Below, piece by piece: positions 1-64,000 of a stretch of DNA of 64,000 bases. The notes under the pieces were generated by a model, which saw only the letters and a program-made list of their open reading frames with translations, searched no databases and was not told the origin of the DNA. Source of the DNA: Halopiger xanaduensis SH-6 (lineage in GTDB: Archaea > Halobacteriota > Halobacteria > Halobacteriales > Natrialbaceae); contig NC_015666.1 of the NCBI RefSeq assembly GCF_000217715.1, forward strand, positions 2,492,270-2,556,269, read 5' to 3'. The stretch's first letter is position 1; each line of letters starts with the position of its first letter. A program made the translations under genes and the position numbers.

Positions 1-1854
1 CGTCGCGGTGACGATGCCGACATCAGTCGACGCGTGCTTGTCCCCGTTCCCGTCCACGACCGCGGGAAGATTCTCGGACTCGCCGAGCCCCGAACCCCGC
101 ATCCAGAGGTCGAAGCGAGCGGACCGATCGACGCCGGCATCCGCCTCGAACGACGCCAGTTCCTGAACGACGTCGGCGTGGTCGGGATAGCAAAGCGCTC
201 GGAGCGACGACGCATCCGAGTCGGCGATCGGAATCGTAAATTGCTGCCGTTCGTCGGGCTCCAGTGCGAGCCCGTCCGTCGTCCGACCGAGGCAGACCTC
301 CTCGAGCGCCGCGTCGTCCACCCCGCCGTCGTCCCCGAGCGCGAGCGCCGCAGCCTCCTGCTCGGCGACGTAGGCGTCCGGATCGCACGGCATCGCGTAC
401 GCCGCCAGCAGGTCGGCGCCCTCGCTGTCGTCGGCCGTCTCGACGCGACATTCGAGTTCACCCCCCGAAAGCAGCCGCTCGCGATCCAGCGCGCGGAAGA
501 CGGTCGCCCGGTCGGTGACCATGCTGCCGTCGGGGTAGTCGCCGTCCGCGTAGCCGCCGATGTCGCCGACGTACTCCCACGCTGACTCGCCGTCGCCTCC
601 ATCCTCACCGCCCTCCGCGGTGCGGACCGCCAGCCGGTGATCGTAGAAGTCGAAGCCGTCGCCGATCAGCCAGAGGTCGAACGCGTCGGCCGCGTCGAAC
701 CCGTCCTGCGCCTCGAGCGTGGCCAGCCACGCGTACAGGACGCGATCCCGGGCGATCGTCAGCGTGTTGACCGAGTCGCCGTCGACCTCGGCGCCCTCGA
801 CGTTCGGCACGAACGGGTCGAAGCCGCTCTCCGTCGGGACGTATCCATTGCGGACGTACCAGCCGACGCCGGCCGCGCCGGCCTCGAGCGAGGCCCGGAG
901 GTTCATCCGTAGCGACTGCTTGCTCGGCGTGTGGTTCGGGTTGACGGTGTGGCTCTGCCCGAGGTAGAAGACGGGGCGCTCGAGTTCGGTCCGCACGTTC
1001 GAGACGAGGCTGCGCACGGCCGCGTTGGCCGGCCCGGAGCCGACGTCCTTCTCGTACCAGCCGCGGTAGAAGTCGACGAAGCCGAAGTCAGGATCGGCGT
1101 CCTGGTCCCGGAAGCCGTCGGCCAGCGCCGCGAACACCTCCGGCCGCTTCGAGTCGACGATGTACGGGAAGTGAACGAACGGCCCGACCTCGAGGGCGTC
1201 GTTGGCTTCTCGGACGGCCCCCGCCTGTGCGGCGAAGATTTCGGGACCGTACTCGAGGAGGTTCTGGACCGCCGCCTCGTTCCACTCGCCGCCCTCGACC
1301 CACTCGCCCATCACGGGGGCCTCCTGCCAGCAGATCGCTCGGCCGCCGTCGAACAGCTCGCCGTGTCGTCGGGCCACCGCTCGGAGCTGCTCGAGGTGGG
1401 CCTCGCGGGCCTGGCCGTCGGTCGCGAGCCGGTCGGCGGGGACCTCGCTCAGCAGGCCGACGTTGAGCCAGACGTCCAGTCCGAACTCGCTGGCGGCGAC
1501 CATCGGCGCCTCGAGTTTCTCGGCCAGCGACCCGTCGTCGGGGTGCGTGGCGACGAGGACGACCGCGAGGTCGTGGCGCCGGGCGAACGCGTACAGGTTC
1601 TCCCGAATGGGCTCGTCCTGCCACAGGCCGGCGCCGAGCCAGAGGAAGTCCTCGCGGGGACCCGCCCGTCGACTCGAGGCCGGCGGCGCGTTCGATTCGG
1701 CGTTGTCGTTCGCGTCGTCCGCGTCGTCGCGGAGTCCGCGGTAGCCAGCGTAGCCGCCTGCCAAGCCGGTTCCGAGCACGCCGGCGGCGAGATAGCTCCG
1801 GCGGGAGAGACCAGCACCGTCGATACTCGTATCGTCCGTAGCGTCGTCGACCAT
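1..1854 (-). CDS. Tat-exported hypothetical protein, TIM-barrel-like (3' end cut off by window edge)
   Basis: The reading frame is open from ATG at 1854 to the window edge (618 codons, no stop), so the C-terminus is missing. The N-terminus has LSRRSYLAAGVLGTGLAGGY (residues about 16-35), a twin-Arg followed by a hydrophobic stretch, so export by Tat or an N-terminal anchor is likely. An Asp/Asn-rich linker follows. The body has features seen in glycoside-hydrolase-like (beta/alpha)8 folds: an FLWLGAGLWQDE start, a LAVVLVATHPDD strand, GLDVWLNVGLL, a Trp/Glu-containing ICWQEAPVMGEW segment and GPFVHFPYI. I do not recognise the family and cannot assign an enzyme activity. Nothing on the same strand is close, so it appears to be its own transcript. 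Confidence 0.7.
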   Translation of the reverse strand, partial: MVDDATDDTSIDGAGLSRRSYLAAGVLGTGLAGGYAGYRGLRDDADDANDNAESNAPPASSRRAGPREDFLWLGAGLWQDEPIRENLYAFARRHDLAVVLVATHPDDGSLAEKLEAPMVAASEFGLDVWLNVGLLSEVPADRLATDGQAREAHLEQLRAVARRHGELFDGGRAICWQEAPVMGEWVEGGEWNEAAVQNLLEYGPEIFAAQAGAVREANDALEVGPFVHFPYIVDSKRPEVFAALADGFRDQDADPDFGFVDFYRGWYEKDVGSGPANAAVRSLVSNVRTELERPVFYLGQSHTVNPNHTPSKQSLRMNLRASLEAGAAGVGWYVRNGYVPTESGFDPFVPNVEGAEVDGDSVNTLTIARDRVLYAWLATLEAQDGFDAADAFDLWLIGDGFDFYDHRLAVRTAEGGEDGGDGESAWEYVGDIGGYADGDYPDGSMVTDRATVFRALDRERLLSGGELECRVETADDSEGADLLAAYAMPCDPDAYVAEQEAAALALGDDGGVDDAALEEVCLGRTTDGLALEPDERQQFTIPIADSDASSLRALCYPDHADVVQELASFEADAGVDRSARFDLWMRGSGLGESENLPAVVDGNGDKHASTDVGIVTAT

Positions 1855-2059
1855 GGGTGTCCCTCGAGCGCAGTCGGGCAACGAGCGCTCGATATCGCCC
1901 GTATCACGGGTGAGGGTTTCAGCGTTGGGCCGGCACCGTCCACGGAGTCCGGGCTTTGTCCATCAGGAAGCGCAAGGGCGCGAGTCCGACCGATCGACCC
2001 GCCGCTCACGGACGGGCTCGATATTTGCTCGAGGACGTCGAAAATACAGCCGCGAACCG

Positions 2060-3232
2060 TTAGTCGTCCGCTGTCACTTCACTTTCCTCGCCCAGTACGT
2101 CCTCGCGGTGCTCGTCGAGCAGCGGCGCTCGACCGCGCGGTTCCGGCGGCGTCGCGGTCATCTTGATCGGATTCCCGGCGATCTCGACGTCCTCGCCGGT
2201 ACCGGGCTGTTCCACCGGCACGAGCATGTCCCGGTCGCGGACGTGCGGATCGTCGAAGATCTCCTCGGTCGTCTGGACCGGCGCGGCCGGCACCCGGCCC
2301 TCGAGGCGATCCACGAGGTCGTCGGTCTCGAGATCGGCTGCCCAATCGGCGATCTGTGCGCGCAGTTCCTCGCGGTGCTCGAGGCGGTCCGCGGCGGTGG
2401 GGTACTCTTCGGCGAGGTCCGGCCGGTCCAGCGCCGAACAGAGTTCCCGCCAGTGGTTGGTGCCGAATGCGGCGACGACGGCGTACCCGTCGGCGGTTTC
2501 GAACGCGTCGTAGGGGAACAGCGTGGGGTGGGAATTCCCCTGTCGCGTGGGGGCCTCGCCGGTGTAGGACTGCTGGTAGATCGCCCGCTCGGTCATGCTG
2601 AGCATGGAGTCGTACATGCCGGTGTCGACGTACTGGCCCTCGCCGGTCTGTTCGCGGTGGTTGACGGCTGCGAGGATACCGATGCAGTTCAGCGTCGCGG
2701 TGAAGAGATCGCCGATTCCCGGCCCCACTTTCGTCGGCGGGCCGTCCTCCTGACCCGTAATCTCCATTACGCCGCCCAGCGCCTGCGCGATGAGGTCGAA
2801 AGAGGGCTGACCTTGCCTGTGGGTCTCGCCCGTACGCGGGTCGCCGAACCCGCGGATCGAGGAGTAGATCAACTGCGGGTTGTGCTCGCGGAGCGTTTCG
2901 TACCCGAGGTCGTACTTCTCCATCGTGCCCGCGCGATAGTTCTCGATGACGACGTCGGCTTCCTCGACCAGCGAGAGGAAGTCGGCGCGATCTTCGTCGT
3001 CGTTGAAATCGAGCTCGAGACTCTTCTTCCCGCGGTTGACGCTCTGGAAGTAGCCGCCGTAGGCTTCCTCCTCGGGGTCGTCGACGTACGGCGGGTTCGA
3101 GCGGATCAGATCGCCGCCGGGGCGCTCGATCTTTACCACGTCCGCGCCCATGTCCGCGAGCAACATCGTACAGTACGGGCCGGCGAGCACCTGGGTCAGA
3201 TCCAGCACGCGCAGGTTCGAAAGCGCACCCAT
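2060..3232 (-). CDS. mct: Succinyl-CoA:mesaconate CoA-transferase, class III
   Basis: This 390-aa class III (CaiB/BaiF) CoA-transferase activates mesaconate to mesaconyl-CoA in the methylaspartate cycle. The N-terminus has the family hallmark LRVLDLTQVLAGPYCTMLLA followed by GADVVKIERPGGD. The expected catalytic Asp lies in GIGDLF at about residue 175. The frame opens upstream with a TTG at 3259, but ATG at 3232 gives the usual short family N-terminus and is preferred. It is divergent from mamA, and its neighbours code the other five cycle enzymes, which is why I call it Mct rather than a generic formyl-CoA-type transferase. The substrate is inferred from context. Acidic residues are abundant, as in the neighbours. 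Confidence 0.88.
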   Translation of the reverse strand: MGALSNLRVLDLTQVLAGPYCTMLLADMGADVVKIERPGGDLIRSNPPYVDDPEEEAYGGYFQSVNRGKKSLELDFNDDEDRADFLSLVEEADVVIENYRAGTMEKYDLGYETLREHNPQLIYSSIRGFGDPRTGETHRQGQPSFDLIAQALGGVMEITGQEDGPPTKVGPGIGDLFTATLNCIGILAAVNHREQTGEGQYVDTGMYDSMLSMTERAIYQQSYTGEAPTRQGNSHPTLFPYDAFETADGYAVVAAFGTNHWRELCSALDRPDLAEEYPTAADRLEHREELRAQIADWAADLETDDLVDRLEGRVPAAPVQTTEEIFDDPHVRDRDMLVPVEQPGTGEDVEIAGNPIKMTATPPEPRGRAPLLDEHREDVLGEESEVTADD

Positions 3233-3383
3233 GCGACCACCGACCCGGGCCGGGTGCAAAAACTTTTACTATCAATAATGATGTTGTGGCTGTATGCCAC
3301 ACTGTTCGGTTAAACGCCATTAAAGAATATTATCATGGAAGATCATTAACTTTATAGCCCGCGCTCTCATCGTCGCGAATACG
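3233..3383. promoter_or_regulatory. Divergent mct / mamA promoter region
   Basis: This 151-nt AT-rich gap separates two head-to-head transcription units. For mamA, tttatag at 3351-3357 lies 27-33 nt before the ATG, the archaeal TATA position for a leaderless transcript. On the minus strand an AGTAAAAG-like stretch about 30 nt before the mct ATG could serve mct. The centre (about 3300-3350) is rich in A/T with a TTAAAGAATATTAT run. Transcription of both arms of the methylaspartate cycle from one spacer suggests shared control, but no operator is evident. Confidence 0.6.
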
Positions 3384-3824
3384 ATGTCCGGAACGGTCGT
3401 CCTCGGCGTGATCGGCTCCGACGCTCACGTCGTTGGCATCACGATCTTAGAGCAGGCGTTCAGTGCGGCAGGCTTCGACGTCGTCAACCTCGGCGTCCAG
3501 ACCTCCCAGGAGGAGTTCGCCGAGGCAGCCGTAGCACACGACGCCGAGGCCGTACTGGTCTCCTCGCTCTACGGACACGCCGAGCAGGACTGCCAGGGCT
3601 TCCACGAGGTCTTGGAGGACGCGGGCGTCGAGGCCGTCACCTACATCGGCGGCAACCTCGCCGTCGGCCAGGACGACTTCGAGCAGACGCGGCGGACCTT
3701 CCGCGAGCTCGGCTTCGACCGCGTCTTCGACTCCGAGACCGACCCCGAGGAAGCCATCGCCGCCCTCCGGCGGGATCTCCAGATCACACCGACCGAGTCG
3801 GAACGCGCCACGGTGAGTTCGTAG
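3384..3824 (+). CDS. mamA: Glutamate (methylaspartate) mutase, sigma/S subunit
   Basis: This is the small cobalamin-binding subunit of glutamate mutase (also called GlmS/MutS), 146 aa, the usual length. The base-off B12-binding signature DxHxxG is visible as D13-A-H15-V-V-G18 in GSDAHVVGI. The SSLYGH stretch near residue 60 and IGGNL near residue 90 contact the nucleotide tail in characterised homologues. With MamB it isomerises L-glutamate to (2S,3S)-3-methylaspartate using adenosylcobalamin. ATG at 3384 is preceded by a TATA box at leaderless spacing. mamB begins 6 nt after its stop. CobO and CbiP genes elsewhere in the window belong to the cofactor pathway. Confidence 0.95.
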   Translation: MSGTVVLGVIGSDAHVVGITILEQAFSAAGFDVVNLGVQTSQEEFAEAAVAHDAEAVLVSSLYGHAEQDCQGFHEVLEDAGVEAVTYIGGNLAVGQDDFEQTRRTFRELGFDRVFDSETDPEEAIAALRRDLQITPTESERATVSS

Positions 3825-3830
3825 ATCTCG

Positions 3831-5288
3831 ATGATACGCGACGAACGCATACCGGCCGACCAGCTACGGCGCATCGACGAGGAAATCCGGTCCGAGTGGC
3901 CCACCGGCGACGAGGTCGACTTCGAGGAAGCCATCGCGTACCACGAGTCGCTCCCCGACCGCAAGCGGTTCGCGGACGTCCTCGAGTCGGCGGACAAACC
4001 GCTCTTACAACCAAGGGCGGGCGTCCCCCGACTCGAGGACCAGATCGACCTCCTCGAGTACCTCCACGGGGAGGGGAAGGCGGACCTCCTCCCCACCACG
4101 ATCGACTCGTACACGCGCGACAACGAGTACGAGAAGGCCCAGGAGGGACTCGAGAAGGCCCGCGAGACCGACGAGGACACCTTGAACGGGTTCCCCGCGG
4201 TCAACCATGGCGTCGAGGGCTGTCGCGAACTGATCGAGGCGATCGACGCCCCGATCGAGGTCCGCCACGGGACGCCCGACGCCCGATTGCTGGCTGCGAT
4301 CACCTTCGCGGGCGGCTTCCAGAGCTTCGAGGGCGGCCCGATCTCCTACAACATCCCCTACACCAAGCGCCACGGCCTCGAGGAGACGATCGAGCGCTGG
4401 CAGTTCGTCGACCGGCTCGCCGGAGCGTACACCGAGCGGGGCGTGCGGATCAACCGCGAGCCGTTCGGGCCGCTGACCGGCACCTTGGTGCCGCCGTCGA
4501 TCGCGATCGCGATCATGCTGATCGAGGGTAAACTCGCCGCCACTCAGGGCGTTCGATCGATCACGCTCGGCTACGGGCAGGTCGGCAACGTCGTCCAGGA
4601 CGTGGCTGCCCTGAACGCCCTGCAGAAGCTCGGCGACGAGTTCCTCCCCGACGAGGTCGTCGTCACGACGGTCTTCCACGAGTGGATGGGCGGCTTCCCG
4701 CCGGACGAGGCCCGCGCGAACGGCGTCATCGGCCTCGGCGGGATGACCGCCGCCATCGCACAGCCCGATAAGGTCATCACGAAGTCGCCCCAGGAGTTCC
4801 AGGGCGTGCCGACCAAGGAGGCCAACGCCGCCGGCCTCCGCACCACCCGACAGGTCATCGACATGGCGATCGAGCAAGACATCGACATCGACGGCATCGA
4901 GGAAGAACAGGAGCTGATCGAGCGCGAGACCCGGTGTCTGATGGACACCGTGCTCGAGCACGACGACGGCGACGTGGTCCAGGGGACGTTGAAGGCCTTC
5001 GACACCGGCGCGCTCGACGTCCCGTTCGCGCCCAGCGATAGCGCGAAAGGGGCCGTGCTCCCCGCCCGGGACGACGACGGTCGCGTCCGCATCTTCGAGT
5101 GGGGCGACCTCGCGATGGACGACGACATCAAGGAGATCCACAAGGCCCGGCTCTCTCGGCGCGCCGACACCGAGGGCCGCGACCAGTCGTTCCGCATGGT
5201 CGCGGACGACGTCGACGCGATCAGCGACGGGAAGCTCATCGGCCGACCGCAGTCGCGGTCGCAATCGACCTCCCAGGGTGATATCTAA
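3831..5288 (+). CDS. mamB: Glutamate (methylaspartate) mutase, epsilon/E subunit
   Basis: This 485-aa catalytic TIM-barrel subunit (GlmE) matches the usual length of about 480. Family features include LLQPRAGVPRLEDQIDLL near residue 60, FPAVNHGVEGCRELIEAIDA, RHGTPDARLL (substrate-binding Arg region), EGGPISYNIPYTK and GYGQVGNVVQDVAAL. It forms the glutamate mutase heterotetramer with MamA. It starts 6 nt after mamA, and its TAA shares a base with the ATG of mal, so the two are probably translationally coupled. It catalyses the committed step from glutamate into the methylaspartate cycle. Confidence 0.95.
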   Translation: MIRDERIPADQLRRIDEEIRSEWPTGDEVDFEEAIAYHESLPDRKRFADVLESADKPLLQPRAGVPRLEDQIDLLEYLHGEGKADLLPTTIDSYTRDNEYEKAQEGLEKARETDEDTLNGFPAVNHGVEGCRELIEAIDAPIEVRHGTPDARLLAAITFAGGFQSFEGGPISYNIPYTKRHGLEETIERWQFVDRLAGAYTERGVRINREPFGPLTGTLVPPSIAIAIMLIEGKLAATQGVRSITLGYGQVGNVVQDVAALNALQKLGDEFLPDEVVVTTVFHEWMGGFPPDEARANGVIGLGGMTAAIAQPDKVITKSPQEFQGVPTKEANAAGLRTTRQVIDMAIEQDIDIDGIEEEQELIERETRCLMDTVLEHDDGDVVQGTLKAFDTGALDVPFAPSDSAKGAVLPARDDDGRVRIFEWGDLAMDDDIKEIHKARLSRRADTEGRDQSFRMVADDVDAISDGKLIGRPQSRSQSTSQGDI

Positions 5289-6586
5289 TGACGACCGAGA
5301 CACGGATTACGGCGATCCACGCGACGCCCGGGTACTCCGGGTTCTTCTTCGACGACCAGCGCGCGATCAAGCAGGGCGCCCAGCAGGACGGGTTCACCTA
5401 CGACGGCGAGCCCGTCATGGAGGGGTTCGACGAAATCCGACAGGCCGGCGAGACGCTCATCGTCGACGTCGAACTCGAGGACGGCACCGTCGTCCGGGGC
5501 GACTGCGCCGCGGTGCAGTACTCCGGCGCCGGCGGCCGCGATCCGCTGTTTCGGGCCGAGGAGTACGCGCCCCTCGTCGAGGGCCCAGTTGCAGAGGCGC
5601 TCGAGGGCCGGGACGCCACCGAGTTCCTCGCGAACGCGGAGACGCTCGAGGAGCTACAGGTAGACGGCGATCGGCTCCACACGGCGATCCGTTACGGCGT
5701 CTCGCAGGCGCTGCTGGCCGCGGCCGCCTCGGCGACGGGGACGACCAGAACCGACGTGCTCGCCGACGCCCTCGAGACCGAACCGGCAACCGAGCCGGTG
5801 CCGGTCTTCGGCCAGTCCGGCGACGACCGCTACACCAACGCCGAGAAGATGTTCGTCAAGGGCGTCCCCGTCCTGCCCCACGGGCTCATCAACAGCCGCG
5901 AGAAGATCGGCGAGGACGGGGAGACCCTGCTCGAGTACGTCGAGTGGCTCCGGACCCGCTCGCAGGAGTTGGGCCCCGACGGCTACGAGCCGCGCTTCCA
6001 CATCGACGTCTACGGGATGATCGGCGAGATCTTCGGCGCGCCGTACGACCGCGCCGAAGTCGTGGACTACTTCGCGGATCTCGAGGAAGCCGCCGCGCCG
6101 TACCCGATCCAGGTCGAGGGGCCGATGGACGCCGGCGGCCGCGCCGAGCAGATCGCGGCGATGGTCGAACTGCGCGAGGGACTGCGAGACGCCGGCGTCG
6201 ACGTCGACATCGTCGCCGACGAGTGGTGCAATACCTTGGAGGACGTGCGGGCGTTCGTCGACGCGGGCGCGGCCGACCTCGTGCAGATCAAGACTCCCGA
6301 TCTGGGCGGGATCCACCGCAGCGGGCGGGCGGTTCGCTACTGCGAGGGGACCGACACCCGCGCCTACCTGGGCGGCACCTGCAACGAAACCGAAACGTCC
6401 GCACGCGCCTGCGCGCACGTGGCGCTGGCGACCGACGCCGCGCAGGTGCTCGCGAAACCCGGCATGGGGTTCGACGAGGGCTACATGATCGTCGAGAACG
6501 AGATGCGGCGGACGATTGCGCGGCGAGAGCGAGCCGAACAATCTCGAGCGGACGCCGCGACGGACGAGGTGACCGCCGATGACTGA
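5288..6586 (+). CDS. mal: Methylaspartate ammonia-lyase
   Basis: This enolase-superfamily enzyme, 432 aa, deaminates 3-methylaspartate to mesaconate. Residues matching characterised enzymes are visible: His198 in VLPHGLINSR, metal ligands Asp240 (HIDVYG), Glu278 (QVEGPMD) and Asp311 (VADEWCN), and the base Lys335 in VQIKTPDLGG. It overlaps mamB by one base at the start and mch by 8 nt at the end, so it is co-transcribed with them. The C-terminus is slightly longer than in bacterial enzymes and Arg/Ala/Glu-rich. Confidence 0.95.
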   Translation: MTTETRITAIHATPGYSGFFFDDQRAIKQGAQQDGFTYDGEPVMEGFDEIRQAGETLIVDVELEDGTVVRGDCAAVQYSGAGGRDPLFRAEEYAPLVEGPVAEALEGRDATEFLANAETLEELQVDGDRLHTAIRYGVSQALLAAAASATGTTRTDVLADALETEPATEPVPVFGQSGDDRYTNAEKMFVKGVPVLPHGLINSREKIGEDGETLLEYVEWLRTRSQELGPDGYEPRFHIDVYGMIGEIFGAPYDRAEVVDYFADLEEAAAPYPIQVEGPMDAGGRAEQIAAMVELREGLRDAGVDVDIVADEWCNTLEDVRAFVDAGAADLVQIKTPDLGGIHRSGRAVRYCEGTDTRAYLGGTCNETETSARACAHVALATDAAQVLAKPGMGFDEGYMIVENEMRRTIARRERAEQSRADAATDEVTADD

Positions 6587-7673
6587 CGACGACTCGATCG
6601 AGTGGACCGATCCCGATACGTTCGCGCAGGCCCTCGAGCGCGCCGAGACGAAGGAGAAGGGCAACTACTTCGAGAACTTCGCGGAGGGCGACCTCCTCGA
6701 GCACGACCCCGGCCTCCGGCTCACCCGCTGGGGCAACGAGGCCTGGATGAGTCAGACGCTGAACCACGATCCGGCCTACTGGCGCACGGACGCGGCGCGG
6801 GAGCGCGGGTTCGACGAACCGCCGATCCACCCCGACTACCTCACCGCGGCGACGCTCGGCACCACCGTCGAGGATCTGAGCGAGAAGGGCGGCTACTTCC
6901 TCGGCCGCACCGACGTACGGTTTCCCGGCGCGCCGGTCTCGCCGGGCACCGAACTCCGGGTCGAGAGCGAGGTCGTCGGGACGGCGACCTCGAGCTCCCG
7001 TCCCCAGTACGGCATCGTCACCTGGCGGACGCGCGGGCGGGACGCCGCGACGGACGAGGTGCTGTGCTCCTACGAGCGTACGAACATGATTCCGCGTCGC
7101 GAACCGATCGAGACGGACGGGAGCGGCGCGACGGCGGCCGAGGATCAAGGCGACGGCGACGACCCCACCCCCGACCTCCCCGAAACCTTCGTCACCCCCG
7201 GCGGCGGCTACTTCGAGGACTTCGCGGAAGCGCTCGAGGACGCCGCCGACCGCGACGCCGCCGTCGCCTACCGCCACGAGCGCGGCCGCACGCAGGACGA
7301 CGTCACCGTCGCCGCGCTGCCGCTGGCGACGCTCAACACGGCCAAACAGCACCACAACGCCGACGCGATGGCCGACGCGCCCTCGGGCGACATCGTCACC
7401 TACGGCGACGTGACCCGCTCGACCGCGCTCGGCCACGCCCGCTCGGACGAACAAACGTGGCGCGAAGTCGGCTTCGACGACGAGTCGTTCCACACCTTCG
7501 TCACGCCCGGCGACACCGTCTACGCGTTCACGCGGGTGCTCGAGGCCGAGGACGACTCGAGTTCACCGGACGAAGCGGGGACGGTCCGCTTCGAGCACGT
7601 CGCGTTCAATCAGCGCGACGAGCCCGTCTACTCGGGTATTCGAACTGCAGAGATCCGGAAGCGATCCCGATAG
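6579..7673 (+). CDS. mch: Mesaconyl-CoA hydratase (beta-methylmalyl-CoA dehydratase)
   Basis: This 364-aa MaoC-like protein has two hot-dog domains (roughly residues 25-165 and 200-360). Motifs include EKGNYFENFAEGDLLEH, the WGNEAWMSQTLNHDPAYW stretch and FPGAPVSPGTEL. The two domains are joined by a low-complexity acidic linker (about residues 172-194). It hydrates mesaconyl-C1-CoA to beta-methylmalyl-CoA, the step between Mct and Mcl. ATG at 6579 lies inside the end of mal (8-nt overlap), which fixes the operon order. Confidence 0.92.
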   Translation: MTDDDSIEWTDPDTFAQALERAETKEKGNYFENFAEGDLLEHDPGLRLTRWGNEAWMSQTLNHDPAYWRTDAARERGFDEPPIHPDYLTAATLGTTVEDLSEKGGYFLGRTDVRFPGAPVSPGTELRVESEVVGTATSSSRPQYGIVTWRTRGRDAATDEVLCSYERTNMIPRREPIETDGSGATAAEDQGDGDDPTPDLPETFVTPGGGYFEDFAEALEDAADRDAAVAYRHERGRTQDDVTVAALPLATLNTAKQHHNADAMADAPSGDIVTYGDVTRSTALGHARSDEQTWREVGFDDESFHTFVTPGDTVYAFTRVLEAEDDSSSPDEAGTVRFEHVAFNQRDEPVYSGIRTAEIRKRSR

Positions 7674-7729
7674 CGCACCGACGACGCCCGATCACGACAC
7701 CCCCATCCCAACGTACACAGAACCCACAG

Positions 7730-8788
7730 ATGACGACTGACGACAACGACACTGACATCCGACTCTGCCGAACCTTCCAGACCGCACCGGCCGCCGTTCC
7801 CAAAGACGACTCGGCGAAGTACCTCACCTCCGGCCTCGAGGCCGACGGCTTCCAGGCCCCCGACTGGCTCGTGCCCGACTTAGAGGACGGGACCGCGCCC
7901 GACATGAAGGCCGAGGGCCTCGAGAACACGATCGAGCAGGTGCCTCGGTACGAGTTCCCCGGCGAGATCTGGCCCCGCGTGGAGTGGAGCTACGAGGACG
8001 GGACCTACCGCGAGAAGGGCCGCGAGCAGATCGACCGGCTCGCGAGCGCGATCGGCGACGAGATCGAGGGCGTCGTCGTCCCCAAGGTCGGCCGCCTCGA
8101 GGACGTCCGGCGGGCCGCCGAGGCCGTCGCGGAGGCCGAGCGCGAGCACGGCTATCCCGACGGTTCGATCGGCCTCTCGATCATCGTCGAGACCGGCCGG
8201 GCTCGCTCGGATCTTCGCGAGATCGCGAAGTTCGGCGAGGATTCCCGCCTCACGGCGCTGGTTTTCGGCCCCGTCGACTACACCGCCGAACTCGGCGGCC
8301 GCGACTTAGGCGACGGCCGGCCGCGCTGGGACGGCCTGCTCGAGGCGCTCTCGAACGAGGCCAGCGCCGCGGGCCTGCTCTCGATCGGCGGGCCGTTCGA
8401 CGACCTGTTCAAGGAACGGGCCGGCCTGACCTACTACAACGCAGAGGAGTACGCCGACCAGATCGAGCACGAGGCCCGACTGGGCCTAGACGGATCGTGG
8501 TCGCTGTACCCAAAGCAGACGATCCAGGCCAACACGATCCACATGCCCACGCCCGACGAACTCGAGCGCGACGTGCATAAGATCGAGCGGTTCAACGAGG
8601 CCAAACGCGAGGGCACCGGCGCGGTGACCATCGACGGCCAGATGGTCGACGAGGCGACGTTCAAGAACTTCGTGAACACGGTGCGGACGGTGCGGGCGAT
8701 CGACGAACGGCGTCCGGACCAGACCGGCGACTACTACGACGACGAGTTGCTCGAGCGCGCGCTCGAACTCGAACTGTCGTACGCGTAG
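7730..8788 (+). CDS. mcl: Beta-methylmalyl-CoA lyase (CitE family)
   Basis: This 352-aa HpcH/HpaI-CitE aldolase-fold protein cleaves L-erythro-beta-methylmalyl-CoA to glyoxylate and propionyl-CoA, the last step of the branch. LVPDLEDGTAPDMK at residues 47-60 is the conserved acidic motif near the CoA/Mg site, and VVPKVGRLEDVRRA and SIIVETGRA match the family. I start it at ATG 7730, because the open frame extends far upstream only as a shadow over mch. The 56-nt gap after mch has no clear terminator, so it probably belongs to the operon. Some homologues also act on malyl-CoA. Confidence 0.92.
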   Translation: MTTDDNDTDIRLCRTFQTAPAAVPKDDSAKYLTSGLEADGFQAPDWLVPDLEDGTAPDMKAEGLENTIEQVPRYEFPGEIWPRVEWSYEDGTYREKGREQIDRLASAIGDEIEGVVVPKVGRLEDVRRAAEAVAEAEREHGYPDGSIGLSIIVETGRARSDLREIAKFGEDSRLTALVFGPVDYTAELGGRDLGDGRPRWDGLLEALSNEASAAGLLSIGGPFDDLFKERAGLTYYNAEEYADQIEHEARLGLDGSWSLYPKQTIQANTIHMPTPDELERDVHKIERFNEAKREGTGAVTIDGQMVDEATFKNFVNTVRTVRAIDERRPDQTGDYYDDELLERALELELSYA

Positions 8789-8867
8789 CCGCGACTCGAG
8801 TCGCAGTGAGACGGTCGACCCGGGCCGACGCCGGCTCGCGCGTCCCTGCGACCTCGCTCCTTCCTCT

Positions 8868-9383
8868 TCATTCTCCGAACGTCCACTCCGTCTCGACATC
8901 CGGCGGGTTCTCGAGGGTCTGATACACGACGCAGTATCGCTCGGTGTACTTCCGCAGCGCCGCCTTCGTCTCCTCGCCGATATCGCCCTCGACCGTGACG
9001 TCGAGTCGAAGGTCCTCGAAGCCGACCGGCGCGTCCTCGTCGACGCCCATCGTACCCCGGAGATCGAGGTCGCCGCTGGCCTCGACGCTGATATCAACGT
9101 CGTCTCCGATGTCGAAGTTCTCCGCGACGGCCTGGGCCGTGAGCTGGGAGCACGCCGCCAGCGCCCCCAGCAGGAGATCGCCCGAGCACGCGCCGGTTCC
9201 GGGCCCGCCGGCCCCCTCGTGTAACTCGGCTTCGTAGATCGCGCGCCCGATGTCGACGTTGCACGCTCGAGCGTCGTCCTGCTCCTCGCCGGTCGCCGTG
9301 AGGGTGAGCTGTGCCGCCTCCGGGTTCGTTTCGTACTCTCGCTTTAACGGTTTCTGTTCCTCGTGCAAGTCATTATCTGACAT
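8868..9383 (-). CDS. OsmC family peroxiredoxin-like protein
   Basis: This 171-aa OsmC/Ohr-fold protein probably reduces organic hydroperoxides with a Cys pair. Candidate catalytic cysteines are Cys78 (LGALAACSQL, start of the central helix) and Cys151 (ERYCVVYQTL), spaced as in the family. A third Cys at 41 and a fourth at 66 (GTGACSGDL) are extra. The N-terminal 20 residues are a hydrophilic extension. It converges with mcl and stands apart from the CNNM gene upstream, so it is likely monocistronic. Confidence 0.88.
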   Translation of the reverse strand: MSDNDLHEEQKPLKREYETNPEAAQLTLTATGEEQDDARACNVDIGRAIYEAELHEGAGGPGTGACSGDLLLGALAACSQLTAQAVAENFDIGDDVDISVEASGDLDLRGTMGVDEDAPVGFEDLRLDVTVEGDIGEETKAALRKYTERYCVVYQTLENPPDVETEWTFGE

Positions 9384-9503
9384 GCTAGATCGATCGTCGT
9401 CGCGGAAAATGAATCTACGGGATCGAATCGCGACGAACGAGTCGCTCGGATCGGAGACGCTCGGTCGACCCGCCGAGACGGAGCCGCCGATCCTCGCGGA
9501 TCG

Positions 9504-10838
9504 TCACTCGGAGGATTCCGCGGTCCGCGGCTCCTCGCGGACCACCAGCGAGTCGACCCGAGACCCCTCGACAGCGGCGACCTCGAGCGCGTAGTCGTCG
9601 ACCTCGATCCGGTCGCCGACCTCCGGCACGCGTCCCAGTCGGTCGAGGACGAGGCCGCCGATGGTGCCGAACTCGTCGGCCTCGAAATCCGTATCCAGCC
9701 GTTCGTTGACCGTCGACACCGTGACCCCGCCGTCGACGACGTAGGTGCCGTCCCCGCGGCTGTCGATCGACGGCTCGTCGGCGTCGAACCCGTCGCGGAG
9801 GTCGCCGACGACCTCTTCGAGGACGTCTTCGACCGTGACCAAGCCCTCGAAGACGCCCCACTCGTCGATGACCGCGGCCAGCTGGACCCGCTCGCGCTGG
9901 AACTGCTCGAGCAGGTCGACGACCGACGTCGTCTCGGGGACGATCGGCAGGTCGCGGGCGATGTCGCCGGCGGTGATCGCGTCCGAGTCCGAGCTCGAGG
10001 CGTCGAGCGCCCGCAGCACGTCCTTGGCGTCGACGAAGCCCACCACCTGATCGGGATCGTCGGCGTCGACCACCGGATACCGGGTGTGGCCGGACTCGAG
10101 AATCAGCGACCGAACCTCCGCGACCGGGCGATCGCTGGCGACGGTGATGGCGTCTGGGCGCGGGACCATCACGTCCCGGACGTCGCTGTCGTCGAGTTCG
10201 AAGATTTGCTCGATCATTTCGACTTCGCTCGTGTCGATCTCCCCGCTCTGTCCGGACCGGGCGAGCACCGTCCGCAGTTCCGTCTCGGAGAGCGTCTCGT
10301 CGGTCTCCGAAGCCGGCGGAACGCCGAGCAGTCGCGTGAAGCGATTCGCCGTCCCGTTGAAGACGATGATTCCGGGGAAGAAGATGTAGTAGAAGAACTT
10401 CATCAGCGGCGAAACCAGCAGGGCGACCCGCTCGGCCTGCGCGATGGCGATCGTCTTCGGGGCGAGTTCGCCGAAGACGACGTGGAGGAAGGTGATGAAC
10501 CCGAAGCCCACCGCGAACGAGACCAGGTGGAGTACCCCCTCGGGAAGGAGCGGCGCGAGGACCGGCTCGAGCAGCGCCGCGACGGCCGGTTCGCCGAGCC
10601 ACCCCAGCCCCAGCGAGGCGATGGTGATCCCCAGCTGCGTCGTCGCGAGGTAGTCGTCTAAGTTGTCGACGGCGTCCGCCAGGAGGGCCGAGCCCGACCG
10701 CCCCTCCGCGACCATCTGCTCGACGGCCGAGGATCGCACGCGAACGTAGGCGAACTCCGCGGCGACGAAAAAGCCGTTCAGCGCGACCAACACGAACGCG
10801 CCGGCGAGCCGCGCGCCGGAGAGCGCGAAATCTACCAT
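9504..10838 (-). CDS. CNNM/CorC (HlyC-CorC) family membrane transporter with CBS pair
   Basis: This 444-aa protein has the CNNM (DUF21) membrane domain at about residues 1-190 with three to four helices (ARLAGAFVLVALNGFFVAAEF, TTQLGITIASLGLGWL, LVSFAVGFGFITFLHVVFGEL, FFYYIFFPGIIVFNG). A CBS pair (about 215-335, VMVPRPDAITV and TRYPVVDAD) and a C-terminal CorC_HlyC domain (about 350-435) follow. The family moves or senses Mg2+/Na+. The open frame runs 49 codons further up, but ATG at 10838 has a strong Shine-Dalgarno (GGAGGTGG, 10844-10851) and starts right before the first helix, so it is chosen. Confidence 0.9.
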   Translation of the reverse strand: MVDFALSGARLAGAFVLVALNGFFVAAEFAYVRVRSSAVEQMVAEGRSGSALLADAVDNLDDYLATTQLGITIASLGLGWLGEPAVAALLEPVLAPLLPEGVLHLVSFAVGFGFITFLHVVFGELAPKTIAIAQAERVALLVSPLMKFFYYIFFPGIIVFNGTANRFTRLLGVPPASETDETLSETELRTVLARSGQSGEIDTSEVEMIEQIFELDDSDVRDVMVPRPDAITVASDRPVAEVRSLILESGHTRYPVVDADDPDQVVGFVDAKDVLRALDASSSDSDAITAGDIARDLPIVPETTSVVDLLEQFQRERVQLAAVIDEWGVFEGLVTVEDVLEEVVGDLRDGFDADEPSIDSRGDGTYVVDGGVTVSTVNERLDTDFEADEFGTIGGLVLDRLGRVPEVGDRIEVDDYALEVAAVEGSRVDSLVVREEPRTAESSE

Positions 10839-10843
10839 CGGTG

Positions 10844-10851
10844 CCACCTCC
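10844..10851 (-). promoter_or_regulatory. Shine-Dalgarno site of the CNNM gene
   Basis: GGAGGTGG on the minus strand ends 5 nt before ATG 10838. It decides this start over longer in-frame alternatives upstream and shows that this gene, unlike many here, has a leader. Confidence 0.75.
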
Positions 10852-11028
10852 GTGCCCGCGACCGCCGCGGCGATCGGACCGACGGTCGGCCCGTCGGCTC
10901 GCCCGCGGTCGCAGAATCGACGTTGACGGTTTCCATACCTCGAGTTCGGGATCCGTCCCCAATAGTATCCGGGCGACAGACGCAACCCGCGGACGGCTTC
11001 GACCGCTTTCGGCGGTCCGGACCGTCGC

Positions 11029-11144
11029 GTCGCTCACGAATTTGCTCGCGACAGAACGGTGGGGATGGGATTTGAACGACGCCCGAGAACCTGCTCGCAA
11101 TGCTCGCAGAACCTCAGTCTAATTCAAATCCCACCATATCGTAT
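11029..11144 (-). repeat. tRNA-Ser 3'-end fragment, unit A (distal)
   Basis: Reading the minus strand, the unit contains TGGGATTTGAAT (about 11112-11123), a spacer, then TTCAAATCCCATCCCCACC plus discriminator G (11057-11076). The latter is identical to the T-arm/acceptor 3' end of the intact tRNA-Ser at 11277-11360. The unit ends in a stem-loop (GTCGC/GCGAC, 11029-11052). The TGGGATTTGAA and TTCAAATCCCA arms form an 11-bp inverted repeat. No anticodon arm or D-arm is present, so it is a fragment rather than a tRNA gene. Confidence 0.75.
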
Positions 11145-11145
11145 C

Positions 11146-11236
11146 TGCCGCTCACGAGTTTGTTCGCGGCAAAATACGGTTCGGATGGGATTTGAACCAC
11201 GGTCGGAACGAAACTCCTCCCTGATTCAAATCCCAG
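11146..11236 (-). repeat. tRNA-Ser 3'-end fragment, unit B (proximal)
   Basis: This unit has the same architecture as the distal one. On the minus strand there is TGGGATTTGAATCAG (about 11222-11236), a spacer of about 25 nt, then GGTTCAAATCCCATCCGAACCG (about 11178-11200), a slightly diverged T-arm/acceptor end. A stem-loop with TGCCGC/GCGGCA arms (11146-11151 and 11166-11171) follows. Two such units lie in tandem directly downstream of the intact tRNA-Ser, as expected after repeated tRNA-targeted integration and loss of the inserted DNA, or after local duplication. Confidence 0.7.
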
Positions 11237-11276
11237 TGTCCACGCTCCGCTCCTCGCGTAATGTTCGTCGCAGAAG

Positions 11277-11360
11277 CGGTGGGGATGGGATTTGAACCCA
11301 TGAGGCTATACAGCCACCTGCTCTCAAGGCAGGCGCGTTGGGCCGCTTCGCTACCCCACC
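11277..11360 (-). tRNA. tRNA-Ser(UGA)
   Basis: This 84-nt class II tRNA folds completely. The acceptor stem GGTGGGG/CCCCACC pairs over 7 bp with discriminator G. T8-A9 and a D-arm are present. The anticodon stem CCTGC/GCAGG encloses loop CTTGAGA (anticodon TGA), a long variable arm has GGCT/AGCC, and the T-arm is ATGGG-TTCAAAT-CCCAT. The long variable arm and G discriminator are serine identity features. No CCA is encoded and no intron is seen. Two fragments of its 3' end lie downstream. Confidence 0.95.
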
Positions 11361-11401
11361 TCACCACCTCGTACCGCGTCCGCTCAAAAATGGTTATCGG
11401 T

Positions 11402-12151
11402 CTACTGCCGCTCGAGCGAATCGTCCTCGCCGACCACCAACCCGAGTTCGTCAACCACGGCGGCCGTCGCCGCTGCACCCGGTCGATCGGCCGCCCGCCG
11501 CGCCTCGAGACCCGCGATCGTCGCGCACAGCCCCGACTCGGACCGCACGTCCGGTACCATCGGCGCGAATCCGAGTTTCAGACCGGCGTCCTGGCTGCGG
11601 TCGGCGAGCGTCGACAGTTCGGGCGTCGCGTACGCATCGGCGAAATCGATCGGCTCGGTGAAGCCGGCGACGTACGCTCGGCCGCCAGTGGACGGCCCGA
11701 GAATCGCGTCGTAGCGCCGCAGCGACATCGCCGCCGAATCGATCTCCGAGCGACTCACCAGCGGCGCCGTCGGCTCGAGCACGCCGACGCTCCCGGCCTC
11801 CTCGCGCTCGAGCAGGTGCGTGACGGTGTTGCCGATCCGCGCCGAGTGACTCGAGCCGACCTGCCGTTCGAAGCGCACGTCGTCGGTCGTCTCGAGGGCG
11901 GCGGCCGCCAACTCCCGAACCTCGGTCTCCGGATCGTCGAACTCCGCGCCGGCGAACTCGTCGGGCAGCGTCTCCTCGTCGCGGTAGTTGACCAGCAGGT
12001 CGCCGCCGCTCGAGGCGACGGCATACAGTACGTCCGCGACGGCGGCTTCGTACAGCGAAGCCGCCTCCGCGGCGGTCAGCGGCGTGGTCTCGACGAGCGA
12101 CGGGAGGACGAGTCCCTCCCGCGGCGGATCGACGGGAACGACGACGATCAT
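11402..12151 (-). CDS. Putative nucleotidyltransferase-fold protein (DUF2064/CofC-like)
   Basis: This 249-aa protein starts MIVVVPVDPPREGLVLPSLV, followed by a GGDLLVNYRDEETLP strand-turn, GNTVTHLLEREEAGSVGVLEPTAPLVSRS and LRRYDAILGPSTGGRAYVAG. The order (N-terminal strand, tally of items, then GPSTGGRAYVAG) resembles the DUF2064/CofC glycosyl- or nucleotidyl-transferase A fold, but the canonical LAPxLsxxER motif of CofC is not evident. The function is unassigned. ATG at 12151 is chosen over an upstream in-frame start because the added 35 residues are Arg/Ser low-complexity. It lies upstream of tRNA-Ser on the same strand. Confidence 0.6.
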   Translation of the reverse strand: MIVVVPVDPPREGLVLPSLVETTPLTAAEAASLYEAAVADVLYAVASSGGDLLVNYRDEETLPDEFAGAEFDDPETEVRELAAAALETTDDVRFERQVGSSHSARIGNTVTHLLEREEAGSVGVLEPTAPLVSRSEIDSAAMSLRRYDAILGPSTGGRAYVAGFTEPIDFADAYATPELSTLADRSQDAGLKLGFAPMVPDVRSESGLCATIAGLEARRAADRPGAAATAAVVDELGLVVGEDDSLERQ

Positions 12152-12277
12152 ACGGATACTCCGACGGCGGCGTCCTTGAACGCGGCGCTTCTCCGACTCG
12201 GTTTCGGACTCGGAGGCGAACGCGGGCGGCCTCGAGGACGAACCTAAACCGCACACCCCGACGATTACGGTCGTGGG

Positions 12278-12523
12278 ATGCGTAGCGGACGAACCGCCAT
12301 GGACACCCGAACGATCGCCGGTGCGGTCGGCGTACTGACGCTCGTCCTCCTCGGACTCGCGGGCCTCTACGGCGTCGCCAGCGGTTACCTAGTCGGCTCG
12401 TCCGGCAGCCTCGAGTTACGCGCGCCGTCGGTCGGAACGGCCCTCGTCGCGATCTCGGTCGTCGGTGCGCTGACCGCACTCGGCGTCCGCGGCGGCGGAC
12501 GGCTGCAAACGCCGTACTGGTAA
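12278..12523 (+). CDS. Small membrane protein, two predicted helices
   Basis: This 81-aa protein has two clear hydrophobic segments, IAGAVGVLTLVLLGLAGLYG (about residues 13-32) and VGTALVAISVVGALTALGV (about 52-70), joined by a short loop, and ends RLQTPYW. The family is unknown. A cctaaacc element about 27-34 nt upstream would suit a leaderless start at 12278. A second ATG at 12299 (MDTRT...) would give 74 aa and is equally plausible. It is short but its hydrophobic pattern and isolated, promoter-bearing position support it being real. Confidence 0.55.
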   Translation: MRSGRTAMDTRTIAGAVGVLTLVLLGLAGLYGVASGYLVGSSGSLELRAPSVGTALVAISVVGALTALGVRGGGRLQTPYW

Positions 12524-12620
12524 CTCGCCACGTTTGGAGGGACGAACCGAGCCGCGAATCCGCAGTGGGATTGGTGACAGTGTAACAACATTCATCCGCC
12601 GCCTCGAGGTAGTCGTCCGC

Positions 12621-13418
12621 ATGGACCTCCCCGAGGAATGGACCGCCGGCACGGTCTCCGCCAACGGCATCGACCACCAGTACTACCGGACGGGTGAGGG
12701 GCCGCCGGTCGTCCTGGCCCACGGGATGTACGACAACGGGCGGCGCTGGGTCCGACTCGGCTCGGAACTGGCCGACGACTACGAGGTGATCGCGTACGAC
12801 GCCCGCGGCCACGGCCGCACGGACGCCCCCGAAACCGGCTACGACATGACCAACCGCGTCGCGGACCTCGTCGGGATCGTCGACGAACTGGGGTTGCCGA
12901 ATCCGGTACTCGTCGGCCACTCGATGGGCGCCGCGACGGTCGCGTGCGCAGCCGCAGATCACCCCGACCTCCCGCGCGCACTCGTGCTCGAGGCGCCCGC
13001 TCGGTTCCGCGAGGCGCCGCAAATGGATATGGAAACGGCTCGAGAGCGGAGCCGGAAACTCGTCCGTGAGGCGCAGGACCTCTCGCTCGAGGAGCGGATC
13101 GACCAGCACTACGACGACGTCGACGCCGAACCGGAACAGATCCGCCGGCTCGCCGTCGCGACCGGCGAGTGTAGTCCGCGCGTCGCGATGTACGCGCAGG
13201 AGCACCGGCTGGTCGTAGAAACGTTCGACGAGATTACCTGTCCGACGCTGAGCCTGCGTCCGGACCTCGACGTTGCGGACCGAACGTCGGACCTGAACGC
13301 AGCCGAGCGGTTGGCCAGCGAACGGCTCGTGCACGTACCCGACGCCGGACACTACGTGTTTCGCGACGCGTACGACGCCGCGCTCGCGGAGCTCCGGACG
13401 TTTCTGCGCCGGGCGTAA
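12621..13418 (+). CDS. Alpha/beta-hydrolase
   Basis: This 265-aa alpha/beta-hydrolase fold protein has oxyanion-hole motif VLAHGMYDNGRRW, YDARGHGRTDAPETG, nucleophile elbow GHSMGA (Ser nucleophile), and C-terminal His in VPDAGHYVFRDA. The acid residue is probably Asp in LRPDLDVAD. This matches the haloperoxidase/esterase-like branch. The substrate is unknown. ATG at 12621 is chosen, and a TTG 29 codons upstream would add residues that do not look like the family. It converges with the UDG-like gene. Confidence 0.85.
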   Translation: MDLPEEWTAGTVSANGIDHQYYRTGEGPPVVLAHGMYDNGRRWVRLGSELADDYEVIAYDARGHGRTDAPETGYDMTNRVADLVGIVDELGLPNPVLVGHSMGAATVACAAADHPDLPRALVLEAPARFREAPQMDMETARERSRKLVREAQDLSLEERIDQHYDDVDAEPEQIRRLAVATGECSPRVAMYAQEHRLVVETFDEITCPTLSLRPDLDVADRTSDLNAAERLASERLVHVPDAGHYVFRDAYDAALAELRTFLRRA

Positions 13419-13462
13419 TTCTCCGCCGTCCAGCTAGTACACCGCTCACATCATCGGCTCCG

Positions 13463-14119
13463 TTACCGACCCTGGCGCCCCTTCGTCTGGCGGTAGTCCG
13501 AGGCCATCAGTTCGGCGAAGTGTTCGACCCACGCCTGGGTCTGCTCGTCGGTCTGCTCCGGCGGGGCGATCATGGGGACGAGTTCGAACCCGCGGCCGCG
13601 GATCGTCGTCGCGTGGGCGTCCGACAGTTCGAGTTCCTCGACCGGCGTCGTCGTGTACTCCTTGCCCAGTTCCGTGAGCGCGCGCTCACCCACCGGAATC
13701 AGGATCTCGGGGTTGATCATCCGGATCTCGGCGTTGAGATAGGGCTCGCAGTTGCCGATCTCCTCGTCGGTCGGCGGCCGCTCGGGCTCGCGACACCGGG
13801 TGAGGTTCGTACAGTAGACGTTCTCGAGGAGCGGTTCCTCGCGCGGGGAGGTCGCGTCGCAGAGGGCGAGGCGCTCGAGGATGCGGCGGAGGTCGGCGCC
13901 GCCGGTTTCGGCTTCCGCATCCCCGTCCGGACCGGCGACGAGCGGAACGCCCGTCTCGTCGGCCGCCGACGTCGGCTGTTCGCCGACGAACAGGAAGTCC
14001 GCGCCGACGTCGCCGTAGCCGTGGACGACCTGCGCGCGCGTCTCGCAGAGCGCGGGACAGTTCCGACACTGCTCGTCCATGTTGAACGGGTTCGCCCGCC
14101 GTTGCTGATTCGCGTCCAC
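13463..14119 (-). CDS. Uracil-DNA glycosylase superfamily protein
   Basis: This 218-aa protein is of the Fe-S UDG type (COG1573-like). A cysteine cluster CRNCPALC (residues 18-25) plus later Cys in VYCTNLTRC are consistent with a 4Fe-4S site, and ADFLFVGEQPTSAADETG is motif 1. The usual GEAPG is here GEQPT, and the usual C-terminal HPS loop appears as MIAPPEQT, so glycosylase activity is uncertain. The start chosen is GTG at 14119 (MDANQQRRANPF...), which keeps an N-terminus I believe is typical. An internal ATG at 14080 would still keep the cysteines. Confidence 0.75.
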   Translation of the reverse strand: MDANQQRRANPFNMDEQCRNCPALCETRAQVVHGYGDVGADFLFVGEQPTSAADETGVPLVAGPDGDAEAETGGADLRRILERLALCDATSPREEPLLENVYCTNLTRCREPERPPTDEEIGNCEPYLNAEIRMINPEILIPVGERALTELGKEYTTTPVEELELSDAHATTIRGRGFELVPMIAPPEQTDEQTQAWVEHFAELMASDYRQTKGRQGR

Positions 14120-14173
14120 ACTCGCGTCTCGAGCGGAGCCACCAAAAGCGACGCGGCTGGCGGCCGAAGTCGG

Positions 14174-14434
14174 TCAGCGACCGAGGCCGCCGCGCTCGTT
14201 GACCTCGAGAATGAACTTGACGTTGCGGACGATCTCCTCGGGCGTCGTCTCCTCGTCCTCGTCGTAGAGGTCGCTGGTCCGGTAGAGGATGTTCGCGAGC
14301 TGTTTGCTCTCGCTGGTCTCGCCGCGGACGTCGTCGGCGACCTTCCGGAGGAGTTCGACGCGCTCGGGGTCGGGGTCGAACTCCTCGGCGTCGTCCTCCG
14401 CCGGTTCGTCAGTAGTCGCGTCGCTCTCAGTCAT
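14174..14434 (-). CDS. Small acidic conserved protein downstream of Mrp
   Basis: This 86-aa, strongly acidic protein (first 25 residues mostly D/E/T/A) has a helical body VELLRKVADDVRGETSES, ANILYRTSDLY and PEEIVRNVKFILEVNERGGL. No domain is recognised. It overlaps the 3' end of the Mrp gene by 8 nt on the same strand, so it is co-translated with it and may act with it. Haloarchaeal Mrp genes often carry such a small downstream gene, but I can only infer partnership from position. Confidence 0.7.
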   Translation of the reverse strand: MTESDATTDEPAEDDAEEFDPDPERVELLRKVADDVRGETSESKQLANILYRTSDLYDEDEETTPEEIVRNVKFILEVNERGGLGR

Positions 14435-15500
14435 CGCTCCGAGACGCCGCTCGCTGCGATTGGGAGACGCTGCGCCGGTGGACGATCCCCGTGTTGTTCG
14501 CGACGTTCTCGGTGATCGTCCGGAACGACTCGCCGACCTCGCTGTCGTCGTCGAGGACGGTCGGTTTGCCGCTGTCGCCGCCCTCGCGGACGCTCGGATC
14601 CAGCGGGATCGAGCCGAGGAACGGCATGTCGTGTTCGTCGGCGAACTCCCGGCCGCCGCCGGAGCCGAAGATGTCGTGCTGGCTGCCGCAGTCGGGGCAG
14701 GCGAACGAGGACATGTTCTCGGCGATGCCGAGGACGACGGTGTCGTGCTGGGCGAACATCTCCAGTCCTTTGCGGGCGTCGTCCAGGGCGACGTCCTGGG
14801 GCGTCGTCACGATGACCGCGCCGGTGACGGGCATCGTCTGGAGCATGGTTAGTTGGGTGTCACCAGTTCCGGGGGGAAGGTCGACGACGAGGTAGTCGAG
14901 GTGGCCCCACTCGACGTCCTCCGTGAGTTGGGTGATGACCTTGTGGACCATTGGACCGCGCCAGATGACGGGGTCGTCTTCGCCCGTGAGGAAGGCCATG
15001 CTCATCAGCTTCACGCCGTACTTCTCGGGCGGCATCAGCGTCTCGTCCTCGGTGGCCATCGGCGGCTCGTCGGCGTCGACCATCCGCGGCACGTTCGGCC
15101 CGTAGACGTCGGCGTCGAACAGGCCGACCCGCGCGCCGAGTTGGGAGAGTCCCGCAGCGAGGTTGACGGCGACGGTCGATTTCCCGACGCCCCCCTTCCC
15201 GGAGGCGACGGCGATGACGTTCTTGACGCCCGGAAGCACCTGCTCGTCGCTCGAGAGGTCGTCTCGATCGGGAACGCTCGCGGAGAGGTCGGGCTCGAGT
15301 CCCGCTTCGATGAGCACCTCGCGGGCTTCGGCGGCGATGTCCGATTCGGTCGGCGAGTAGGGCGCGCCCAGCGCCAAGTCGACCGAGACCTCGTCGCCGT
15401 CGACGGCGATGTCGTTGACGAGTCCGAGCGAAACGATGTCGTCGCCGAGTTCCGGATCCTCGACCGTCCGGAGGCGGTCGCGAACGGCGTCTTCGTCCAT
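14427..15500 (-). CDS. Mrp/ApbC-type Fe-S cluster carrier ATPase
   Basis: This 357-aa protein has an N-terminal MIP18/DUF59 domain (about residues 1-85, MDEDAVRDRLRTVEDPELGD) followed by a deviant P-loop ATPase of the Mrp/NBP35 type. It has GKGGVGKS (Walker A, near 100), DADVYGPNVPRM and DLPPGTGDTQLT. The CxxC motif for a bridging Fe-S cluster is present in SSFACPDCG. It is expected to bind and deliver 4Fe-4S clusters in the cytosol. ATG at 15500 places the DUF59 domain at the very start, and the longer frame upstream is basic noise. Compare the CxxC-less paralogue at 54207-55508. Confidence 0.92.
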   Translation of the reverse strand: MDEDAVRDRLRTVEDPELGDDIVSLGLVNDIAVDGDEVSVDLALGAPYSPTESDIAAEAREVLIEAGLEPDLSASVPDRDDLSSDEQVLPGVKNVIAVASGKGGVGKSTVAVNLAAGLSQLGARVGLFDADVYGPNVPRMVDADEPPMATEDETLMPPEKYGVKLMSMAFLTGEDDPVIWRGPMVHKVITQLTEDVEWGHLDYLVVDLPPGTGDTQLTMLQTMPVTGAVIVTTPQDVALDDARKGLEMFAQHDTVVLGIAENMSSFACPDCGSQHDIFGSGGGREFADEHDMPFLGSIPLDPSVREGGDSGKPTVLDDDSEVGESFRTITENVANNTGIVHRRSVSQSQRAASRSDD

Positions 15501-15532
15501 AGAAGAGTGTACTTCCCGGCGTCGAAAAGGGT

Positions 15533-15650
15533 TGTGTTCCCACCTTTTTGCTGCGGGTTTTCGCTCGCGTCGCTCGCTCAAACCGCTTGCAAAAATCTGG
15601 ACCAAAAAAGCCGCTCGCTCCTGCCGTCGCTCGCGGGTGCATCGCTTGCG
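15533..15650. repeat. Probable dispersed haloarchaeal intergenic repeat
   Basis: The gap upstream of Mrp holds a distinctive GC-skewed stretch with cacctttttgctgcgggttt, clustered cgctcgcgtcgctcgctc words, and aaaaatctggaccaaaaaag, followed by more gctcgctcctgccgtcgctc. I recognise this word order as one that recurs between genes in many haloarchaeal chromosomes. Only one copy is in this window, so its repeat status rests on memory rather than on an internal match. It has no coding potential. Confidence 0.4.
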
Positions 15651-15697
15651 ATTCGACCGCCGCGGCTACCCGCCGTTCGAACACGTTGTCTTCCCCC

Positions 15698-16033
15698 TTA
15701 CGCGTTAAAATCGAACCGCGGCCCGCCGTACGTCGGCGGATCCGGCTCGAGTTCGACGCCCTGCTCGTAGCGGACGAAGTTGAGGTAGAACGGGCGGCCG
15801 CAGCCCTCGACCGGCTCGCCCTCGAGGTCGGTTACGGGACCGTCCTCGCCGCAGAGAAACTCGATCCCGTCGGCCGACTCGCGGTCGGGGTCGTCCGGGG
15901 CGGCGTACTCCCAGCCGGGCTGTCGGACTTTGGTGACCGAGCGGTCCGCGAGATCCGGCGGCCGCTCGAGGCTGACGACGGCGCCGCAGTGGGGACAGGT
16001 GTAGCGGACGGTGACGGTGTCGGTGTCGGTCAT
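15698..16033 (-). CDS. Small zinc-ribbon-like protein
   Basis: This 111-aa protein has YTCPHCGAVVSL near the N-terminus, and FLCGEDGP with VEGCGRPFYLNF further on. Two CxxC/C-x-n-C half sites suggest a bound zinc. The N-terminal CPHCG with following hydrophobic residues resembles transcription-factor or rubredoxin-like ribbons, but the family is not recognised. ATG at 16033 starts MTDTDTVTVRY, and the frame above it is an artefact of the next gene's leader. It is divergent from the DUF5783-like gene, with 91 nt between them. Confidence 0.7.
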   Translation of the reverse strand: MTDTDTVTVRYTCPHCGAVVSLERPPDLADRSVTKVRQPGWEYAAPDDPDRESADGIEFLCGEDGPVTDLEGEPVEGCGRPFYLNFVRYEQGVELEPDPPTYGGPRFDFNA

Positions 16034-16124
16034 CGCCGGCCCTAGGCGCGTGACGGACGTAAGCCTGCGGGCGCGGCTCGAGTCGGTTCCCAACCGTTTA
16101 CCCCCTCGCGCCCTCAGAACGACC

Positions 16125-16460
16125 ATGAGCAACGGGAGCGCCGAGTTCGACCCCGCGAAGTTCGAGGACAAGTACGTGCATTACTTCGAGGAACTCGAGG
16201 CGGCCTACTCCAACGCCTACCAGCAACTGCACGGGAAGTACGATTCGACGGTGCTGAAGGCGATCGACCGGCAGGTACTCGCGGAGAGCGAGCCATTTTA
16301 TGAGGGGGACGGCGAGTTCCGCGTCGAACTCCCCGACGACGTCGAGGATCGCGTCGGCAGCGTCGCCGACCACGAACAGTTCGAGGCCGTCCTCGAGGAA
16401 CTCGTCGACCGGATCGAACGCGAGTTGCAGCAGATCTTCGGATTCGAGGCGACCGAGTAG
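16125..16460 (+). CDS. DUF5783-like conserved haloarchaeal protein
   Basis: This 111-aa acidic protein has FDPAKFEDKYVHYFEELEAAY, VLKAIDRQVLAESEPFYEGD and a helical C-terminus ELVDRIERELQQIFGFE. The pattern matches what I recall as DUF5783, a family limited to Halobacteria and without known function. ATG at 16125 is used, and the longer frame is a run-in. It is followed at 76 nt by the eIF2B-like gene on the same strand, possibly co-transcribed. Confidence 0.65.
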   Translation: MSNGSAEFDPAKFEDKYVHYFEELEAAYSNAYQQLHGKYDSTVLKAIDRQVLAESEPFYEGDGEFRVELPDDVEDRVGSVADHEQFEAVLEELVDRIERELQQIFGFEATE

Positions 16461-16536
16461 CGTCGCAATCGGCGCTCGGTCCCGCCAACTGCCGACACCC
16501 GGAACACCTTTGCCGCTGACGGGAAACCCCTTCAGT

Positions 16537-17388
16537 ATGATCGACGAGACGGTCGAGGAGATTCAGGAAATGCAGACGCACAGCTCCTCGGTGGTCGCGG
16601 TCCACGCGGCTCAGGCGCTCGAGGAGCTGCTCGATCGAGAGTTCGCCACCGTCGACGAGTACCTCCGGGACCTCGAGCGCAACGGCACCGTGCTCCGGCG
16701 TGCGAACCCCTCCCACGCCTCGCTTCAGACTGCGATCCGGGAGATCGTCAAAGACGTCACCGACGCGGATCCGGACACCGTCGAGGAGGGCAAGGAACTC
16801 ACCGCCAAGAAGATCGACGCCGTCGTCTCGCGGGTCGAATCCGGGAAACGACTGGCCGCCGAGAACACGGTCGAGCACCTCGAGGACGGCGCAACCCTGT
16901 TGACCCACGACTACTCCTCGACGGTGATCGAGGCCTTAGAGCAGGCGACTGCGGCCGGCAAGACCCTCGACGTGTACGTCACCGAAGCCCGACCCAGGTA
17001 CATCGGCCGCAAGACCGCACGCACCCTCGCGGATCTCGAGGGCGTCGACACGACGCTGATCACCGACAACGCCCACGGCGTCTACCTCGAGGAGTGCGAC
17101 CGCGTCGTCGTCGGGATGGACTGCATCGTCGAGGACACGCTCTACAACCGCGTCGGCACGTTCCCGATCGCCTCGACGGCGAACCGCCTCGACGTGCCGG
17201 TCACGGTGGTCGGCTCGGCGTCGAAGATCGTCAGCGAGGGGTTCGTCTTCGAGAACGAGTTCCGGTCGGGCAGCGAGGTCATGCCCGAGCCGGCAGAGGG
17301 ATTCGCCGTCGAGAACCCCAACTACGACGCGACGCCGGTCGAGCTGCTCGAGAGCGTGATTACCGACGAAGGACGGCGGGAACTGTAG
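16537..17388 (+). CDS. eIF-2B alpha/beta/delta-like protein (ribose-1,5-bisphosphate isomerase relative)
   Basis: This 283-aa protein of the eIF2B/MtnA/R15P-isomerase superfamily has an N-terminal helical part (MIDETVEEIQEMQTHSSSVV) and a C-terminal Rossmann-like part. The latter has LTHDYSSTVIEAL, VYVTEARPRYIGRKTARTLA, LITDNAHGVYLEECDRVVVGMDCI and VGSASKIV. It is shorter than typical archaeal R15P isomerase (about 320 aa). Catalytic Cys of that family is not obvious, while Asp in GMDCI is kept. It could be a regulatory eIF2B homologue or an isomerase, and I cannot decide between them. It converges with the ThuA gene. Confidence 0.8.
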   Translation: MIDETVEEIQEMQTHSSSVVAVHAAQALEELLDREFATVDEYLRDLERNGTVLRRANPSHASLQTAIREIVKDVTDADPDTVEEGKELTAKKIDAVVSRVESGKRLAAENTVEHLEDGATLLTHDYSSTVIEALEQATAAGKTLDVYVTEARPRYIGRKTARTLADLEGVDTTLITDNAHGVYLEECDRVVVGMDCIVEDTLYNRVGTFPIASTANRLDVPVTVVGSASKIVSEGFVFENEFRSGSEVMPEPAEGFAVENPNYDATPVELLESVITDEGRREL

Positions 17389-17398
17389 CGTAGACGAG

Positions 17399-18103
17399 CT
17401 ACTCGCGCTCGCCGAACGTCCGCGGCGATCCCTCCCGCGGACTCGCCCACTCGACGGCGTTGCGGAGGACGCGACGGATTTCTTCGTTCTCGTAGATAGG
17501 GAACGTTTCGTGGCCCGGCCGGAAGTAGAAGATTCGGCCCTTCCCGCGCTGGTAGCAACAGCCGCTGCGGAAGACCTCGCCGCCCTCGAACCAGCTCGTG
17601 AACACGAGGCGGTCGGGTTCGGGCACGTCGAACGGCTCGCCGTACATCTCGGTCTGGGGCAGTTCGATGCACTCGTCGATGCCGTCGACGATCGGGTGGC
17701 CGGGATCGACGACCCAGAGCCGTTCGGTGGCGCCGTCCTCGCGCCACTGGAGGTCGCAGGTCGTCCCCATGAGGCGCTTGAAAATTTTCGAGAAGTGTCC
17801 GGAGTGGAGCACGATCAGCCCCATGCCCTCGAGGACGCGCTCCTGGACGCGGTCGACGATCTCGTCTTCGACCTCGTCGTGGGCGATGTGGCCCCACCAG
17901 AACAGGACGTCCGTTGCCTCGAGTACGTCCTCCGTAAGGCCGTGTTCGGGTTCGTCGAGCGTGGCCGTCTGCACCTCGTCGACGGGGTCGTGCCCCTCGA
18001 GGGCGTCCGCGAGCGTCGCGTGGATGCCGTCCGGATAGACGGCGGCGGCGTCTTCGTCTTCCTGCTCGTGTCGGAACTCGTTCCAGACGGTAACGGTGAC
18101 CAT
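17399..18103 (-). CDS. ThuA-domain (trehalose-utilisation-like) protein
   Basis: This 234-aa class I glutamine-amidotransferase-like fold protein has [13 protein letters not shown] at the start, [33 protein letters not shown], and [27 protein letters not shown]. This full ThuA pattern includes the C-terminal PGH. ThuA proteins act in disaccharide metabolism, often beside Gfo/Idh/MocA dehydrogenases, and one is encoded divergently upstream here. The pair may form a sugar-modifying (keto-sugar) route. Substrate is not shown by the sequence. Confidence 0.88.
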
Positions 18104-18387
18104 TATCCCCGTGTGGCCGTTCGATCCCCTTAGGTCGGCCGGTCGATTTGTGTGAGAGTCAGGATATAAGATATTATTTTTACCCGCATTTCACCGCCCG
18201 ATTCCGGGAAAACTATCTTAATACCTGAATGAATCCCACGGAGAGAGCGTAATCAGTCACAACTCTTATTTCGGTTGCTGACCGCGTTTCTGTATGAACT
18301 GGAACCGCCCGCCTATGGGATCGAAACGAGGTTTTTCTCGCCGGTCGCCCGCCTCCCGTACAGAGACTTCCTCCCTCCCCGAGACGC

Positions 18388-18394
18388 GAGGTGA
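18388..18394 (+). promoter_or_regulatory. Shine-Dalgarno supporting a GTG start
   Basis: GAGGTGA lies 6 nt before GTG 18401 and justifies this non-ATG start for the dehydrogenase gene. The 297-nt space upstream (18104-18400) is AT-rich in its first half (tataagatattattttta near 18165-18182), consistent with divergent promoters toward ThuA and this gene. Confidence 0.65.
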
Positions 18395-18400
18395 CGACGC

Positions 18401-19516
18401 GTGAGCGGCGACGACATCGGTATCGGCGTCGTCGGCCTGGGCGGTATGGGACACCTACACGCCCGAGCCGTCGAGGAACTGGGCGCTTCGGTCGTCGCCG
18501 GCGCCGACCTCGTCCCCGAGCAACAGCAGCGGTTCGCCGATGAGTTCAACGCAGCGACCTACGAAACCCACGAGGACCTCCTCGAGAACGACGACGTCGA
18601 CGCGGTGATCGTGACGACGCCCAACCGGTTCCACGAACCGATCACCGTCGCCGCGCTCGAGGCGGGTCGCCACGTTCTCGTCGAGAAACCCCTCGCACAC
18701 ACCCTAGAGAGCGCGGAGCGGGTCGCCCGGACGGCCGCCGAGAGCGACGCCATCTGTATGGTCGGCTTCCACAACCGCCACGCGGCCTCGATGGTCATGT
18801 TCGAGGAACAGCACGCCCGCGGCCGCTTCGGCGAGCTCACCCACGTCGAGGCCAACTACGTGCGCCGGCGGGGCGTCCCCGGCCCGGGCTCGTGGTTCAC
18901 CGACCCCGATCTCGCCGGCGGCGGCGCCCTGCTGGATATCGGCGTCCACGCGCTCGATCTCGCCCTCTACGCGCTCGATTTCCCCGAGATCGTCGAGGTC
19001 TCGGGGACGGCCAGAACCACGTTCGGCACCCGCGAGGAGTACGCCGATCCCGAAGGCTTCGGCGACAACTGGGACGCCGAGAGCGAGACCTACGAGGTCG
19101 ACGACTCGGTCAGCGCCTTCATCCGCTGTGCCGACGGCACGACGGTCTCGCTCGAGGCCGCGTGGGCGACCAACCGCGAGGAGAGCATGGACTTCCGCAT
19201 CCGCGGCACCGAGGGCGGCGCGCAGTTCGAGATCGGCGACACGAACCTCAAGCTGCTCGAGACCGGCACCGCCGGCTCCGACCACTACGCGGACATCCAG
19301 TTGACCGGCGAGGAGTCGATGACCGGCTACGCGCAGCAGGACGAGCAGTTCCTCCGCGCGATCAGATCCGACGCTCCGCCGGAGACGAACACGGTCGCGG
19401 AGGCGCTGACCGTCCAGCGAGTCATCGACGCGATCTACCGCTCGAGCGAGTCCGGCCGCGCGGAGACGGTCGAGATGCCCGACCTCGAGGCCGAAGTGAC
19501 CCCGCGGGCGGACTGA
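18401..19516 (+). CDS. Gfo/Idh/MocA family oxidoreductase
   Basis: This 371-aa NAD(P)-dependent sugar dehydrogenase has an N-terminal Rossmann motif GVVGLGGMGHLHA (residues 9-21), VIVTTPNRFHE, and the EKP motif (E95-K96-P97 in VLVEKPLAHTL). The C-terminal alpha/beta domain has DIGVHALDLALYAL, which holds the usual catalytic D-x-x-x-H. It starts with GTG after a good ribosome site. The neighbouring divergent ThuA gene and the family suggest oxidation of a carbohydrate or inositol-like substrate. Confidence 0.9.
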   Translation: MSGDDIGIGVVGLGGMGHLHARAVEELGASVVAGADLVPEQQQRFADEFNAATYETHEDLLENDDVDAVIVTTPNRFHEPITVAALEAGRHVLVEKPLAHTLESAERVARTAAESDAICMVGFHNRHAASMVMFEEQHARGRFGELTHVEANYVRRRGVPGPGSWFTDPDLAGGGALLDIGVHALDLALYALDFPEIVEVSGTARTTFGTREEYADPEGFGDNWDAESETYEVDDSVSAFIRCADGTTVSLEAAWATNREESMDFRIRGTEGGAQFEIGDTNLKLLETGTAGSDHYADIQLTGEESMTGYAQQDEQFLRAIRSDAPPETNTVAEALTVQRVIDAIYRSSESGRAETVEMPDLEAEVTPRAD

Positions 19517-19537
19517 CGCGGGCGCTGCGGGACCAGT

Positions 19538-19590
19538 TTCAGTTTCGGTTTCGGTTTCGATTTCGATTTCGATTCGCGGTTCAGTTTTCA
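19538..19590 (+). repeat. TTTCGR/TTTCAG hexamer low-complexity tract
   Basis: About eight consecutive or near-consecutive hexamers of the form tttcag, tttcgg, tttcga follow the dehydrogenase stop codon and end in ttcgattcgcggttcagttt. It sits between convergent genes (the dehydrogenase and psmB) in a 229-nt gap. It is pyrimidine-rich and could mark transcription termination or slippage-prone DNA. Confidence 0.6.
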
Positions 19591-19745
19591 GTCTCCGTTT
19601 CGTAGATAGCGGCCGCTAGCGCGCTGATCAGAGCGAATAAACCGCAACACCGCCCGCTACACGCACCGCTCGAGCGCGGTGACAGTGACGGACGAAAAGC
19701 GAGAGCGAACCCGGAAAAGCAGTCGGGTCGACCGGTACTGGGGCC

Positions 19746-20477
19746 TTAGACGACCTCGTCGAAGTCGTGGTGGCCGTGGATGTCGACGCCCTCGTCGGTG
19801 ATTTCACAGAGGAAGACGCCGTTACCGGAGCCGGTGTCGCGCTCGGCGGCGGACTTGATCGCGCTGGCGGCGATGGTCGTCGCCTCGTCGTTCGAGAGGT
19901 CGTCCTCGTACTCCTGCTCGAGCAGGCCGTAGGCCAGCTGCATGCCGGAGCCGGTGACCGTGTAGTCGTCCTCCATGACGCCGCCGGCGGGGTCGATGCT
20001 GAAGACGTGGCTGCCGTCCTCGTCGACGCCGCCCAGGATGGGGTGGATGGCGAAGAACGGGCCGCCGCGGGCGAAGTTGCCCGCGAGGCTCGCCAGCGCG
20101 TCGATGCTCATGTTCTCGCCGCGGCGGGACTCGTAGAGGTTGACTTCGGCCCGCAGCGTCGAGATGAACGACTGGGCGCCGCCGACGCTGCCGACGAGGG
20201 TCAAGGCGCCGGTCGGGTGGATCTGCTCGACCTTCTGGACGTTCTTGTTCGAGACGAACCGGCCGCCGAGGCTGGCGCGCATGTCCGTCGCGATGACGAC
20301 GCCGTCGGTGGTCGTGATGCCGATGGTCGTCGTCCCCGTCTTGTTGACGTTGTCAAGATCGTTCATCGAAAGATCGTTCTGGGGCATGCGCCCGACTTCC
20401 GGCGCGTAGGGGTCGGTGTCGTCGGCCAACTGGTCGACCGTCCGGGAGAAGTCGGAGTTGTGTTGAGGCGTACGCAT
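19746..20477 (-). CDS. psmB: Proteasome subunit beta
   Basis: This 243-aa N-terminal-nucleophile hydrolase is the beta subunit of the 20S core particle. A 48-residue propeptide ends in NKTG, after which autocleavage would expose catalytic Thr49 in TTTIGITTTDGVV. The conserved Asp/Lys partners lie in ATDMRASLGG and RFVSNKNVQKV, and SGSGMQLAYG-type Ser/Gly motifs match the family (TGSGMQLAYGLLE). ATG at 20477 is preceded by a TATA box at leaderless spacing, and the in-frame extension above is not used. PsmA is not in the window. Confidence 0.96.
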   Translation of the reverse strand: MRTPQHNSDFSRTVDQLADDTDPYAPEVGRMPQNDLSMNDLDNVNKTGTTTIGITTTDGVVIATDMRASLGGRFVSNKNVQKVEQIHPTGALTLVGSVGGAQSFISTLRAEVNLYESRRGENMSIDALASLAGNFARGGPFFAIHPILGGVDEDGSHVFSIDPAGGVMEDDYTVTGSGMQLAYGLLEQEYEDDLSNDEATTIAASAIKSAAERDTGSGNGVFLCEITDEGVDIHGHHDFDEVV

Positions 20478-20501
20478 TGACGGAACCTTACGGCCGGAAC
20501 G

Positions 20502-20510
20502 GTATAAAAG
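20502..20510 (-). promoter_or_regulatory. TATA box of psmB
   Basis: On the minus strand CTTTTATACC (ggtataaaag on plus) lies 25-33 nt before the psmB ATG, the spacing expected for an archaeal promoter driving a leaderless or nearly leaderless mRNA. It also supports the ATG at 20477 over longer versions. Confidence 0.7.
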
Positions 20511-20693
20511 GCCGGCGTTCACCACGGTCGTTTCCGCTACTATCGGTAACGGCGCAGTCGGCGCTCGAACATCGCGAAACCGTCGAAATCAAGCTTGTTC
20601 GGACGCGTTTCAGCGGGTGTCGGTCACGGGGAGGAGACGGAGGTCGCTCGTCGATAGAAAAGCGACAGAACGGCGCCGTGTGTTCAGTTCGGA

Positions 20694-20864
20694 TTAGGAT
20701 TGGGTGGCCTCGTATGCGTCCTCGACGTTCTCGAGGACGCGGTGGATCGGGAGGGACAGTCCAGCCTGACGGGCGGCGACCGCGAGCGGCATCGCGAGGA
20801 TACCGACCACGATACACAGTTGGTACAGTGCGAACAGGGTCGCGCGGTACACGCGGGATATCAT
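20694..20864 (-). CDS. 56-aa small membrane protein
   Basis: This gene is short. It reads from ATG 20864 to TAA 20694. The N-terminus is basic (MISRVYRATLFALYQL), followed by one hydrophobic segment CIVVGILAMPLAVAA (about residues 17-31) and an amphipathic tail GLSLPIHRVLENVEDAYEAT. Arg/Tyr near the membrane segment and codon choice (CTC, GTC, GAC) are typical of coding sequence here. GCTTATATACG at about 20895-20905 is a good TATA box 31-41 nt upstream. I believe similar small proteins occur in other haloarchaea, but no function is known. Confidence 0.65.
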   Translation of the reverse strand: MISRVYRATLFALYQLCIVVGILAMPLAVAARQAGLSLPIHRVLENVEDAYEATQS

Positions 20865-20920
20865 CAGCGTTCAGCCGTGGTTCAGACGAGGGTCGTATAT
20901 AAGCTTTCTTGGGTGCTCAA

Positions 20921-20936
20921 AACTATAATTATAGTT
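20921..20936. promoter_or_regulatory. 16-bp perfect AT palindrome (possible operator)
   Basis: aactataattatagtt is a perfect palindrome with all bases paired, in a GC-rich genome. It lies about 16 nt upstream of the TATA element of the 56-aa gene, in the 317-nt spacer 20865-21181 that separates it from the divergent UPF0212 gene. The rest of that spacer has no ORF. A repressor or activator site is possible. Confidence 0.45.
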
Positions 20937-21100
20937 AGTTTATTATTGGGTCGCCGCCGTCGTGCGATTCAACCTGGCTTTCGGTTCGGACAACTCGAGG
21001 CGTACTCGCGGCGAAATCCGGCTATGCAGACGGGAATCGATCCGGCCGATTCTCGTAACTTATGAGAATTATCCGAGTCGCGGGCGCGCTCGGCAGCGCC

Positions 21101-21122
21101 GTGGCACGCGTATTCGTGCCAC
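21101..21122 (+). other. 8-bp perfect stem with 6-nt loop
   Basis: gtggcacg and cgtgccac (21101-21108 and 21115-21122) flank cgtatt. It lies 60 nt before the UPF0212 ATG and could fold in a 5' leader. Its function is unknown. Confidence 0.45.
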
Positions 21123-21181
21123 TACCGCCGCCGACGGCGACGAACCGCAAAGCAGGAAACCCCTCGGGCCGAGTATCGCGT

Positions 21182-21535
21182 ATGGGCAACTATCTCGTCG
21201 CGATGGAAGCTGCATGGCTCGTCCGTGACGTCGAGGAGATCGACGACGCGATCGGCGTCGCCGTCAGCGAAGCCGGGAAACGACTCAACAGCGAAGACAT
21301 GGACTACGTCGAGGTCGAGGTCGGCGCGACGGGCTGTCCCGCCTGCGGCGAGCCCTTCGACTCCGCCTTCATCGCGGCCGACACCGCGCTCGTGGGTCTG
21401 GCCCTCGAGATGGAGGTCTACAACGCCGACGGCGAGGAACACGCCTCGCGAATCGCCAAGAGCGAGGTCGGCGGCGCGCTGCGCGACGTCCCCCTGTCGG
21501 TCGTGGAGGTCGTCGAGGTTCCCGAAGACGAGTAA
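21182..21535 (+). CDS. UPF0212 (DUF555) family protein
   Basis: This 117-aa protein begins MGNYLVAMEAAWLVRDVEEI, followed by DAIGVAVSEAGKRLN, a CPACG zinc knuckle (in GATGCPACGEPFDSAFIAA) and ALVGLALEMEVYNAD. The length and motif order match UPF0212, a family of archaeal proteins of unknown function. An alternative upstream in-frame start adds 40 basic residues and is rejected. The gene is followed 70 nt later by the HTH-CBS regulator on the same strand with its own promoter element. Confidence 0.88.
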   Translation: MGNYLVAMEAAWLVRDVEEIDDAIGVAVSEAGKRLNSEDMDYVEVEVGATGCPACGEPFDSAFIAADTALVGLALEMEVYNADGEEHASRIAKSEVGGALRDVPLSVVEVVEVPEDE

Positions 21536-21605
21536 CGTCTCCGCTCGCCGACCCGCCGCGAGTACTGGGTCGACCCAAAGTACTTTTGATAACCGGTAGT
21601 TATCT

Positions 21606-22151
21606 ATGCGTATGGAACTCCCGACGCCCGCCGACCTGCGCCAGCGTCGCACCGAACTCGGGCTGACCCAGAGCGAACTCGCCGAGAAGGCCGACGTCTC
21701 CCAGCCGCTGATCGCGCGCATCGAGGGCGGCGACGTCGACCCGCGGCTCTCGACGCTCCGCCGGATCGTCAACGCCTTGGAGCAGGCCGAAAGCGACGTC
21801 GTCCGCGCGGCGGATCTGATGAACGAGAGCGTCGTCAGCGTCTCGCCGAACGACGCCGTCAAGGAGGCCGCGCGCAAGATGGAGGAGGAAGCCTACTCCC
21901 AGCTCGCGGTCATCCAGGAGGGCATCCCCGTCGGCTCGATCAGCGAGAGCGATCTCGTCCACCTCGACTCCCAAGCGCGCGACGAACCCGTCGAGGAACA
22001 CATGAGCGAGAGCTTCCCGACCGTCTCGAAGGACGCGACCCTAGACGAGATCAGTAACCTGCTCGAGCACTACAAGGCGGTGATGATCACCGAGGCGGGC
22101 GAGACGGTGGGGATCATCACCGAGGCCGACATCGCCTCGCGGTTCTCGTAA
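21606..22151 (+). CDS. HTH (Xre) - CBS pair transcriptional regulator
   Basis: This 181-aa protein has an N-terminal Xre/Cro HTH (about residues 9-62: LRQRRTELGLTQSELAEKAD, VSQPLIARIEGGDVDPRLST) and a CBS pair (about 68-180: MNESVVSVSPNDAVKEAARK, VGSISESDLVHL, MSESFPTVSKDATL, VGIITEADIASRF). CBS pairs commonly sense adenine nucleotides or S-adenosyl compounds. ATG codons at 21606 and 21612 are both possible. A tacttttgata stretch about 20 nt before 21606 may be the TATA element. The target genes are unknown, and UPF0212 lies immediately upstream. Confidence 0.85.
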   Translation: MRMELPTPADLRQRRTELGLTQSELAEKADVSQPLIARIEGGDVDPRLSTLRRIVNALEQAESDVVRAADLMNESVVSVSPNDAVKEAARKMEEEAYSQLAVIQEGIPVGSISESDLVHLDSQARDEPVEEHMSESFPTVSKDATLDEISNLLEHYKAVMITEAGETVGIITEADIASRFS

Positions 22152-22172
22152 TCCGTCGCCGGAGCCGACGGG

Positions 22173-22538
22173 TTAGAACTCCTGCTCGATATCCGAAAAG
22201 AGGTCGAGCGACGTTCGCTTCTCGCGGCCGATATCGACGCGGAGCGTCCGGTCGTCGCCGAGGTTGATCGCGATCCGGTCGAAGTTCGCGACGTACCGCG
22301 ATTTGGCGTTCGGATCCTGGCGGATCCCGTTCGCTTCAGTCACCAGGTCCGCGTCGGCCAGCCGGTCGAGTTTCTTGTACGTCGAGGAGAGGGGAACATC
22401 CGCCTCGTCGGCGATTTCGTCGGCCGTCAGCGGCTCCTCGAGCACCGCGATGATCCGACGGCACGCGTCGTCGTCGAGCGCGGCCACGATCGACTCGAGG
22501 CCGGCGGGATCGTCGGACGACGAAAACTCGAGTGACAT
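22173..22538 (-). CDS. Winged-helix transcriptional regulator (ArsR/TrmB-like)
   Basis: This 121-aa protein has wHTH features: DACRRIIAVLEEPLTADEIA (helices 1-2), VPLSSTYKKLDRLADADLV (recognition helix) and a wing-like RQDPNAKSRYVA. The C-terminal about 30 residues (LRVDIGREKRTSLDLFSDIE) may serve dimerisation. It has no effector-domain cysteines, so a metal sensor of the classic ArsR kind is unlikely. It is divergent from cobO, making cobO a possible target. Confidence 0.8.
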   Translation of the reverse strand: MSLEFSSSDDPAGLESIVAALDDDACRRIIAVLEEPLTADEIADEADVPLSSTYKKLDRLADADLVTEANGIRQDPNAKSRYVANFDRIAINLGDDRTLRVDIGREKRTSLDLFSDIEQEF

Positions 22539-22702
22539 TGGGTGCGAACGGGTTAGGAGCGAGGCCTAAAGACACGTTTGGTCGGCAGCGGCATCGCCGG
22601 TTCGATGACAACCCGCTGTGCCGCGACCGCTGCGGCCGCCGCGATCGACGGACGGCGACGCCAGTCGGTGGCTACATGTGCCGGCGCGCCGACGAGTCGC
22701 TC

Positions 22703-23452
22703 ATGAGCGACGAGCGTACGTCCGCCGAGGCAGATGGGGAAGCGGACGCGAACGCGGATTCGAACGGAACTGTGAACGCGGGCGCAGACCCGGTCGCGAA
22801 CACGCCCGGCCGGGGACGCACGCCGGAACCGGAGCGCATCGAACCGGCCGCGCCCGAGGCGTTCGGCCTCGTGCAGGTCTGGTGGGGCGACGGCAAGGGC
22901 AAGACGACGGCGACGCTCGGCATGGGCGTGCGCGCCGCGGGCCACGGCTACCGCGTCCACATGCTCCAGTTCATGAAGGGCGGCGCCTCGAGCGTCGACG
23001 CCGTCCGCGGCGAGTACAACGCGATCGCGGCGCTGCCCGGCATCAGCTACGAGAACCTCGGCCACTACGGCTGGCACGGCATGGCCGACGGGAGCGACGA
23101 GGAGGACCACGAGGCACAGGCCCAAGCCGGCCTCGAGCGCGCACGCGAACTCCTCGCGGCCGCCGGCGAGGCCGACCTCGAGACGCCGTTCCCGCTCGAC
23201 GGGCCCGCCGACGAGGGCGTCCACATGCTGATCCTCGACGAGGTGCTCTACGCTGCGGACCGCGGCCTGATCACCGAGGACGACGTGCTCGAGTTGATCG
23301 AGGAGAAGCCCGCCGACCTCGAGCTCGTGCTGTCGGGCAGTCACAGCGAACCGAGCTATCTCGAGGAGCGCGCGGACCTGATCACGAACGTCCGCAAGGA
23401 GAAACACCCGATCGACGCGGGACAGCGGGCGCGCCGCGGGACCGAGTTCTGA
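22703..23452 (+). CDS. cobO: Cob(I)yrinic acid a,c-diamide adenosyltransferase
   Basis: This 249-aa protein of the CobA/CobO type transfers the adenosyl group of ATP to Co(I) corrinoids. The P-loop VWWGDGKGKTTATLGMGVRA, HMLQFMKGG, and the ADEGVHMLILDEVLYA Asp-rich motif are diagnostic. The N-terminal about 50 residues are a haloarchaeal acidic/Ala extension. The start used is ATG 22703; ATGs upstream at MCRRADESL are possible but lack support. Its product is the coenzyme needed by the glutamate mutase at 3384-5288. The next cobalamin gene in the window is cbiP at 28219. Confidence 0.93.
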   Translation: MSDERTSAEADGEADANADSNGTVNAGADPVANTPGRGRTPEPERIEPAAPEAFGLVQVWWGDGKGKTTATLGMGVRAAGHGYRVHMLQFMKGGASSVDAVRGEYNAIAALPGISYENLGHYGWHGMADGSDEEDHEAQAQAGLERARELLAAAGEADLETPFPLDGPADEGVHMLILDEVLYAADRGLITEDDVLELIEEKPADLELVLSGSHSEPSYLEERADLITNVRKEKHPIDAGQRARRGTEF

Positions 23453-23568
23453 GCCGCGTCGCGGCTCGCCACCGGAGTCGCTCCGCGGTGGCGCGGCATC
23501 GGCGAACCGAAACCGAGCGAACGCGTTCGGTACACCGTCGCCCTCGGTCGATCTTGCCCAGCACAGTT

Positions 23569-23587
23569 ATTATCTACCGTTGATAAT
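23569..23587. promoter_or_regulatory. Inverted repeat before the ABC transporter operon
   Basis: attatc and gataat (23569-23574, 23582-23587) are perfect 6-bp arms around a 7-nt centre, ending 9 nt before ATG 23597. In this AT-rich promoter zone it is well placed for an operator overlapping the transcription start. Confidence 0.4.
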
Positions 23588-23596
23588 CGCCGCTGG

Positions 23597-24364
23597 ATGG
23601 GATCCATACGGGTAGATGGGTTGACGAAATCGTACGGGGACGTTCAGGCAGTCGACGGGATGACCTTCGACGTCGACCGGGGCGAGGTCTTCGGCTTTCT
23701 CGGGCCCAACGGCGCGGGGAAGACGACCACGCTCCGCGCGCTCACCGGCCAGATCCGTCCGGACGCGGGGGACGTCCGGGTGCTCGACTGCGATCCGGTC
23801 GCGGCGCCGATCGAGACGCGCCGGCGCGTCGGTATCGTGCCGGAACGGGGCTCGCCGCCGAGTTTCCTGACGCCGCGGGAGTACCTCGAGTTCGTCGGCG
23901 ACGTCCGGGATCTCGAGCCCGAATACGTCCGCGAGCGGACGGAGCTCTGGAGCGACCGGCTGGGGTTCTGCAGTAAGCTGGACACGCTCCACACCGACCT
24001 CTCGCGCGGGCAGCAACAGAAGGTGATGATCGCGCAGGCGTTCCTCCACGAGCCCGACGCGGTGTTGATCGACGAGCCGCTGGCGAACCTCGACCCGCTC
24101 GTCCAGGAGCAGGTCAAGCGGTTCCTCGTGGCGTACGCCGCCGACGACAACGCCGTCTTCGTCTCGACGCACAACATCGACGTCGCCGCGGAGATCTGTA
24201 CGCGGGTCGGAATCGTCGCCGACGGCCGGCTCGTCGCCGAGCGGACGCTCGAGGACGGCCTCGGTGACGGTTCCGGGGACGACTCCCTGCTCGACGTCTT
24301 CCTCGAGCACGTCGATCCTGACGAGACGCGGGACGTGCCGTCGCTCGAGCGGGTCGAGCCATGA
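23597..24364 (+). CDS. ABC transporter ATP-binding protein
   Basis: This 255-aa ATPase has Walker A GPNGAGKTT (37-45), a signature motif in the form LSRGQQQKV (135-143), Walker B AVLIDEP and a switch His in VSTHNIDVA. It resembles the DrrA/CcmA-like branch of exporters. It overlaps the permease gene by 4 nt (ATGA), so the two form an operon. The C-terminus after residue 220 is an acidic variable tail. The cargo is unknown. Confidence 0.9.
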   Translation: MGSIRVDGLTKSYGDVQAVDGMTFDVDRGEVFGFLGPNGAGKTTTLRALTGQIRPDAGDVRVLDCDPVAAPIETRRRVGIVPERGSPPSFLTPREYLEFVGDVRDLEPEYVRERTELWSDRLGFCSKLDTLHTDLSRGQQQKVMIAQAFLHEPDAVLIDEPLANLDPLVQEQVKRFLVAYAADDNAVFVSTHNIDVAAEICTRVGIVADGRLVAERTLEDGLGDGSGDDSLLDVFLEHVDPDETRDVPSLERVEP

Positions 24365-25851
24365 CGGCGGACGCTCGTTCGGGGGCGTCCACGCGGGCCG
24401 TCTTCCTCGCGCTGGCCCGCGAGGAGTGGCGCCTCCACGCGCGGCTGTTCGGCGGCTGGCGGTTCGGCTGCTTCCCGCTGGTCGTCGCCGCGCTGACCGC
24501 CGCGGGCGCGTTCGCGCTCGTCGAAACTGGAACCGCAGCCGGGACCGTCGTGACCGGGCTGCACGTCCTCGCGTTCGGGTTCGGCCTCTACAGCGGAACG
24601 GCCGCCCTCGCCGGCTCGTCGATGCTCGAGAACGTCTTCGGCCGGCTGTCGCTCGTGCTGTCGACGGCGGCGACGCTGCCGCTCTCGCGGCGCCGGCTGC
24701 TGGGCCTGTTCCTGCTGAAGGATACGGCGTTCTACGGGCTCGTCTTCGTGTTGCCGATGGCGATCGCTGCGGTGCCGCTCGAGGTGCTCACATCGGCGTC
24801 GGAATTGACGACTGGAGCGACGCTCTCGAGCGCCGCCGTCGCAGTGCTGGCGCTCTGGCTGTCGCTGTCGCTCGTCTTCGCCGTCGGGACGGTGGCGACG
24901 GTCGGGCTGATCGCCGTCCGAACGCGGGGAGTTCCGACGTGGGCGATCGGACTCGGAATCGGACTCGTCGCGATCGCTGCGTGGCAAACGGGGTGGGTAG
25001 CCGCCGCGTCCGATCGCGCCGCGCTCGTGCCGCTAAACGGGTCGTTCACCGGCGCTGCCGGACTGGCCGCCGCGGCGGTGCTCAGCGGCGTCGCCGCGCT
25101 CGCGATCTACGACCCGACCTACGGGAAGCCGTCGCGGACGGCCGGCGATCGGTTCGGGACGATCAGCGACGCGCTGCCGCTCGAGACCGACGCGCTCGTC
25201 GCGAAGACGCTGCTCGAACTGGCGCGCTCGGCCGGCGGCGTCTGGAAGCCGTTCGTCTCGGCCGGGATTCTGTTTGCGCTGGTCGCCGCGCTCGTCGGCG
25301 TCGTCGAGTCGATCACCGGCATCGCGCCCGCGCCGGGAATCTTCTTCGGCGGCGTCCTCGGACTCTCGGCGTTTACGACCTACAACTGGCTCACCCAGTT
25401 CGACTCGCTCGAGACGTACCTCGCCTATCCGATTCCGATCGAGGACGTCTTCCGGGCCAAGCGAACCGCGTTCGTCCTCGTGGGCGCGCCGACCGTCGCG
25501 GTCCCCTACCTCGCGGCGATCCTGTGGTTCGACGCGACGCTCGTCGACGCCGTCGCCGGCGCGCTCGTGCTGGCTGGCTACGCGCTGTACTACTACGGAC
25601 TCACGGTCTACCTGGCCGGCTTCGATCCTAACGAGTTCCTCTTCGACGCCGTTCGGTTTTCGGCGTTCACCGCCGGCGTGGCCGTCCCGCTCGTGCCGAC
25701 GCTGGTCGCCGGCTTCGTCGACGCGCCGCCGTCGCCGATGATTGCCGCCGCGCTCGGAGCGGCAGGACTCGCCGTCGGGGCCGTCGGACACGTCCTCTCG
25801 AGTCGCGCGGGCCCGCGCTGGGACGAGCGGTATCGGGACGGCGCGGCGTAA
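24361..25851 (+). CDS. ABC transporter permease
   Basis: This 496-aa polytopic protein has about ten to twelve hydrophobic helices (for example FPLVVAALTAAGAFALVET, VVTGLHVLAFGFGLY, LLGLFLLKDTAFYGLVF, TWAIGLGIGLVAIAAW). The cytosolic stretch between the two helix sets is YDPTYGKPSRTAGDRFGTI. It shares the ATGA overlap with the ATPase gene and is its partner. No substrate-binding protein is present, which suits an exporter. Family assignment beyond ABC-2-like is not possible. Confidence 0.82.
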   Translation: MTADARSGASTRAVFLALAREEWRLHARLFGGWRFGCFPLVVAALTAAGAFALVETGTAAGTVVTGLHVLAFGFGLYSGTAALAGSSMLENVFGRLSLVLSTAATLPLSRRRLLGLFLLKDTAFYGLVFVLPMAIAAVPLEVLTSASELTTGATLSSAAVAVLALWLSLSLVFAVGTVATVGLIAVRTRGVPTWAIGLGIGLVAIAAWQTGWVAAASDRAALVPLNGSFTGAAGLAAAAVLSGVAALAIYDPTYGKPSRTAGDRFGTISDALPLETDALVAKTLLELARSAGGVWKPFVSAGILFALVAALVGVVESITGIAPAPGIFFGGVLGLSAFTTYNWLTQFDSLETYLAYPIPIEDVFRAKRTAFVLVGAPTVAVPYLAAILWFDATLVDAVAGALVLAGYALYYYGLTVYLAGFDPNEFLFDAVRFSAFTAGVAVPLVPTLVAGFVDAPPSPMIAAALGAAGLAVGAVGHVLSSRAGPRWDERYRDGAA

Positions 25852-25993
25852 CGGTCGCTACATTCGGTTCTTAGTAGCGCGATTTCTTTATTCAGTCTTG
25901 AATTAGAACTGAAACAGGTGGTTCGGCAACTACGTATTCGAACTGACACGAAAAGGGGGAAAATATATTGTCTAATTATCAAAATATGGAGGT

Positions 25994-26317
25994 GTGATCA
26001 AATTGGAACGGTGGCAATATCCGTGGGTTATTTTGGGAGCTATCCTTTTGGGACTATCTGCTATTGGAGGATACCTTGGATCCCCCATAGCGACCATCTT
26101 CCCGTTTATTGTTGGTGTTGGCTTCCTCAGTATTGTTATCAAGCCAAGAGCGTACCCAAGTGTAATTACAGGGGTTGGTATCCTTTCGTTAGCCGTTTCT
26201 GGGTTACTACTTGTACGAGAACAGAGCCTCCTCACCGTAGTGATTCTTACTCTTGTCGGAATTGGGGCAGTTATTCGGGGAGTACATGACTATCTGAATA
26301 TGGAACCCGCGCAATAG
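25994..26317 (+). CDS. AT-rich small membrane protein
   Basis: This 107-aa protein has three to four hydrophobic segments (WVILGAILLGLSAIGGYLGS, IFPFIVGVGFLSIVI, ITGVGILSLAVSGLLL, LTVVILTLVGIGAVIRGV). The composition (many Ile, Thr, Phe; AT-rich DNA, lower CTC/GAC usage) differs sharply from its neighbours, suggesting recent acquisition. Start is uncertain: GTG at 25994 sits directly after GGAGGT, too close for that ribosome site, whereas TTG at 26003 is 10 nt from GGAGG. No family is recognised. A second gene of similar nature lies at 58745-59095. Confidence 0.6.
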   Translation: MIKLERWQYPWVILGAILLGLSAIGGYLGSPIATIFPFIVGVGFLSIVIKPRAYPSVITGVGILSLAVSGLLLVREQSLLTVVILTLVGIGAVIRGVHDYLNMEPAQ

Positions 26318-26451
26318 TTGTCCTGTACTGAACGCAATGTGCACGTTCTACTCTAAATAAAGAAACAATATTATCGACTGTTAATCGGGCTCGACCGTGG
26401 CAGTCGCAGCCAGCACCGCTATGGACGATCCCGGCGTAGAAACGGCGATTC

Positions 26452-27555
26452 ATGCGCCGACGGAACGCCCTTCGACTCGGCGCACTGGCCGGCGGCGCAG
26501 CGCTCGGAGCGCTGGCGGGCTGTCTCGAGTCCCTCGAGCGGGAGGACGCCTGGCGACGGCTGGTCGTCGACCCGCCCGAGGGCGTCTACGTCCCGCCGAA
26601 GATGGACGAGATGGTCGCCTACGGGACGGAGACGGTCGACGGCCGCGAAATCGCGGTGCTGGCGACGCGGCCCCACTCGTTCTGGACAGTTACGGGTGAC
26701 GAGCGGTCGCGGGCGGACCTGCACGACGACCACTCGCTACACCTGATGGTCCGCGTTCGAGACGTCGCGACGAACGCGATCGTGCCGACAGCGGTGACCG
26801 TCGACGCCCGCCGGGACGGCGAGCGCGTCGACCGGCGCACCCTCTGGCCGATGCTCTCCCAGCGGATGGGCTTTCACTACGGCGACAACGTCGCTCTCGC
26901 AGGTGGCGGCACCTACGAGGTGACGGTCCGCGTCGGCGGCGCCGACTGTCGGACAGCCGGTGCGCTCGCCGATCCGCTCGAGCAGCCGGTAACGACGACG
27001 GTCGCGCTCGAGTTCTCGAGCGAGGAAATCGAGTCGCTGAATCGGACGCTGGTCGGCGCCGACGAGCGCGATGAGGGCAATGCACTCGAGCCGATGGGAG
27101 CGACCGACGGCGATCGGGACCGGGACCGACCGGCGGCGGTCGCACCGCCGATCGGGTCACTCCCCGGTGATCGCGTCGGTGTCGGCACCGGCGACGACCT
27201 CCGATTTCCGGCGGTCGTCGTCGACGGCGTCCGTGGCGTTACCGGTGGTCCCTACCTCGCAGTCGTCCCACAGACGGCGTACAACGGGTATTCTCTGCCG
27301 TTCGCGTCGCTCACAGTGACTGGTCGAAACGGCGGGCAAACAGTGGTCGACGAATCAGCCCGCGAGACGATCGCTCCCGAACTCGGCCACCACTACGGTC
27401 TCGCTCTCGAGGGGCTCGAGGCTGACCGCGTCGAGGACATCTCGTTCACTCTCGAGCCGCCGCAGGTCGCCCGTCACGAGGGGTACGAGACCGCGTTTCT
27501 CGAGCCCGAGGGCGTTCGACTGGCGCTCGAGGGCGATATCTTGGCGTCGCAGTAG
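26452..27555 (+). CDS. Tat lipoprotein with P19/Fe2+-transport-like domain
   Basis: This 367-aa protein has N-terminus MRRRNALRLGALAGGAALG, then a lipobox LAGC (Cys about 23), so Tat export and lipid anchoring are likely. The core around residues 60-180 has HSFWTVTG, LHLMVRVRDVATN and LWPMLSQRMGFHYGDNVAL, resembling the P19 periplasmic iron-binding fold, whose Met and His residues bind metal. An acidic low-complexity insert (about 205-225) separates a C-terminal domain. The convergent next gene is DUF2243. Role in metal handling is inferred from the fold only. Confidence 0.65.
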   Translation: MRRRNALRLGALAGGAALGALAGCLESLEREDAWRRLVVDPPEGVYVPPKMDEMVAYGTETVDGREIAVLATRPHSFWTVTGDERSRADLHDDHSLHLMVRVRDVATNAIVPTAVTVDARRDGERVDRRTLWPMLSQRMGFHYGDNVALAGGGTYEVTVRVGGADCRTAGALADPLEQPVTTTVALEFSSEEIESLNRTLVGADERDEGNALEPMGATDGDRDRDRPAAVAPPIGSLPGDRVGVGTGDDLRFPAVVVDGVRGVTGGPYLAVVPQTAYNGYSLPFASLTVTGRNGGQTVVDESARETIAPELGHHYGLALEGLEADRVEDISFTLEPPQVARHEGYETAFLEPEGVRLALEGDILASQ

Positions 27556-27577
27556 TTCGTTCGGCAGTTCGTCTGCC

Positions 27578-28072
27578 TCAGTCGGCCGATTGCGTCTTCG
27601 TCCGCTGCTCGGCGCCGTCGGCGGACCGCAGGATGATCGCGCCGAGTCCGAGCATGAGCACGCTGACGACGACCCAGTGGGGATTCCACGCCTCGGTGCC
27701 GTGGACGACGTTGTGGAGGTCGAGCACGTAGTGGTCGACGATCCCGTCGAAGACGTTGAACGCGCCCGCGCCGAGGACGGTCGAGCCGACGAGCGCTCGC
27801 GTCGAGAGGCGCGCGTCGGTTCCGTTGACGACGCGCCAGAGCATCGCGAAGCCGATCGCCGTAATCGCGAGCATCCCCGCCGTGAACAGCCCGTCGAACA
27901 TGACGTTCGTCCGGACGCCGTCGTAGGTGTAGGGATCGTAGAACCCCGAGAGGAGGTGGTGGGTCTGCAGGATCTGGTGGAAGATAACGACGTCGAGGAC
28001 GGCGCCGAACCCGAACCCGATCGTCCCGCCGGCGAGGAGGAGCCGCCGTCGACGGCTCCGCTGGGAGGCCAT
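27578..28072 (-). CDS. DUF2243 integral membrane protein
   Basis: This 164-aa protein has four hydrophobic segments and the DUF2243 signature GFGAVLDVVIFHQILQTHHL near residues 16-35, then FNVFDGIVDHYVLDLHNVVHG with repeated His and Asp. The conserved HQILQ-HH and DHY-DLH residues suggest a metal or heme site in the membrane, as proposed for the family, but no activity is known. ATG at 28072 removes a spurious upstream extension. It is convergent with the P19-like lipoprotein gene, with 22 nt between them. Confidence 0.85.
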   Translation of the reverse strand: MASQRSRRRRLLLAGGTIGFGFGAVLDVVIFHQILQTHHLLSGFYDPYTYDGVRTNVMFDGLFTAGMLAITAIGFAMLWRVVNGTDARLSTRALVGSTVLGAGAFNVFDGIVDHYVLDLHNVVHGTEAWNPHWVVVSVLMLGLGAIILRSADGAEQRTKTQSAD

Positions 28073-28218
28073 ACGGATACTGGCACCGACGACGGGCAAA
28101 AATCGAGCCCCGACGACTGCCACGTCGGCCCCATGGCGCGGCTCGAGGGAGTCAGCGCACCGCCGCCCGACGCAACCGATAGGACGATACTCGAGGCCGC
28201 GCGAATACGCGTACGCGG

Positions 28219-29862
28219 ATGACTCGAACGCTGCTCGTCGCCGGCACCGCGAGCCACGTCGGCAAGTCGACCGTCGCCGCCGGCCTCTGTCGATTACTCG
28301 CCGATCGGGGCGTCGCCGTCGCTCCGTTCAAGGCCCAGAACATGAGTAACAACGCTCGCGTCGTCGTTCGTCCCGAGAGGGGTAACGATGGGGAAACGAC
28401 GGATGGGCACGCTGCTCGAGACGGGACGACCGACGGCGACCGATGGGGCGAAATCGGCGTCTCGCAGTTCGTGCAGGCGCGGGCGGCCCGAACCACGCCG
28501 ACGACGGACCACAACCCCGTCCTGCTGAAGCCCCGCGGCGACGCGGAGAGCCAACTCGTGTTGCAGGGCGAGGCCCACGACCACGTCCCCGTCGGCACCT
28601 ACTACGACGAGTACTGGGATCGCGCGCGCGAGTGCGCCGTCGGCTCCTACCGGCGCTTGGCGGCCGACAACGACGTGATCGTCGCGGAGGGCGCGGGCAG
28701 CATCGCCGAGATCAACCTCCACGACCGCGACCTCGCGAACGTCGAGACGGCCCGCTTCGCCGACGCCGAGATCCTCCTGCTGGTCGACATCGAGCGCGGC
28801 GGCGCCTTCGCCAGCCTCTACGGGACCATCGAACTGCTGCCCGACGACCTGCGCGAGCGGGTCGTCGGCGCCGTCGTCACCAAGTTCCGCGGCGACCGGT
28901 CGCTGCTCGAGCCCGGCATCGAGGCGATCGAATCCCGAACGGGCGTGCCGATTCTGGGCGTGTTGCCCTACGACGATCCGGGGCTGCCCGAGGAGGACAG
29001 CGTCGCGCTGCCCGGGCGGGAAGAGCAGGGCACGCTCGGCGACGACGACGGCGTTCCCGACGAGCGCCGCGTTCGGATCGCCGTTCCGCGCTTTCCGCGC
29101 ATCTCGAACGCGACCGACCTCGAGGCGCTCGCCGCGGAGCCCGGCGTGTCGGTGGTGTTCGTTCCGGTTGCTGCAGACGATGGAACGGGAGACGACGCCG
29201 TGCAGACGCAGGCCAAGCCGCTCGAGCGCGTCGACGCCGACGCCGTCGTCCTTCCGGGAACGAAAAACACCGTCGACGACCTGCTCGCGCTGCGCGCGTC
29301 CCCCGTCGGTGACGCGATCCGTGCCTTCGACGGCCCCGTCGTCGGCCTCTGCGGCGGCTACCAGATGCTGGGCGAGCGTATCACGAACGCCGGCCTCGAG
29401 GGCACTGACGGCGTCGACGACGTGGTCGAGGGGCTGGGACTCCTGCCGGTCGAAACTCGTTTCGAGGCGGACAAACGACTCGAGCGGCGGACGGTGCCGG
29501 TCGATGGGGCTGCAACGCCGCTGCTCGCAGCTATCGACGGCGACGCGACCGCCTCGGGCTACGAGATCCACGCCGGCCGAACGCGCGCGCTCGAGGACGT
29601 CACCCAGCCGCTCGAGGACGCGAGCGCCGCGCACGGGACGGTACTTGGGACGTACCTTCACGGCCTGTTCGACAACGCGGCGGTTCGGACGGCGTTTCTC
29701 GAGGCCGTCGCCGAGTCGGCGGGCGTCGATCGACCGAGCGGTGCCGGTGCTGGTGCCGATCGAGTTGCCGGCGGATCGGCCGCCGAGACGCCCTACGACC
29801 GCGCGGCGGCGCTCGTCCGGGAGCACATCGATCTCGAGGCGCTCGGCGAACCGTTCTGCTGA
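28219..29862 (+). CDS. cbiP: Cobyric acid synthase (adenosylcobyric acid synthase)
   Basis: This 547-aa enzyme performs four ATP-dependent amidations of adenosylcobyrinic acid a,c-diamide. The N-terminal dethiobiotin-synthetase-like ATPase has [20 protein letters not shown] and [12 protein letters not shown]. The C-terminal class I glutaminase has [11 protein letters not shown] (nucleophile Cys) and [10 protein letters not shown] (His). Relative to typical CbiP there is an inserted acidic loop of about 20 residues (about 53-75, between NNARVVV and WGEIGVSQF). It works downstream of CobO (22703) in the pathway. It is divergent from DUF2243. Confidence 0.93.
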
Positions 29863-29952
29863 GAAGCGATCGAGAGCTCCGGCAAGGACGCGGACGACAA
29901 TCCAGTCGTTAGAACAAACGGTAATCCGAGAACTCGGTTGGCAGCGCGTCGC

Positions 29953-30342
29953 TCAAGGCGACTTCTCCCGGTACGTGCCCAGCAGTTCCTCGAGGATGAT
30001 ACACTCCTGGTCGGTCGAGTCGTAGTGGGTGTCGATGAACCGTTCGGCGGCCTCGTAGTTGCCGCGCAGGCCCTGTTTCCGGACGGTGATGACGGCGTCG
30101 AGAAAGAGGGTTCCACCGTCGGCACCCAGCGCCTTCGCGTGGTCCTGTTCGGTGATATCGAGTTCCGACTTGATCTCGTCGAAGTTGAACGTCTCGACCT
30201 CGTGCTCGTCGTTGATCAGCGTGAGCACGTACTCCGCGGAGAACCGGTAGAACTCGGACTTGCTCTCGAACATACCGTCTTCGACGAGCGCGTCGATCTC
30301 CTCGACGACCTCGTCGGGGTACCTGACGGTATCTTTAGCCAT
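29953..30342 (-). CDS. Ribbon-helix-helix (CopG/MetJ-fold) regulator
   Basis: This 129-aa protein has an N-terminal RHH (VRYPDEVVEEIDALVEDGMF, SKSEFYRFSAEYVLTLI, residues about 6-45). A C-terminal region ends in an amphipathic helix (QECIILEELLGTYREKS). The family includes cell-division regulators (CdrS/CdrL) and metal sensors in haloarchaea; this protein is longer than CdrS, and no ftsZ gene is nearby to support that role. AT-rich DNA with gtaattaatcag lies 21-32 nt upstream of its ATG. Confidence 0.8.
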   Translation of the reverse strand: MAKDTVRYPDEVVEEIDALVEDGMFESKSEFYRFSAEYVLTLINDEHEVETFNFDEIKSELDITEQDHAKALGADGGTLFLDAVITVRKQGLRGNYEAAERFIDTHYDSTDQECIILEELLGTYREKSP

Positions 30343-30564
30343 ACGATGAACGTCCCGCCGCTGATTAATTACTGTTTCGGGAAAGTATAACTAACCTGTC
30401 TATTCAACCGGGTCGGCGTCGCGGTAGACGGCCGGTTCGGATACCGATCAGTTCCTCGAGACGCGACGACGGTCGCAACGGGGGAGTCACACCCGTCCCG
30501 CGTTCGCCGGACGGTCGCAACTACCCACAAATTTATTATTTACGGTATGCAAATCCGAGTCACG

Positions 30565-30816
30565 ATGGCAGACGAAGCCGAACTCCGACAGCAGATGATC
30601 GACGCGTTCGAAGGTGCGGACTACCCCGTCTCGAGTCCGATGGATCTCGTCCCGGCGCTGCCGAACGGGCCCGGAACGAAGTTCGAGTCCGGGGACTTCT
30701 CGATGACCGCGATGGAACTGAACACGAAGGTCTCGGGCGGGGACTTCCCCTACGACGACCCCGAGTCGCTCGTCGACGACCTCCTCCAGGAACTCAAAGA
30801 GAAGGGCGAACTGTAA
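30565..30816 (+). CDS. MTH865-like family protein
   Basis: This 83-aa protein, ADEAELRQQMIDAFEGADYP, VPALPNGPGTKFESGD and LVDDLLQELKEKGEL, matches the MTH865 EF-hand-like fold family, whose function is unknown. ATG at 30565 has a tttattattta TATA-like element about 22-33 nt upstream, favouring it over an in-frame ATG six codons earlier. It is a short single gene. Confidence 0.82.
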   Translation: MADEAELRQQMIDAFEGADYPVSSPMDLVPALPNGPGTKFESGDFSMTAMELNTKVSGGDFPYDDPESLVDDLLQELKEKGEL

Positions 30817-30958
30817 CCGGCACCGCCGCGTTCTCGGATGCGTTCGGTCGGCCCTCGGCGTTTGTGACGACCACTACATTTTTATTCCGCGGTCCGGTTG
30901 TGGGTAGAAAGGGCCCGTTCGACGGGGAGCCGTCGGACGGCGATTATACTGGTGGGAC

Positions 30959-33031
30959 ATGACACGCGATTCGTACGGCCAACCGATCGTCCTCGTTTGC
31001 GGCGCAGACACTCGCGAGAGTCGCCTCGCCGGGTCGCTCGAGGCGGCGGCAGACCGGCCGGTACGAGCGATCGCAGCGGCGCGTCTGGCGGACGCGCTCG
31101 AGACGGTCGACGGGGCCGAGAGTCGCGAGGTACCCGGCAACGGCGACTCGAGCGCGTCCGCTGCTGGTGATCCCGACGCCGACGGCGGCCTTCCCCGTCC
31201 GGCTGCTGTCGTCCTCGAGACCGACGATCGATCGGAACTGCGGACCCTCCTCGAGCGCGTTCGCGACGCCGCGGACGCGCCGGCGATCGCGGCCCCGCCG
31301 GCCGGCAGCGAACCGCTCGCAGCGGCCGCGGTCCGCGCGGACGCCGACGAGTACGCGCCGGTCGACCGCGACGATGCAGTTGATCGAATCCTCGAGGCGG
31401 CCGCAGACGGGACCGACCGTGACGGGACCGACGGGGAGCGAGACTACCATCAGATCCTCGCCAACGAACTCCCCGACGAGGCGTTCGTGATCGGCGAGGA
31501 CGGCACGTACCTCGACGCGCAGATCCGACCCGACGCCGCGGAGTTGTACACCGTCTCGTCGGACGACCTGATCGGTCGCCGACTCGAGGACGCGTTCCCC
31601 GACGACACCGTAGCGAAACTGCGAGGATGTATGGATCGCGCGTTCGAGACCGAAACGATCCAGTCCGTCGAATACGAGGCCGAAACGACCGAGGGCTGGC
31701 GGCGATTCGAGGCGCGGGTCGTCCCGATCGACGAGCGGATCGACGGCCAGCGGGCCGTCGTCTGGCTGGCCCGCGATATCACCGAACGCGCGAAACGCGA
31801 GCGCGAACTCCGCTCGCGACAGGCCCGCCTCGAGCGGCTCAATCGAATTAACGCGGTCATCCGCGACGCGATCGAGACGCTCGTCCAGGCGCCGACCCGG
31901 GACGCGATCGAGCAGCAGGTCTGCGAGCAGCTCGTCGACTCGGAGCTCTACTGCGGCGCCCTGATCGTCGAACGGGCGGCCGACGACACCCTCGCCTACC
32001 GGATCGGCGCGGGCGACGCGACGGCGTACATGGCACACAGCAGGGACGTCGACGCCGCCGAGCACTGTTCGGTCACCCGGGCCGCCGAAACGGGCGAGAC
32101 GCAGATCACCGATCACATCCTCGAGACCGAGCCGCTCCCCGACGACCTGCAAGAGGCGGCCCGCGAGGACGACGTCAGAGCCACCATCGCGGTGCCGATC
32201 ACGTACGAGGACGCCACCTACGGCGTGCTCTCGGTGCTCGCGAGCCGCACCGACGCCTTCACCGACAGCGAGGCCGCCGCCTTCGAGCTGCTCGGCGAGA
32301 CGATCGGCTTCACGATCATGGCGGTCAAGAACCGCCAGCTCCTGCTTGCCGACACCGTCGTCGAACTCGAGTTCCGAATCGACGGCGGCGAGACGTTCTC
32401 GTTCGACCTCTCGGAAGCGTACGACTGCACCTGCTCGCTCGAGTGGGTCGGCACGTCGTCGCGGGGGAAGACCTTCCAGTTCGTCACCGTCGACGGGCTC
32501 GACGGCGAGACCGTCCTCGAGGAGGCGCAAGCCCACGACTCGATCGAGGAGTGTCGGCTCATCCACGACGGGACGAGCCAGTGTACGATCGAGATGCGCC
32601 TGGCCGAGTCCGGCGTGCGGACGCTGGCGAACCACGGCGCGACGATCCGAGACGTCGCGGTGAACGACGGCGTCGGCACCTGTCTGGTCGAAGTGTCCCA
32701 GGATGCGAACGTTCGCGAGATCGCCGACGCGCTGTCGGTGATCTACGAGAACACCGAACTGGTCGCCCGCCGCGAGGTCGATCGCCCGGTTCGGACGGCC
32801 GCCGAGCGGCGCAACCGAATCCTCGACGAACTGACGGAGCGCCAGCTGACGACGCTTCGGGTCGCCTACTACGCCGGCTTCTTCGACTGGCCCCGCGAGA
32901 GCACGGGCGAAGAGATCGCGGAGGCGATGGACGTCACGCCGCCGACGATGCACCAGCACCTCCGGAAGGGGATGAAAACGATCCTCAACGAGTTCTTCGA
33001 GGAAGGCGACTGGACGCCCGAGGAACTGTAA
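30959..33031 (+). CDS. BAT-type sensor regulator (PAS-GAF-BAT-HTH_10)
   Basis: This 690-aa bacterio-opsin-activator-like protein has an N-terminal receiver-like part (IVLVCGADTRESRLAGSL... residues 1-155, without an obvious phospho-Asp motif). It is followed by PAS (about 165-280, FVIGEDGTYLDAQ), GAF (about 300-460, ETLVQAPTRDAIEQQVCEQL), the BAT GAF/HTH-associated domain (about 465-620) and C-terminal HTH_10 (LTERQLTTLRVAYYAGFFDW ... DVTPPTMHQHLRKGMK). It would integrate small-molecule or redox signals into transcription. Targets are not indicated, and it is not next to opsin genes. Confidence 0.88.
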   Translation: MTRDSYGQPIVLVCGADTRESRLAGSLEAAADRPVRAIAAARLADALETVDGAESREVPGNGDSSASAAGDPDADGGLPRPAAVVLETDDRSELRTLLERVRDAADAPAIAAPPAGSEPLAAAAVRADADEYAPVDRDDAVDRILEAAADGTDRDGTDGERDYHQILANELPDEAFVIGEDGTYLDAQIRPDAAELYTVSSDDLIGRRLEDAFPDDTVAKLRGCMDRAFETETIQSVEYEAETTEGWRRFEARVVPIDERIDGQRAVVWLARDITERAKRERELRSRQARLERLNRINAVIRDAIETLVQAPTRDAIEQQVCEQLVDSELYCGALIVERAADDTLAYRIGAGDATAYMAHSRDVDAAEHCSVTRAAETGETQITDHILETEPLPDDLQEAAREDDVRATIAVPITYEDATYGVLSVLASRTDAFTDSEAAAFELLGETIGFTIMAVKNRQLLLADTVVELEFRIDGGETFSFDLSEAYDCTCSLEWVGTSSRGKTFQFVTVDGLDGETVLEEAQAHDSIEECRLIHDGTSQCTIEMRLAESGVRTLANHGATIRDVAVNDGVGTCLVEVSQDANVREIADALSVIYENTELVARREVDRPVRTAAERRNRILDELTERQLTTLRVAYYAGFFDWPRESTGEEIAEAMDVTPPTMHQHLRKGMKTILNEFFEEGDWTPEEL

Positions 33032-33082
33032 CCGCGGCCGAGATCGGGGGTCGAGTCCCGTCGAATCAGACCGGTTGAGAGA

Positions 33083-34261
33083 TCAGGGTTCGACCAGTTC
33101 CGCGTTCTCTGCTGCCTCCGCAGCGCGTTCGAACAGGTCGTCGGGTTCGGCCTCGAGCAGCGGCTCGAGGCGCGCATTCGTCTCGGCGCGGTCGGGCGCG
33201 ACGCGGTTGCAGCCGGCGTCGATCGTCGAGTCGGTGAACGTGTCGATCTCGCGGGCCCGGGCGACGATGTCCTGTTTGTCGCGGGTGAGCAGCGGCCGGT
33301 GGATCGGCAGGTCGGTGGCGCGGCTGGTGACCGCGAGATTTTGCAGGGTCTGGCTGGACTTCTGGCCGACGGCCTCGCCCGTAACGATGCCGTGGGCGTC
33401 GACCCGCTCCGCGAGCGTCTCCGCGGCGCGGTAGAAGAAGCGCCGCAGCGACAGCATCCGCCCCTGCTCCATTTCGTTGACCAGCAGGTCCACGGTCTCG
33501 CCGCCGGGAATCTTGTAGACCTGCATGTCGAAGTTGGGCGCGTACCGCGAGAGCGTCCGCACCGTTTCCATCGCCCGGGCTTCGTGGTCGATGCCGCCGT
33601 AGGCGCCCAGATCGACGTAGACCGGCACGACCGGGGCGCCGCGTTTCATCATCTCGTAGGCCGCGACCGGCGAGTCGATCCCGCCGCTGATCATCGCGAT
33701 CACCGTCTCCTGGGCGCCGAGCGGGAGGCCGCCGGGGCCGTCGACCTTCTCGAGGTAGATGAACGCGGCCTCGTCCCGCACTTCGACGCCGAACGTGAGG
33801 TCGGGATCGTCGAGGTCGACTTCGGGCTCGAACTCGTCCTCGACGGCCTCCCAGATCGCCGTCCCGCCGTCGCGAGCCAGCTCCTCGCTGCCGTAGGGGA
33901 GCTCCTTGTTCGCCCGCCGGGCGTCGACGGCGAAGGTACCGCCTCCGTAGCACTCGCGGGCGATTTCCGCGAGCGCCTCGAGGATCTCGCCCTTTTCGGT
34001 ACTGGTGGTCAGACACGCGCTCGCGGAGACGACGCCGAAGGCGTCGGCCGCGGCCGCGGTCGCGGCCTCGACCGCGTCCGGCTCGGTGTGGATCAGGGGC
34101 CGGTTCCACCGGCGTTCGACCTCGCCGGGGATCGAGCGGTCCTCGAGCAGCGCCTCGAGGTTCTCGATGAGGATGCCCTCCATGTACTGTTTGACCGTGT
34201 CGCTCTTGGTGTTCAGGTCACCGTGGCGGACGAGGACGGTGTCGGCTCCCGGCGGATGCAT
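33083..34261 (-). CDS. thiI: tRNA 4-thiouridine / thiazole sulfur-transfer synthetase ThiI
   Basis: This 392-aa protein has an N-terminal THUMP domain (about 60-170) and a PP-loop AMP-forming domain with MISGGIDSPVAAYEM (SGGxDS). Conserved KSSQTLQNL and NRPLIHTE support the family. It lacks a C-terminal rhodanese domain, as in many archaea, so sulfur comes from another donor. It modifies uridine 8 of tRNAs. The gene is single, convergent with the regulator before it. Confidence 0.93.
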   Translation of the reverse strand: MHPPGADTVLVRHGDLNTKSDTVKQYMEGILIENLEALLEDRSIPGEVERRWNRPLIHTEPDAVEAATAAAADAFGVVSASACLTTSTEKGEILEALAEIARECYGGGTFAVDARRANKELPYGSEELARDGGTAIWEAVEDEFEPEVDLDDPDLTFGVEVRDEAAFIYLEKVDGPGGLPLGAQETVIAMISGGIDSPVAAYEMMKRGAPVVPVYVDLGAYGGIDHEARAMETVRTLSRYAPNFDMQVYKIPGGETVDLLVNEMEQGRMLSLRRFFYRAAETLAERVDAHGIVTGEAVGQKSSQTLQNLAVTSRATDLPIHRPLLTRDKQDIVARAREIDTFTDSTIDAGCNRVAPDRAETNARLEPLLEAEPDDLFERAAEAAENAELVEP

Positions 34262-34369
34262 GCACGGGGATAGACGATTGCGGCTATAAGGGGGTTACGA
34301 GGACCGGACTCGCTCGCTCGAGTCAGTCGTCGGACAGCGCGTCGCCGTTCGCGCTTTCTTCCCCTCGAG

Positions 34370-35626
34370 TTAGCCGGTCGATTCGCCGATCGAGGGGTTC
34401 ACGCGACCGGTGTGGGCGTAGATTCCTGCGAGGAGGACGACGCCGGCCAGTACCGGCAGAATCGCGCTGAGCCCGTAGACGAACTCGAAGCTGACGAGAT
34501 CGACGAGCGGCAGGGAGACCAGCGGTCCGAGACCGCCGCCGACGTCGCCGAAGACGTTGTTCGTCCCCATCGCGCGGCCGACCCGTTCCTCCGGCGTGAG
34601 GTCGGCCAGCAGCGCCGTCAGCGGACCGCCGACGCCGCCCTGGCCCGCGCCGATCAGGAGGCAGGCGAGCACCAGCACCTCGAAGCTCCGGCCCGTCGCC
34701 AGCGCGACGAAGCCGACGAAGGAGGTCAGCAGGAAGCCGAGCATGACGGGGACGCGGGCCCCGACGGCGTCGGAGAGCGCGCCGCCGCCGAGCGTGAACA
34801 CGGAGCCCGAAAGCACGGTCACGGCCATCAGCATGCCCGAGGAACCCTGCGCGTCGAGGCCGAATATCACGATCGCGCGCTCGTCGAGCAACAGGACGAG
34901 CGTCGAGAACAGTACCCCGATGTAGGCGAAGTAGAGCCCGAAGTTGACGAGGCCGACGGTCAGCGCCGGCACGGTCGTCTCGATGTCCCAGGGCTTGACC
35001 GACTTCTGCTCGCTGTCGACGTGCGTCTCGGGGACGATCAGGTACGCGATGACGCTCGCGAGGCCGGCGAAGGCGGCCGCGAGGACGAACGCCTCGACGT
35101 TCCCCCAGATATCGCTGACGAGCCCGCCCAGCACGAGCCCCGCGGGGAAGCCGAACGTGATCCCGGCGCGGACGATCCCCATGCTCGTCCCCCTCGAGTC
35201 GGCCTCGCTGACGTCGGCCGTGATCGTGTACGCGGTCGCGAAGACGAGCGCGCTGCCGACGCCCCAGAGAATGCGGGCGACCATGAACCAGAACTCGGGA
35301 ACGTTCGGCAGAAACCACAGCACCGACCTTCCCGCGGCGAGCGCGACGACGTAGCCGAACGTCGCGAGCCCCTCGATCGCCAAGCCGGCGATGAACGGTT
35401 TCCGTGTGCCGATCCGATCGACGAGCGAGCCGGCCGGCGCGTTGGCTACCAGCCGGGTGAATCGGTTCGCGCTCAGGATGATCCCGACCATGAACGCCGA
35501 AATACCCAGCACCTCGCCCAGGTTGGGGAGGATCGGGAAGACGACGCCGCCGCCGAAGCCGACGAAGAAGGTACTGGCGACGACGGCGAGGACGACACGG
35601 TTCGAACTGGCCGACGGAAGTGACAC
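34370..35626 (-). CDS. Major facilitator superfamily transporter
   Basis: This 418-aa protein has 12 predicted helices. Helix 1 is VVLAVVASTFFVGFGGGVVF, and the loop 2-3 signature APAGSLVDRIGTRKPFIAG (GxxxDRxGxRxxF) is intact. A central acidic loop (HVDSEQKSVKPWDIE) separates two six-helix bundles, and the second half has LSDAVGARVPVMLGF. The substrate is unknown, and drug or sugar-like efflux is possible. It is followed downstream by thiI on the same strand but 108 nt apart. Confidence 0.88.
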   Translation of the reverse strand: MSLPSASSNRVVLAVVASTFFVGFGGGVVFPILPNLGEVLGISAFMVGIILSANRFTRLVANAPAGSLVDRIGTRKPFIAGLAIEGLATFGYVVALAAGRSVLWFLPNVPEFWFMVARILWGVGSALVFATAYTITADVSEADSRGTSMGIVRAGITFGFPAGLVLGGLVSDIWGNVEAFVLAAAFAGLASVIAYLIVPETHVDSEQKSVKPWDIETTVPALTVGLVNFGLYFAYIGVLFSTLVLLLDERAIVIFGLDAQGSSGMLMAVTVLSGSVFTLGGGALSDAVGARVPVMLGFLLTSFVGFVALATGRSFEVLVLACLLIGAGQGGVGGPLTALLADLTPEERVGRAMGTNNVFGDVGGGLGPLVSLPLVDLVSFEFVYGLSAILPVLAGVVLLAGIYAHTGRVNPSIGESTG

Positions 35627-35777
35627 GCCTTGCTACTCACCGCTATTTCGTTTCGATACACGAACGCACGCCGCGGGACGGTTTGGATGTTGTGATACCG
35701 GCGGTCTCGAGGCCGGATAACCTACGAGGAGACCGAAGAACTCGAGCGCTCGACGAGTGCCGGACCGACGGGGCCGC

Positions 35778-36983
35778 TCAGTACGTGGTGAGCTCGCCGT
35801 CGATGACCTGCCGAGTGATGTCGGTGACGTTCGCGAGTTCGCGGTCGACGATGTTCTCGATGTCCGACTCGACGTCCTCGAGGGTCACGCCGTCGTCGGT
35901 GACGACGTGGACGTCGGCGACGTGGGGCTGGTCGATCGGGCGGCCGATCTGGGAGAGGAGTCGCACGCGCAGGTCGCGGATGCCGTCGACCTCGGCGACG
36001 ACCTCCTCGGCGATCTCGGTCGAGAGCAGGTTGTAGATCTTCCCGATGTGGTTGACCGGGTTCTTCCCGCTGGTGGCCTCCATCGACATCGAGCGGTTGG
36101 GCGTGATGAGCCCGTTCGCGCGGTTGCCGCGGCCGACGGAGCCGTCGTCGCCCTGCTCGGCAGAGGTGCCGGTGACGGTGAGGTAGATCGAGCCCTCCTC
36201 GTAGTCGTCGGCCGTGTTGACGTGGACGTTGACCTCGCGGTCGGTGTGCTCGGTCGCGACGTCCTCGACGAACGCCTCGACCGCGTCGACGGCGTCGATG
36301 TACTCGTCGAGGTCGGCGATGTGCTCGTCGATCATCGCCGCGGCGACGGTGACGTCGATCGTGTCGCCCTCGCGCTTGCCCATGAGCTTCACGTCCGGGC
36401 CGAGGTAGGGGTTCTCGTCCGCGAACTCGCCGTTCAGCCGCGACTCGGCCTCGAGGACGATCTGCTCGGTCTCGGTTAGGGGCGCGTGGCCGACGCCGAA
36501 GCTGGTGTCGTTGGCCATCGGGACGCTGACCTCGTCCTCGCCGAAGACCTCCTGCAGGTCGCCGCTGCCCTCGCCGAGCTTGACGTCGACGACGATGTCC
36601 TCGCCGACGTTTAGCTGGGGAATCTCGGACTCGAGGTACTCGCGGGCGGCTCGCAGCGCGATCGTCTCGGCGGGGATCGTCTGGCCGTCGTAGTGTTTGG
36701 TCGCGCGACCGACGATCAGGAGATAGATGGGGTCGACGACCTCGCCGCCGCCGAAGGCGGGTGCGGCTTCGCCCGCGACGAGTTGCGTCTCGTCGGTGTT
36801 GAAGTGCAGCACCTCGCCGACGCGGTCGATGTACTCCTGGGCGAGCGCCTCGGAGACCGCCTCGGCGACCCCGTCGCAGATGGTGTCGGGGTGACCGATC
36901 CCCTTTCGTTCGACGATTTCGACCTCTTGATCCTCGACTGCGTGCCGGTCGATCGGCTCGACCCGGATGTTCCGCTCGCTCAT
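35778..36983 (-). CDS. mat: Archaeal S-adenosylmethionine synthetase (methionine adenosyltransferase)
   Basis: This 401-aa archaeal-type MAT makes S-adenosylmethionine from ATP and methionine. Archaeal-type motifs are visible: [21 protein letters not shown] (ATP-binding His), [29 protein letters not shown] and [16 protein letters not shown] at 36983 is supported by a TATA box. It is an essential enzyme and serves as a good chromosomal (not plasmid) marker. Confidence 0.96.
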
Positions 36984-37008
36984 TAGCGGTCTTTCGGAGA
37001 GCGCAGTT

Positions 37009-37016
37009 CTATAACT
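37009..37016 (-). promoter_or_regulatory. TATA box of mat
   Basis: GTTATAGA on the minus strand lies 26-33 nt before the ATG at 36983, which fits a leaderless promoter and fixes that start. Confidence 0.65.
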
Positions 37017-37076
37017 TGCGGAAACAGATTCCGCTCGGAAAATACTCGTTAGTAATACGCACGGCAAGCGTTGCCG

Positions 37077-37715
37077 TCACGATTCCAACAACAGGCCGAG
37101 GTAGGAGGTCCGAATCTGGTCGTCCGGATCGAGGTCCAAGGACTCGAGGACGGCGTAGGCACCCCTGCGGGCCGTCTCGAGGTCGGCTTCGCGTTCGACG
37201 TCGGTCTCGACCTCGACGTACTCGCCGACGTCGTCGACGGCGTCGAGCGTGATCGTGTAGGTGTACGTGCGCTCGTCCCCGTCGTCGTCGACCGCGAGCG
37301 CGACGGTGTAGTGCTCGCGTTCCTTGCGGACCGTCGCGGCGGGAGCGAACCCGAGGTTGGTCAGCACGGCGTCCATCTTCTCGCCGTCCGCAACGGCGGT
37401 CTCGATCTCCTCGCGGCTCTTGGATTCGTCGTCGAGCAGCGGCCCCTTGTAGGTGATGCGGCTCTCGGCGTCCTCGGCAGCGTCGGACTCGGAACCGGGC
37501 GTCGACTCCCGGCGAATCCGCAGCGCCTCGTCCGTCTCGGGAAACGACCGGTGGGGCGCGTCGTAGTAGGTGTCCTCCTGGACGACGGTCTCCGCTCGGT
37601 CGGCCTCGAGACGGCGCGCCTCGTCCGCGCCGTCGGAACCGCCCCCGCGCTCGAGGCGCTCCCGGACGGCCGCGAGATCGGGGTCGGCGGGCACCTTGAC
37701 TTCGACCTCGTACAT
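37077..37715 (-). CDS. CYTH-domain protein (CyaB / triphosphatase-like)
   Basis: This 212-aa protein has the N-terminal ExExK signature in YEVEVKVP (residues 2-9), EDTYYDAPHRSFPETDEALRIRR, ITYKGPLL, and ERTYTYTITLDAVDDVGEYVEVE. The family includes class IV adenylyl cyclases and inorganic or thiamine triphosphatases; archaeal members usually act as triphosphatases. It starts at ATG 37715, because the open frame above is run-through of the promoter region. It is divergent from the FKBP gene and lies 93 nt upstream of mat on the same strand. Confidence 0.87.
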   Translation of the reverse strand: MYEVEVKVPADPDLAAVRERLERGGGSDGADEARRLEADRAETVVQEDTYYDAPHRSFPETDEALRIRRESTPGSESDAAEDAESRITYKGPLLDDESKSREEIETAVADGEKMDAVLTNLGFAPAATVRKEREHYTVALAVDDDGDERTYTYTITLDAVDDVGEYVEVETDVEREADLETARRGAYAVLESLDLDPDDQIRTSYLGLLLES

Positions 37716-37820
37716 TGCGTTCGTGTGCCTCGAGTGGGCGATAGGTGGAGTAAGTATCGGTCGCGCTCGGTCTCGCGGGAAAACGTCGCCCTTAAATGCA
37801 GACGGCGGGACGTACAACGT

Positions 37821-38804
37821 ATGACCGAGGAAGAGGAGGCCGAGCTAGACGAGCAGGCCGATGACGTCGAAGCAGACGCAGAAGACGCCGAATCCGAAGC
37901 CGAAGGGCTTCAGAACGGCGACTTCGTCGAGATCGAGTACACCGCCTACACCGTCGACGGCGACCAGCTCGTCGACACGACCGATCCCGAAGTCGCCGAG
38001 GAAGAAGGCGTCGACGACCAGGGACAGGAATTCAAGCCGCGCACGATCGTCCTCGGCGAGGGCCACATCTTCGAGGCCGTCGAAGAGGACATCGTCGGCT
38101 CCGAGCCCGGCGCCGAAGGGACCGTGACCGTGCCCGCCGAGGACGCCTTCGGCGAGTACGACCCCGACGACGTCCAGACCGTCAGCGCCGAGAAGATCGA
38201 CGAAGACGACCGCTACCCCGGTGCGAACGTGCAGATCGACGGCCAGCAGGGCTACATCAGCACGATCATCGGCGGCCGCGCCCGCGTCGACTTCAACCAC
38301 CCGCTCGCGGGCGAGGACGTCGAGTACGAGTACGAGGTCGTCGACGAGGTCGAGGACCGCGAAGAGAAGGCTGCCGGCCTGTTCGAGATGTACCTCGGCA
38401 TGGAGCCCGAGCTCTGGATCGAGACGGACGAAGTCGAGGAAGAGGTCCCCGTCGAGCCCGACGAGGACGAAGACGAGGATGACGACGACGAACCCGCCGA
38501 ACCCGAGTTCGAGACCGAGGTCGTCGAGAAGGAGACCCTCTACCTCGAGGCCACGCCCCAGATGACGATGAACCAGCAGTGGATGATGGGCAAGCAGCAG
38601 ATCGCCCAGGACATCATGGGTAAGGTCGATGTCGACCGCGTCATCGTCCAGGAGGTCATCGACGGCATGGGCGGCATGGGCATGCCCGGCATGATGGGCG
38701 GCGGCATGGGCGGCATGGGCGGCGGCGACATCGAGGAGGCCCTCGAGGACGCCGACGTCGACGCCGACGAGATCGTCGAAGAACTCGAAGGCGCCGAGGA
38801 GTAG
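37821..38804 (+). CDS. FKBP-type peptidyl-prolyl isomerase (SlyD-like)
   Basis: This 327-aa protein has a strongly acidic N-terminus (TEEEEAELDEQADDVEADAE...), the FKBP core (about 33-190, GDFVEIEYTAYTVDGDQLVD) with an inserted IF chaperone loop, FNHPLAGEDVEYEYEV, and a C-terminal domain with DEDEDDDDEPAEPEF. A Met/Gly-rich segment MGGMGMPGMMGGGMGGMGGG near the end resembles metal-binding tails, although His is absent. It folds proteins by proline isomerisation in a high-salt cytosol. ATG 37821 has a ttaaatg element about 27 nt upstream. Confidence 0.9.
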   Translation: MTEEEEAELDEQADDVEADAEDAESEAEGLQNGDFVEIEYTAYTVDGDQLVDTTDPEVAEEEGVDDQGQEFKPRTIVLGEGHIFEAVEEDIVGSEPGAEGTVTVPAEDAFGEYDPDDVQTVSAEKIDEDDRYPGANVQIDGQQGYISTIIGGRARVDFNHPLAGEDVEYEYEVVDEVEDREEKAAGLFEMYLGMEPELWIETDEVEEEVPVEPDEDEDEDDDDEPAEPEFETEVVEKETLYLEATPQMTMNQQWMMGKQQIAQDIMGKVDVDRVIVQEVIDGMGGMGMPGMMGGGMGGMGGGDIEEALEDADVDADEIVEELEGAEE

Positions 38805-38922
38805 ACGCACGGCGCACGGTACGTCGTCGGTCGGCTGCCGCCTCGCGCGTCGATCGGAATCGGACCACGAACGTGCGCGGATCGCCTTTTTCGTACCCAG
38901 ACACGTAGTCCGAGGGGGTACG

Positions 38923-39930
38923 ATGGTCGGCGCAACGAGCGACGACACAACGAGCGACGACGCAGAAGCGGTATCGAACGCGACGACCCGCAGCGTCCGA
39001 CAGTGGCTCCTGCTCGACGGCAACCGGTTCGCGGTCGCCGTCGCGCTCGCGGTCGCGTTCTGACTGACGTATCTAACGCTCTCGCTCGGCGGCGTCGCCC
39101 CGCTCGCGGACGTGCAGTCGCTGTTCTACGTCTTCAGCGGGCTGATATCGGGGAACTTCACGCTGATCACCGTCGTCGTCTCGATCAACCAGCTGGTGCT
39201 CTCTCAGGAGTTGCAGTCCCCGGGCGAACTCGAGTCCGAGATTTCCGAGACCGTCGACTACCGCGAGGAGGTCGAAGCCGTCGCGGACCGACCAGCGCCG
39301 GCGGAGCCCGCGGGGTTTCTCCGGCTCGTCATGGAAAGCGCCCGGCAGGACGTCCAGCGGCTCGGCGGACTCAGCGCGAACACGCTGCCGGACGACGCCG
39401 CCGCCGAGATCGACGAGATCGTGGCCGACCTCACGGGCGAGTTCGACCGCATCGACGGCCTCGTCCAGGAGTCGGATTCCGGCATCTTCCAGACGCTCTC
39501 GACGACCCTCGAGACGAACTTCGCCGACCAGATTCACCGGCTCGAGACGGTTCGCTGGGAGTACGAGTCGGCGATCCCCGACGAGACCGACGCGGCGATC
39601 GACGACGTGCTGGATCGACTGCGCGAGATCGACATCGCGCGGCAGTACTTCAAGTCGATGTACCTGCAGGTCGAGCTCTCGCGGCTCTCGCGGTACCTGT
39701 TCTACGCGGGGATTCCGGCGGTGGCCGTCGCCGTCGGCTCGCTGTTCGTCCTGACGACGACGTCGGGTCCCCCGTTCGCGACCCGCGTCCAGTTCGTCGT
39801 CTTTCCGACGGCGGTGACGATCGGCACGTTCCCGCTCCTGTTGCTGTTCGCGTACATCCTGCGGACGGCGACGGTCACCGAGCGGACGGCCGCGATAACG
39901 CCGTTTACGACGCCGGAGCAGGAAACGTGA
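38923..39930 (+). pseudogene. Membrane protein gene interrupted by an in-frame TGA
   Basis: Translation from ATG 38923 (GAGGGGG ribosome site just upstream) reaches TGA at 39061-39063 after 46 codons, yet the same frame continues open to 39930, 289 codons further. The N-part (RQWLLLDGNRFAVAVALAVAF) is the start of a transmembrane helix, and the rest (LTYLTLSLGGV..., then LISGNFTLITVVVSINQLVL, a long acidic helix, and two C-terminal helices) completes a multi-pass protein. One transition, TGG to TGA, would explain the stop. I treat it as a pseudogene; a GTG at 39112 could restart translation. Sequencing error or recoding are alternatives. Confidence 0.7.
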
Positions 39931-39984
39931 AACGCGGATCGGAATCGGAACCGCGAAAAACGAAACCGACTGCGGTGCGGCCGC

Positions 39985-40611
39985 TCAGGCGATATCCCGA
40001 CTCGTGTCGATCTCGACCTCCTCCGTGAGCTCGAGTTTGATCGCCTCGGTCGGCTGGCCGCCGTTGCGGAACTTCGGGATCGTGAGGTGGTTCTCGAGTT
40101 CGGTCCCGGTGATGTCCGTCGTGAGATCGAAAATGGCGTCGGCGGCGTGGAACGTCCGCGCCCGGTTTGCGGGCGGGTCCTGTGCTTTCAAGCAGTGCAA
40201 CACCGCGATCGATCCCGTCTCGACCATCCGGGTCTTGAGGTCGTTGAGGAAGTCGATGTACTCGTCGGTGTCCGTCCGCTCGAGCGTGTTCATCGTGTCG
40301 ATGATGAGGTTCGCGCCGTCGGGAAGGGCGTCGACGAGTTGGCGGGCCGCCTCGAGCGGCGCGTCGCCGGTGACGTGTCTGATCGTCGGACTGCCGACGG
40401 CCGAGGGCGAATCCGCGATCGCGTACTCGACGGTCTCCGTCGTCCGCTCGGTCGTCAGATAGAGCGTGCCGCGCGCGGCCGTGAGTTCGTACAGGAGCAG
40501 TTCGGACTGGCTGGCCGGCAGCGCCGTAAAGGCGATGACACTCCCCGGCGGAAGGCCGCCGTCGAGTTTCCGATCCAGCACGTCGATGCCGGTTTCCAAC
40601 CGATCCACCAT
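39985..40611 (-). CDS. RAD55/KaiC-like protein lacking a Walker A lysine
   Basis: This 208-aa RecA-fold protein has VLDRKLDGGLPPGSVIAF, then TALPASQSELLLYEL where a P-loop GxxxxGKT should stand, so nucleotide hydrolysis is unlikely. A Walker B-like DGANLIIDTMNTL and a VLHCLKAQ strand follow. Such degenerate KaiC-like proteins occur in haloarchaea with signalling roles. It is divergent from pyrB, sharing a 236-nt spacer that contains an inverted repeat. Confidence 0.75.
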   Translation of the reverse strand: MVDRLETGIDVLDRKLDGGLPPGSVIAFTALPASQSELLLYELTAARGTLYLTTERTTETVEYAIADSPSAVGSPTIRHVTGDAPLEAARQLVDALPDGANLIIDTMNTLERTDTDEYIDFLNDLKTRMVETGSIAVLHCLKAQDPPANRARTFHAADAIFDLTTDITGTELENHLTIPKFRNGGQPTEAIKLELTEEVEIDTSRDIA

Positions 40612-40696
40612 ACGATTGTACGTAGTTTCCCCAGTGCCCGGATAATTCTTTGCCTTCGCGTTCGGGTCACAACGGCGTTGAACCGGCCGAATGTGG

Positions 40697-40715
40697 TTAC
40701 ATCCCTAACATGTAA
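40697..40715. promoter_or_regulatory. Inverted repeat TTACAT-N7-ATGTAA in the KaiC-like / pyrB spacer
   Basis: ttacat (40697-40702) and atgtaa (40710-40715) are perfect 6-bp arms around ccctaac. It lies 86 nt from the KaiC-like start and about 133 nt from the pyrB ATG, in an otherwise GC-rich spacer. It has the size of a dimeric regulator site, but no known haloarchaeal consensus is proven here. Confidence 0.4.
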
Positions 40716-40847
40716 GCGGCGGCTCGAGCGGGACCGTCCGCGAGCGCCTGCCGCGGTTCGCGGCGGGTTCGCGACGGCCGCGGAGCGGCACCGACTCCGA
40801 ATGGAGGGATTCAAGGGGCCGGCAGCAGCCTACACGAACGAAAAGGA

Positions 40848-41789
40848 ATGCGCCACGATCACCTCATCACGAGCAAACAGCTTTCGCGGGGGGACATCGA
40901 AACCGTCCTCGATCGGGCGGCCGAGATCGACGCCGACCGGGCGGCCGTCGCCGACCGGCACGCGGGGAAACTGCTCGGACTCCTCTTTTTCGAGCCGAGC
41001 ACGCGGACGAAGATGAGCTTCGAAACCGCGATGAAGCGCCTGGGAGGCGACGTCGTCGACATGGGCTCGGTCGAATCCTCGAGCGTCAAGAAGGGGGAGA
41101 CGCTCGCCGACACCGTGCGGGTCATCGAGGGCTACGCCGACGCGCTCGTCTTGCGCCACCCCAAACAGGGCGCGGCGACGATGGCCAGCGAGTTCGTCGA
41201 CGTCCCGCTGCTGAACGCGGGCGACGGCGCGGGTCACCACCCGACCCAGACGCTGCTGGACCTCTACACGATCCGGGAGAACGCCGGGCTGGACGACCTC
41301 ACCATCGGGATCATGGGCGACCTGAAGTACGGCCGAACCGTCCACTCGCTGGCCTACGCGCTGACGAACTTCGACGCGAGCCAGCACTTCATCAGCCCCG
41401 AGAGCCTGCAACTGCCCCGCGAGGTCGTCTACGACCTGCACCAGCAGCAGGGCGCCCAGATCCGCGAGCACGAATCGCTCGAGGAGGTGCTGCCCTCGCT
41501 GGACGTGCTCTACGTCACCCGCATCCAGCGCGAGCGGTTCCCCGACGAGAACGAGTACCAGAAGGTCGCCGGCGAGTACCAGATCGACGCCGAGACGCTC
41601 GAGGCGGCCGGCGACGACCTGACCGTGATGCACCCGCTGCCCCGCGTCGACGAGATCGCGCCGGAGATCGACGAGACCGACCACGCGGCGTACTTCGAGC
41701 AGGCCCACAACGGCGTTCCGGTGCGGATGGCGCTGCTGGATCTCCTGCTTACCGGCGCCGAGGGCGAGGGAGGTGAAACCGATGAGTGA
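40848..41789 (+). CDS. pyrB: Aspartate carbamoyltransferase catalytic subunit
   Basis: This 313-aa enzyme of pyrimidine synthesis condenses carbamoyl phosphate and aspartate. The carbamoyl-phosphate loop [13 protein letters not shown] (residues 48-60), [14 protein letters not shown] and HPLPRVDEI are visible. It overlaps pyrI by 8 nt (pyrI ATG at 41782), so subunits are made in step. No clear TATA element was found close to the ATG, and aaaagga just before it may aid initiation. Confidence 0.96.
41768..41776 (+). promoter_or_regulatory. Shine-Dalgarno of pyrI inside pyrB
   Basis: GGGAGGTGA ends 5 nt before ATG 41782 within the last codons of pyrB. It fixes the pyrI start three codons below an alternative in-frame ATG-like position and indicates translational coupling. 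Confidence 0.7.
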
Positions 41790-42273
41790 CGACCACGACC
41801 ACCACGACGGCAACGCGGACCACGAACTGCGAGTCAGCAAGATCCGCGACGGCACCGTCATCGACCACGTCCACGGGGGCCAGGCGCTGAACGTCCTCGC
41901 AATCTTAGGCATCGACGGCAGCGAGGGCGAGGAAGTCTCGATCGGGATGAACGTCCCCTCGGACCGGCTCGCGCGAAAGGATATCGTCAAGGTCGAGGGC
42001 CGGGAGCTGAGCCAGGACGAGGTCGACGTCCTCTCGCTGATCGCGCCCGACGCGACGATCAACATCGTCCGCGAGTACGAGGTGATCGAGAAACACCGCG
42101 TCGAGCGCCCCGACGTCGTCGAAGGCGTCCTCTCCTGTCCGAACCGCGGCTGCATCACGACCGGCGACGAGCCGGTCACCTCGCGGTTCGAGGTGCTCGA
42201 GGACGGCGTCCGGTGTGCGTACTGCGAGACGATCGTCCGGGACGAAATCGCGTCGCTGATCGAGACGAACTGA
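41782..42273 (+). CDS. pyrI: Aspartate carbamoyltransferase regulatory subunit
   Basis: This 163-aa nucleotide-binding subunit of the PyrBI holoenzyme has an N-terminal acidic/His tail ([15 protein letters not shown]), allosteric domain [16 protein letters not shown], and a C-terminal zinc domain with Cys in [11 protein letters not shown] and RCAYCET (four Cys). It provides allosteric control by CTP/ATP. Operon with pyrB is shown by overlap and the internal ribosome site. Confidence 0.95.
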
Positions 42274-42388
42274 GACTGCACCCACCTGACTCGATGGCGG
42301 CGATGGTTTCGGCTCCGGCGACCGTCATTCGTTCCGAGAACATCGTCCAGAATATCTAAGTGGTTTCCGCGCGTCAGTTCAGCTGTAC

Positions 42389-42502
42389 ATGTCGCGTACA
42401 ATCAAACTCTTGCTCGCCCTGGTCGTCGTCGCAGTCCTCTGGAAGGTCGCGCTCGGCGGCTCGGCCGACGTCGAAGAGATCGACTACGAACCGACCGAGT
42501 AA
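42389..42502 (+). CDS. 37-aa small membrane protein downstream of pyrBI
   Basis: This gene is very short: MSRTIKLLLALVVVAVLWK starts with a short basic end and a single hydrophobic helix (about residues 6-18), then an acidic tail ADVEEIDYEPTE. A TATA-like aatatctaag at 42351-42360 lies 29-38 nt upstream of the ATG, giving an independent promoter. Codon use fits the genome. It is probably a membrane-anchored micropeptide; no function is known. It precedes the next gene by 67 nt. Confidence 0.6.
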   Translation: MSRTIKLLLALVVVAVLWKVALGGSADVEEIDYEPTE

Positions 42503-42569
42503 CAACCCGCTCGCAACGCAGTCGTACCGTAACCGAACGGCTTACGGCGGCGGCGTCGTACCCTGAGCT

Positions 42570-43409
42570 ATGTACGGCGTCGTCACCCGAAACGCCGAAG
42601 AAGTCCGGTGGCCGGAGTTCGACCGCGGATTCTACGAGGTCAAGGACGTGACCGGCCGGTCCGCCGAACCGATCGAGGACGGGATAAACATGGTCTCCTG
42701 TTTCGCCGACAACGCCGCCGCCGACGCCGATCCGTCGCTCGTCCCCGTCGACGACTTCGGCCGGCCGGCGACGCGCGATCGCCCGCAGTTCGACTGGGAC
42801 TTCGTCTGTCCGACCCGAACCGACTACCGAGAGGGCCTCCTCGAGGTCATCGACGACTGCGTCGCGGCCAGCGAGGACGTCCGACTCGACGACGTCGGCT
42901 TCCCGCGCGCCGAGTACTGTCACTGCGGCGTCTGCGAGCAAGCGTTCGCGGAGAGCGAGTACGACGACCGCCTCGAGTGGCGCGCGAACGTCGTCACCGA
43001 GTTCGTCGAGGAGGCGGTCGATCGCATCCCCGGCAAGACCTATCTGACGCTCTACCCGGATCCCTACCCCGGCCACCTCTACGAGCGGGCCGGCCTCGAC
43101 CTCGAGGCCCTCGAGGAGCTGGTCGACGAGTTCGTCGTTCCGCTGTACGACACCCAGTACGGGACGACCTACTGGCTCGAGACGATCGCGAAGGGCTTCG
43201 AGAGCGCGCTCGAGACGCCGTTCAATATCGAGTTGTACGCGGTAAACGTCGACGTCGACGATCTAATTCACGCCCTCGAGGTGGCCGAAGCGTACGGTGA
43301 CGGCGTCCTGTTCGGCTACGAGGCGTCGAACGCGCGGGCGGCGCTGCGGCGACGCCGTGCTGACGAGCGCGAGGGGAAGTCGTTCGGGGAGCCGAGTTCG
43401 GAGTCGTAA
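42570..43409 (+). CDS. Conserved hypothetical protein with two Cys pairs
   Basis: This 279-aa protein begins MYGVVTRNAEEVRWPEFDRG. VSCFADNAA, FDWDFVCPTRTDYREGLLEV, FPRAEYCHCGVCEQAFAES and TYLTLYPDPYPGHLYERAGLD follow. A CHCGVC motif may bind zinc or iron. The early DYREGLLEVIDDC...VRLDDVGFPRAEYC resembles (beta/alpha)8 proteins related to glycoside hydrolases, with acidic residues at strand ends. No family name can be given. It is transcribed with, or right after, the 37-aa gene. Confidence 0.7.
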   Translation: MYGVVTRNAEEVRWPEFDRGFYEVKDVTGRSAEPIEDGINMVSCFADNAAADADPSLVPVDDFGRPATRDRPQFDWDFVCPTRTDYREGLLEVIDDCVAASEDVRLDDVGFPRAEYCHCGVCEQAFAESEYDDRLEWRANVVTEFVEEAVDRIPGKTYLTLYPDPYPGHLYERAGLDLEALEELVDEFVVPLYDTQYGTTYWLETIAKGFESALETPFNIELYAVNVDVDDLIHALEVAEAYGDGVLFGYEASNARAALRRRRADEREGKSFGEPSSES

Positions 43410-43671
43410 GCCGTCTCGAGACCGCCAGTGGGAGCCGGCCGATGCTACACGGGGACGACGCCTCGAGCGAGCGGCGACGCGACGTCGGCGCCGGGAGCGA
43501 CGACCAAGCGCAGGGCGAGAGTAACGCACGAGAGGAGACGAGGACGACTCGGCTCGAGACGCGGATCGATTTGTCGCCGTTGGTTGAGAGTTTGGAGACT
43601 CCGGTGGCTGTCGGTTGATCGGCGGAAAAAGTCAGAAATGGCCTCAGAACGCGAACGGATCGGTGATCGGC

Positions 43672-44613
43672 TCAGCGAGTGGTCGTGTTGTCGTCGCCGA
43701 TGCGATCGTCGTCATCATCGTCGTCGTCACCCATGAGTCCGCTATCGTCGTTATCATCGCCGAGGAGGTCGCTGTCATCGTCATCGCTCATTAGGCCGTC
43801 GTCGTCGTTCCGTCGCCGGTCTTCGTCGCTCCGGCGACTCTCGTCGTCACCGATCAGGCTGTCGTCGTTGTCCCGTCCCTGCCTTTCATCACTCCGACGG
43901 CTCTCATCATCGCCGATCAGGCTATCGTCGTTGTCGTCCCCGATGAGCCCGTCGTTCTCGTTCCCTCTCCGCCCGTCGTCGCTTCGGCGGCTCTCATCGT
44001 CGCCGATCAGGCCGTCATCGCTGTCATCGTCATTGCCCATCAGACCATCGTCGTTATCGTCACCGAGGAGTCCGTCGTCGTCATTGTCGCTCATCAGTCC
44101 CTCATCGTCGTCGGAGATACCGGAATCGGAATCGGTACCGGTGCCGGTTCTGGTTCCGGTGTCCGTCCCCATATCGGTGCCCGTGTCCGTTCCAGTATCC
44201 GTGCCAGCTGTTCCGGCCGGTCCGGATTCGACGTCGCTGGACCCCGGGGACCCAGTCGTATTGGATTGGACATCGTCCGCGTCCGTGCCCGCCGTTCCGG
44301 TAGTGTCGGTTGTTCCGCTCGTTCCTGTTGCGCCCATCCCCGTCTCGGACCCGGTCTGACTTCTGGCCCCGTCGAGATCGCTCTCGAGGCGGATCTCGTC
44401 GTCGGTGACGCCGGCGACTGCTTCCTCCTGAAGCGGGTAGGCGTCTTCGTCGGCGTCGCCCCAGCCGAGTGTCGCCTTGATGGTGTCTGTAATCCCCGGG
44501 TCAGGTTCGACGTGTGCGGTACCGTGCTCAACCGCCGCGACGATCCCGACCTTGTCGCCGTTCGCGTTGACGACGTCCTTGCCGATGTCGTCGTCAGTAA
44601 ATTGTGGTGCCAT
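43672..44613 (-). CDS. PRC-barrel protein with Asp-rich tandem-repeat tail
   Basis: This 313-aa protein has an N-terminal PRC-barrel-like domain (about 1-75: FTDDDIGKDVVNANGDKVGIVAAV). A Thr/Gly/Ser-rich linker with (GTDT)n (about 80-170) and a tail of about 140 residues follow. The tail repeats LIGDDESRRSD three times in units of about 20 residues, interspersed with GLMSDDDD, LLGDDNDD and DDDDDDDD. The repeats are visible in the DNA as gtcgtcatc-type runs. It is extremely acidic. Such tails may bind cations or polymerise; function is unknown. No signal peptide is seen. The reading frame of the repeat may vary between strains. Confidence 0.75.
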   Translation of the reverse strand: MAPQFTDDDIGKDVVNANGDKVGIVAAVEHGTAHVEPDPGITDTIKATLGWGDADEDAYPLQEEAVAGVTDDEIRLESDLDGARSQTGSETGMGATGTSGTTDTTGTAGTDADDVQSNTTGSPGSSDVESGPAGTAGTDTGTDTGTDMGTDTGTRTGTGTDSDSGISDDDEGLMSDNDDDGLLGDDNDDGLMGNDDDSDDGLIGDDESRRSDDGRRGNENDGLIGDDNDDSLIGDDESRRSDERQGRDNDDSLIGDDESRRSDEDRRRNDDDGLMSDDDDSDLLGDDNDDSGLMGDDDDDDDDRIGDDNTTTR

Positions 44614-44780
44614 TGTAGTTTAATTACTGTTACAAACGCCCAAGTTGGTGGTGCTTGCGGTGGCTTGCGACCAATCTGAGAGGACGAATTCGGCTCGAGC
44701 GCAGCCCACTAGCAGAGCTGCGAGGCTGGGGATGCTGTATGGAAAAACCGAGGACGTGTGAACCGTTCGCCCGTCCATAT

Positions 44781-44815
44781 CGCGAGACTCATGCTCGCGC
44801 GGTTGGTCGGCGAGC
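44781..44815. other. Two overlapping alternative hairpins
   Basis: cgcgag/ctcgcg (44781-44786 with 44794-44799) and gctcgc/gcgagc (44793-44798 with 44810-44815) share bases, so an RNA could form only one at a time. They lie in the 268-nt gap between the PRC gene and the HTH-10 gene, which also has a cgagtgaacaaaaacatcga tail I have seen between genes in other haloarchaea. No gene is supported in the gap. Confidence 0.4.
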
Positions 44816-44881
44816 ACGAGTGAACAAAAACATCGAGGGGACGAGTTAGCTGTTCGAACCGCCGAACGCGGGCCGTCCCGT

Positions 44882-45550
44882 TCAGTCCGAGGGCATCGGC
44901 GGTGCGGTCGTCTCCTCCTCCGCGACGTTCAGCTCCGAGGTGACGAGCGCCCGGTAGGCGCGTCGGAGGCGCTCCGAGAGCGCCTGGTGGGAGATTCCCA
45001 GTTCGTCGGAGAGCTCCTGCATCGAGACCTCTCGGGGAATCTCGAAGTAGCCGTGATCGATCGCTGCAACGAGCGTTTCGTACTGGCGCGCGGTGAGACC
45101 ACACTGGGAGTGGGTCTCCTCGGCCATGTCGAACAGGCGGACGATCGTCGGCGTTACGTCGTTGTCGACCAGTCGATCGTAGAGCGTGCTGACCGACTCG
45201 CGGTCGACGACGCGGACGCTCAGCAGCCACGTGTCGTTAGAGGCCGAGGCGGACAGCACCGTCCCGCCCTCCTCGAGGACGACCGTGAACGGATCGACGG
45301 TGTCCGGATCGAACTCGATGTCGTAGAGCCAGCGATCGCCGTCGCTGCTGATCATCGTGTACTCCTCGATTTCGGTGGATTCCGACAGGGCGGCTTCGAC
45401 CTCGTCCTGGGATGCCCCCGAGAGCCAGAGCCCGTGCCCGCTCGAGGCGATTACTCGCTCCATCTCACAGTTCAGTGATGGAACGGACTCGAACAGCTCG
45501 CCCAATCCGGTTCCGTCGGCCGGAATCTCGATGTCTGCGATTGATGTCAT
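44882..45550 (-). CDS. Bacterio-opsin activator HTH-10 family regulator
   Basis: This 222-aa protein has an N-terminal BAT-type sensing region (about 1-150, LNCEMERVIASSGHGLWLSG, CGLTARQYETLV) and a C-terminal HTH_10 (DHGYFEIPREVSMQELSDEL, ISHQALSERLRRAYRAL). It follows wtpAB on the same strand at 113 nt and may regulate the molybdate/tungstate or Mo-enzyme genes; this is inferred from position only. Confidence 0.85.
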   Translation of the reverse strand: MTSIADIEIPADGTGLGELFESVPSLNCEMERVIASSGHGLWLSGASQDEVEAALSESTEIEEYTMISSDGDRWLYDIEFDPDTVDPFTVVLEEGGTVLSASASNDTWLLSVRVVDRESVSTLYDRLVDNDVTPTIVRLFDMAEETHSQCGLTARQYETLVAAIDHGYFEIPREVSMQELSDELGISHQALSERLRRAYRALVTSELNVAEEETTAPPMPSD

Positions 45551-45663
45551 GAACTCATACTCTGCTACAGCAGGGATCGCAATAACCCCACTTCCAAAGA
45601 GATTAGCAACGCCGATAGCGACTATCCAGATTTTTTATCGCTTCTTTCAGTCCCTGACGAGAG

Positions 45664-46497
45664 TCAATAATTCCGAGGCGTTCCGACGAGTGCGCGCACG
45701 GCGACGACGGCGAGCAGCGTCACCGCGAGCAAGGCGAGCGCGATCGGCACGATCGCCTCGAGTCCCTCCGAGATGTAGGCGACGCGGATCTGTGTCGGCA
45801 TCGTCCGCGGGTTGTACGCGACCATCATCGTCGCGCCGAACTCGCCGAGCGCCCGGACGAACGTCAGCACGATTCCGGCGGCGATCGCGTTCCGGGCCAG
45901 CGGCAGCGACACCGCGCGGATCGTCTCGAGCGGTCCGTATCCCATCGATCGAGCCGCCTCCTCGAGTCGCGGGTCGACGCCGTCGAAGCCGGCCTTCGCG
46001 GTGACGACGAGGTACGGCGCGGCGACGAACGTCTGGGCGAGGATCACGCCCGCGCGGCTGTCCGTCAAGGGGACACCCAGCGCGGCGGCCGCGGCGCCGA
46101 TCGGCGTGTAGCGGCCGACGACGGTCAACAGCAACACGCCGCCGACGATCGGCGGGACCACGAGCGGGATGACGACGGCGGCCTCGACGAGCCGCTTGCC
46201 GCGGAAGCTCGCCCGCGAGAGGACGTACGCGAGCGGCACGCCGAAGACGGTCGCGATCGCCGTCGAGACGGGCGCCGTGAGCAGCGAGTTTCGGATCGCC
46301 GTCCGAACGGCTGGGTCCGCGAACCGCTCCAACACGTCGATCGACCCGATTTGCAGAACGAAGACGACGAAGGGGACGAGGAAGTACGCGAGCAGGACTG
46401 CCCCGAGCAGCGCCGGGACTGCTAGCCCGCTCGAGACGCGGCCGTACTCGAGTCCGATTCCGAGTCGCGCCCCACCGTTTCGATCGCCGTCGATCAC
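45664..46497 (-). CDS. wtpB: Tungstate/molybdate ABC transporter permease
   Basis: This 277-aa BPD-type permease has five to six helices (LAVPALLGAVLLAYFLVPFV, VEAAVVIPLVVPPIVGGVLL, ILAQTFVAAPYLVVTAKAG) and the EAA loop LEEAARSMGYGPLETIRAVS that docks with the ATPase. It overlaps wtpA by 4 nt (ATGA). No WtpC/ModC ATPase gene follows, so an ATPase must come from elsewhere. The specificity (Mo, W) is inferred from wtpA and the adjacent Mo-enzyme genes. Confidence 0.88.
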   Translation of the reverse strand: MIDGDRNGGARLGIGLEYGRVSSGLAVPALLGAVLLAYFLVPFVVFVLQIGSIDVLERFADPAVRTAIRNSLLTAPVSTAIATVFGVPLAYVLSRASFRGKRLVEAAVVIPLVVPPIVGGVLLLTVVGRYTPIGAAAAALGVPLTDSRAGVILAQTFVAAPYLVVTAKAGFDGVDPRLEEAARSMGYGPLETIRAVSLPLARNAIAAGIVLTFVRALGEFGATMMVAYNPRTMPTQIRVAYISEGLEAIVPIALALLAVTLLAVVAVRALVGTPRNY

Positions 46498-47513
46498 GGC
46501 TCGAACACCTCCGCTTCCGACTCCGACCCCGCCTCGGCCGCGCTCACGGCTCGAGCGGTAGCGTTCTCGAGCACCTCCGGGACGTCCCCGTGAGCGCGCG
46601 GCAGCGAGTCGTCAACGCGCAGGCCCCGATCGGTGAGCAGCGACGGGTTCGACGCGAGAAAGTCGACGAACTCGCGGCCGGCCGCCTGCGCGTCGCCGGT
46701 GGTACACACCGTCGCGCCATAGACGACGGGCGAGCCTCGAGTCGTATAGCCGTCGTCCGTGGTGTAGCTCGCGTCGGCATACTGCGACGCGTAGTCCGGA
46801 TTGCCGAAGTTGTACGCGTCGGGGAGCGTGCGGTAGGGCAGGTCGCGTTCGACGGCCATATTCTTGTAGGCGACCGCGCAGGCCCGATTGCCGGCCTCGA
46901 GGCCGGCCAGCAGTTGCGCCTCGTCGGGTTCCCGGTAGACGCGCTCGAGCATCGACTCCCGGAACCCCTCGAGGCCGTGTTCCCGCGCGGCCAGTTCGAA
47001 CAGGAGGACGGCGCGGTAGCCGAGGGGATCCAGATCGGGGTCGCTGATCGCAATCTCGTCCGGCCCGGCGTCGGCGAACACCTCGTACCACGGCTCGCCG
47101 TCTGCCAGGCGAGCGCCGAGGGCCGTCTCCGATGCGTAGACAATCACGACTTCGTTGGCTGCGAAGGTGAGATCCCAGTCGGCGTAGTCGGGCCGGAGTC
47201 GGTCCCGAAGCAGTCCGATGTCGGCGCTGATCGCGACGTCCGGCCGTTTGGTTCCGTCGCGAACCATCCGAACGACCGCGTTCGAGCCGTGGTACTCGCC
47301 CTCGTAACCGATCCCCGTCTCGGAGCGAAACGCGGGGCCGACGCCGTTCTCGAGGACGCTCGCGAGGCTGCCGGCCGAGAGAACCCGGACGCGGTCGCCG
47401 TCGGCGAGACAGCCGGCCGTGCCGACGGCGCCCAGCGTCGTTCCGGCCAGCGTCGCGAGGAGAGCGCGACGGCTCCCGGTCGGCCTCCCGGCGGTGCCGT
47501 CGGCGCGTCGCAT
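46494..47513 (-). CDS. wtpA: Tungstate/molybdate ABC transporter substrate-binding lipoprotein
   Basis: This 339-aa extracytoplasmic protein has GSRRALLATLAGTTLGAVGT, then lipobox AGC (Cys at about 34), so Tat lipoprotein export fits. Binding-fold motifs are RVLSAGSLASVLENGVGPAF, YHGSNAVVRMVRDGTKRPDV, FAANEVVIVYA and DPDLDPLGYRAVLLFELA, the WtpA type with Ser/Glu/Asp oxoanion ligands. ATG at 47513 has a TATA box 24-31 nt upstream. It is the first gene of a wtpAB unit in the cluster. Confidence 0.88.
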   Translation of the reverse strand: MRRADGTAGRPTGSRRALLATLAGTTLGAVGTAGCLADGDRVRVLSAGSLASVLENGVGPAFRSETGIGYEGEYHGSNAVVRMVRDGTKRPDVAISADIGLLRDRLRPDYADWDLTFAANEVVIVYASETALGARLADGEPWYEVFADAGPDEIAISDPDLDPLGYRAVLLFELAAREHGLEGFRESMLERVYREPDEAQLLAGLEAGNRACAVAYKNMAVERDLPYRTLPDAYNFGNPDYASQYADASYTTDDGYTTRGSPVVYGATVCTTGDAQAAGREFVDFLASNPSLLTDRGLRVDDSLPRAHGDVPEVLENATARAVSAAEAGSESEAEVFEP

Positions 47514-47536
47514 ACGCGGTTATCGAATCCCGCACA

Positions 47537-47556
47537 CAATATAACTGATTTCAGTT
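47537..47556 (-). promoter_or_regulatory. wtpA promoter: TATA box abutting a 14-bp palindrome
   Basis: TTATATTG (47537-47544, minus strand) lies 24-31 nt before ATG 47513. Directly upstream, aactga-tt-tcagtt (47543-47556) is a perfect 6+6 palindrome around a 2-nt centre, touching the TATA/BRE zone. This is where a repressor would block TBP/TFB. Oxoanion-responsive control is plausible but unproven. Confidence 0.5.
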
Positions 47557-47659
47557 CCTATTTTGTGGGAACGTAAACTCATATAGTTTCTTCAGCAGCG
47601 ATACTCGAGCGAATTCGCCCTGCAGCCGCGGCGAAAAGAGAGACGGTTACGGCCGCCGG

Positions 47660-48220
47660 TCAGTCAGCCGGCCGCTCGAACTCGAGCGGGTCGACCGAGC
47701 GGATCGCTTCAGCGAGCGTCTCGAGGCCGTCGTCGTGGCGACCGATCACGGGGCCGCCGACGTCGGCCGGCGACCGATCCCCGACGAGAATCGTCGGCAG
47801 CGGCGACGCCGAAAAGCCCTCCACGAGGACGATGTCGTAGCCGCGGCGCTCGAGGCGCTCGAGAGTGCTCGCGAGCGCCCGCATTTCCCGGATTTCCGAC
47901 GGTTCACGGTCGGTTCCGGACCCGAGACCGAACGGGTCCGATCCGAGTTCGTCCGGCGGATCCCGTTTTCCTCGAGTCGTGATGTCGAAGGTCAGTTCGG
48001 GCGTGATCCCGACGACGGTCTCTGCCCCTGTGGTTCGATGGCGGTGCGTGTCCGCGCCCGGCGTGTCGATCTCGATGTCGTGATGGATCGATTTGACGGT
48101 CGCGACGCGGTCGTCCTCGGCTAGTCGGGGCACGAGTTCCTCGACGAGCGTCGTCTTGCCCGAATCGCTCGGGCCGGCGAGACAGACGGCCCGCAGCCGC
48201 GGCCTCGAGTCGGCGGTCAT
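47660..48220 (-). CDS. mobB: Molybdopterin-guanine dinucleotide biosynthesis protein MobB
   Basis: This 186-aa P-loop protein has AVCLAGPSDSGKTTLVEELV (Walker A GPSDSGKT), TVKSIHHDIEIDTPGADTHRH and DIVLVEGFSASPLPTILVG, matching MobB. It assists MobA in attaching GMP to molybdopterin. It starts at ATG 48220, and the longer frame above is Arg-rich shadow. It lies 64 nt after TorD, within the Mo-enzyme cluster. MobA is not in the window. Confidence 0.9.
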   Translation of the reverse strand: MTADSRPRLRAVCLAGPSDSGKTTLVEELVPRLAEDDRVATVKSIHHDIEIDTPGADTHRHRTTGAETVVGITPELTFDITTRGKRDPPDELGSDPFGLGSGTDREPSEIREMRALASTLERLERRGYDIVLVEGFSASPLPTILVGDRSPADVGGPVIGRHDDGLETLAEAIRSVDPLEFERPAD

Positions 48221-48284
48221 ACGAGCGGGGTTCGTGGAGCGGCGGTAAGACGCGTTCGGACGACCGCGGCCGCCGACGCCTCGC

Positions 48285-49127
48285 TCACCGCGGCCCGTCG
48301 CGATCGCCCATCGGCATCCGGTCGCTTCCGGGCGTCGGTCCGGGCGACGGGCGCTGCTGTCCCTGACCTCCCGCCGGCGACTGCGACGGGCCGCCGCCGC
48401 AGGTGCCACAGCGGAAATCGCCGTCCTGGTCGGTGAAGTCCTCGAGCGGCGACGGCGGCGTCTCGGGGAAGACGTCGGGCTCGACGCCGAACCGGTCGGC
48501 GTCGGCCTCGACCAGCGCCACCACGAGATCCGCGAGCGCCCGGTAGAACGGGTCGTCGGCGTCCTCGTGGACCGTCTCGCGGAACCGCGGGAGCCACCGT
48601 CCGAGGTGGTCCTCGAGGAAGTCCGCCTGGGCGTTCGTCACGATTTCAACGCCCTTCTCGTCGCCGGTCTCCGCGAGGTAGGCCGTCTGCAGGGCCAGGT
48701 GGGAGACGAACTCGAGTTCGACGCAGAGGTGGTCGACGCGCTCGCGGTTGCCCTCCTCGAGGTCGAGGTCGAAGGCGCCGTAGAAGCCCGCGATATCGGC
48801 GAGTTTGTCGGTGTTGGTCACGAGCGTGCCCGGGCCGTACTCGACCTCGTACTGCTGGATCTCGCCGCCCTGCTCGAAGCCGAACAGGGCTGCGTAGGTC
48901 GAATAGCAGTCCTCGATCGCGTCGGGGTCGTTCGGGCTCTCTGCGGCGACGGTCTCGGCGGCCTCGCGGAGGTCGTCGTCCCTCAGCGCCGCGACTGATT
49001 CGACGAGTTGCTCGTCGAACTCGTCGGACTCCATCGCCTCGCGGAGGTCGTCGGTCGGCCGGTCGAACGCCAGCGACGCGAGCTTGTACAGTCGCGCGCG
49101 GTGGACGTGGTGGTCTGGTCGGGTCAT
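48285..49127 (-). CDS. TorD/DmsD family Mo-enzyme maturation chaperone
   Basis: This 280-aa helical chaperone inserts cofactor and supervises Tat export of the catalytic subunit. Motifs include RLYKLASLAFDRPTDDLREA, YSTYAALFGFEQGGEIQQYE (conserved E-x-x-Y region), FVSHLALQTAYL, and ADFLEDHLGRWLPRF. A low-complexity Gly/Pro/Gln C-terminus follows a CGTCGGG pair, which is unusual for TorD and might bind a metal or disorder. It starts 27 nt after the Fe-S subunit gene. Confidence 0.87.
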   Translation of the reverse strand: MTRPDHHVHRARLYKLASLAFDRPTDDLREAMESDEFDEQLVESVAALRDDDLREAAETVAAESPNDPDAIEDCYSTYAALFGFEQGGEIQQYEVEYGPGTLVTNTDKLADIAGFYGAFDLDLEEGNRERVDHLCVELEFVSHLALQTAYLAETGDEKGVEIVTNAQADFLEDHLGRWLPRFRETVHEDADDPFYRALADLVVALVEADADRFGVEPDVFPETPPSPLEDFTDQDGDFRCGTCGGGPSQSPAGGQGQQRPSPGPTPGSDRMPMGDRDGPR

Positions 49128-49154
49128 GGTGGTGTGCTGTATTGTCTGAGACGA

Positions 49155-50348
49155 TTACGTGATGTCCAGTCGGTACGCGTCGTGCTGGTCGTCGAAGCGA
49201 TCGCGCTCGTACCGGGGCTCCTCCATCGGAACGCGGGCGACCGTGTGGCCGTCCTTGTCGTAGCCGATGGCCTCCTCCTCGGTCACTTCGAACTCCTCGA
49301 TGCGCCACTCGGTCGAGCCCATCAGCTGGATCACGCCGCGGAGCTTGCGGTACTCCTCGTCGCCGCGGCGGGCCTTGCGGTAGGTCTCCTGGGCCTCCTC
49401 GACGCCCGGCCCGAACATCTGGTAGAGGTAGTCCGTCGGGACGTTGATCGGCGGGATGTAGTAGACGTTGGGCTCGAGGCCCAACTGCGGGTACAGCGGG
49501 AGCGCGACCTCGGCCTCGTGGACGAGGTAGTCGACGGGCGCGGAGGGGTCGGCCTGATCGGGCCGGTTGACCCAGCCGTGCATGCGGATCTTGCCCAGGC
49601 AGTTCTCGAAACACTGCGGGACGAGCCCCTGCTCGACCTTCGGGTAGCAGCCGACGCACTTCTGGGAGTTCATCTCGACGGGGTTGTAGATGGACTTCCC
49701 GTAGGGGCACGCGCGAACGCACTCCTGGAAGGACTGGCAGCTCTCCTCGTCGAGCAGGACGATGCCGTCCTCCTGGCGCTTGTAGATGGCCTGGACGGGA
49801 CAGCCGCCGGCGCAGGCGGCGAACGTGCAGTGGTTGCAGACCCGCGGGAGGTAGAAGAACCACGTCGGGTGGTGGTCCTCCTCGATGTGGGTGTCGGACT
49901 CGACGGCCTCGCCGGCCGGTTCGTCCTCGCCGAGGTTGGGCTGGGCCCAGTCCTCGTCCTCGGGGATGTAGCCCTCGATCCCCTCGCTGTGCATGGTGTC
50001 GGGGTCGTCGTCCATCGCCATCGACTCCCAGTCGAAGTCGCGGACCTCGAAGATCGTGTCGCCGTCGTAGACGCCGTCGGAGCCCCACTCCTGGACTCCG
50101 AGTCGGTCCAAGATCTCCTGGTCCCACCCGAGCGGGTAGGAGCCGTAGGGCTTGGTCTCGACGTTGTTCCAGAACATGTGCTCCTGGCCCTCGTTGTTGG
50201 TCCAGGTCGTCTTACACGACAGCGAGCACGTCTGGCACGCGATACACTTGTTCAGGTCGAACACTGCCCCCCACTGTCGCTCCGGACGCGCTTCCGGGTA
50301 GGGGTACTCCATCTCGCGGCCGATCTGCCAGTTGTAGACTTCTGCCAT
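49155..50348 (-). CDS. NarH/EbdB-like Fe-S electron-transfer subunit
   Basis: This 397-aa protein has four ferredoxin-type Cys groups: CIACQTCSLSC (C35, C38, C41, C45), CNHCTFAACAGGC, CQSFQECVRACPYG, and KCVGCYPKVEQGLVPQCFENC. In the third group the aromatic/Phe position where NarH-type subunits have Trp/Tyr suggests a 3Fe-4S cluster. It would carry electrons between the catalytic subunit and a heme or membrane partner. It lies 17 nt after the catalytic gene with GAGGTGACC (50353-50361). No signal peptide is present, so it would be exported together with the catalytic partner. Confidence 0.9.
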   Translation of the reverse strand: MAEVYNWQIGREMEYPYPEARPERQWGAVFDLNKCIACQTCSLSCKTTWTNNEGQEHMFWNNVETKPYGSYPLGWDQEILDRLGVQEWGSDGVYDGDTIFEVRDFDWESMAMDDDPDTMHSEGIEGYIPEDEDWAQPNLGEDEPAGEAVESDTHIEEDHHPTWFFYLPRVCNHCTFAACAGGCPVQAIYKRQEDGIVLLDEESCQSFQECVRACPYGKSIYNPVEMNSQKCVGCYPKVEQGLVPQCFENCLGKIRMHGWVNRPDQADPSAPVDYLVHEAEVALPLYPQLGLEPNVYYIPPINVPTDYLYQMFGPGVEEAQETYRKARRGDEEYRKLRGVIQLMGSTEWRIEEFEVTEEEAIGYDKDGHTVARVPMEEPRYERDRFDDQHDAYRLDIT

Positions 50349-50365
50349 TGTTGGTCACCTCGTAG

Positions 50366-53300
50366 TTAATCCGATTCGCTCGTGTAACCGCCCTTCAGGT
50401 ACTGTTCCATCCGGTCGTCTTCCTGCGTCGGCCGGACGCCCTCATCGACTGGTCGCCAGTTGCCGCCGGGCTCGCCGTCCTCGTTCACGCCGCCGTCTTC
50501 GGCCTTCTCGATCTTGACGAACGACTCCTTGGGCGCGCCGTTGGCGGCGTGGACGTCGGGCTCGAAGCCGACGTCCATGTTCTGCCCGAGCATGTCCTTG
50601 CGGGGCATCGAGTCGGTCAGCCACGTCCGGCGCAGCCACGTCGAGGTCATCGACTGGTGGCCGCCGCTGCGGTACATCGACACGTAGTTCGTGTCCTCGG
50701 ACTGGGCCTTGCCGTCGTCGCGCTCCTGCTGGGCCTCGTAGGACTTGTGGGACGTCTGGCTGACGTTCATCCAGCTGCGAGTGACCCCGCGCGGGAGGCT
50801 CGGCTGGAAGCGGACCCGCATCAGCGCGCGGGTGTACTCGGTCTCCTCGTCGTCGGGGTCGTAGCCCGGGAACGGCCGGTCGGACGGGTCGGCGTCGACC
50901 CACACGTAGTCGCCATCCTGTAAGTCCTCCTCGCGGGCGTCCTCTGGGTTCATCTCGACGTAGCCCTCGCCCACGAACGGCTTGCGCTGGTCGAAGGAGT
51001 CGCGCTCCGTCTTGCGACCCTGGTCGCCGAAGTTACTCCACCAGACCGCCATCTCCTCGAGGTCGGCGCCGAAGGTGTGGGTCCCGTGGCGGTACTTCGG
51101 CGTCATGTAGACGTAGTCGTAGCCCTCGTCGAGGTCGGTCAGCGGGTGGCTGGTATCGACCAGTTCCGACGGCGTCCGGACCTCGTTGCGGACCTGCCGA
51201 TCGTTGGTGTCGCGGGCCTTCTCCTCGCTGTCCCAGTCGCGGTCGTCGGGCGTCTCGGGCGCAACCACCGGACTGTCGCTGTCGTCGACGATGACGTTCG
51301 GCTCGTACGGCGTCGCGTCCATCGGCTCCCGATGGAGGGGAATGTGCTCGCCGGCCTCGGCGAACTCCTCCTCCTCGCGGAAGAACTCGAGCCGCCCGGT
51401 CTTCGTGTACCAGGGCTGGGAGTCCTGGGTCTGCTCGTTGCCGACGTGCTTGGGGTAGGTCCGGGTCATGATGATCGCAGGCGTCCCCTCGCGGGCGTCT
51501 TCCAGCAGGTCCTCGACGTCGTAGCCCTTGACGGCGTTGGAGTTGTCGAGGATGCGCTGGAGGTACGGTTTGGCCTGGTACTCCTCCTCGTCGATGAACG
51601 CCCAGTAGTCGGTAAACCGGTCGTCGCCGGTGAGTTCGGCGAGCTTCTCGGCGACGCCCTTGTAGTGTTGGGTGTCGTTTAGGGTGTTGTAGATCCGGTC
51701 GAGCTCCGTCTCCGGCATCGTCGTGATGAAGGGGTTCGTGACGGAGGCGGTGATGTCGTGGACGTGGTGTTCGGCCCACGAGTCCGCCGGGAAGACGATG
51801 TCGGAGTACTCGCAGGTCATCGACCACCACCACTCGTTGGTGAAGAAGGCCTCGATGTCGCCGGTGCGCAGGGCCTTCTCGATGATCTTGTAGGCGCCTT
51901 TGGCGTTGCCGAGGATGGAGTTCGAGCCGGACACCCAGATCGACTTCGTGGGCGTGTGCATGTGCGAGTCGCCCTGGAAGTACTCGCCGTCGACCTTCAG
52001 CGGCTTGTCGAGGTTGGTATAGAAGTGCGCCGAGTGGGCGTCCCAGCGCTTGTCGGTGCGAGCCTCCGCGTCGGGATCGAGTTCGGGATCGAACGGATCC
52101 TCGTTGGCGTACTGCCCGACGCCGTTGAAGTAGGCCATCCGGTAGTTCCCGGAGTAGGAGCCGACGTTCCCGGTCTGGTAGCCGACGTTGCGCGTCAGCG
52201 ACGCCAGCAGGAACGCGGCGCGGCCGTGCTGGTCGGCGTTCGCGTAGTGGTTCGGCCCCATCCCGGTTAGCAGCATCGTGCTCTGCTGGTTGTCCGCGAA
52301 GTCCTGAGCTAAGTTCTCGACGGCCTGCGGGTCCGTCCCCGTGACCTCGGCGGTCGACTCGAGGTCCCAGGTCTCGGTCAGGTGCTCCTTGATCAGGTCG
52401 AAGACCGTCCGGACTTCGACGGTGCTGCCGTCGGCGAGTTCGACCTCGAACTCGCCCTCGATCGTCGCGGGGACGTCGAAGTCGTCGCCGACGTCGTCGC
52501 GGGTGACCGACTCGAACTCGCCGCTCTCGTCGTTGCGGACGACGAAGTCGCCCCACTCGCGGCGGAGTTCCTCGGTGATGACCTGATCGTCGATGTCCGT
52601 CACGTCGACGCCGGGCCGGTCGGCGTCGTCGGCCACGGCCTCGGTCTTCTCGAGGTCGGCGGGTTCGTAGTCCGAGAAGACGTCGCTGGCGCGGAGGAGT
52701 TCGTTGTCGTCCATCCGGACCAGCAGCGGGAGGTCCGTGTGTTTGCGGACGTACTCCGTGTCGTAGAGCTCCTGCTCCATGATGACCCGCGCGGCGCCGA
52801 GGAACAGCGCCGAGTCGGTCGCCGGGCGGACCGTGATGAGCTCGTCGCACTTCGAGGCCGTGGCGTTGTAGTCGGTGAAGATGCCGGTGAGCTTCGACCC
52901 TTTGAGCTTGGCCTCGGTCAGCCAGTGACAGTCGGCCATCTTCGAGGTCAGGTAATTGATGCCGTCGAGCACGATGTGGTCCGCGTACTCGATGCTCGCG
53001 AGGTCGAAGTCGACCGTCTGCTGGCCGGTCACCATCGTGTGGCCCGGCGGCAGGTCGGTGTGGAACGAGTAGTTGTCGAGCCCCATTGCGCCCAGGGCCT
53101 CGTCCTCCGAGACGTCCCGGACGTAGTTGTCCAGCAGCGCCATCGAGTTGGCGTTGCGGTACTGGCCGAACAGCTTGATGACGCCGAGCAGCGGCATCCC
53201 GCCGCGGAACTTCATCGTCCGGACGCCGGCGCCCTGGGTCTCCTCGACGACGCGCTCGTCGTAGCCCTGCTCGAGCAGCGACTCCATCCCGCTCTCGCCG

Positions 53301-53932
53301 CTGTACTGCTGGGCGAGCTCGAGGAAGGTCTGAGCGGCGTACTCGTGGGCCTCCTCCTGGGAGACCTCGACGAAGTCGTCCTCGCCGCGCTGGGCGTACT
53401 CGGTGGGCATGGAGCCGTCGTCGTCGCGCGGGAAGCCGTCGTCGACCCACTGCTTGAACCCCTCGCGGATCATCGGGGCCTTGACGCGGCGTTCGTTGTA
53501 GAAGCGCTCGACCATCGCCAGGCCCTTGTTACAGACGCGGGGGTCCCAGCGCTGGGAGGACTGGTTGCCCTGCAGGTCCGTCGCCTCGCCGTAGTTCATC
53601 GACGGACCGAGGCGGGTGATCTGGCCGTTCTTGACGGTCGCCTCGAGGTAGCAGTTGTGGGTGTCGTTGGGCGTACACGTGAGCATGTAGGAGTCGTCGG
53701 GCTCCCAGATGTCCCGGTACTTCTGATCCCACTCCTCGTTTGGGTACTCCTCGAGGGGGTTCATCTCGACCTCGGGGCCGCCCTCGTCGTCGGCGGCTTC
53801 CTCGGGACTCAGCCGGCGGTAGCCGAGGAATCCGAGCCCGGACGCGCCGGCGAGTCCGGCGGCCGCCGCACCGAGCTCGCGGCGGGTCAGATTCAGTCCG
53901 CCGTCCTCGGCGTCGGCCTCCCCGTCACTCAT
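50366..53932 (-). CDS. Mo/W-bisPGD oxidoreductase catalytic subunit, Tat-exported (NarG/type II-like)
   Basis: This 1188-aa complex iron-sulfur molybdoenzyme has Tat motif LTRRELGAAAAGLAGASGLG (about 15-34). The N-terminal cluster site is C86-x7-C94 ... C134 (TCTPNDTHNC, RVCNKG), not the usual CxxxCxxxC or HxxxCxxxC. The likely Mo ligand Asp293 lies in HTDLPPGHTMVTGQQT, like type II enzymes (nitrate, selenate, chlorate reductases, ethylbenzene and DMS dehydrogenases). Bis-MGD contacts in LLTGMGPNHYANADQ are visible. A tail after about 1100 is divergent. ATG 53932 has GAGGTGG (53937-53943). The substrate is unknown. It is the first gene of the cluster. Confidence 0.87.
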   Translation of the reverse strand: MSDGEADAEDGGLNLTRRELGAAAAGLAGASGLGFLGYRRLSPEEAADDEGGPEVEMNPLEEYPNEEWDQKYRDIWEPDDSYMLTCTPNDTHNCYLEATVKNGQITRLGPSMNYGEATDLQGNQSSQRWDPRVCNKGLAMVERFYNERRVKAPMIREGFKQWVDDGFPRDDDGSMPTEYAQRGEDDFVEVSQEEAHEYAAQTFLELAQQYSGESGMESLLEQGYDERVVEETQGAGVRTMKFRGGMPLLGVIKLFGQYRNANSMALLDNYVRDVSEDEALGAMGLDNYSFHTDLPPGHTMVTGQQTVDFDLASIEYADHIVLDGINYLTSKMADCHWLTEAKLKGSKLTGIFTDYNATASKCDELITVRPATDSALFLGAARVIMEQELYDTEYVRKHTDLPLLVRMDDNELLRASDVFSDYEPADLEKTEAVADDADRPGVDVTDIDDQVITEELRREWGDFVVRNDESGEFESVTRDDVGDDFDVPATIEGEFEVELADGSTVEVRTVFDLIKEHLTETWDLESTAEVTGTDPQAVENLAQDFADNQQSTMLLTGMGPNHYANADQHGRAAFLLASLTRNVGYQTGNVGSYSGNYRMAYFNGVGQYANEDPFDPELDPDAEARTDKRWDAHSAHFYTNLDKPLKVDGEYFQGDSHMHTPTKSIWVSGSNSILGNAKGAYKIIEKALRTGDIEAFFTNEWWWSMTCEYSDIVFPADSWAEHHVHDITASVTNPFITTMPETELDRIYNTLNDTQHYKGVAEKLAELTGDDRFTDYWAFIDEEEYQAKPYLQRILDNSNAVKGYDVEDLLEDAREGTPAIIMTRTYPKHVGNEQTQDSQPWYTKTGRLEFFREEEEFAEAGEHIPLHREPMDATPYEPNVIVDDSDSPVVAPETPDDRDWDSEEKARDTNDRQVRNEVRTPSELVDTSHPLTDLDEGYDYVYMTPKYRHGTHTFGADLEEMAVWWSNFGDQGRKTERDSFDQRKPFVGEGYVEMNPEDAREEDLQDGDYVWVDADPSDRPFPGYDPDDEETEYTRALMRVRFQPSLPRGVTRSWMNVSQTSHKSYEAQQERDDGKAQSEDTNYVSMYRSGGHQSMTSTWLRRTWLTDSMPRKDMLGQNMDVGFEPDVHAANGAPKESFVKIEKAEDGGVNEDGEPGGNWRPVDEGVRPTQEDDRMEQYLKGGYTSESD

Positions 53933-53936
53933 CGTA

Positions 53937-53943
53937 CCACCTC
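53937..53943 (-). promoter_or_regulatory. Shine-Dalgarno of the Mo-oxidoreductase gene
   Basis: GAGGTGG lies 4 nt before ATG 53932 and fixes this start over the Met five codons upstream. In the 274-nt gap to the Mrp paralogue the GC content falls toward 54060-54130 (tattcttta), consistent with a promoter. Confidence 0.6.
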
Positions 53944-54206
53944 GCACGCGTCGTGCGCGGATGGGCGGCGGGCGAGCCGTTCGCCTGCCGGAGCGGACAG
54001 CGACAGTCGATCGTTGATCGTCCGTGTGCCATCACGGTCGGTACTGCGGACTCTATTCTTTAACGCGACGCGTCTATTCCCACGGTTTGAGGACGCTACC
54101 GCCAAAATCCTGCTAATAGTGGGTTTTTATAATGGGGCGGAAACGATCGCGACGAGACTCGGACGGGTCGGAGAGAATCAGCGCGCGAGGTACGAGTGCG
54201 AGCGCG

Positions 54207-55508
54207 TCAGGTCGCCGGTTCCGACACCGCCGCCGGCGACGACGGCTCGAGTTCGACCAACCAGCCGTTGTAGCCGAGGTCCTCCACGTCGGTTCGCTCG
54301 AGCGAGCGGCCGTCCCGGGCAAGGCTCTCGTCAACGACGGAGACGAGGTCGTCGGGTTCGCCCCGCATCACGACCGACACCGGCCCCTCGGTCACGCCGA
54401 GCTCGGTGACGACCTGCCGGTGACAGGTTTCCGGCGGCAGCCCGCGCAGGTCGACCGCGTCCTCGGGGACCGCCGGCCCGGCCTCGTGCTCGAGGAACGA
54501 CTCGACGGTCGCCCGCAGATCGGCGATCGCCCGCTCGCCCTCGCTTTCGGGGTCGGCGAACGACGCTTCCGTCGGCTCGCGCAGCGCCGGATCGAAGGGC
54601 ACGGGCTCGAGGTCGGCGTAGGCCGCTTCGACCACGTCGTCGGCGATCGTCTCGGGATCGGCGTCGTCGAACGGCCCGGCGGCGTCCGCGACCGAGCCGA
54701 CCACGTTGGGCACGACGCCGACCGTCGGCACGTCGTTGGCCGTGTACAGCGCCGCGGTCCGCTGGGTCGCCCGCACGCCCTCGTCGGTCGGCGTGCTCAC
54801 GAGCAGGCCGCCGTCCAGCGGCGCCTGCTGGACGATCGTGTAGACCGCGTCGCCGATCCCCGGCGGCAGGTCCACGAGCAGCACGTCCCGGTCGTCCCAG
54901 GCGGCGTCGCCAAGCAGGTCCTTGACGACGTCGTGGACCATCGCGCCGCGCCAGGCGACCGGTCCGTCCTCGGCGATCAACTCGATGCTGACGACCTGAA
55001 TGCCGTCGACCTCGACCGGCATCGGCTTCCCCGACGGCGAGGACTGGACCGGCCCCTCTGCCTCGAGCAGATCCGGCGCGTCGGGGGCGTAAACGTTCGC
55101 GTCGAAGACGCCGACGTCCAGCCCGGCCTCGGAGAGCGCCCGCGCGAGCGAGACGGTGACGGTCGTCTTGCCGACGCCGCCCTTCGCGCTGCCGACGGCG
55201 ATGATGGAATCGACGCCGGAGACGGGAAGCCCGGTCTCGGGAGCGTCCGAACCGGCGGCCTCCACGCGGACGTGGACCACGCCGTCGGTCGCCAGTCCGG
55301 CGCCGCGCAGTTGGTCGGTGAGGCGGTCCGCCAGCACGCGGGAGACCGGCTCGAAGTCGACCGTGAAGGTGACGATGCCGTCCTCGACGGCGACGTCCTC
55401 GATCAGTTGCTCGCTGACCGGGTCGCCGCCCATGATCTGGACCTCCCGGACGCGGTCGATGACCGCCCGTCGGATTTCGTCGTCCGTCCGCGGTGTCTCG
55501 TCGGTCAT
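54207..55508 (-). CDS. Divergent Mrp-like ATPase, CxxC-less, with C-terminal extension
   Basis: This 433-aa protein has a DUF59-like N-terminus (about 5-85), a deviant P-loop KGGVGKTT (109-116), DANVYAPDAPDLL, DLPPGIGDAVYTIV and a C-terminal domain of about 75 residues (about 358-433) with DLRGLPPETCHRQVVTEL, resembling a SirA/DUF2249-type fold. In the Mrp at 14427-15500 the corresponding loop has CPDC; here it is VVPNVVGSVADAAGP, without Cys. It may thus not hold a bridged Fe-S cluster, or may use the Cys in the extension. It lies directly upstream of the Mo-enzyme cluster, so a maturation role is possible. Confidence 0.82.
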   Translation of the reverse strand: MTDETPRTDDEIRRAVIDRVREVQIMGGDPVSEQLIEDVAVEDGIVTFTVDFEPVSRVLADRLTDQLRGAGLATDGVVHVRVEAAGSDAPETGLPVSGVDSIIAVGSAKGGVGKTTVTVSLARALSEAGLDVGVFDANVYAPDAPDLLEAEGPVQSSPSGKPMPVEVDGIQVVSIELIAEDGPVAWRGAMVHDVVKDLLGDAAWDDRDVLLVDLPPGIGDAVYTIVQQAPLDGGLLVSTPTDEGVRATQRTAALYTANDVPTVGVVPNVVGSVADAAGPFDDADPETIADDVVEAAYADLEPVPFDPALREPTEASFADPESEGERAIADLRATVESFLEHEAGPAVPEDAVDLRGLPPETCHRQVVTELGVTEGPVSVVMRGEPDDLVSVVDESLARDGRSLERTDVEDLGYNGWLVELEPSSPAAVSEPAT

Positions 55509-55697
55509 ACTCGAGCGTTCGGTCCGGTCCGGTATTTCACTCGTCGGGAGTTCCCACGGCGCGGGAAGACGCGCGAACGGTGGTATCGGCTCTACTGGGA
55601 GAGCCTCGAGCATTCGGAGGGGCTTGATTCGCTCCTCTCGTTCTCAGTATTCCGGAACCGGACGATCAGATGTAAGTTGTGTCAACAAAGTTCCGCT

Positions 55698-56171
55698 ATG
55701 CCGACGACTCGACGCACATCCGTCATCGACGCCGACTTCGAAACCGTCTGGTCGTTCTACGACGGCGTTGACGAACTGGAGATACTAACGCCCGACTGGA
55801 TGGGACTGAAAGTCGCTCACTCGATCGGGCCCGAGGGCGGTCGGAACCCCGATGGCTACTATACCGGGACCGAGATCCACCTCGAGATGCAACCCGTCAG
55901 ACTACTCCCGCGGATGGAGTGGGTCGTCGAAATCGTCGATCGCGAGGTGAGCGACGACCGCGCGACGTTCGTCGACGAACAGGTCGCGGGCCGCGGTCCC
56001 TACGAGCGGTGGCGTCACACCCACCGGTTCGCCGACCTCGGGGACGCGACAGTGGTCCACGATCGGATCGACTACCGGACGCCGGGTGTCGGTGACCTAC
56101 CGCTGGCGGCACCGCTGCTCGCGGGAATGCTGTGGTACCGACACCGAAAAACCCGGACCCTGCTCGAGTGA
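55698..56171 (+). CDS. SRPBCC-family (START-like) protein
   Basis: This 157-aa helix-grip fold protein has TTRRTSVIDADFETVWSFYD, ILTPDWMGLKVAHSIGPEGG, MQPVRLLPRMEWVVEIVDR and DRIDYRTPGVGDLP, ending near LAGMLWYRHRKTRTLLE. SRPBCC proteins bind hydrophobic ligands; ligand and role are unknown. ATG at 55698 is internal to a long run-in that is a shadow of the Mrp-like gene. It is convergent with the UbiA gene, with 22 nt between them. Confidence 0.8.
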   Translation: MPTTRRTSVIDADFETVWSFYDGVDELEILTPDWMGLKVAHSIGPEGGRNPDGYYTGTEIHLEMQPVRLLPRMEWVVEIVDREVSDDRATFVDEQVAGRGPYERWRHTHRFADLGDATVVHDRIDYRTPGVGDLPLAAPLLAGMLWYRHRKTRTLLE

Positions 56172-56193
56172 CGCACACGGTGATCGGCGCCGG

Positions 56194-57099
56194 TCAAACG
56201 ATCCCGAGGTCGATCAGCGCAGCGGCGACCAACCCGGCGGCAGCGAGCACCATTTCGGGGACGACGGGACCGCGATGAACCCGCTCTCGGTCTCGAGCGT
56301 ACATCGCGTACACGAATCGGAGCCGCGGCAGCATCGCGACGAGGACCGGGAGGTAGCGCGGATCGACGTACCCCAGCCAGACCGGGACGACGAGCACCAG
56401 CAGTTGCACGAGGGTCCAGGCGAGGACGTAGTGACCGGTCCCTCGAACGCCGAGGACGATCGGGACGGTTCGCACGCCGGCTTTCCGGTCGCCGTCGACA
56501 TCCCGGAAGTCGCCGACGATCGACGTCGTAAGCGCGGTTATGCCGAAGAACGCGACCATGACGACGTCGAGTACCGCGATCCGTCCCGTCAAACTGCTCG
56601 TCATCACGAGCAACAGCGGCCCCGAAAAGAGCGCGACGACGACGTTCTTGAGCACGAATCGCTTTTTGAACCGGAGCGGCGGCGTCGAGTAGGCGACTCC
56701 CGTACACAGGTAAAAGAGCACGACGGCCAGCGGGATCGGGCCGAGAGAGACGGCCGAAATACCGACGGTGGCCACTACTGCCGCGCAGATATAGCCGATG
56801 ATGACGCGTCGATACGTCTCGTCCAGTACTGGATTGTAACTGTCGTTTAGCCTGTCTTCTTCGACGTCGGTGAAGTAGTTGTACAAATACACGATCCCGT
56901 ACGCGAGGACCATAACGACTGCGGCGAGCGTTGCGGTGGCCCAATCGAACGAACCCGGGTGCAGAACGACGCCGACGAACGCCAACGTCACGCAGTTTAC
57001 TGCGGGCCTAACCCGGAGCACCGTCAAGAACGTTCGCAGTTTCGTGCGGACCGTCTGCAGGTTTTCCCGTGAAGCATCCGTCCCCTCTGTTGAGATCAT
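56194..57099 (-). CDS. UbiA-family prenyltransferase
   Basis: This 301-aa membrane protein has eight to nine helices and two Asp-rich prenyl-PP binding sites: YNYFTDVEEDRLND (first, NxxxDxxxD) and DFRDVDGDRKAGVRTVP (second, DxxxD). It transfers a prenyl chain to an aromatic or glycerol acceptor (quinone, heme or lipid); the sequence does not show which. It is separated from the winged-helix gene by an AT-rich divergent promoter. Confidence 0.88.
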   Translation of the reverse strand: MISTEGTDASRENLQTVRTKLRTFLTVLRVRPAVNCVTLAFVGVVLHPGSFDWATATLAAVVMVLAYGIVYLYNYFTDVEEDRLNDSYNPVLDETYRRVIIGYICAAVVATVGISAVSLGPIPLAVVLFYLCTGVAYSTPPLRFKKRFVLKNVVVALFSGPLLLVMTSSLTGRIAVLDVVMVAFFGITALTTSIVGDFRDVDGDRKAGVRTVPIVLGVRGTGHYVLAWTLVQLLVLVVPVWLGYVDPRYLPVLVAMLPRLRFVYAMYARDRERVHRGPVVPEMVLAAAGLVAAALIDLGIV

Positions 57100-57340
57100 C
57101 TAAACCAACCCATATTTCTAGCACGCCAACATTATTTGTATCGGTGACAACCAGTAGCATATTGGAACGGCAAACAGCTCGTCTCGAGGCCGGCGAACCG
57201 CTCTGAAACGCTCAAAGTGGTATCCGAGACGAGATCGATCAGAACGCAGCGCCAGTAACGGGACAAATTGCAGTCAATCTTCGAATGGTGTCTCTCGACC
57301 ACCCCCGACAATTAAGTATGTTATTCATGGTAACAATTGT

Positions 57341-58192
57341 ATGAATCCTCGCGAAGAGCGGGTCCTCCGACTGATCGCCGATCCACGAAACCGAGCGATA
57401 CTGACGGTCCTCAACGACGCCGCCCAACCGCTTACCGTGTCGGAGCTACTGGATCGGCTCGTGACGGCGGAGACCGAAATCTGCGATTCCGTGGCGACCG
57501 AGGCCGACCGGAAGCGAATTCGCATCTCGCTTCACCACAACCGGCTGCCGAAACTCGAGGAGGCGGGCCTCGTCGAGTACGATCGGGCGGCGAACGTCGT
57601 CTCCTACGAGCGCTATCCCGCGGTCGACGCGGAGATTCTGGAACTGGAACTGATCGACGAGTTGCTGTCCTACTTCAGTACCGGCTCCGAGATCTCCGGC
57701 GACACAATCGGCGTCATCGAAGGTCGAGACGCGGTGGTCGAATACGGACACCACCTCACCGACGCGGCCGATGACGAACTGTTCCTGATGTACGAGTCCG
57801 ACGAGTTGTTGCAGTCGGCGTGTCTCGACCACGTCGACGAAGCCCTCGAGCGGGACGTCGACGTCGCGCTCGGGTCGAAGAATCCGGCGGTGCTCGAGCG
57901 AACGCGCGACCGTCTGCCCGGCGTCACCGTCTGGGAACCGCAACTGGACTGGTGGAACGAACCGGGGACGTACCCGACGGTCGGCCGGCTCGTCTTCGCC
58001 GATCGCGAGCGGATTATGCTGGCCATTCTGAAGGCGTCCGACCTCGACGGCACGACCACCGAAATGGCGATCGTTGGCGAAGGTCCCGAAAATCCGCTGG
58101 TCGTGCTCGTGCGGCAGCTGCTCGGCCCGCGACTCGACCACCTCGACTACCAGTGCGAGGAGTTCCTGGACGACCTTCCGTTCGAATCGTGA
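57341..58192 (+). CDS. TrmB-like winged-helix regulator
   Basis: This 283-aa protein has an N-terminal wHTH (about 1-90: REERVLRLIADPRNRAILTV, RIRISLHHNRLPKLEEAGLV) and a C-terminal sensor of about 150 residues (DTIGVIEGRDAVVEYGHHLT, ELFLMYESDELLQSACLDHVD) like PLD/TrmB effector folds. It binds a metabolite or damage signal and controls transcription. The next gene, 28 nt downstream, is a HalOD1 protein. acaattaagtatg at 57309-57321 is a possible TATA element about 20-30 nt before the ATG. Confidence 0.78.
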   Translation: MNPREERVLRLIADPRNRAILTVLNDAAQPLTVSELLDRLVTAETEICDSVATEADRKRIRISLHHNRLPKLEEAGLVEYDRAANVVSYERYPAVDAEILELELIDELLSYFSTGSEISGDTIGVIEGRDAVVEYGHHLTDAADDELFLMYESDELLQSACLDHVDEALERDVDVALGSKNPAVLERTRDRLPGVTVWEPQLDWWNEPGTYPTVGRLVFADRERIMLAILKASDLDGTTTEMAIVGEGPENPLVVLVRQLLGPRLDHLDYQCEEFLDDLPFES

Positions 58193-58220
58193 CGACCGTT
58201 CGATACCCGATCTGCTACGT

Positions 58221-58532
58221 ATGAGTGACACACCACGCGCGGACGGCGGCAGTACCGACGACTCGGCACCCAGACTGCAGTTATCGTACACGCTCGACGA
58301 CGACGAAGCGCCCAGCACTGGCGTCGTGAAAGCGACGGCCATCCTGACGGACACGTCGCCGCTCGACCTCGAGCCGCTGTACGACGTGATCGATCCCGAC
58401 CACCTGGACGGCATGTTTCAGTCCTCAGACGGCGGTACCGTCTTCATCGAAACCAGATTCGTCTACTGCGGCTGTACGGTGACCGTGACGCCGGAGACGG
58501 TGTACCTCGAGCGGATCAGCGACGATTGTTGA
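58221..58532 (+). CDS. HalOD1 output-domain protein
   Basis: This 103-aa protein has LQLSYTLDDDEAPSTGVVKA, LDLEPLYDVIDPDHLDGMF and VTVTPETVYLERI, matching the HalOD1 domain found at the end of haloarchaeal signalling proteins, here alone. It has Cys near the centre (YCGCTVTV). It starts 28 nt after the TrmB-like gene, so co-expression is likely. Its partner is unknown. Confidence 0.8.
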   Translation: MSDTPRADGGSTDDSAPRLQLSYTLDDDEAPSTGVVKATAILTDTSPLDLEPLYDVIDPDHLDGMFQSSDGGTVFIETRFVYCGCTVTVTPETVYLERISDDC

Positions 58533-58744
58533 TTTGGCGGGCCGCTCGAGTGTTGGGCTCGGGTCAGAGTCAGTAGTAACGACTCGTAGAGATGTTTCCG
58601 AGATAAACGACCGACACCAAGTCTCACGGATCACAGGGTTATAGATGGCTCTGCATGCAGGAGGTTTCGCTGGATCACTCGATTGGCGATGTCGGGTCTA
58701 TGCCACGAACGACTGGACACAAAACGATCAACAGCAGAATAGAA

Positions 58745-59095
58745 TCAGAATTTTCCGAGTAGCAGGTACCCGATGAAGCCGAGGAATCCGAAAGTGATCA
58801 GCGTGTCGAGTTCGGCGAACATAGGCGCAACGAAGTGGGTCATCACTCCCGGTACCGTGAGTAATAGGAATAAGCCTCCGATGACTACTGCCGCCGTGTA
58901 TGGGATATTCCAGTACTTAGCTTTCGAGGCTACTGACGCGAAGATGAGTGCAGTTAGGGCAATAAGTACTAGTCCTGCTTCGAATTCGCCATAGAATTGG
59001 TTGGTAAGAGTGACTCCAACGACCACCAGTATTGAGGGGATAGCGATGAGTTCAATGGATCGTTCTAACCCGTTTGTAGCGGAGGGTGCTGGCAT
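58745..59095 (-). CDS. Small AT-rich membrane protein
   Basis: This 116-aa protein has four hydrophobic segments (LIAIPSILVVVGVTL, AGLVLIALTALIFASVA, TAAVVIGGLFLLLTVPGVM, LDTLITFGFLGFIGYLLLGK). DNA and codon use are AT-richer than the genome, like the small membrane gene at 25994-26317. TATA-like AAATATTATC at about 59126-59135 lies 31-40 nt upstream. The family is unknown; possible acquisition next to the tRNA-Lys site. Confidence 0.6.
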   Translation of the reverse strand: MPAPSATNGLERSIELIAIPSILVVVGVTLTNQFYGEFEAGLVLIALTALIFASVASKAKYWNIPYTAAVVIGGLFLLLTVPGVMTHFVAPMFAELDTLITFGFLGFIGYLLLGKF

Positions 59096-59289
59096 CTCTG
59101 TTACTGTCCAACATCCACCCCACAGATAATATTTGTTTTGACGAATTTCTGTTTCATTTGTAGGTGTGATACGAGAAAGTCTGGTAGGTTGGTAGGAGTA
59201 GATGAATGGTATTCAAATTCACATCCCGCCTAAAATCATTAGAAAAACGCCATGCTGTGCTCAAAATCAAAAACACGTGGTGAGAACGT

Positions 59290-59377
59290 GGGCCGGGCGC
59301 GATTTGAACACACAGTCGATCGCTTCCTCGCTCACTCCGTTCGCGAGACTGCGCTCTCCCTGCGTTCAAATCTCACC
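59290..59377 (-). repeat. tRNA-Lys 3'-end fragment unit
   Basis: On the minus strand TTCAAATCGCGCCCGGCCC plus preceding GTG matches the T-arm/acceptor end of the intact tRNA-Lys over 22 identical bases (59290-59311 versus 59423-59444). Upstream of it on that strand is GGTGAGATTTGAACGC (about 59362-59377), a partly inverted copy of the T-arm, with a spacer of about 45 nt. The order (inverted T-arm, spacer, acceptor end) is the same as in the tRNA-Ser units at 11029-11236. It is not a functional tRNA. Confidence 0.7.
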
Positions 59378-59387
59378 GGTTCCGTTA

Positions 59388-59417
59388 CCTGTCGCTCACG
59401 GATTTGTTCGCGACAGG
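59388..59417 (-). other. 8-bp stem-loop after tRNA-Lys
   Basis: cctgtcgc/gcgacagg (59388-59395 and 59410-59417) flank the 14-nt loop tcacggatttgttc, 4 nt after the tRNA 3' end. The loop and stem position recur at 11029-11052 and 11146-11171, with a paired base change in the stem. Confidence 0.65.
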
Positions 59418-59421
59418 AAAG

Positions 59422-59495
59422 CGGGCCGGGCGCGATTTGAACACGCGACCGTCTGATTAAGAGTCAGACGCTCTGCCGGACTGAGCTACCGGCCC
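59422..59495 (-). tRNA. tRNA-Lys(CUU)
   Basis: This 74-nt tRNA has acceptor GGGCCGG/CCGGCCC, discriminator G, T8-A9, D-arm with AGCTCAGTCCGGCAGAGC, anticodon stem TCTGA/TCAGA with loop CTCTTAA (anticodon CTT), and T-arm GCGTG-TTCAAAT-CGCGC. No encoded CCA or intron. A duplicate of its 3' end lies 133 nt downstream. Confidence 0.95.
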
Positions 59496-59665
59496 TTGCA
59501 TCTGCGAGTTTTCGCCGGTCGTTAAAATACGTTTCCCTTGAAGACCGGCGTGGCAGGCGCCGACACGTGCCGTACCGCCGTCGAAAGTACGCACCCGACC
59601 GTGACAGTATCGCAACGTAACAATCTTCGGGAGCGTTAAGTGCGGTCGGTACCACCACACGGGCA

Positions 59666-61114
59666 ATGAGTACGGGGGTTACGATCTCGTCGATCTCTGA
59701 CTACGCTATCCTGGGCTGTGGGAGCGTCGGCTACGCCGTCGCCGAGGAACTCGTCGAGCAGGGGAAGGACGTCCTCATAATCGACCGCGACGAGAGCCGC
59801 GTCGAATCCCTCCGCGATCAGGACCTAGACGCCCGTACCGCCGACATCCGCGAGCCCGAGGCCGCCGACCTCGTCGCCGAGCGCGACGTCGTTCTCATCC
59901 TCGCCTCCGACGTCGAGTCCAACAAGCAGGCCGTTGAGCACATCCGCGACCAGAACGACGGGCAGTTCGTCGTGGCGCGCGCGAGCGATCCCGTCTCCGG
60001 CGACGAACTCGAGGAGCTCGGCGCCGACATCGTCATCAACCCCTCCTCGGTCATCGCCGAGTCCGCGCTCCGCGCGCTCGAGTCCGGCGAACTCGAGTAC
60101 AACGCCGGCAAGCTCGCGGATCTGCTCGAGGAGACCTCGACGCGGCTGGCGATCATCACGCAGGACAGTCCGGATCCGGACTCGATCGCGTCGGCGGCGG
60201 CGATGCAGGCGATCGCCGACCACCTCGGCGTCGAATCCGATATCATCTACCTCGGCGACGTTGGCCACCAGGAAAATCGGGCGTTCGTCAACCTGCTGGG
60301 CATCGACCTCGTCCAGTGGGACGAGATCGAGGACTACGCGGTGTACGACACCGTCGCGATGGTCGACCACGCGACCTCCGACGAGATGGACCTCCCCGTC
60401 GACGTCGTGATCGACCACCACGAACCCGAGAGCGACTACGAGCCGGAGTTCGTCGACATCCGGCCGAACATGTCCTCGACGTCGACGATCATGACGAAGT
60501 ACATTCAGGAGTTCGACATGAACGTCTCCGAGGAGGTCGCCACCGCCCTGCTGTACGGCATTCGCGCCGAGACCCTGGATTTCAAACGCGACACCACCCC
60601 CGCCGACCTCACCGCGGCCGCCTACCTCTACCCCTTCGCGAACCACGACACCTTAGAGCAGGTCGAATCCCCGTCGATGTCCCCCGAAACGCTGGACGTC
60701 CTCGCGGAGGCCATCGCCAACCGCGACGTCCAGGGGAGCCACCTCGTCTCCAACGCCGGCTTCGTCCGCGACCGCGAAGCCCTCACGCAGGCCGCGAGCC
60801 ACCTGCTGAACCTCGAGGGCGTCACCACCACCGCCGTCTTCGGCATCGCCGACGAGACCATCTTCCTCGCCGGCCGCTCGAAGGACATCCGCATCAACAT
60901 CGGCAAGGTGCTGGCCGACGCCTACGGCGAGATGGGCGAAACGGCGGGCCACTCGACGCAAGCCAGCGCGGAGATCCCGCTGGGCATCTTCACCGGCATC
61001 GAAATCTCGGACGACACCCGGGACACGCTGCTCGAGTTGACCGAGGAAGCGGTCAAGCGGACGCTGTTCGACGCGATGGGCGTCGAAGGAACGGAAGGCT
61101 CGAACGGTTCCTGA
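59666..61114 (+). CDS. RCK_N (TrkA-N) - DHH family phosphoesterase
   Basis: This 482-aa protein joins an N-terminal TrkA/RCK Rossmann domain (about 12-130: YAILGCGSVGYAVAEELVEQ, IIDRDESRVESL) to a DHH-DHHA1 phosphoesterase (about 150-460: ITQDSPDPDSIASAAAMQAI, MVDHATSDE, VIDHHEPES, and GGR-like LAGRSKDIRINIG). It probably cleaves a cyclic dinucleotide or nanoRNA and senses NAD(H) or nucleotides with the RCK part. Single gene. Confidence 0.87.
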   Translation: MSTGVTISSISDYAILGCGSVGYAVAEELVEQGKDVLIIDRDESRVESLRDQDLDARTADIREPEAADLVAERDVVLILASDVESNKQAVEHIRDQNDGQFVVARASDPVSGDELEELGADIVINPSSVIAESALRALESGELEYNAGKLADLLEETSTRLAIITQDSPDPDSIASAAAMQAIADHLGVESDIIYLGDVGHQENRAFVNLLGIDLVQWDEIEDYAVYDTVAMVDHATSDEMDLPVDVVIDHHEPESDYEPEFVDIRPNMSSTSTIMTKYIQEFDMNVSEEVATALLYGIRAETLDFKRDTTPADLTAAAYLYPFANHDTLEQVESPSMSPETLDVLAEAIANRDVQGSHLVSNAGFVRDREALTQAASHLLNLEGVTTTAVFGIADETIFLAGRSKDIRINIGKVLADAYGEMGETAGHSTQASAEIPLGIFTGIEISDDTRDTLLELTEEAVKRTLFDAMGVEGTEGSNGS

Positions 61115-61151
61115 GGATTCCGTTCGTTCGTCGGCGAGTTGCTGCCGGTTG

Positions 61152-61808
61152 CTATCTGTTCGTGAATTTCGCGTTCTGTACCGTCGGCAGCCGCCAGTCG
61201 TAGGTCACCGCCACCAGCCGCGTGCCGACGGTCACCGTCGCACACGCCGCGGCGGCGATACTGCCGGTCGCGCCGAGGGCGGTCGCTACCCAGTACGCGC
61301 TGCCGCCCAACACCGCGCAACTCGCGTAAAAGTCCTCGAAGAGGATGAACGGGGACCGGTCCAGCAGGATGTCCGCGAACGCGCCGCCCCCGACCGCGTT
61401 GATCGTCGCGACGGTGACGACGCCGAACGCCGAGACGTTCGCCTCGGTCGCGACGATCGCGCCGGTCGTCGCGAAGGCGGCGAGCCCGATCGCGTCGGAA
61501 ACGAGCGTGATGGGATGGGAGTCTACCGACGAAAAGACGATGTTCAGTGCGATCGCCAATCCGACGCCGAGCAGGCCCAGCGCGATCTCGAGCGGCGACT
61601 GCAACGCCAGCGGAACGCGCGTCACGAGCAGATCCCGCGTCGCGCCGCCGGCGAACGCCATCGTCAGTCCGACGACGGCGATGCCGAACAGGTCGAACTC
61701 CTCGCGGATCGCCTTCGTCGAGCCGACGAGGGCGAACGCGACCAGTCCGATCGTGTTCATCGCGGCGAAGGGGTCGCCGAACAGTGCCCTGAGGAGCTCC
61801 GAAGCCAT
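61152..61808 (-). CDS. TRIC/UPF0126-type membrane channel protein
   Basis: This 218-aa protein has six to seven helices in two repeats with the glycine motif FAGGATRDLLVTRVPLAL and NAVGGGAFADILLDRSPFIL, which is the UPF0126/TRIC signature. Bacterial and archaeal relatives act as potassium or small-cation channels. Downstream of a PRC-barrel gene on the same strand (188 nt gap). Confidence 0.85.
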   Translation of the reverse strand: MASELLRALFGDPFAAMNTIGLVAFALVGSTKAIREEFDLFGIAVVGLTMAFAGGATRDLLVTRVPLALQSPLEIALGLLGVGLAIALNIVFSSVDSHPITLVSDAIGLAAFATTGAIVATEANVSAFGVVTVATINAVGGGAFADILLDRSPFILFEDFYASCAVLGGSAYWVATALGATGSIAAAACATVTVGTRLVAVTYDWRLPTVQNAKFTNR

Positions 61809-61996
61809 TAGCGGCGCCTACGCGGGGTGCCGTCTTGAGGGCACCGTCACGAGACAGGACGAAACGGAAGCGGTACCGCTCGACTACCGCCGCGGACTCG
61901 AGACAGCGAGAAACAGCAGACCGGAGGTCGGCTCGGAGCAACCCGCGCTGATCGGAGGCGAAATCGACTCGAGAATCCGGTATCGCGAATCGAAAC

Positions 61997-62299
61997 TCAG
62001 GCCAGCAGCTCGTCTTCTTCCTCGTCGGGTTCGCGGACGCGCTCGACGACCTCGTTGACCAGCACGACGTCGCCGACGGACCGGACCCACCGGTAGGGAA
62101 CGATGACGCCCTGTCCCGAGCGCGCTTCTTCGGTGAACAGTTCCGAGTTGAGGTTGCCGAGTGCGAGCCCGGTGACTACCTGCCCGTCGATGTTCAGCTG
62201 CAGGTCTTCGATTTCGCCGACGAAAACGCCGCCGTTCGAGTACACCTCGCGGCCGACGATCGAGGTGATCTCCTGGGGAGTGTCGTCTATCTCTACCAT
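61997..62299 (-). CDS. PRC-barrel domain protein
   Basis: This 100-aa (start 62299) single PRC-barrel protein has EITSIVGREVYSNGGVFVGE, VVTGLALGNLNSELF and GVIVPYRWVRSVGDVVLVNE, with an acidic tail. An ATG at 62311 is in frame; the AATTAAGAG element (about 62323-62331) lies 24-32 nt from 62299 but only 12-20 nt from 62311, so 62299 is preferred. PRC proteins often bind RNA or ribosomal components or the cell-division machinery. Function is not shown by the sequence. Confidence 0.78.
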   Translation of the reverse strand: MVEIDDTPQEITSIVGREVYSNGGVFVGEIEDLQLNIDGQVVTGLALGNLNSELFTEEARSGQGVIVPYRWVRSVGDVVLVNEVVERVREPDEEEDELLA

Positions 62300-62416
62300 G
62301 TCTTGCCCCATGCGGGGCGGACTCTTAATTGTTGGTCAGACGTGGCAGTCGCTCGAGACGAACAGTCGCGGACGAGTACAAAAATTACTCCGCGTGCAGA
62401 AGAACGGCGGCCGACG

Positions 62417-63583
62417 TCAGTTCGACTCGAGGCCGAGGATCGAGTCGACGGCCGCGTGGTCGGTGAGCAGTTCCTGCATGAGTTCGACGGTTTCTGCGTC
62501 CTGCGTGCGGCCGCTGCGGACGACGTCCTCCGCGCGCTCGACGGTCGTGAGCGTGTCCGTCTGAACCGACAGGACCGGGACCCCCTTCTCGGCGGCCTGG
62601 CCGAGAACCGCTCCCGACGGTCGGTGGCCGCCGGTGAGGATCAGACAGCGGACGCCGGGCGCCTCGAGCGCGGCCGTGTGAATCTCGGCGCGGTCGCCGC
62701 CGGTGATGACGGCGGCGTTTTTCGTCCGGCGGAAGCGCCGCAGGGCGCTGTCGGCGCCCATCGCACCGACCGAGAACCGCTCGACGAAGGAATCGTCGCC
62801 GTTTTCGACGAGCACCGACGCGCCGAGTTCGCTCGCGAGGTCCTCGATCGTCACACCCGCGAGCGTCCGCTCGCTCGGGAGCACGCCGAAGACGGGCACG
62901 TCCCGGCCCTCGAGGAAGGGGACGACGTCGGTCTCGAGCTGGTCGTAGGCGGCGTCGGGGACGTCGTTGAAGACGACGCCGGCGAAGCGGTCGCCGAAGG
63001 CGTCGGCGGCGGCGAGGACGTCGTCGACGTCGCCGGGCTGTTTGTAGGGAGCGACGAGCAGCACGCGCGCGTCGAGCAGCTCCGCGACGTCGACGTCGGT
63101 GAGGTCGACGATGCCGCCGACCTCGTACTCGCCGCCACCCTCGACGAACATGCGGTCGGTGTCCGCCGCGAGTGAATCGAACGCCTCGCCGACGCGCTCG
63201 CGGAGTTCGTCGGGATCCTCGCGGCCGCGGATCGCCTGCTCGATAAAGGTCGGCGAGTAGACGACCGGCTCTAAGTCGTGCATCTCCGCGTCGAGGTCGA
63301 GCAGTTCCCGCGCGAGCATCGGATCCTCGTCTAAGGTCTTGCCGACGTTGCTCTCGAGGCGCGTCCCCTTCGGTTTCATGTAGCCGACGCCCTCGCCCTC
63401 GGCTTGCGCGAGGCGGGCCAGCGCCAGCGTGATCGCCGTCTTTCCGACGCTCTCCTCGAGCGAACTGACGAGGATCGTGTCCGTGCCGGTGTCGGTCGCG
63501 GCGGTGCTGTCGGTCGTCTCGGTGGCCGTGTCGCTGTCGGTATCGGTGTCGGTGTCAGTGTCCGGGTTATCGGTATCAGTCAT
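62417..63583 (-). CDS. Phosphotransacetylase-family protein with DRTGG domain
   Basis: This 388-aa protein has an N-terminal Asp/Thr low-complexity tail (about 2-36). An AAA_26/BioD-like ATP-binding part with ILVSSLEESVGKTAITLALA (deviant P-loop) and a C-terminal DRTGG domain (AVITGGDRAEIHTAALEAPG, RCLILTGGHRPS) follow. Bacterial Pta carries these two domains before its catalytic part; here the phosphotransacetylase catalytic domain itself is absent, so it is regulatory or otherwise repurposed. It overlaps the acyl-CoA synthetase gene by 8 nt, supporting joint expression in acetate metabolism. Confidence 0.85.
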   Translation of the reverse strand: MTDTDNPDTDTDTDTDSDTATETTDSTAATDTGTDTILVSSLEESVGKTAITLALARLAQAEGEGVGYMKPKGTRLESNVGKTLDEDPMLARELLDLDAEMHDLEPVVYSPTFIEQAIRGREDPDELRERVGEAFDSLAADTDRMFVEGGGEYEVGGIVDLTDVDVAELLDARVLLVAPYKQPGDVDDVLAAADAFGDRFAGVVFNDVPDAAYDQLETDVVPFLEGRDVPVFGVLPSERTLAGVTIEDLASELGASVLVENGDDSFVERFSVGAMGADSALRRFRRTKNAAVITGGDRAEIHTAALEAPGVRCLILTGGHRPSGAVLGQAAEKGVPVLSVQTDTLTTVERAEDVVRSGRTQDAETVELMQELLTDHAAVDSILGLESN

Positions 63584-64000
63584 CGTTGAGTTCCTCCGTG
63601 TCCACGGTGAGTCGCAGGTCGATCGCCTGTACGCCGTCGGGGCCCGCCACGAGCGGGTTCACGTCGAGTTCGAGGATCGACGGGAAGTCCGTCACCAGTT
63701 GCGAGAGTCGCTGGACCGTCTCGACGATCGCGTCGACGTCGGCCGGTTCGCGGCCGCGAGCGCCGCGCAACAGCGGCGCCGCCTGGATCTCGTCGATCAT
63801 GTCGCGCGCCTCGTCCTCGCCGATCGGGGCGACCCGAACCGACGTGTCCTCTAAGGTCTCGACGAAGATACCGCCGAGCCCGAACAACAGCAGCGGGCCG
63901 AACTGCGGATCGCGGTTCATCCCGACGATGGTCTCGGTCGACTCGCCGACGTCGAGCATCTCCTGGACTTGGACGCCGATGATCGTCGCGTCGGGCTGGT
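63576..64000 (-). CDS. ADP-forming acetate-CoA ligase beta (ATP-grasp), 3' part only
   Basis: The gene's 5' end lies beyond the window edge; 141 codons are visible. The visible end (ATIIGVQVQEML, ETIVGMNRDPQFGPLLLFGL, FVETLEDTSVRVAP, ILELDVNPLVAG) is the C-terminal ATP-grasp domain of archaeal acetyl-CoA synthetase (ADP-forming), which makes ATP from acetyl-CoA. In haloarchaea alpha and beta are often fused; fusion cannot be seen here. Overlaps the phosphotransacetylase-family gene by 8 nt. Confidence 0.85.
   Translation of the reverse strand, partial: QPDATIIGVQVQEMLDVGESTETIVGMNRDPQFGPLLLFGLGGIFVETLEDTSVRVAPIGEDEARDMIDEIQAAPLLRGARGREPADVDAIVETVQRLSQLVTDFPSILELDVNPLVAGPDGVQAIDLRLTVDTEELNDD

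Follow-up and report, generated by a model that had tools for sequence, protein, structure and literature searches.

A CxxC-less Mrp-family ATPase with a DUF2249-like domain beside an NXR-like molybdoenzyme in haloarchaea: a candidate enzyme-specific maturation factor

The window, a stretch of 64,000 nucleotides from Halopiger xanaduensis SH-6 (contig NC_015666.1), encodes an Mrp-family ATPase next to a molybdopterin enzyme. The relevant features are the following, with a canonical Mrp of the same window listed for comparison.

54207..55508, minus strand: CxxC-less Mrp-family ATPase with a C-terminal DUF2249-like domain, 433 amino acids (ORF, Pfam, orthologues, tree)
55263..55433, minus strand: N-terminal DUF59 / FeS_assembly_P-like domain, residues 26-82 (sub-threshold Pfam match)
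54561..55214, minus strand: ParA/NUBPL P-loop NTPase domain, residues 99-316 (PF10609, 174 bits; Foldseek match to ApbC, 8zkc)
55164..55190, minus strand: deviant Walker A motif SAKGGVGKT, residues 107-115 (alignments)
54666..54707, minus strand: site of the CxxC in canonical Mrp, where this protein reads NVVGSVADAAGPFD (alignment, model)
54243..54467, minus strand: probable DUF2249-like domain, C-terminal, residues 348-422, beta-alpha-beta-alpha-beta-beta (profiles, tail model)
54423..54425, minus strand: codon of the sole cysteine, C362, not conserved among orthologues
50366..53932, minus strand: NXR-like molybdopterin alpha subunit with twin-arginine motif (Kuenenia NxrA 7b04_B, E 8.6e-223)
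49155..50348, minus strand: NXR-like beta (Fe-S) subunit (Kuenenia NxrB 7b04_A, E 2.9e-98)
48285..49127, minus strand: TorD/NarJ-type chaperone (DMSO_red_II_cha, Pfam)
47660..48409, minus strand: MobB, a long frame whose true start is probably internal
46494..47513, minus strand: WtpA-like tungstate/molybdate-binding protein
45664..46497, minus strand: WtpB-like ABC permease
14427..15605, minus strand: canonical Mrp with CPDC, true start probably the internal Met at 15500

A longer frame reaching 55613 is an upstream extension of the Mrp ORF, and the orthologues begin at the same Met as the 433 amino acid ORF. The P-loop domain of the Mrp/NBP35 family is present, with PF10609 matching residues 99-316 far above its cut-off (174 versus 27.1 bits). 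K109, G110, G111, G113 and K114 of the Walker A motif, which follows the pattern KGGxGK[ST], are invariant in alignments A1 and A4. With a dN/dS of 0.10-0.29 against five relatives, the gene is under purifying selection. The initial annotation had counted two Mrp proteins in the window. Both were found, but the genome has three full-length Mrp-type genes, the third lying outside the window (G000:C3:2605909-2606631).

It had also stated that the Mrp at 14427 keeps CPDC while the second one lacks a CxxC, and the alignment bears this out: the canonical protein (14427-15605) reads NMSSFACPDCGS at the site where the other has NVVGSVADAAG. CxxC is absent from all 28 close orthologues and from the proteins of loci L101 and L121, so the objection that most orthologues might carry the motif does not apply. 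An AlphaFold2 model of the single protein (27 sequences) has a pLDDT of 80.4 and a pTM of 0.70, with low confidence limited to the ends and to the loop where the CxxC has been lost, next to which lies an acidic loop (residues 271-296). Searching with this model, Foldseek found ApbC first (8zkc, E 2.7e-19), then HypB of T. kodakarensis and Cfd1. HypB (3vx3) also has no CxxC in an alignment with the canonical Mrp as query.

The single cysteine noted earlier in DLRGLPPETC is present as residue 362 and is the only one in the protein, but it is kept in 15 of the 28 orthologues and missing in the other 13. Seven orthologues are free of cysteine, and some proteins of the window type carry one to three scattered ones. 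Being so poorly conserved, Cys362 is not a functional signature, and no role as a sulfur carrier or cysteine ligand can rest on it. We therefore rejected a sulfur-carrier reading based on this residue; the conserved carrier cysteine of TusA/SirA proteins is not found here.

Kuenenia NxrA is the best PDB match of the neighbouring alpha subunit and covers its full length, with perchlorate reductase and NarG far weaker. Alpha and beta are closest to NxrA and NxrB among the solved structures; the enzyme is nitrite-oxidoreductase (NXR)-like. Their nearest relatives outside the haloarchaea in the genome scan come from Acidobacteriota, Deltaproteobacteria and Planctomycetota MAGs, at 48-51% identity. 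Detection of nxrAB in Halobacteria is reported in the available portion of PMC12806544.

By gene context, the Mrp proteins that share the fused C-terminal domain fall into four classes. Class A is the window type, with no CxxC and an NXR-like enzyme. Class B1 has CxCC and an NXR-like enzyme at about 65% identity. In class B2, most proteins have CxC and the alpha subunit has roughly 1050 amino acids, matching NxrA (428 bits) better than perchlorate reductase (263). Class B3 has CxxC and accompanies the classic haloarchaeal NarGH, whose alpha subunit has perchlorate reductase as its best match. The alpha subunits of the classes also differ in their first Fe-S ligand motif, with PNDTHNC in classes A and B1 (CTPNDTHNC in the window), CHPNCTQSC in B2 and HSVNCTGSC in B3.

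Both accessory domains are easier to recognise in the cysteine-bearing relatives. DUF59 (PF01883) scores 19.5 bits on the window protein, below the cut-off of 23.5; it is above the cut-off in L042, L057 and L067, which have the CxxC, and reaches 36-40 bits in B2 and B3 relatives. The window tail searched alone has no Pfam match, hence none to DUF2249 (PF10006), and the protein of L077 reaches 14.6 bits against a cut-off of 29.5. B2 and B3 relatives match PF10006 at 42-62 bits, and a profile of class A tails aligns to the CxxC-bearing relatives in hhalign with 97.7% probability (E 2.4e-12). Profile comparison thus answers the initial question of SirA/TusA or DUF2249 in favour of the latter, and the extra domain is, on sequence grounds, probably a diverged DUF2249. 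We base this assignment on the profiles because structure-only fold matches of the tail are weak. Modelled alone, the tail has a pLDDT of 83.9 and the order beta-alpha-beta-alpha-beta-beta; Foldseek returned no PDB match at E ≤ 0.001, and the weak matches include SirA-like 3hz7 (E 0.13) and TsuB (E 0.024-0.15), with Smr/Alba-type folds ranking higher. TusA/SirA-type sulfur carriers such as PA1006 (PMC3568144) have a similar order of elements; unlike these, the window tail has no conserved cysteine.

In a tree of 75 Mrp rows, the 28 CxxC-less ones form one clade (SH-aLRT 99; quick method, no bootstrap), sister to B1. The tree excludes L114 and fragments below 330 amino acids. The borderline matches L068 and L069 (genomes G113 and G110), rejected as generic Mrps and not the fused form, served as outgroup. 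The initial annotation had the motif lost and the domain gained; the order is the reverse, since the fused domain is common to CxxC, CxCC and CxC relatives beside other Nar/Nxr-type enzymes and is thus older than the loss. A single loss of CxxC after the tail fusion suffices and is the history we infer. Halorubrum trapanicum, of another family, has a CxxC-less, cysteine-free Mrp beside the same alpha type (L101, identical to L128), and there are genomes in which a CxxC-less copy and a CxCC-bearing sister each adjoin a separate, similar enzyme.

The CxxC-less Mrp tracks the beta subunit and not alpha: the betas at these loci group in a single starred clade of 28 rows (27 CxxC-less ones plus L087, where the Mrp lies on another contig than beta), whereas the alphas form no single clade. 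Seven A loci (L074, L075, L076, L081, L083, L088 and L093) have B1-like alphas, and in L099, a locus without an Mrp, the alpha is A-like and the beta B1-like. Alpha subunits thus look exchanged between the two NXR-like cluster types at these seven loci and L099, with beta and Mrp staying together. We considered three causes for the CxxC change and rejected each. It did not follow a change of alpha, as the seven loci with alphas grouping with B1 demonstrate. The FS0 ligand set of alpha does not decide the CxxC state, A and B1 sharing PNDTHNC-type motifs. Finally, the beta ligand columns are complete, and the Fe-S cysteine columns are equal at CxxC-less and CxxC loci except for position 231 (Cys in 27 of 27 CxxC-less and 15 of 30 CxxC rows), so no lost ligand explains it.

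Close orthologues of the window Mrp (496-914 bits) are found in 28 of 125 genomes of the window's family, with a wide score gap to a second Mrp set at about 36-44% identity. All 28 genomes have the alpha subunit, in 27 of them within 3 kb; in the exception, G103, Mrp and alpha are on different contigs. The flanks examined cover 25 of the 27 other genomes with a close orthologue (all except G024 and G025). The suggested co-occurrence with the adjacent oxidoreductase is therefore seen in every genome of the family that carries the orthologue, and occurrence without it, which would have spoken against the idea, does not apply. A close alpha is present in 32 genomes, and the other four (G064, G075, G080 and G081) have a CxCC Mrp as neighbour.

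At class level, a profile of the fused protein was run on 391 haloarchaeal genomes, where fused proteins score at least 329 bits and generic Mrps at most 310; alpha subunits were taken at E ≤ 1e-140. The fused Mrp-DUF2249 was detected in 124 genomes and a Nar/Nxr-type alpha in 134: 121 have both, three the Mrp only, 13 alpha only and 254 neither (Fisher p 2e-81, relatedness ignored). At least 129 of the 147 fused genes have one of the 150 listed alpha matches within 12 kb. In G343 the fused Mrp and alpha lie at opposite ends of a 454-kb contig and would be adjacent if it is circular. Of the 31 haloarchaeal loci in the named scan (L117-L146, L179), 26 carry the fused Mrp within the examined stretch. 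Canonical Mrp is nearly universal in the 391 genomes and not linked to the enzyme locus. Since 121 genomes have both partners, the fused Mrp-DUF2249 is an accessory that accompanies Nar/Nxr-type enzymes generally in haloarchaea. Enzymes of this class can do without it, as genus g50 (six genomes) has a Nar-type alpha without fused Mrp and, among 49 bacterial loci whose alpha belongs to the same clade (some of them short stretches), none has an Mrp nearby at E ≤ 1e-5. Without an Mrp, the bacterial NXR-like loci could not serve as further witnesses. In Halovenus carboxidivorans (G213, L098-L100) there are two NXR-like clusters without an adjacent Mrp, and one CxCC Mrp about 115 kb from one of them.

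The initial annotation had proposed specialised maturation of the Fe-S/Mo enzyme in place of general Fe-S carriage. Its dedicated link stands for the CxxC-less form, adjacent to the enzyme in 27 of 28 genomes, but the fused architecture as such is general to Nar/Nxr-type clusters, and the 13 of 134 alpha genomes without it, like the 49 bacterial loci, speak against necessity. We infer a maturation role and give about even chances to a dedicated, ATP-driven maturation factor for the NXR-like molybdoenzyme that holds no cluster itself. Such a protein would dimerise and cycle ATP as Mrp proteins do, and could use its DUF59 and DUF2249 domains to dock on the apo form of beta, on the TorD-type chaperone or on both. 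ATP hydrolysis would then drive cofactor loading or hand-over, with no bridging [4Fe-4S] cluster on the Mrp itself. Somewhat more tentatively, we propose that haloarchaea have derived from the DUF59-Mrp-DUF2249 accessory of their Nar/Nxr-type enzymes a cysteine-independent Mrp ATPase that matures the NXR-like enzyme via its Fe-S subunit and carries no cluster.

The closest functional analogue may be HypB of T. kodakarensis (3vx3, 5aun-5auq), likewise an archaeal Mrp-family ATPase without CxxC, and dedicated to the maturation of one metalloenzyme, as is proposed here. The window protein would act like this HypB, whose ATPase is stimulated by its partner HypA, and unlike an Fe-S carrier. HypB serves nickel insertion into hydrogenase together with HypA, whereas the window Mrp has alpha, beta and TorD as neighbours. 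We know of no DUF59 or DUF2249 domain in Mrp-type HypB, and its loss of CxxC was presumably independent of the window branch. According to the accessible sections of PMC7055735, this HypB is an Mrp/MinD ATPase that lacks a nickel site and that HypA stimulates threefold.

Among CxxC-bearing proteins, the ApbC/Mrp/NBP35/Cfd1 carriers share fold and Walker motifs with the window Mrp but have the CxxC, which the excerpt of PMC6345978 gives as the bridging-cluster site of the family. HCF101 (DUF59-NTPase-DUF971) is likewise an Mrp derivative of three domains, the C-terminal one being extra, and serves dedicated targets, according to the parts of PMC7980591 at hand; it differs in keeping CxxC and in its tail, the window Mrp having no Pfam match to DUF971. 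The same domain set beside a Nar-type enzyme is found in E6P09_17415, a P-loop NTPase with DUF2249 in the nar operon of Haloferax mediterranei, which is up-regulated in denitrification and has a shared promoter motif (PMC11218638, in the portion available). It accompanies NarGH and, judging by that description, would be of class B3 with CxxC, in contrast to the NXR-like enzyme and missing CxxC of the window; the B3 arrangement thus seems to correspond to this nar operon. The domain combination is therefore already in print. In the openly licensed PMC literature searched we recognised no paper describing the CxxC-less form, and to that extent its NXR-linked branch counts as a new variant.

Nbp35 and Cfd1 function as a pair. 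By analogy, the window Mrp might form a heterodimer with a canonical CxxC Mrp, in which it would hold no cluster itself but aid Fe-S transfer and lend target specificity. The kept fold and Walker motifs, the two other full-length Mrp genes of the genome (one with CPDC in the window) and the CxCC, CxC or CxxC of sister relatives beside similar enzymes agree with this, but the acidic replacement loop is variable and modelled at low confidence, and the nearly universal canonical Mrp shows no linkage to the enzyme locus; we consider such pairing unlikely.

We give still less weight to a sensor or regulator, in which DUF2249 would sense nitrate, nitrite or the redox state and the MinD-like ATPase would relay the signal. 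The DUF2249 proteins DrpA and DrpB are proposed nitrate sensors in Thermus (PMC6282519, as excerpted), and DUF2249 genes rise in denitrifying Hfx mediterranei, the fused one with a log2FC of 3.60, though in the same account, as far as available, the DrpA histidines are kept only in another DUF2249 protein, E6P09_00795 (PMC11218638). Moreover, Pfam found no DNA-binding domain in the window Mrp, a separate HTH-like gene lies at 44882-45550 (assigned by eye), and a physical partner would better explain the linkage with beta. An ordinary Fe-S carrier with its cluster on other residues, or a decaying paralogue, is very improbable: the scattered cysteines of some A proteins and the weak DUF59 match of this branch would allow it, but seven of 28 orthologues have no cysteine whatever, dN/dS is low (0.10-0.29) and the enzyme linkage is kept across genera.

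The role of ATP hydrolysis in Mrp/NBP35 proteins is described as unclear in the excerpted text of PMC6345978. ATPase and cluster-carrying functions are separated naturally in a branch whose ATPase motifs are intact and whose cluster site is gone, and the genomes with a CxxC-less copy and a CxCC sister beside similar enzymes offer a ready-made comparison. If our preferred maturation role is true, this would add to Mrp-type HypB a second archaeal example of an Fe-S carrier that became an ATP-driven, enzyme-specific assembly motor. Research on haloarchaeal denitrification gains a concrete maturation candidate.

The wider neighbourhood at 42570-48409 comprises MobB, WtpAB, the HTH-like gene, a PRC-like gene and a gene at 42570. 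Comparing loci L041, L042, L045, L047-L052 and L055, we found this one neighbourhood around an A-type cluster in some genomes and around a B2-type cluster at 10 of the 14 B2 loci; whole enzyme cassettes look as if they replace each other at one chromosomal site. In the product of 43672-44613, a start which we take to be PRC-barrel-like is followed by an acidic, highly repetitive C-terminal tail rich in Asp and Gly.
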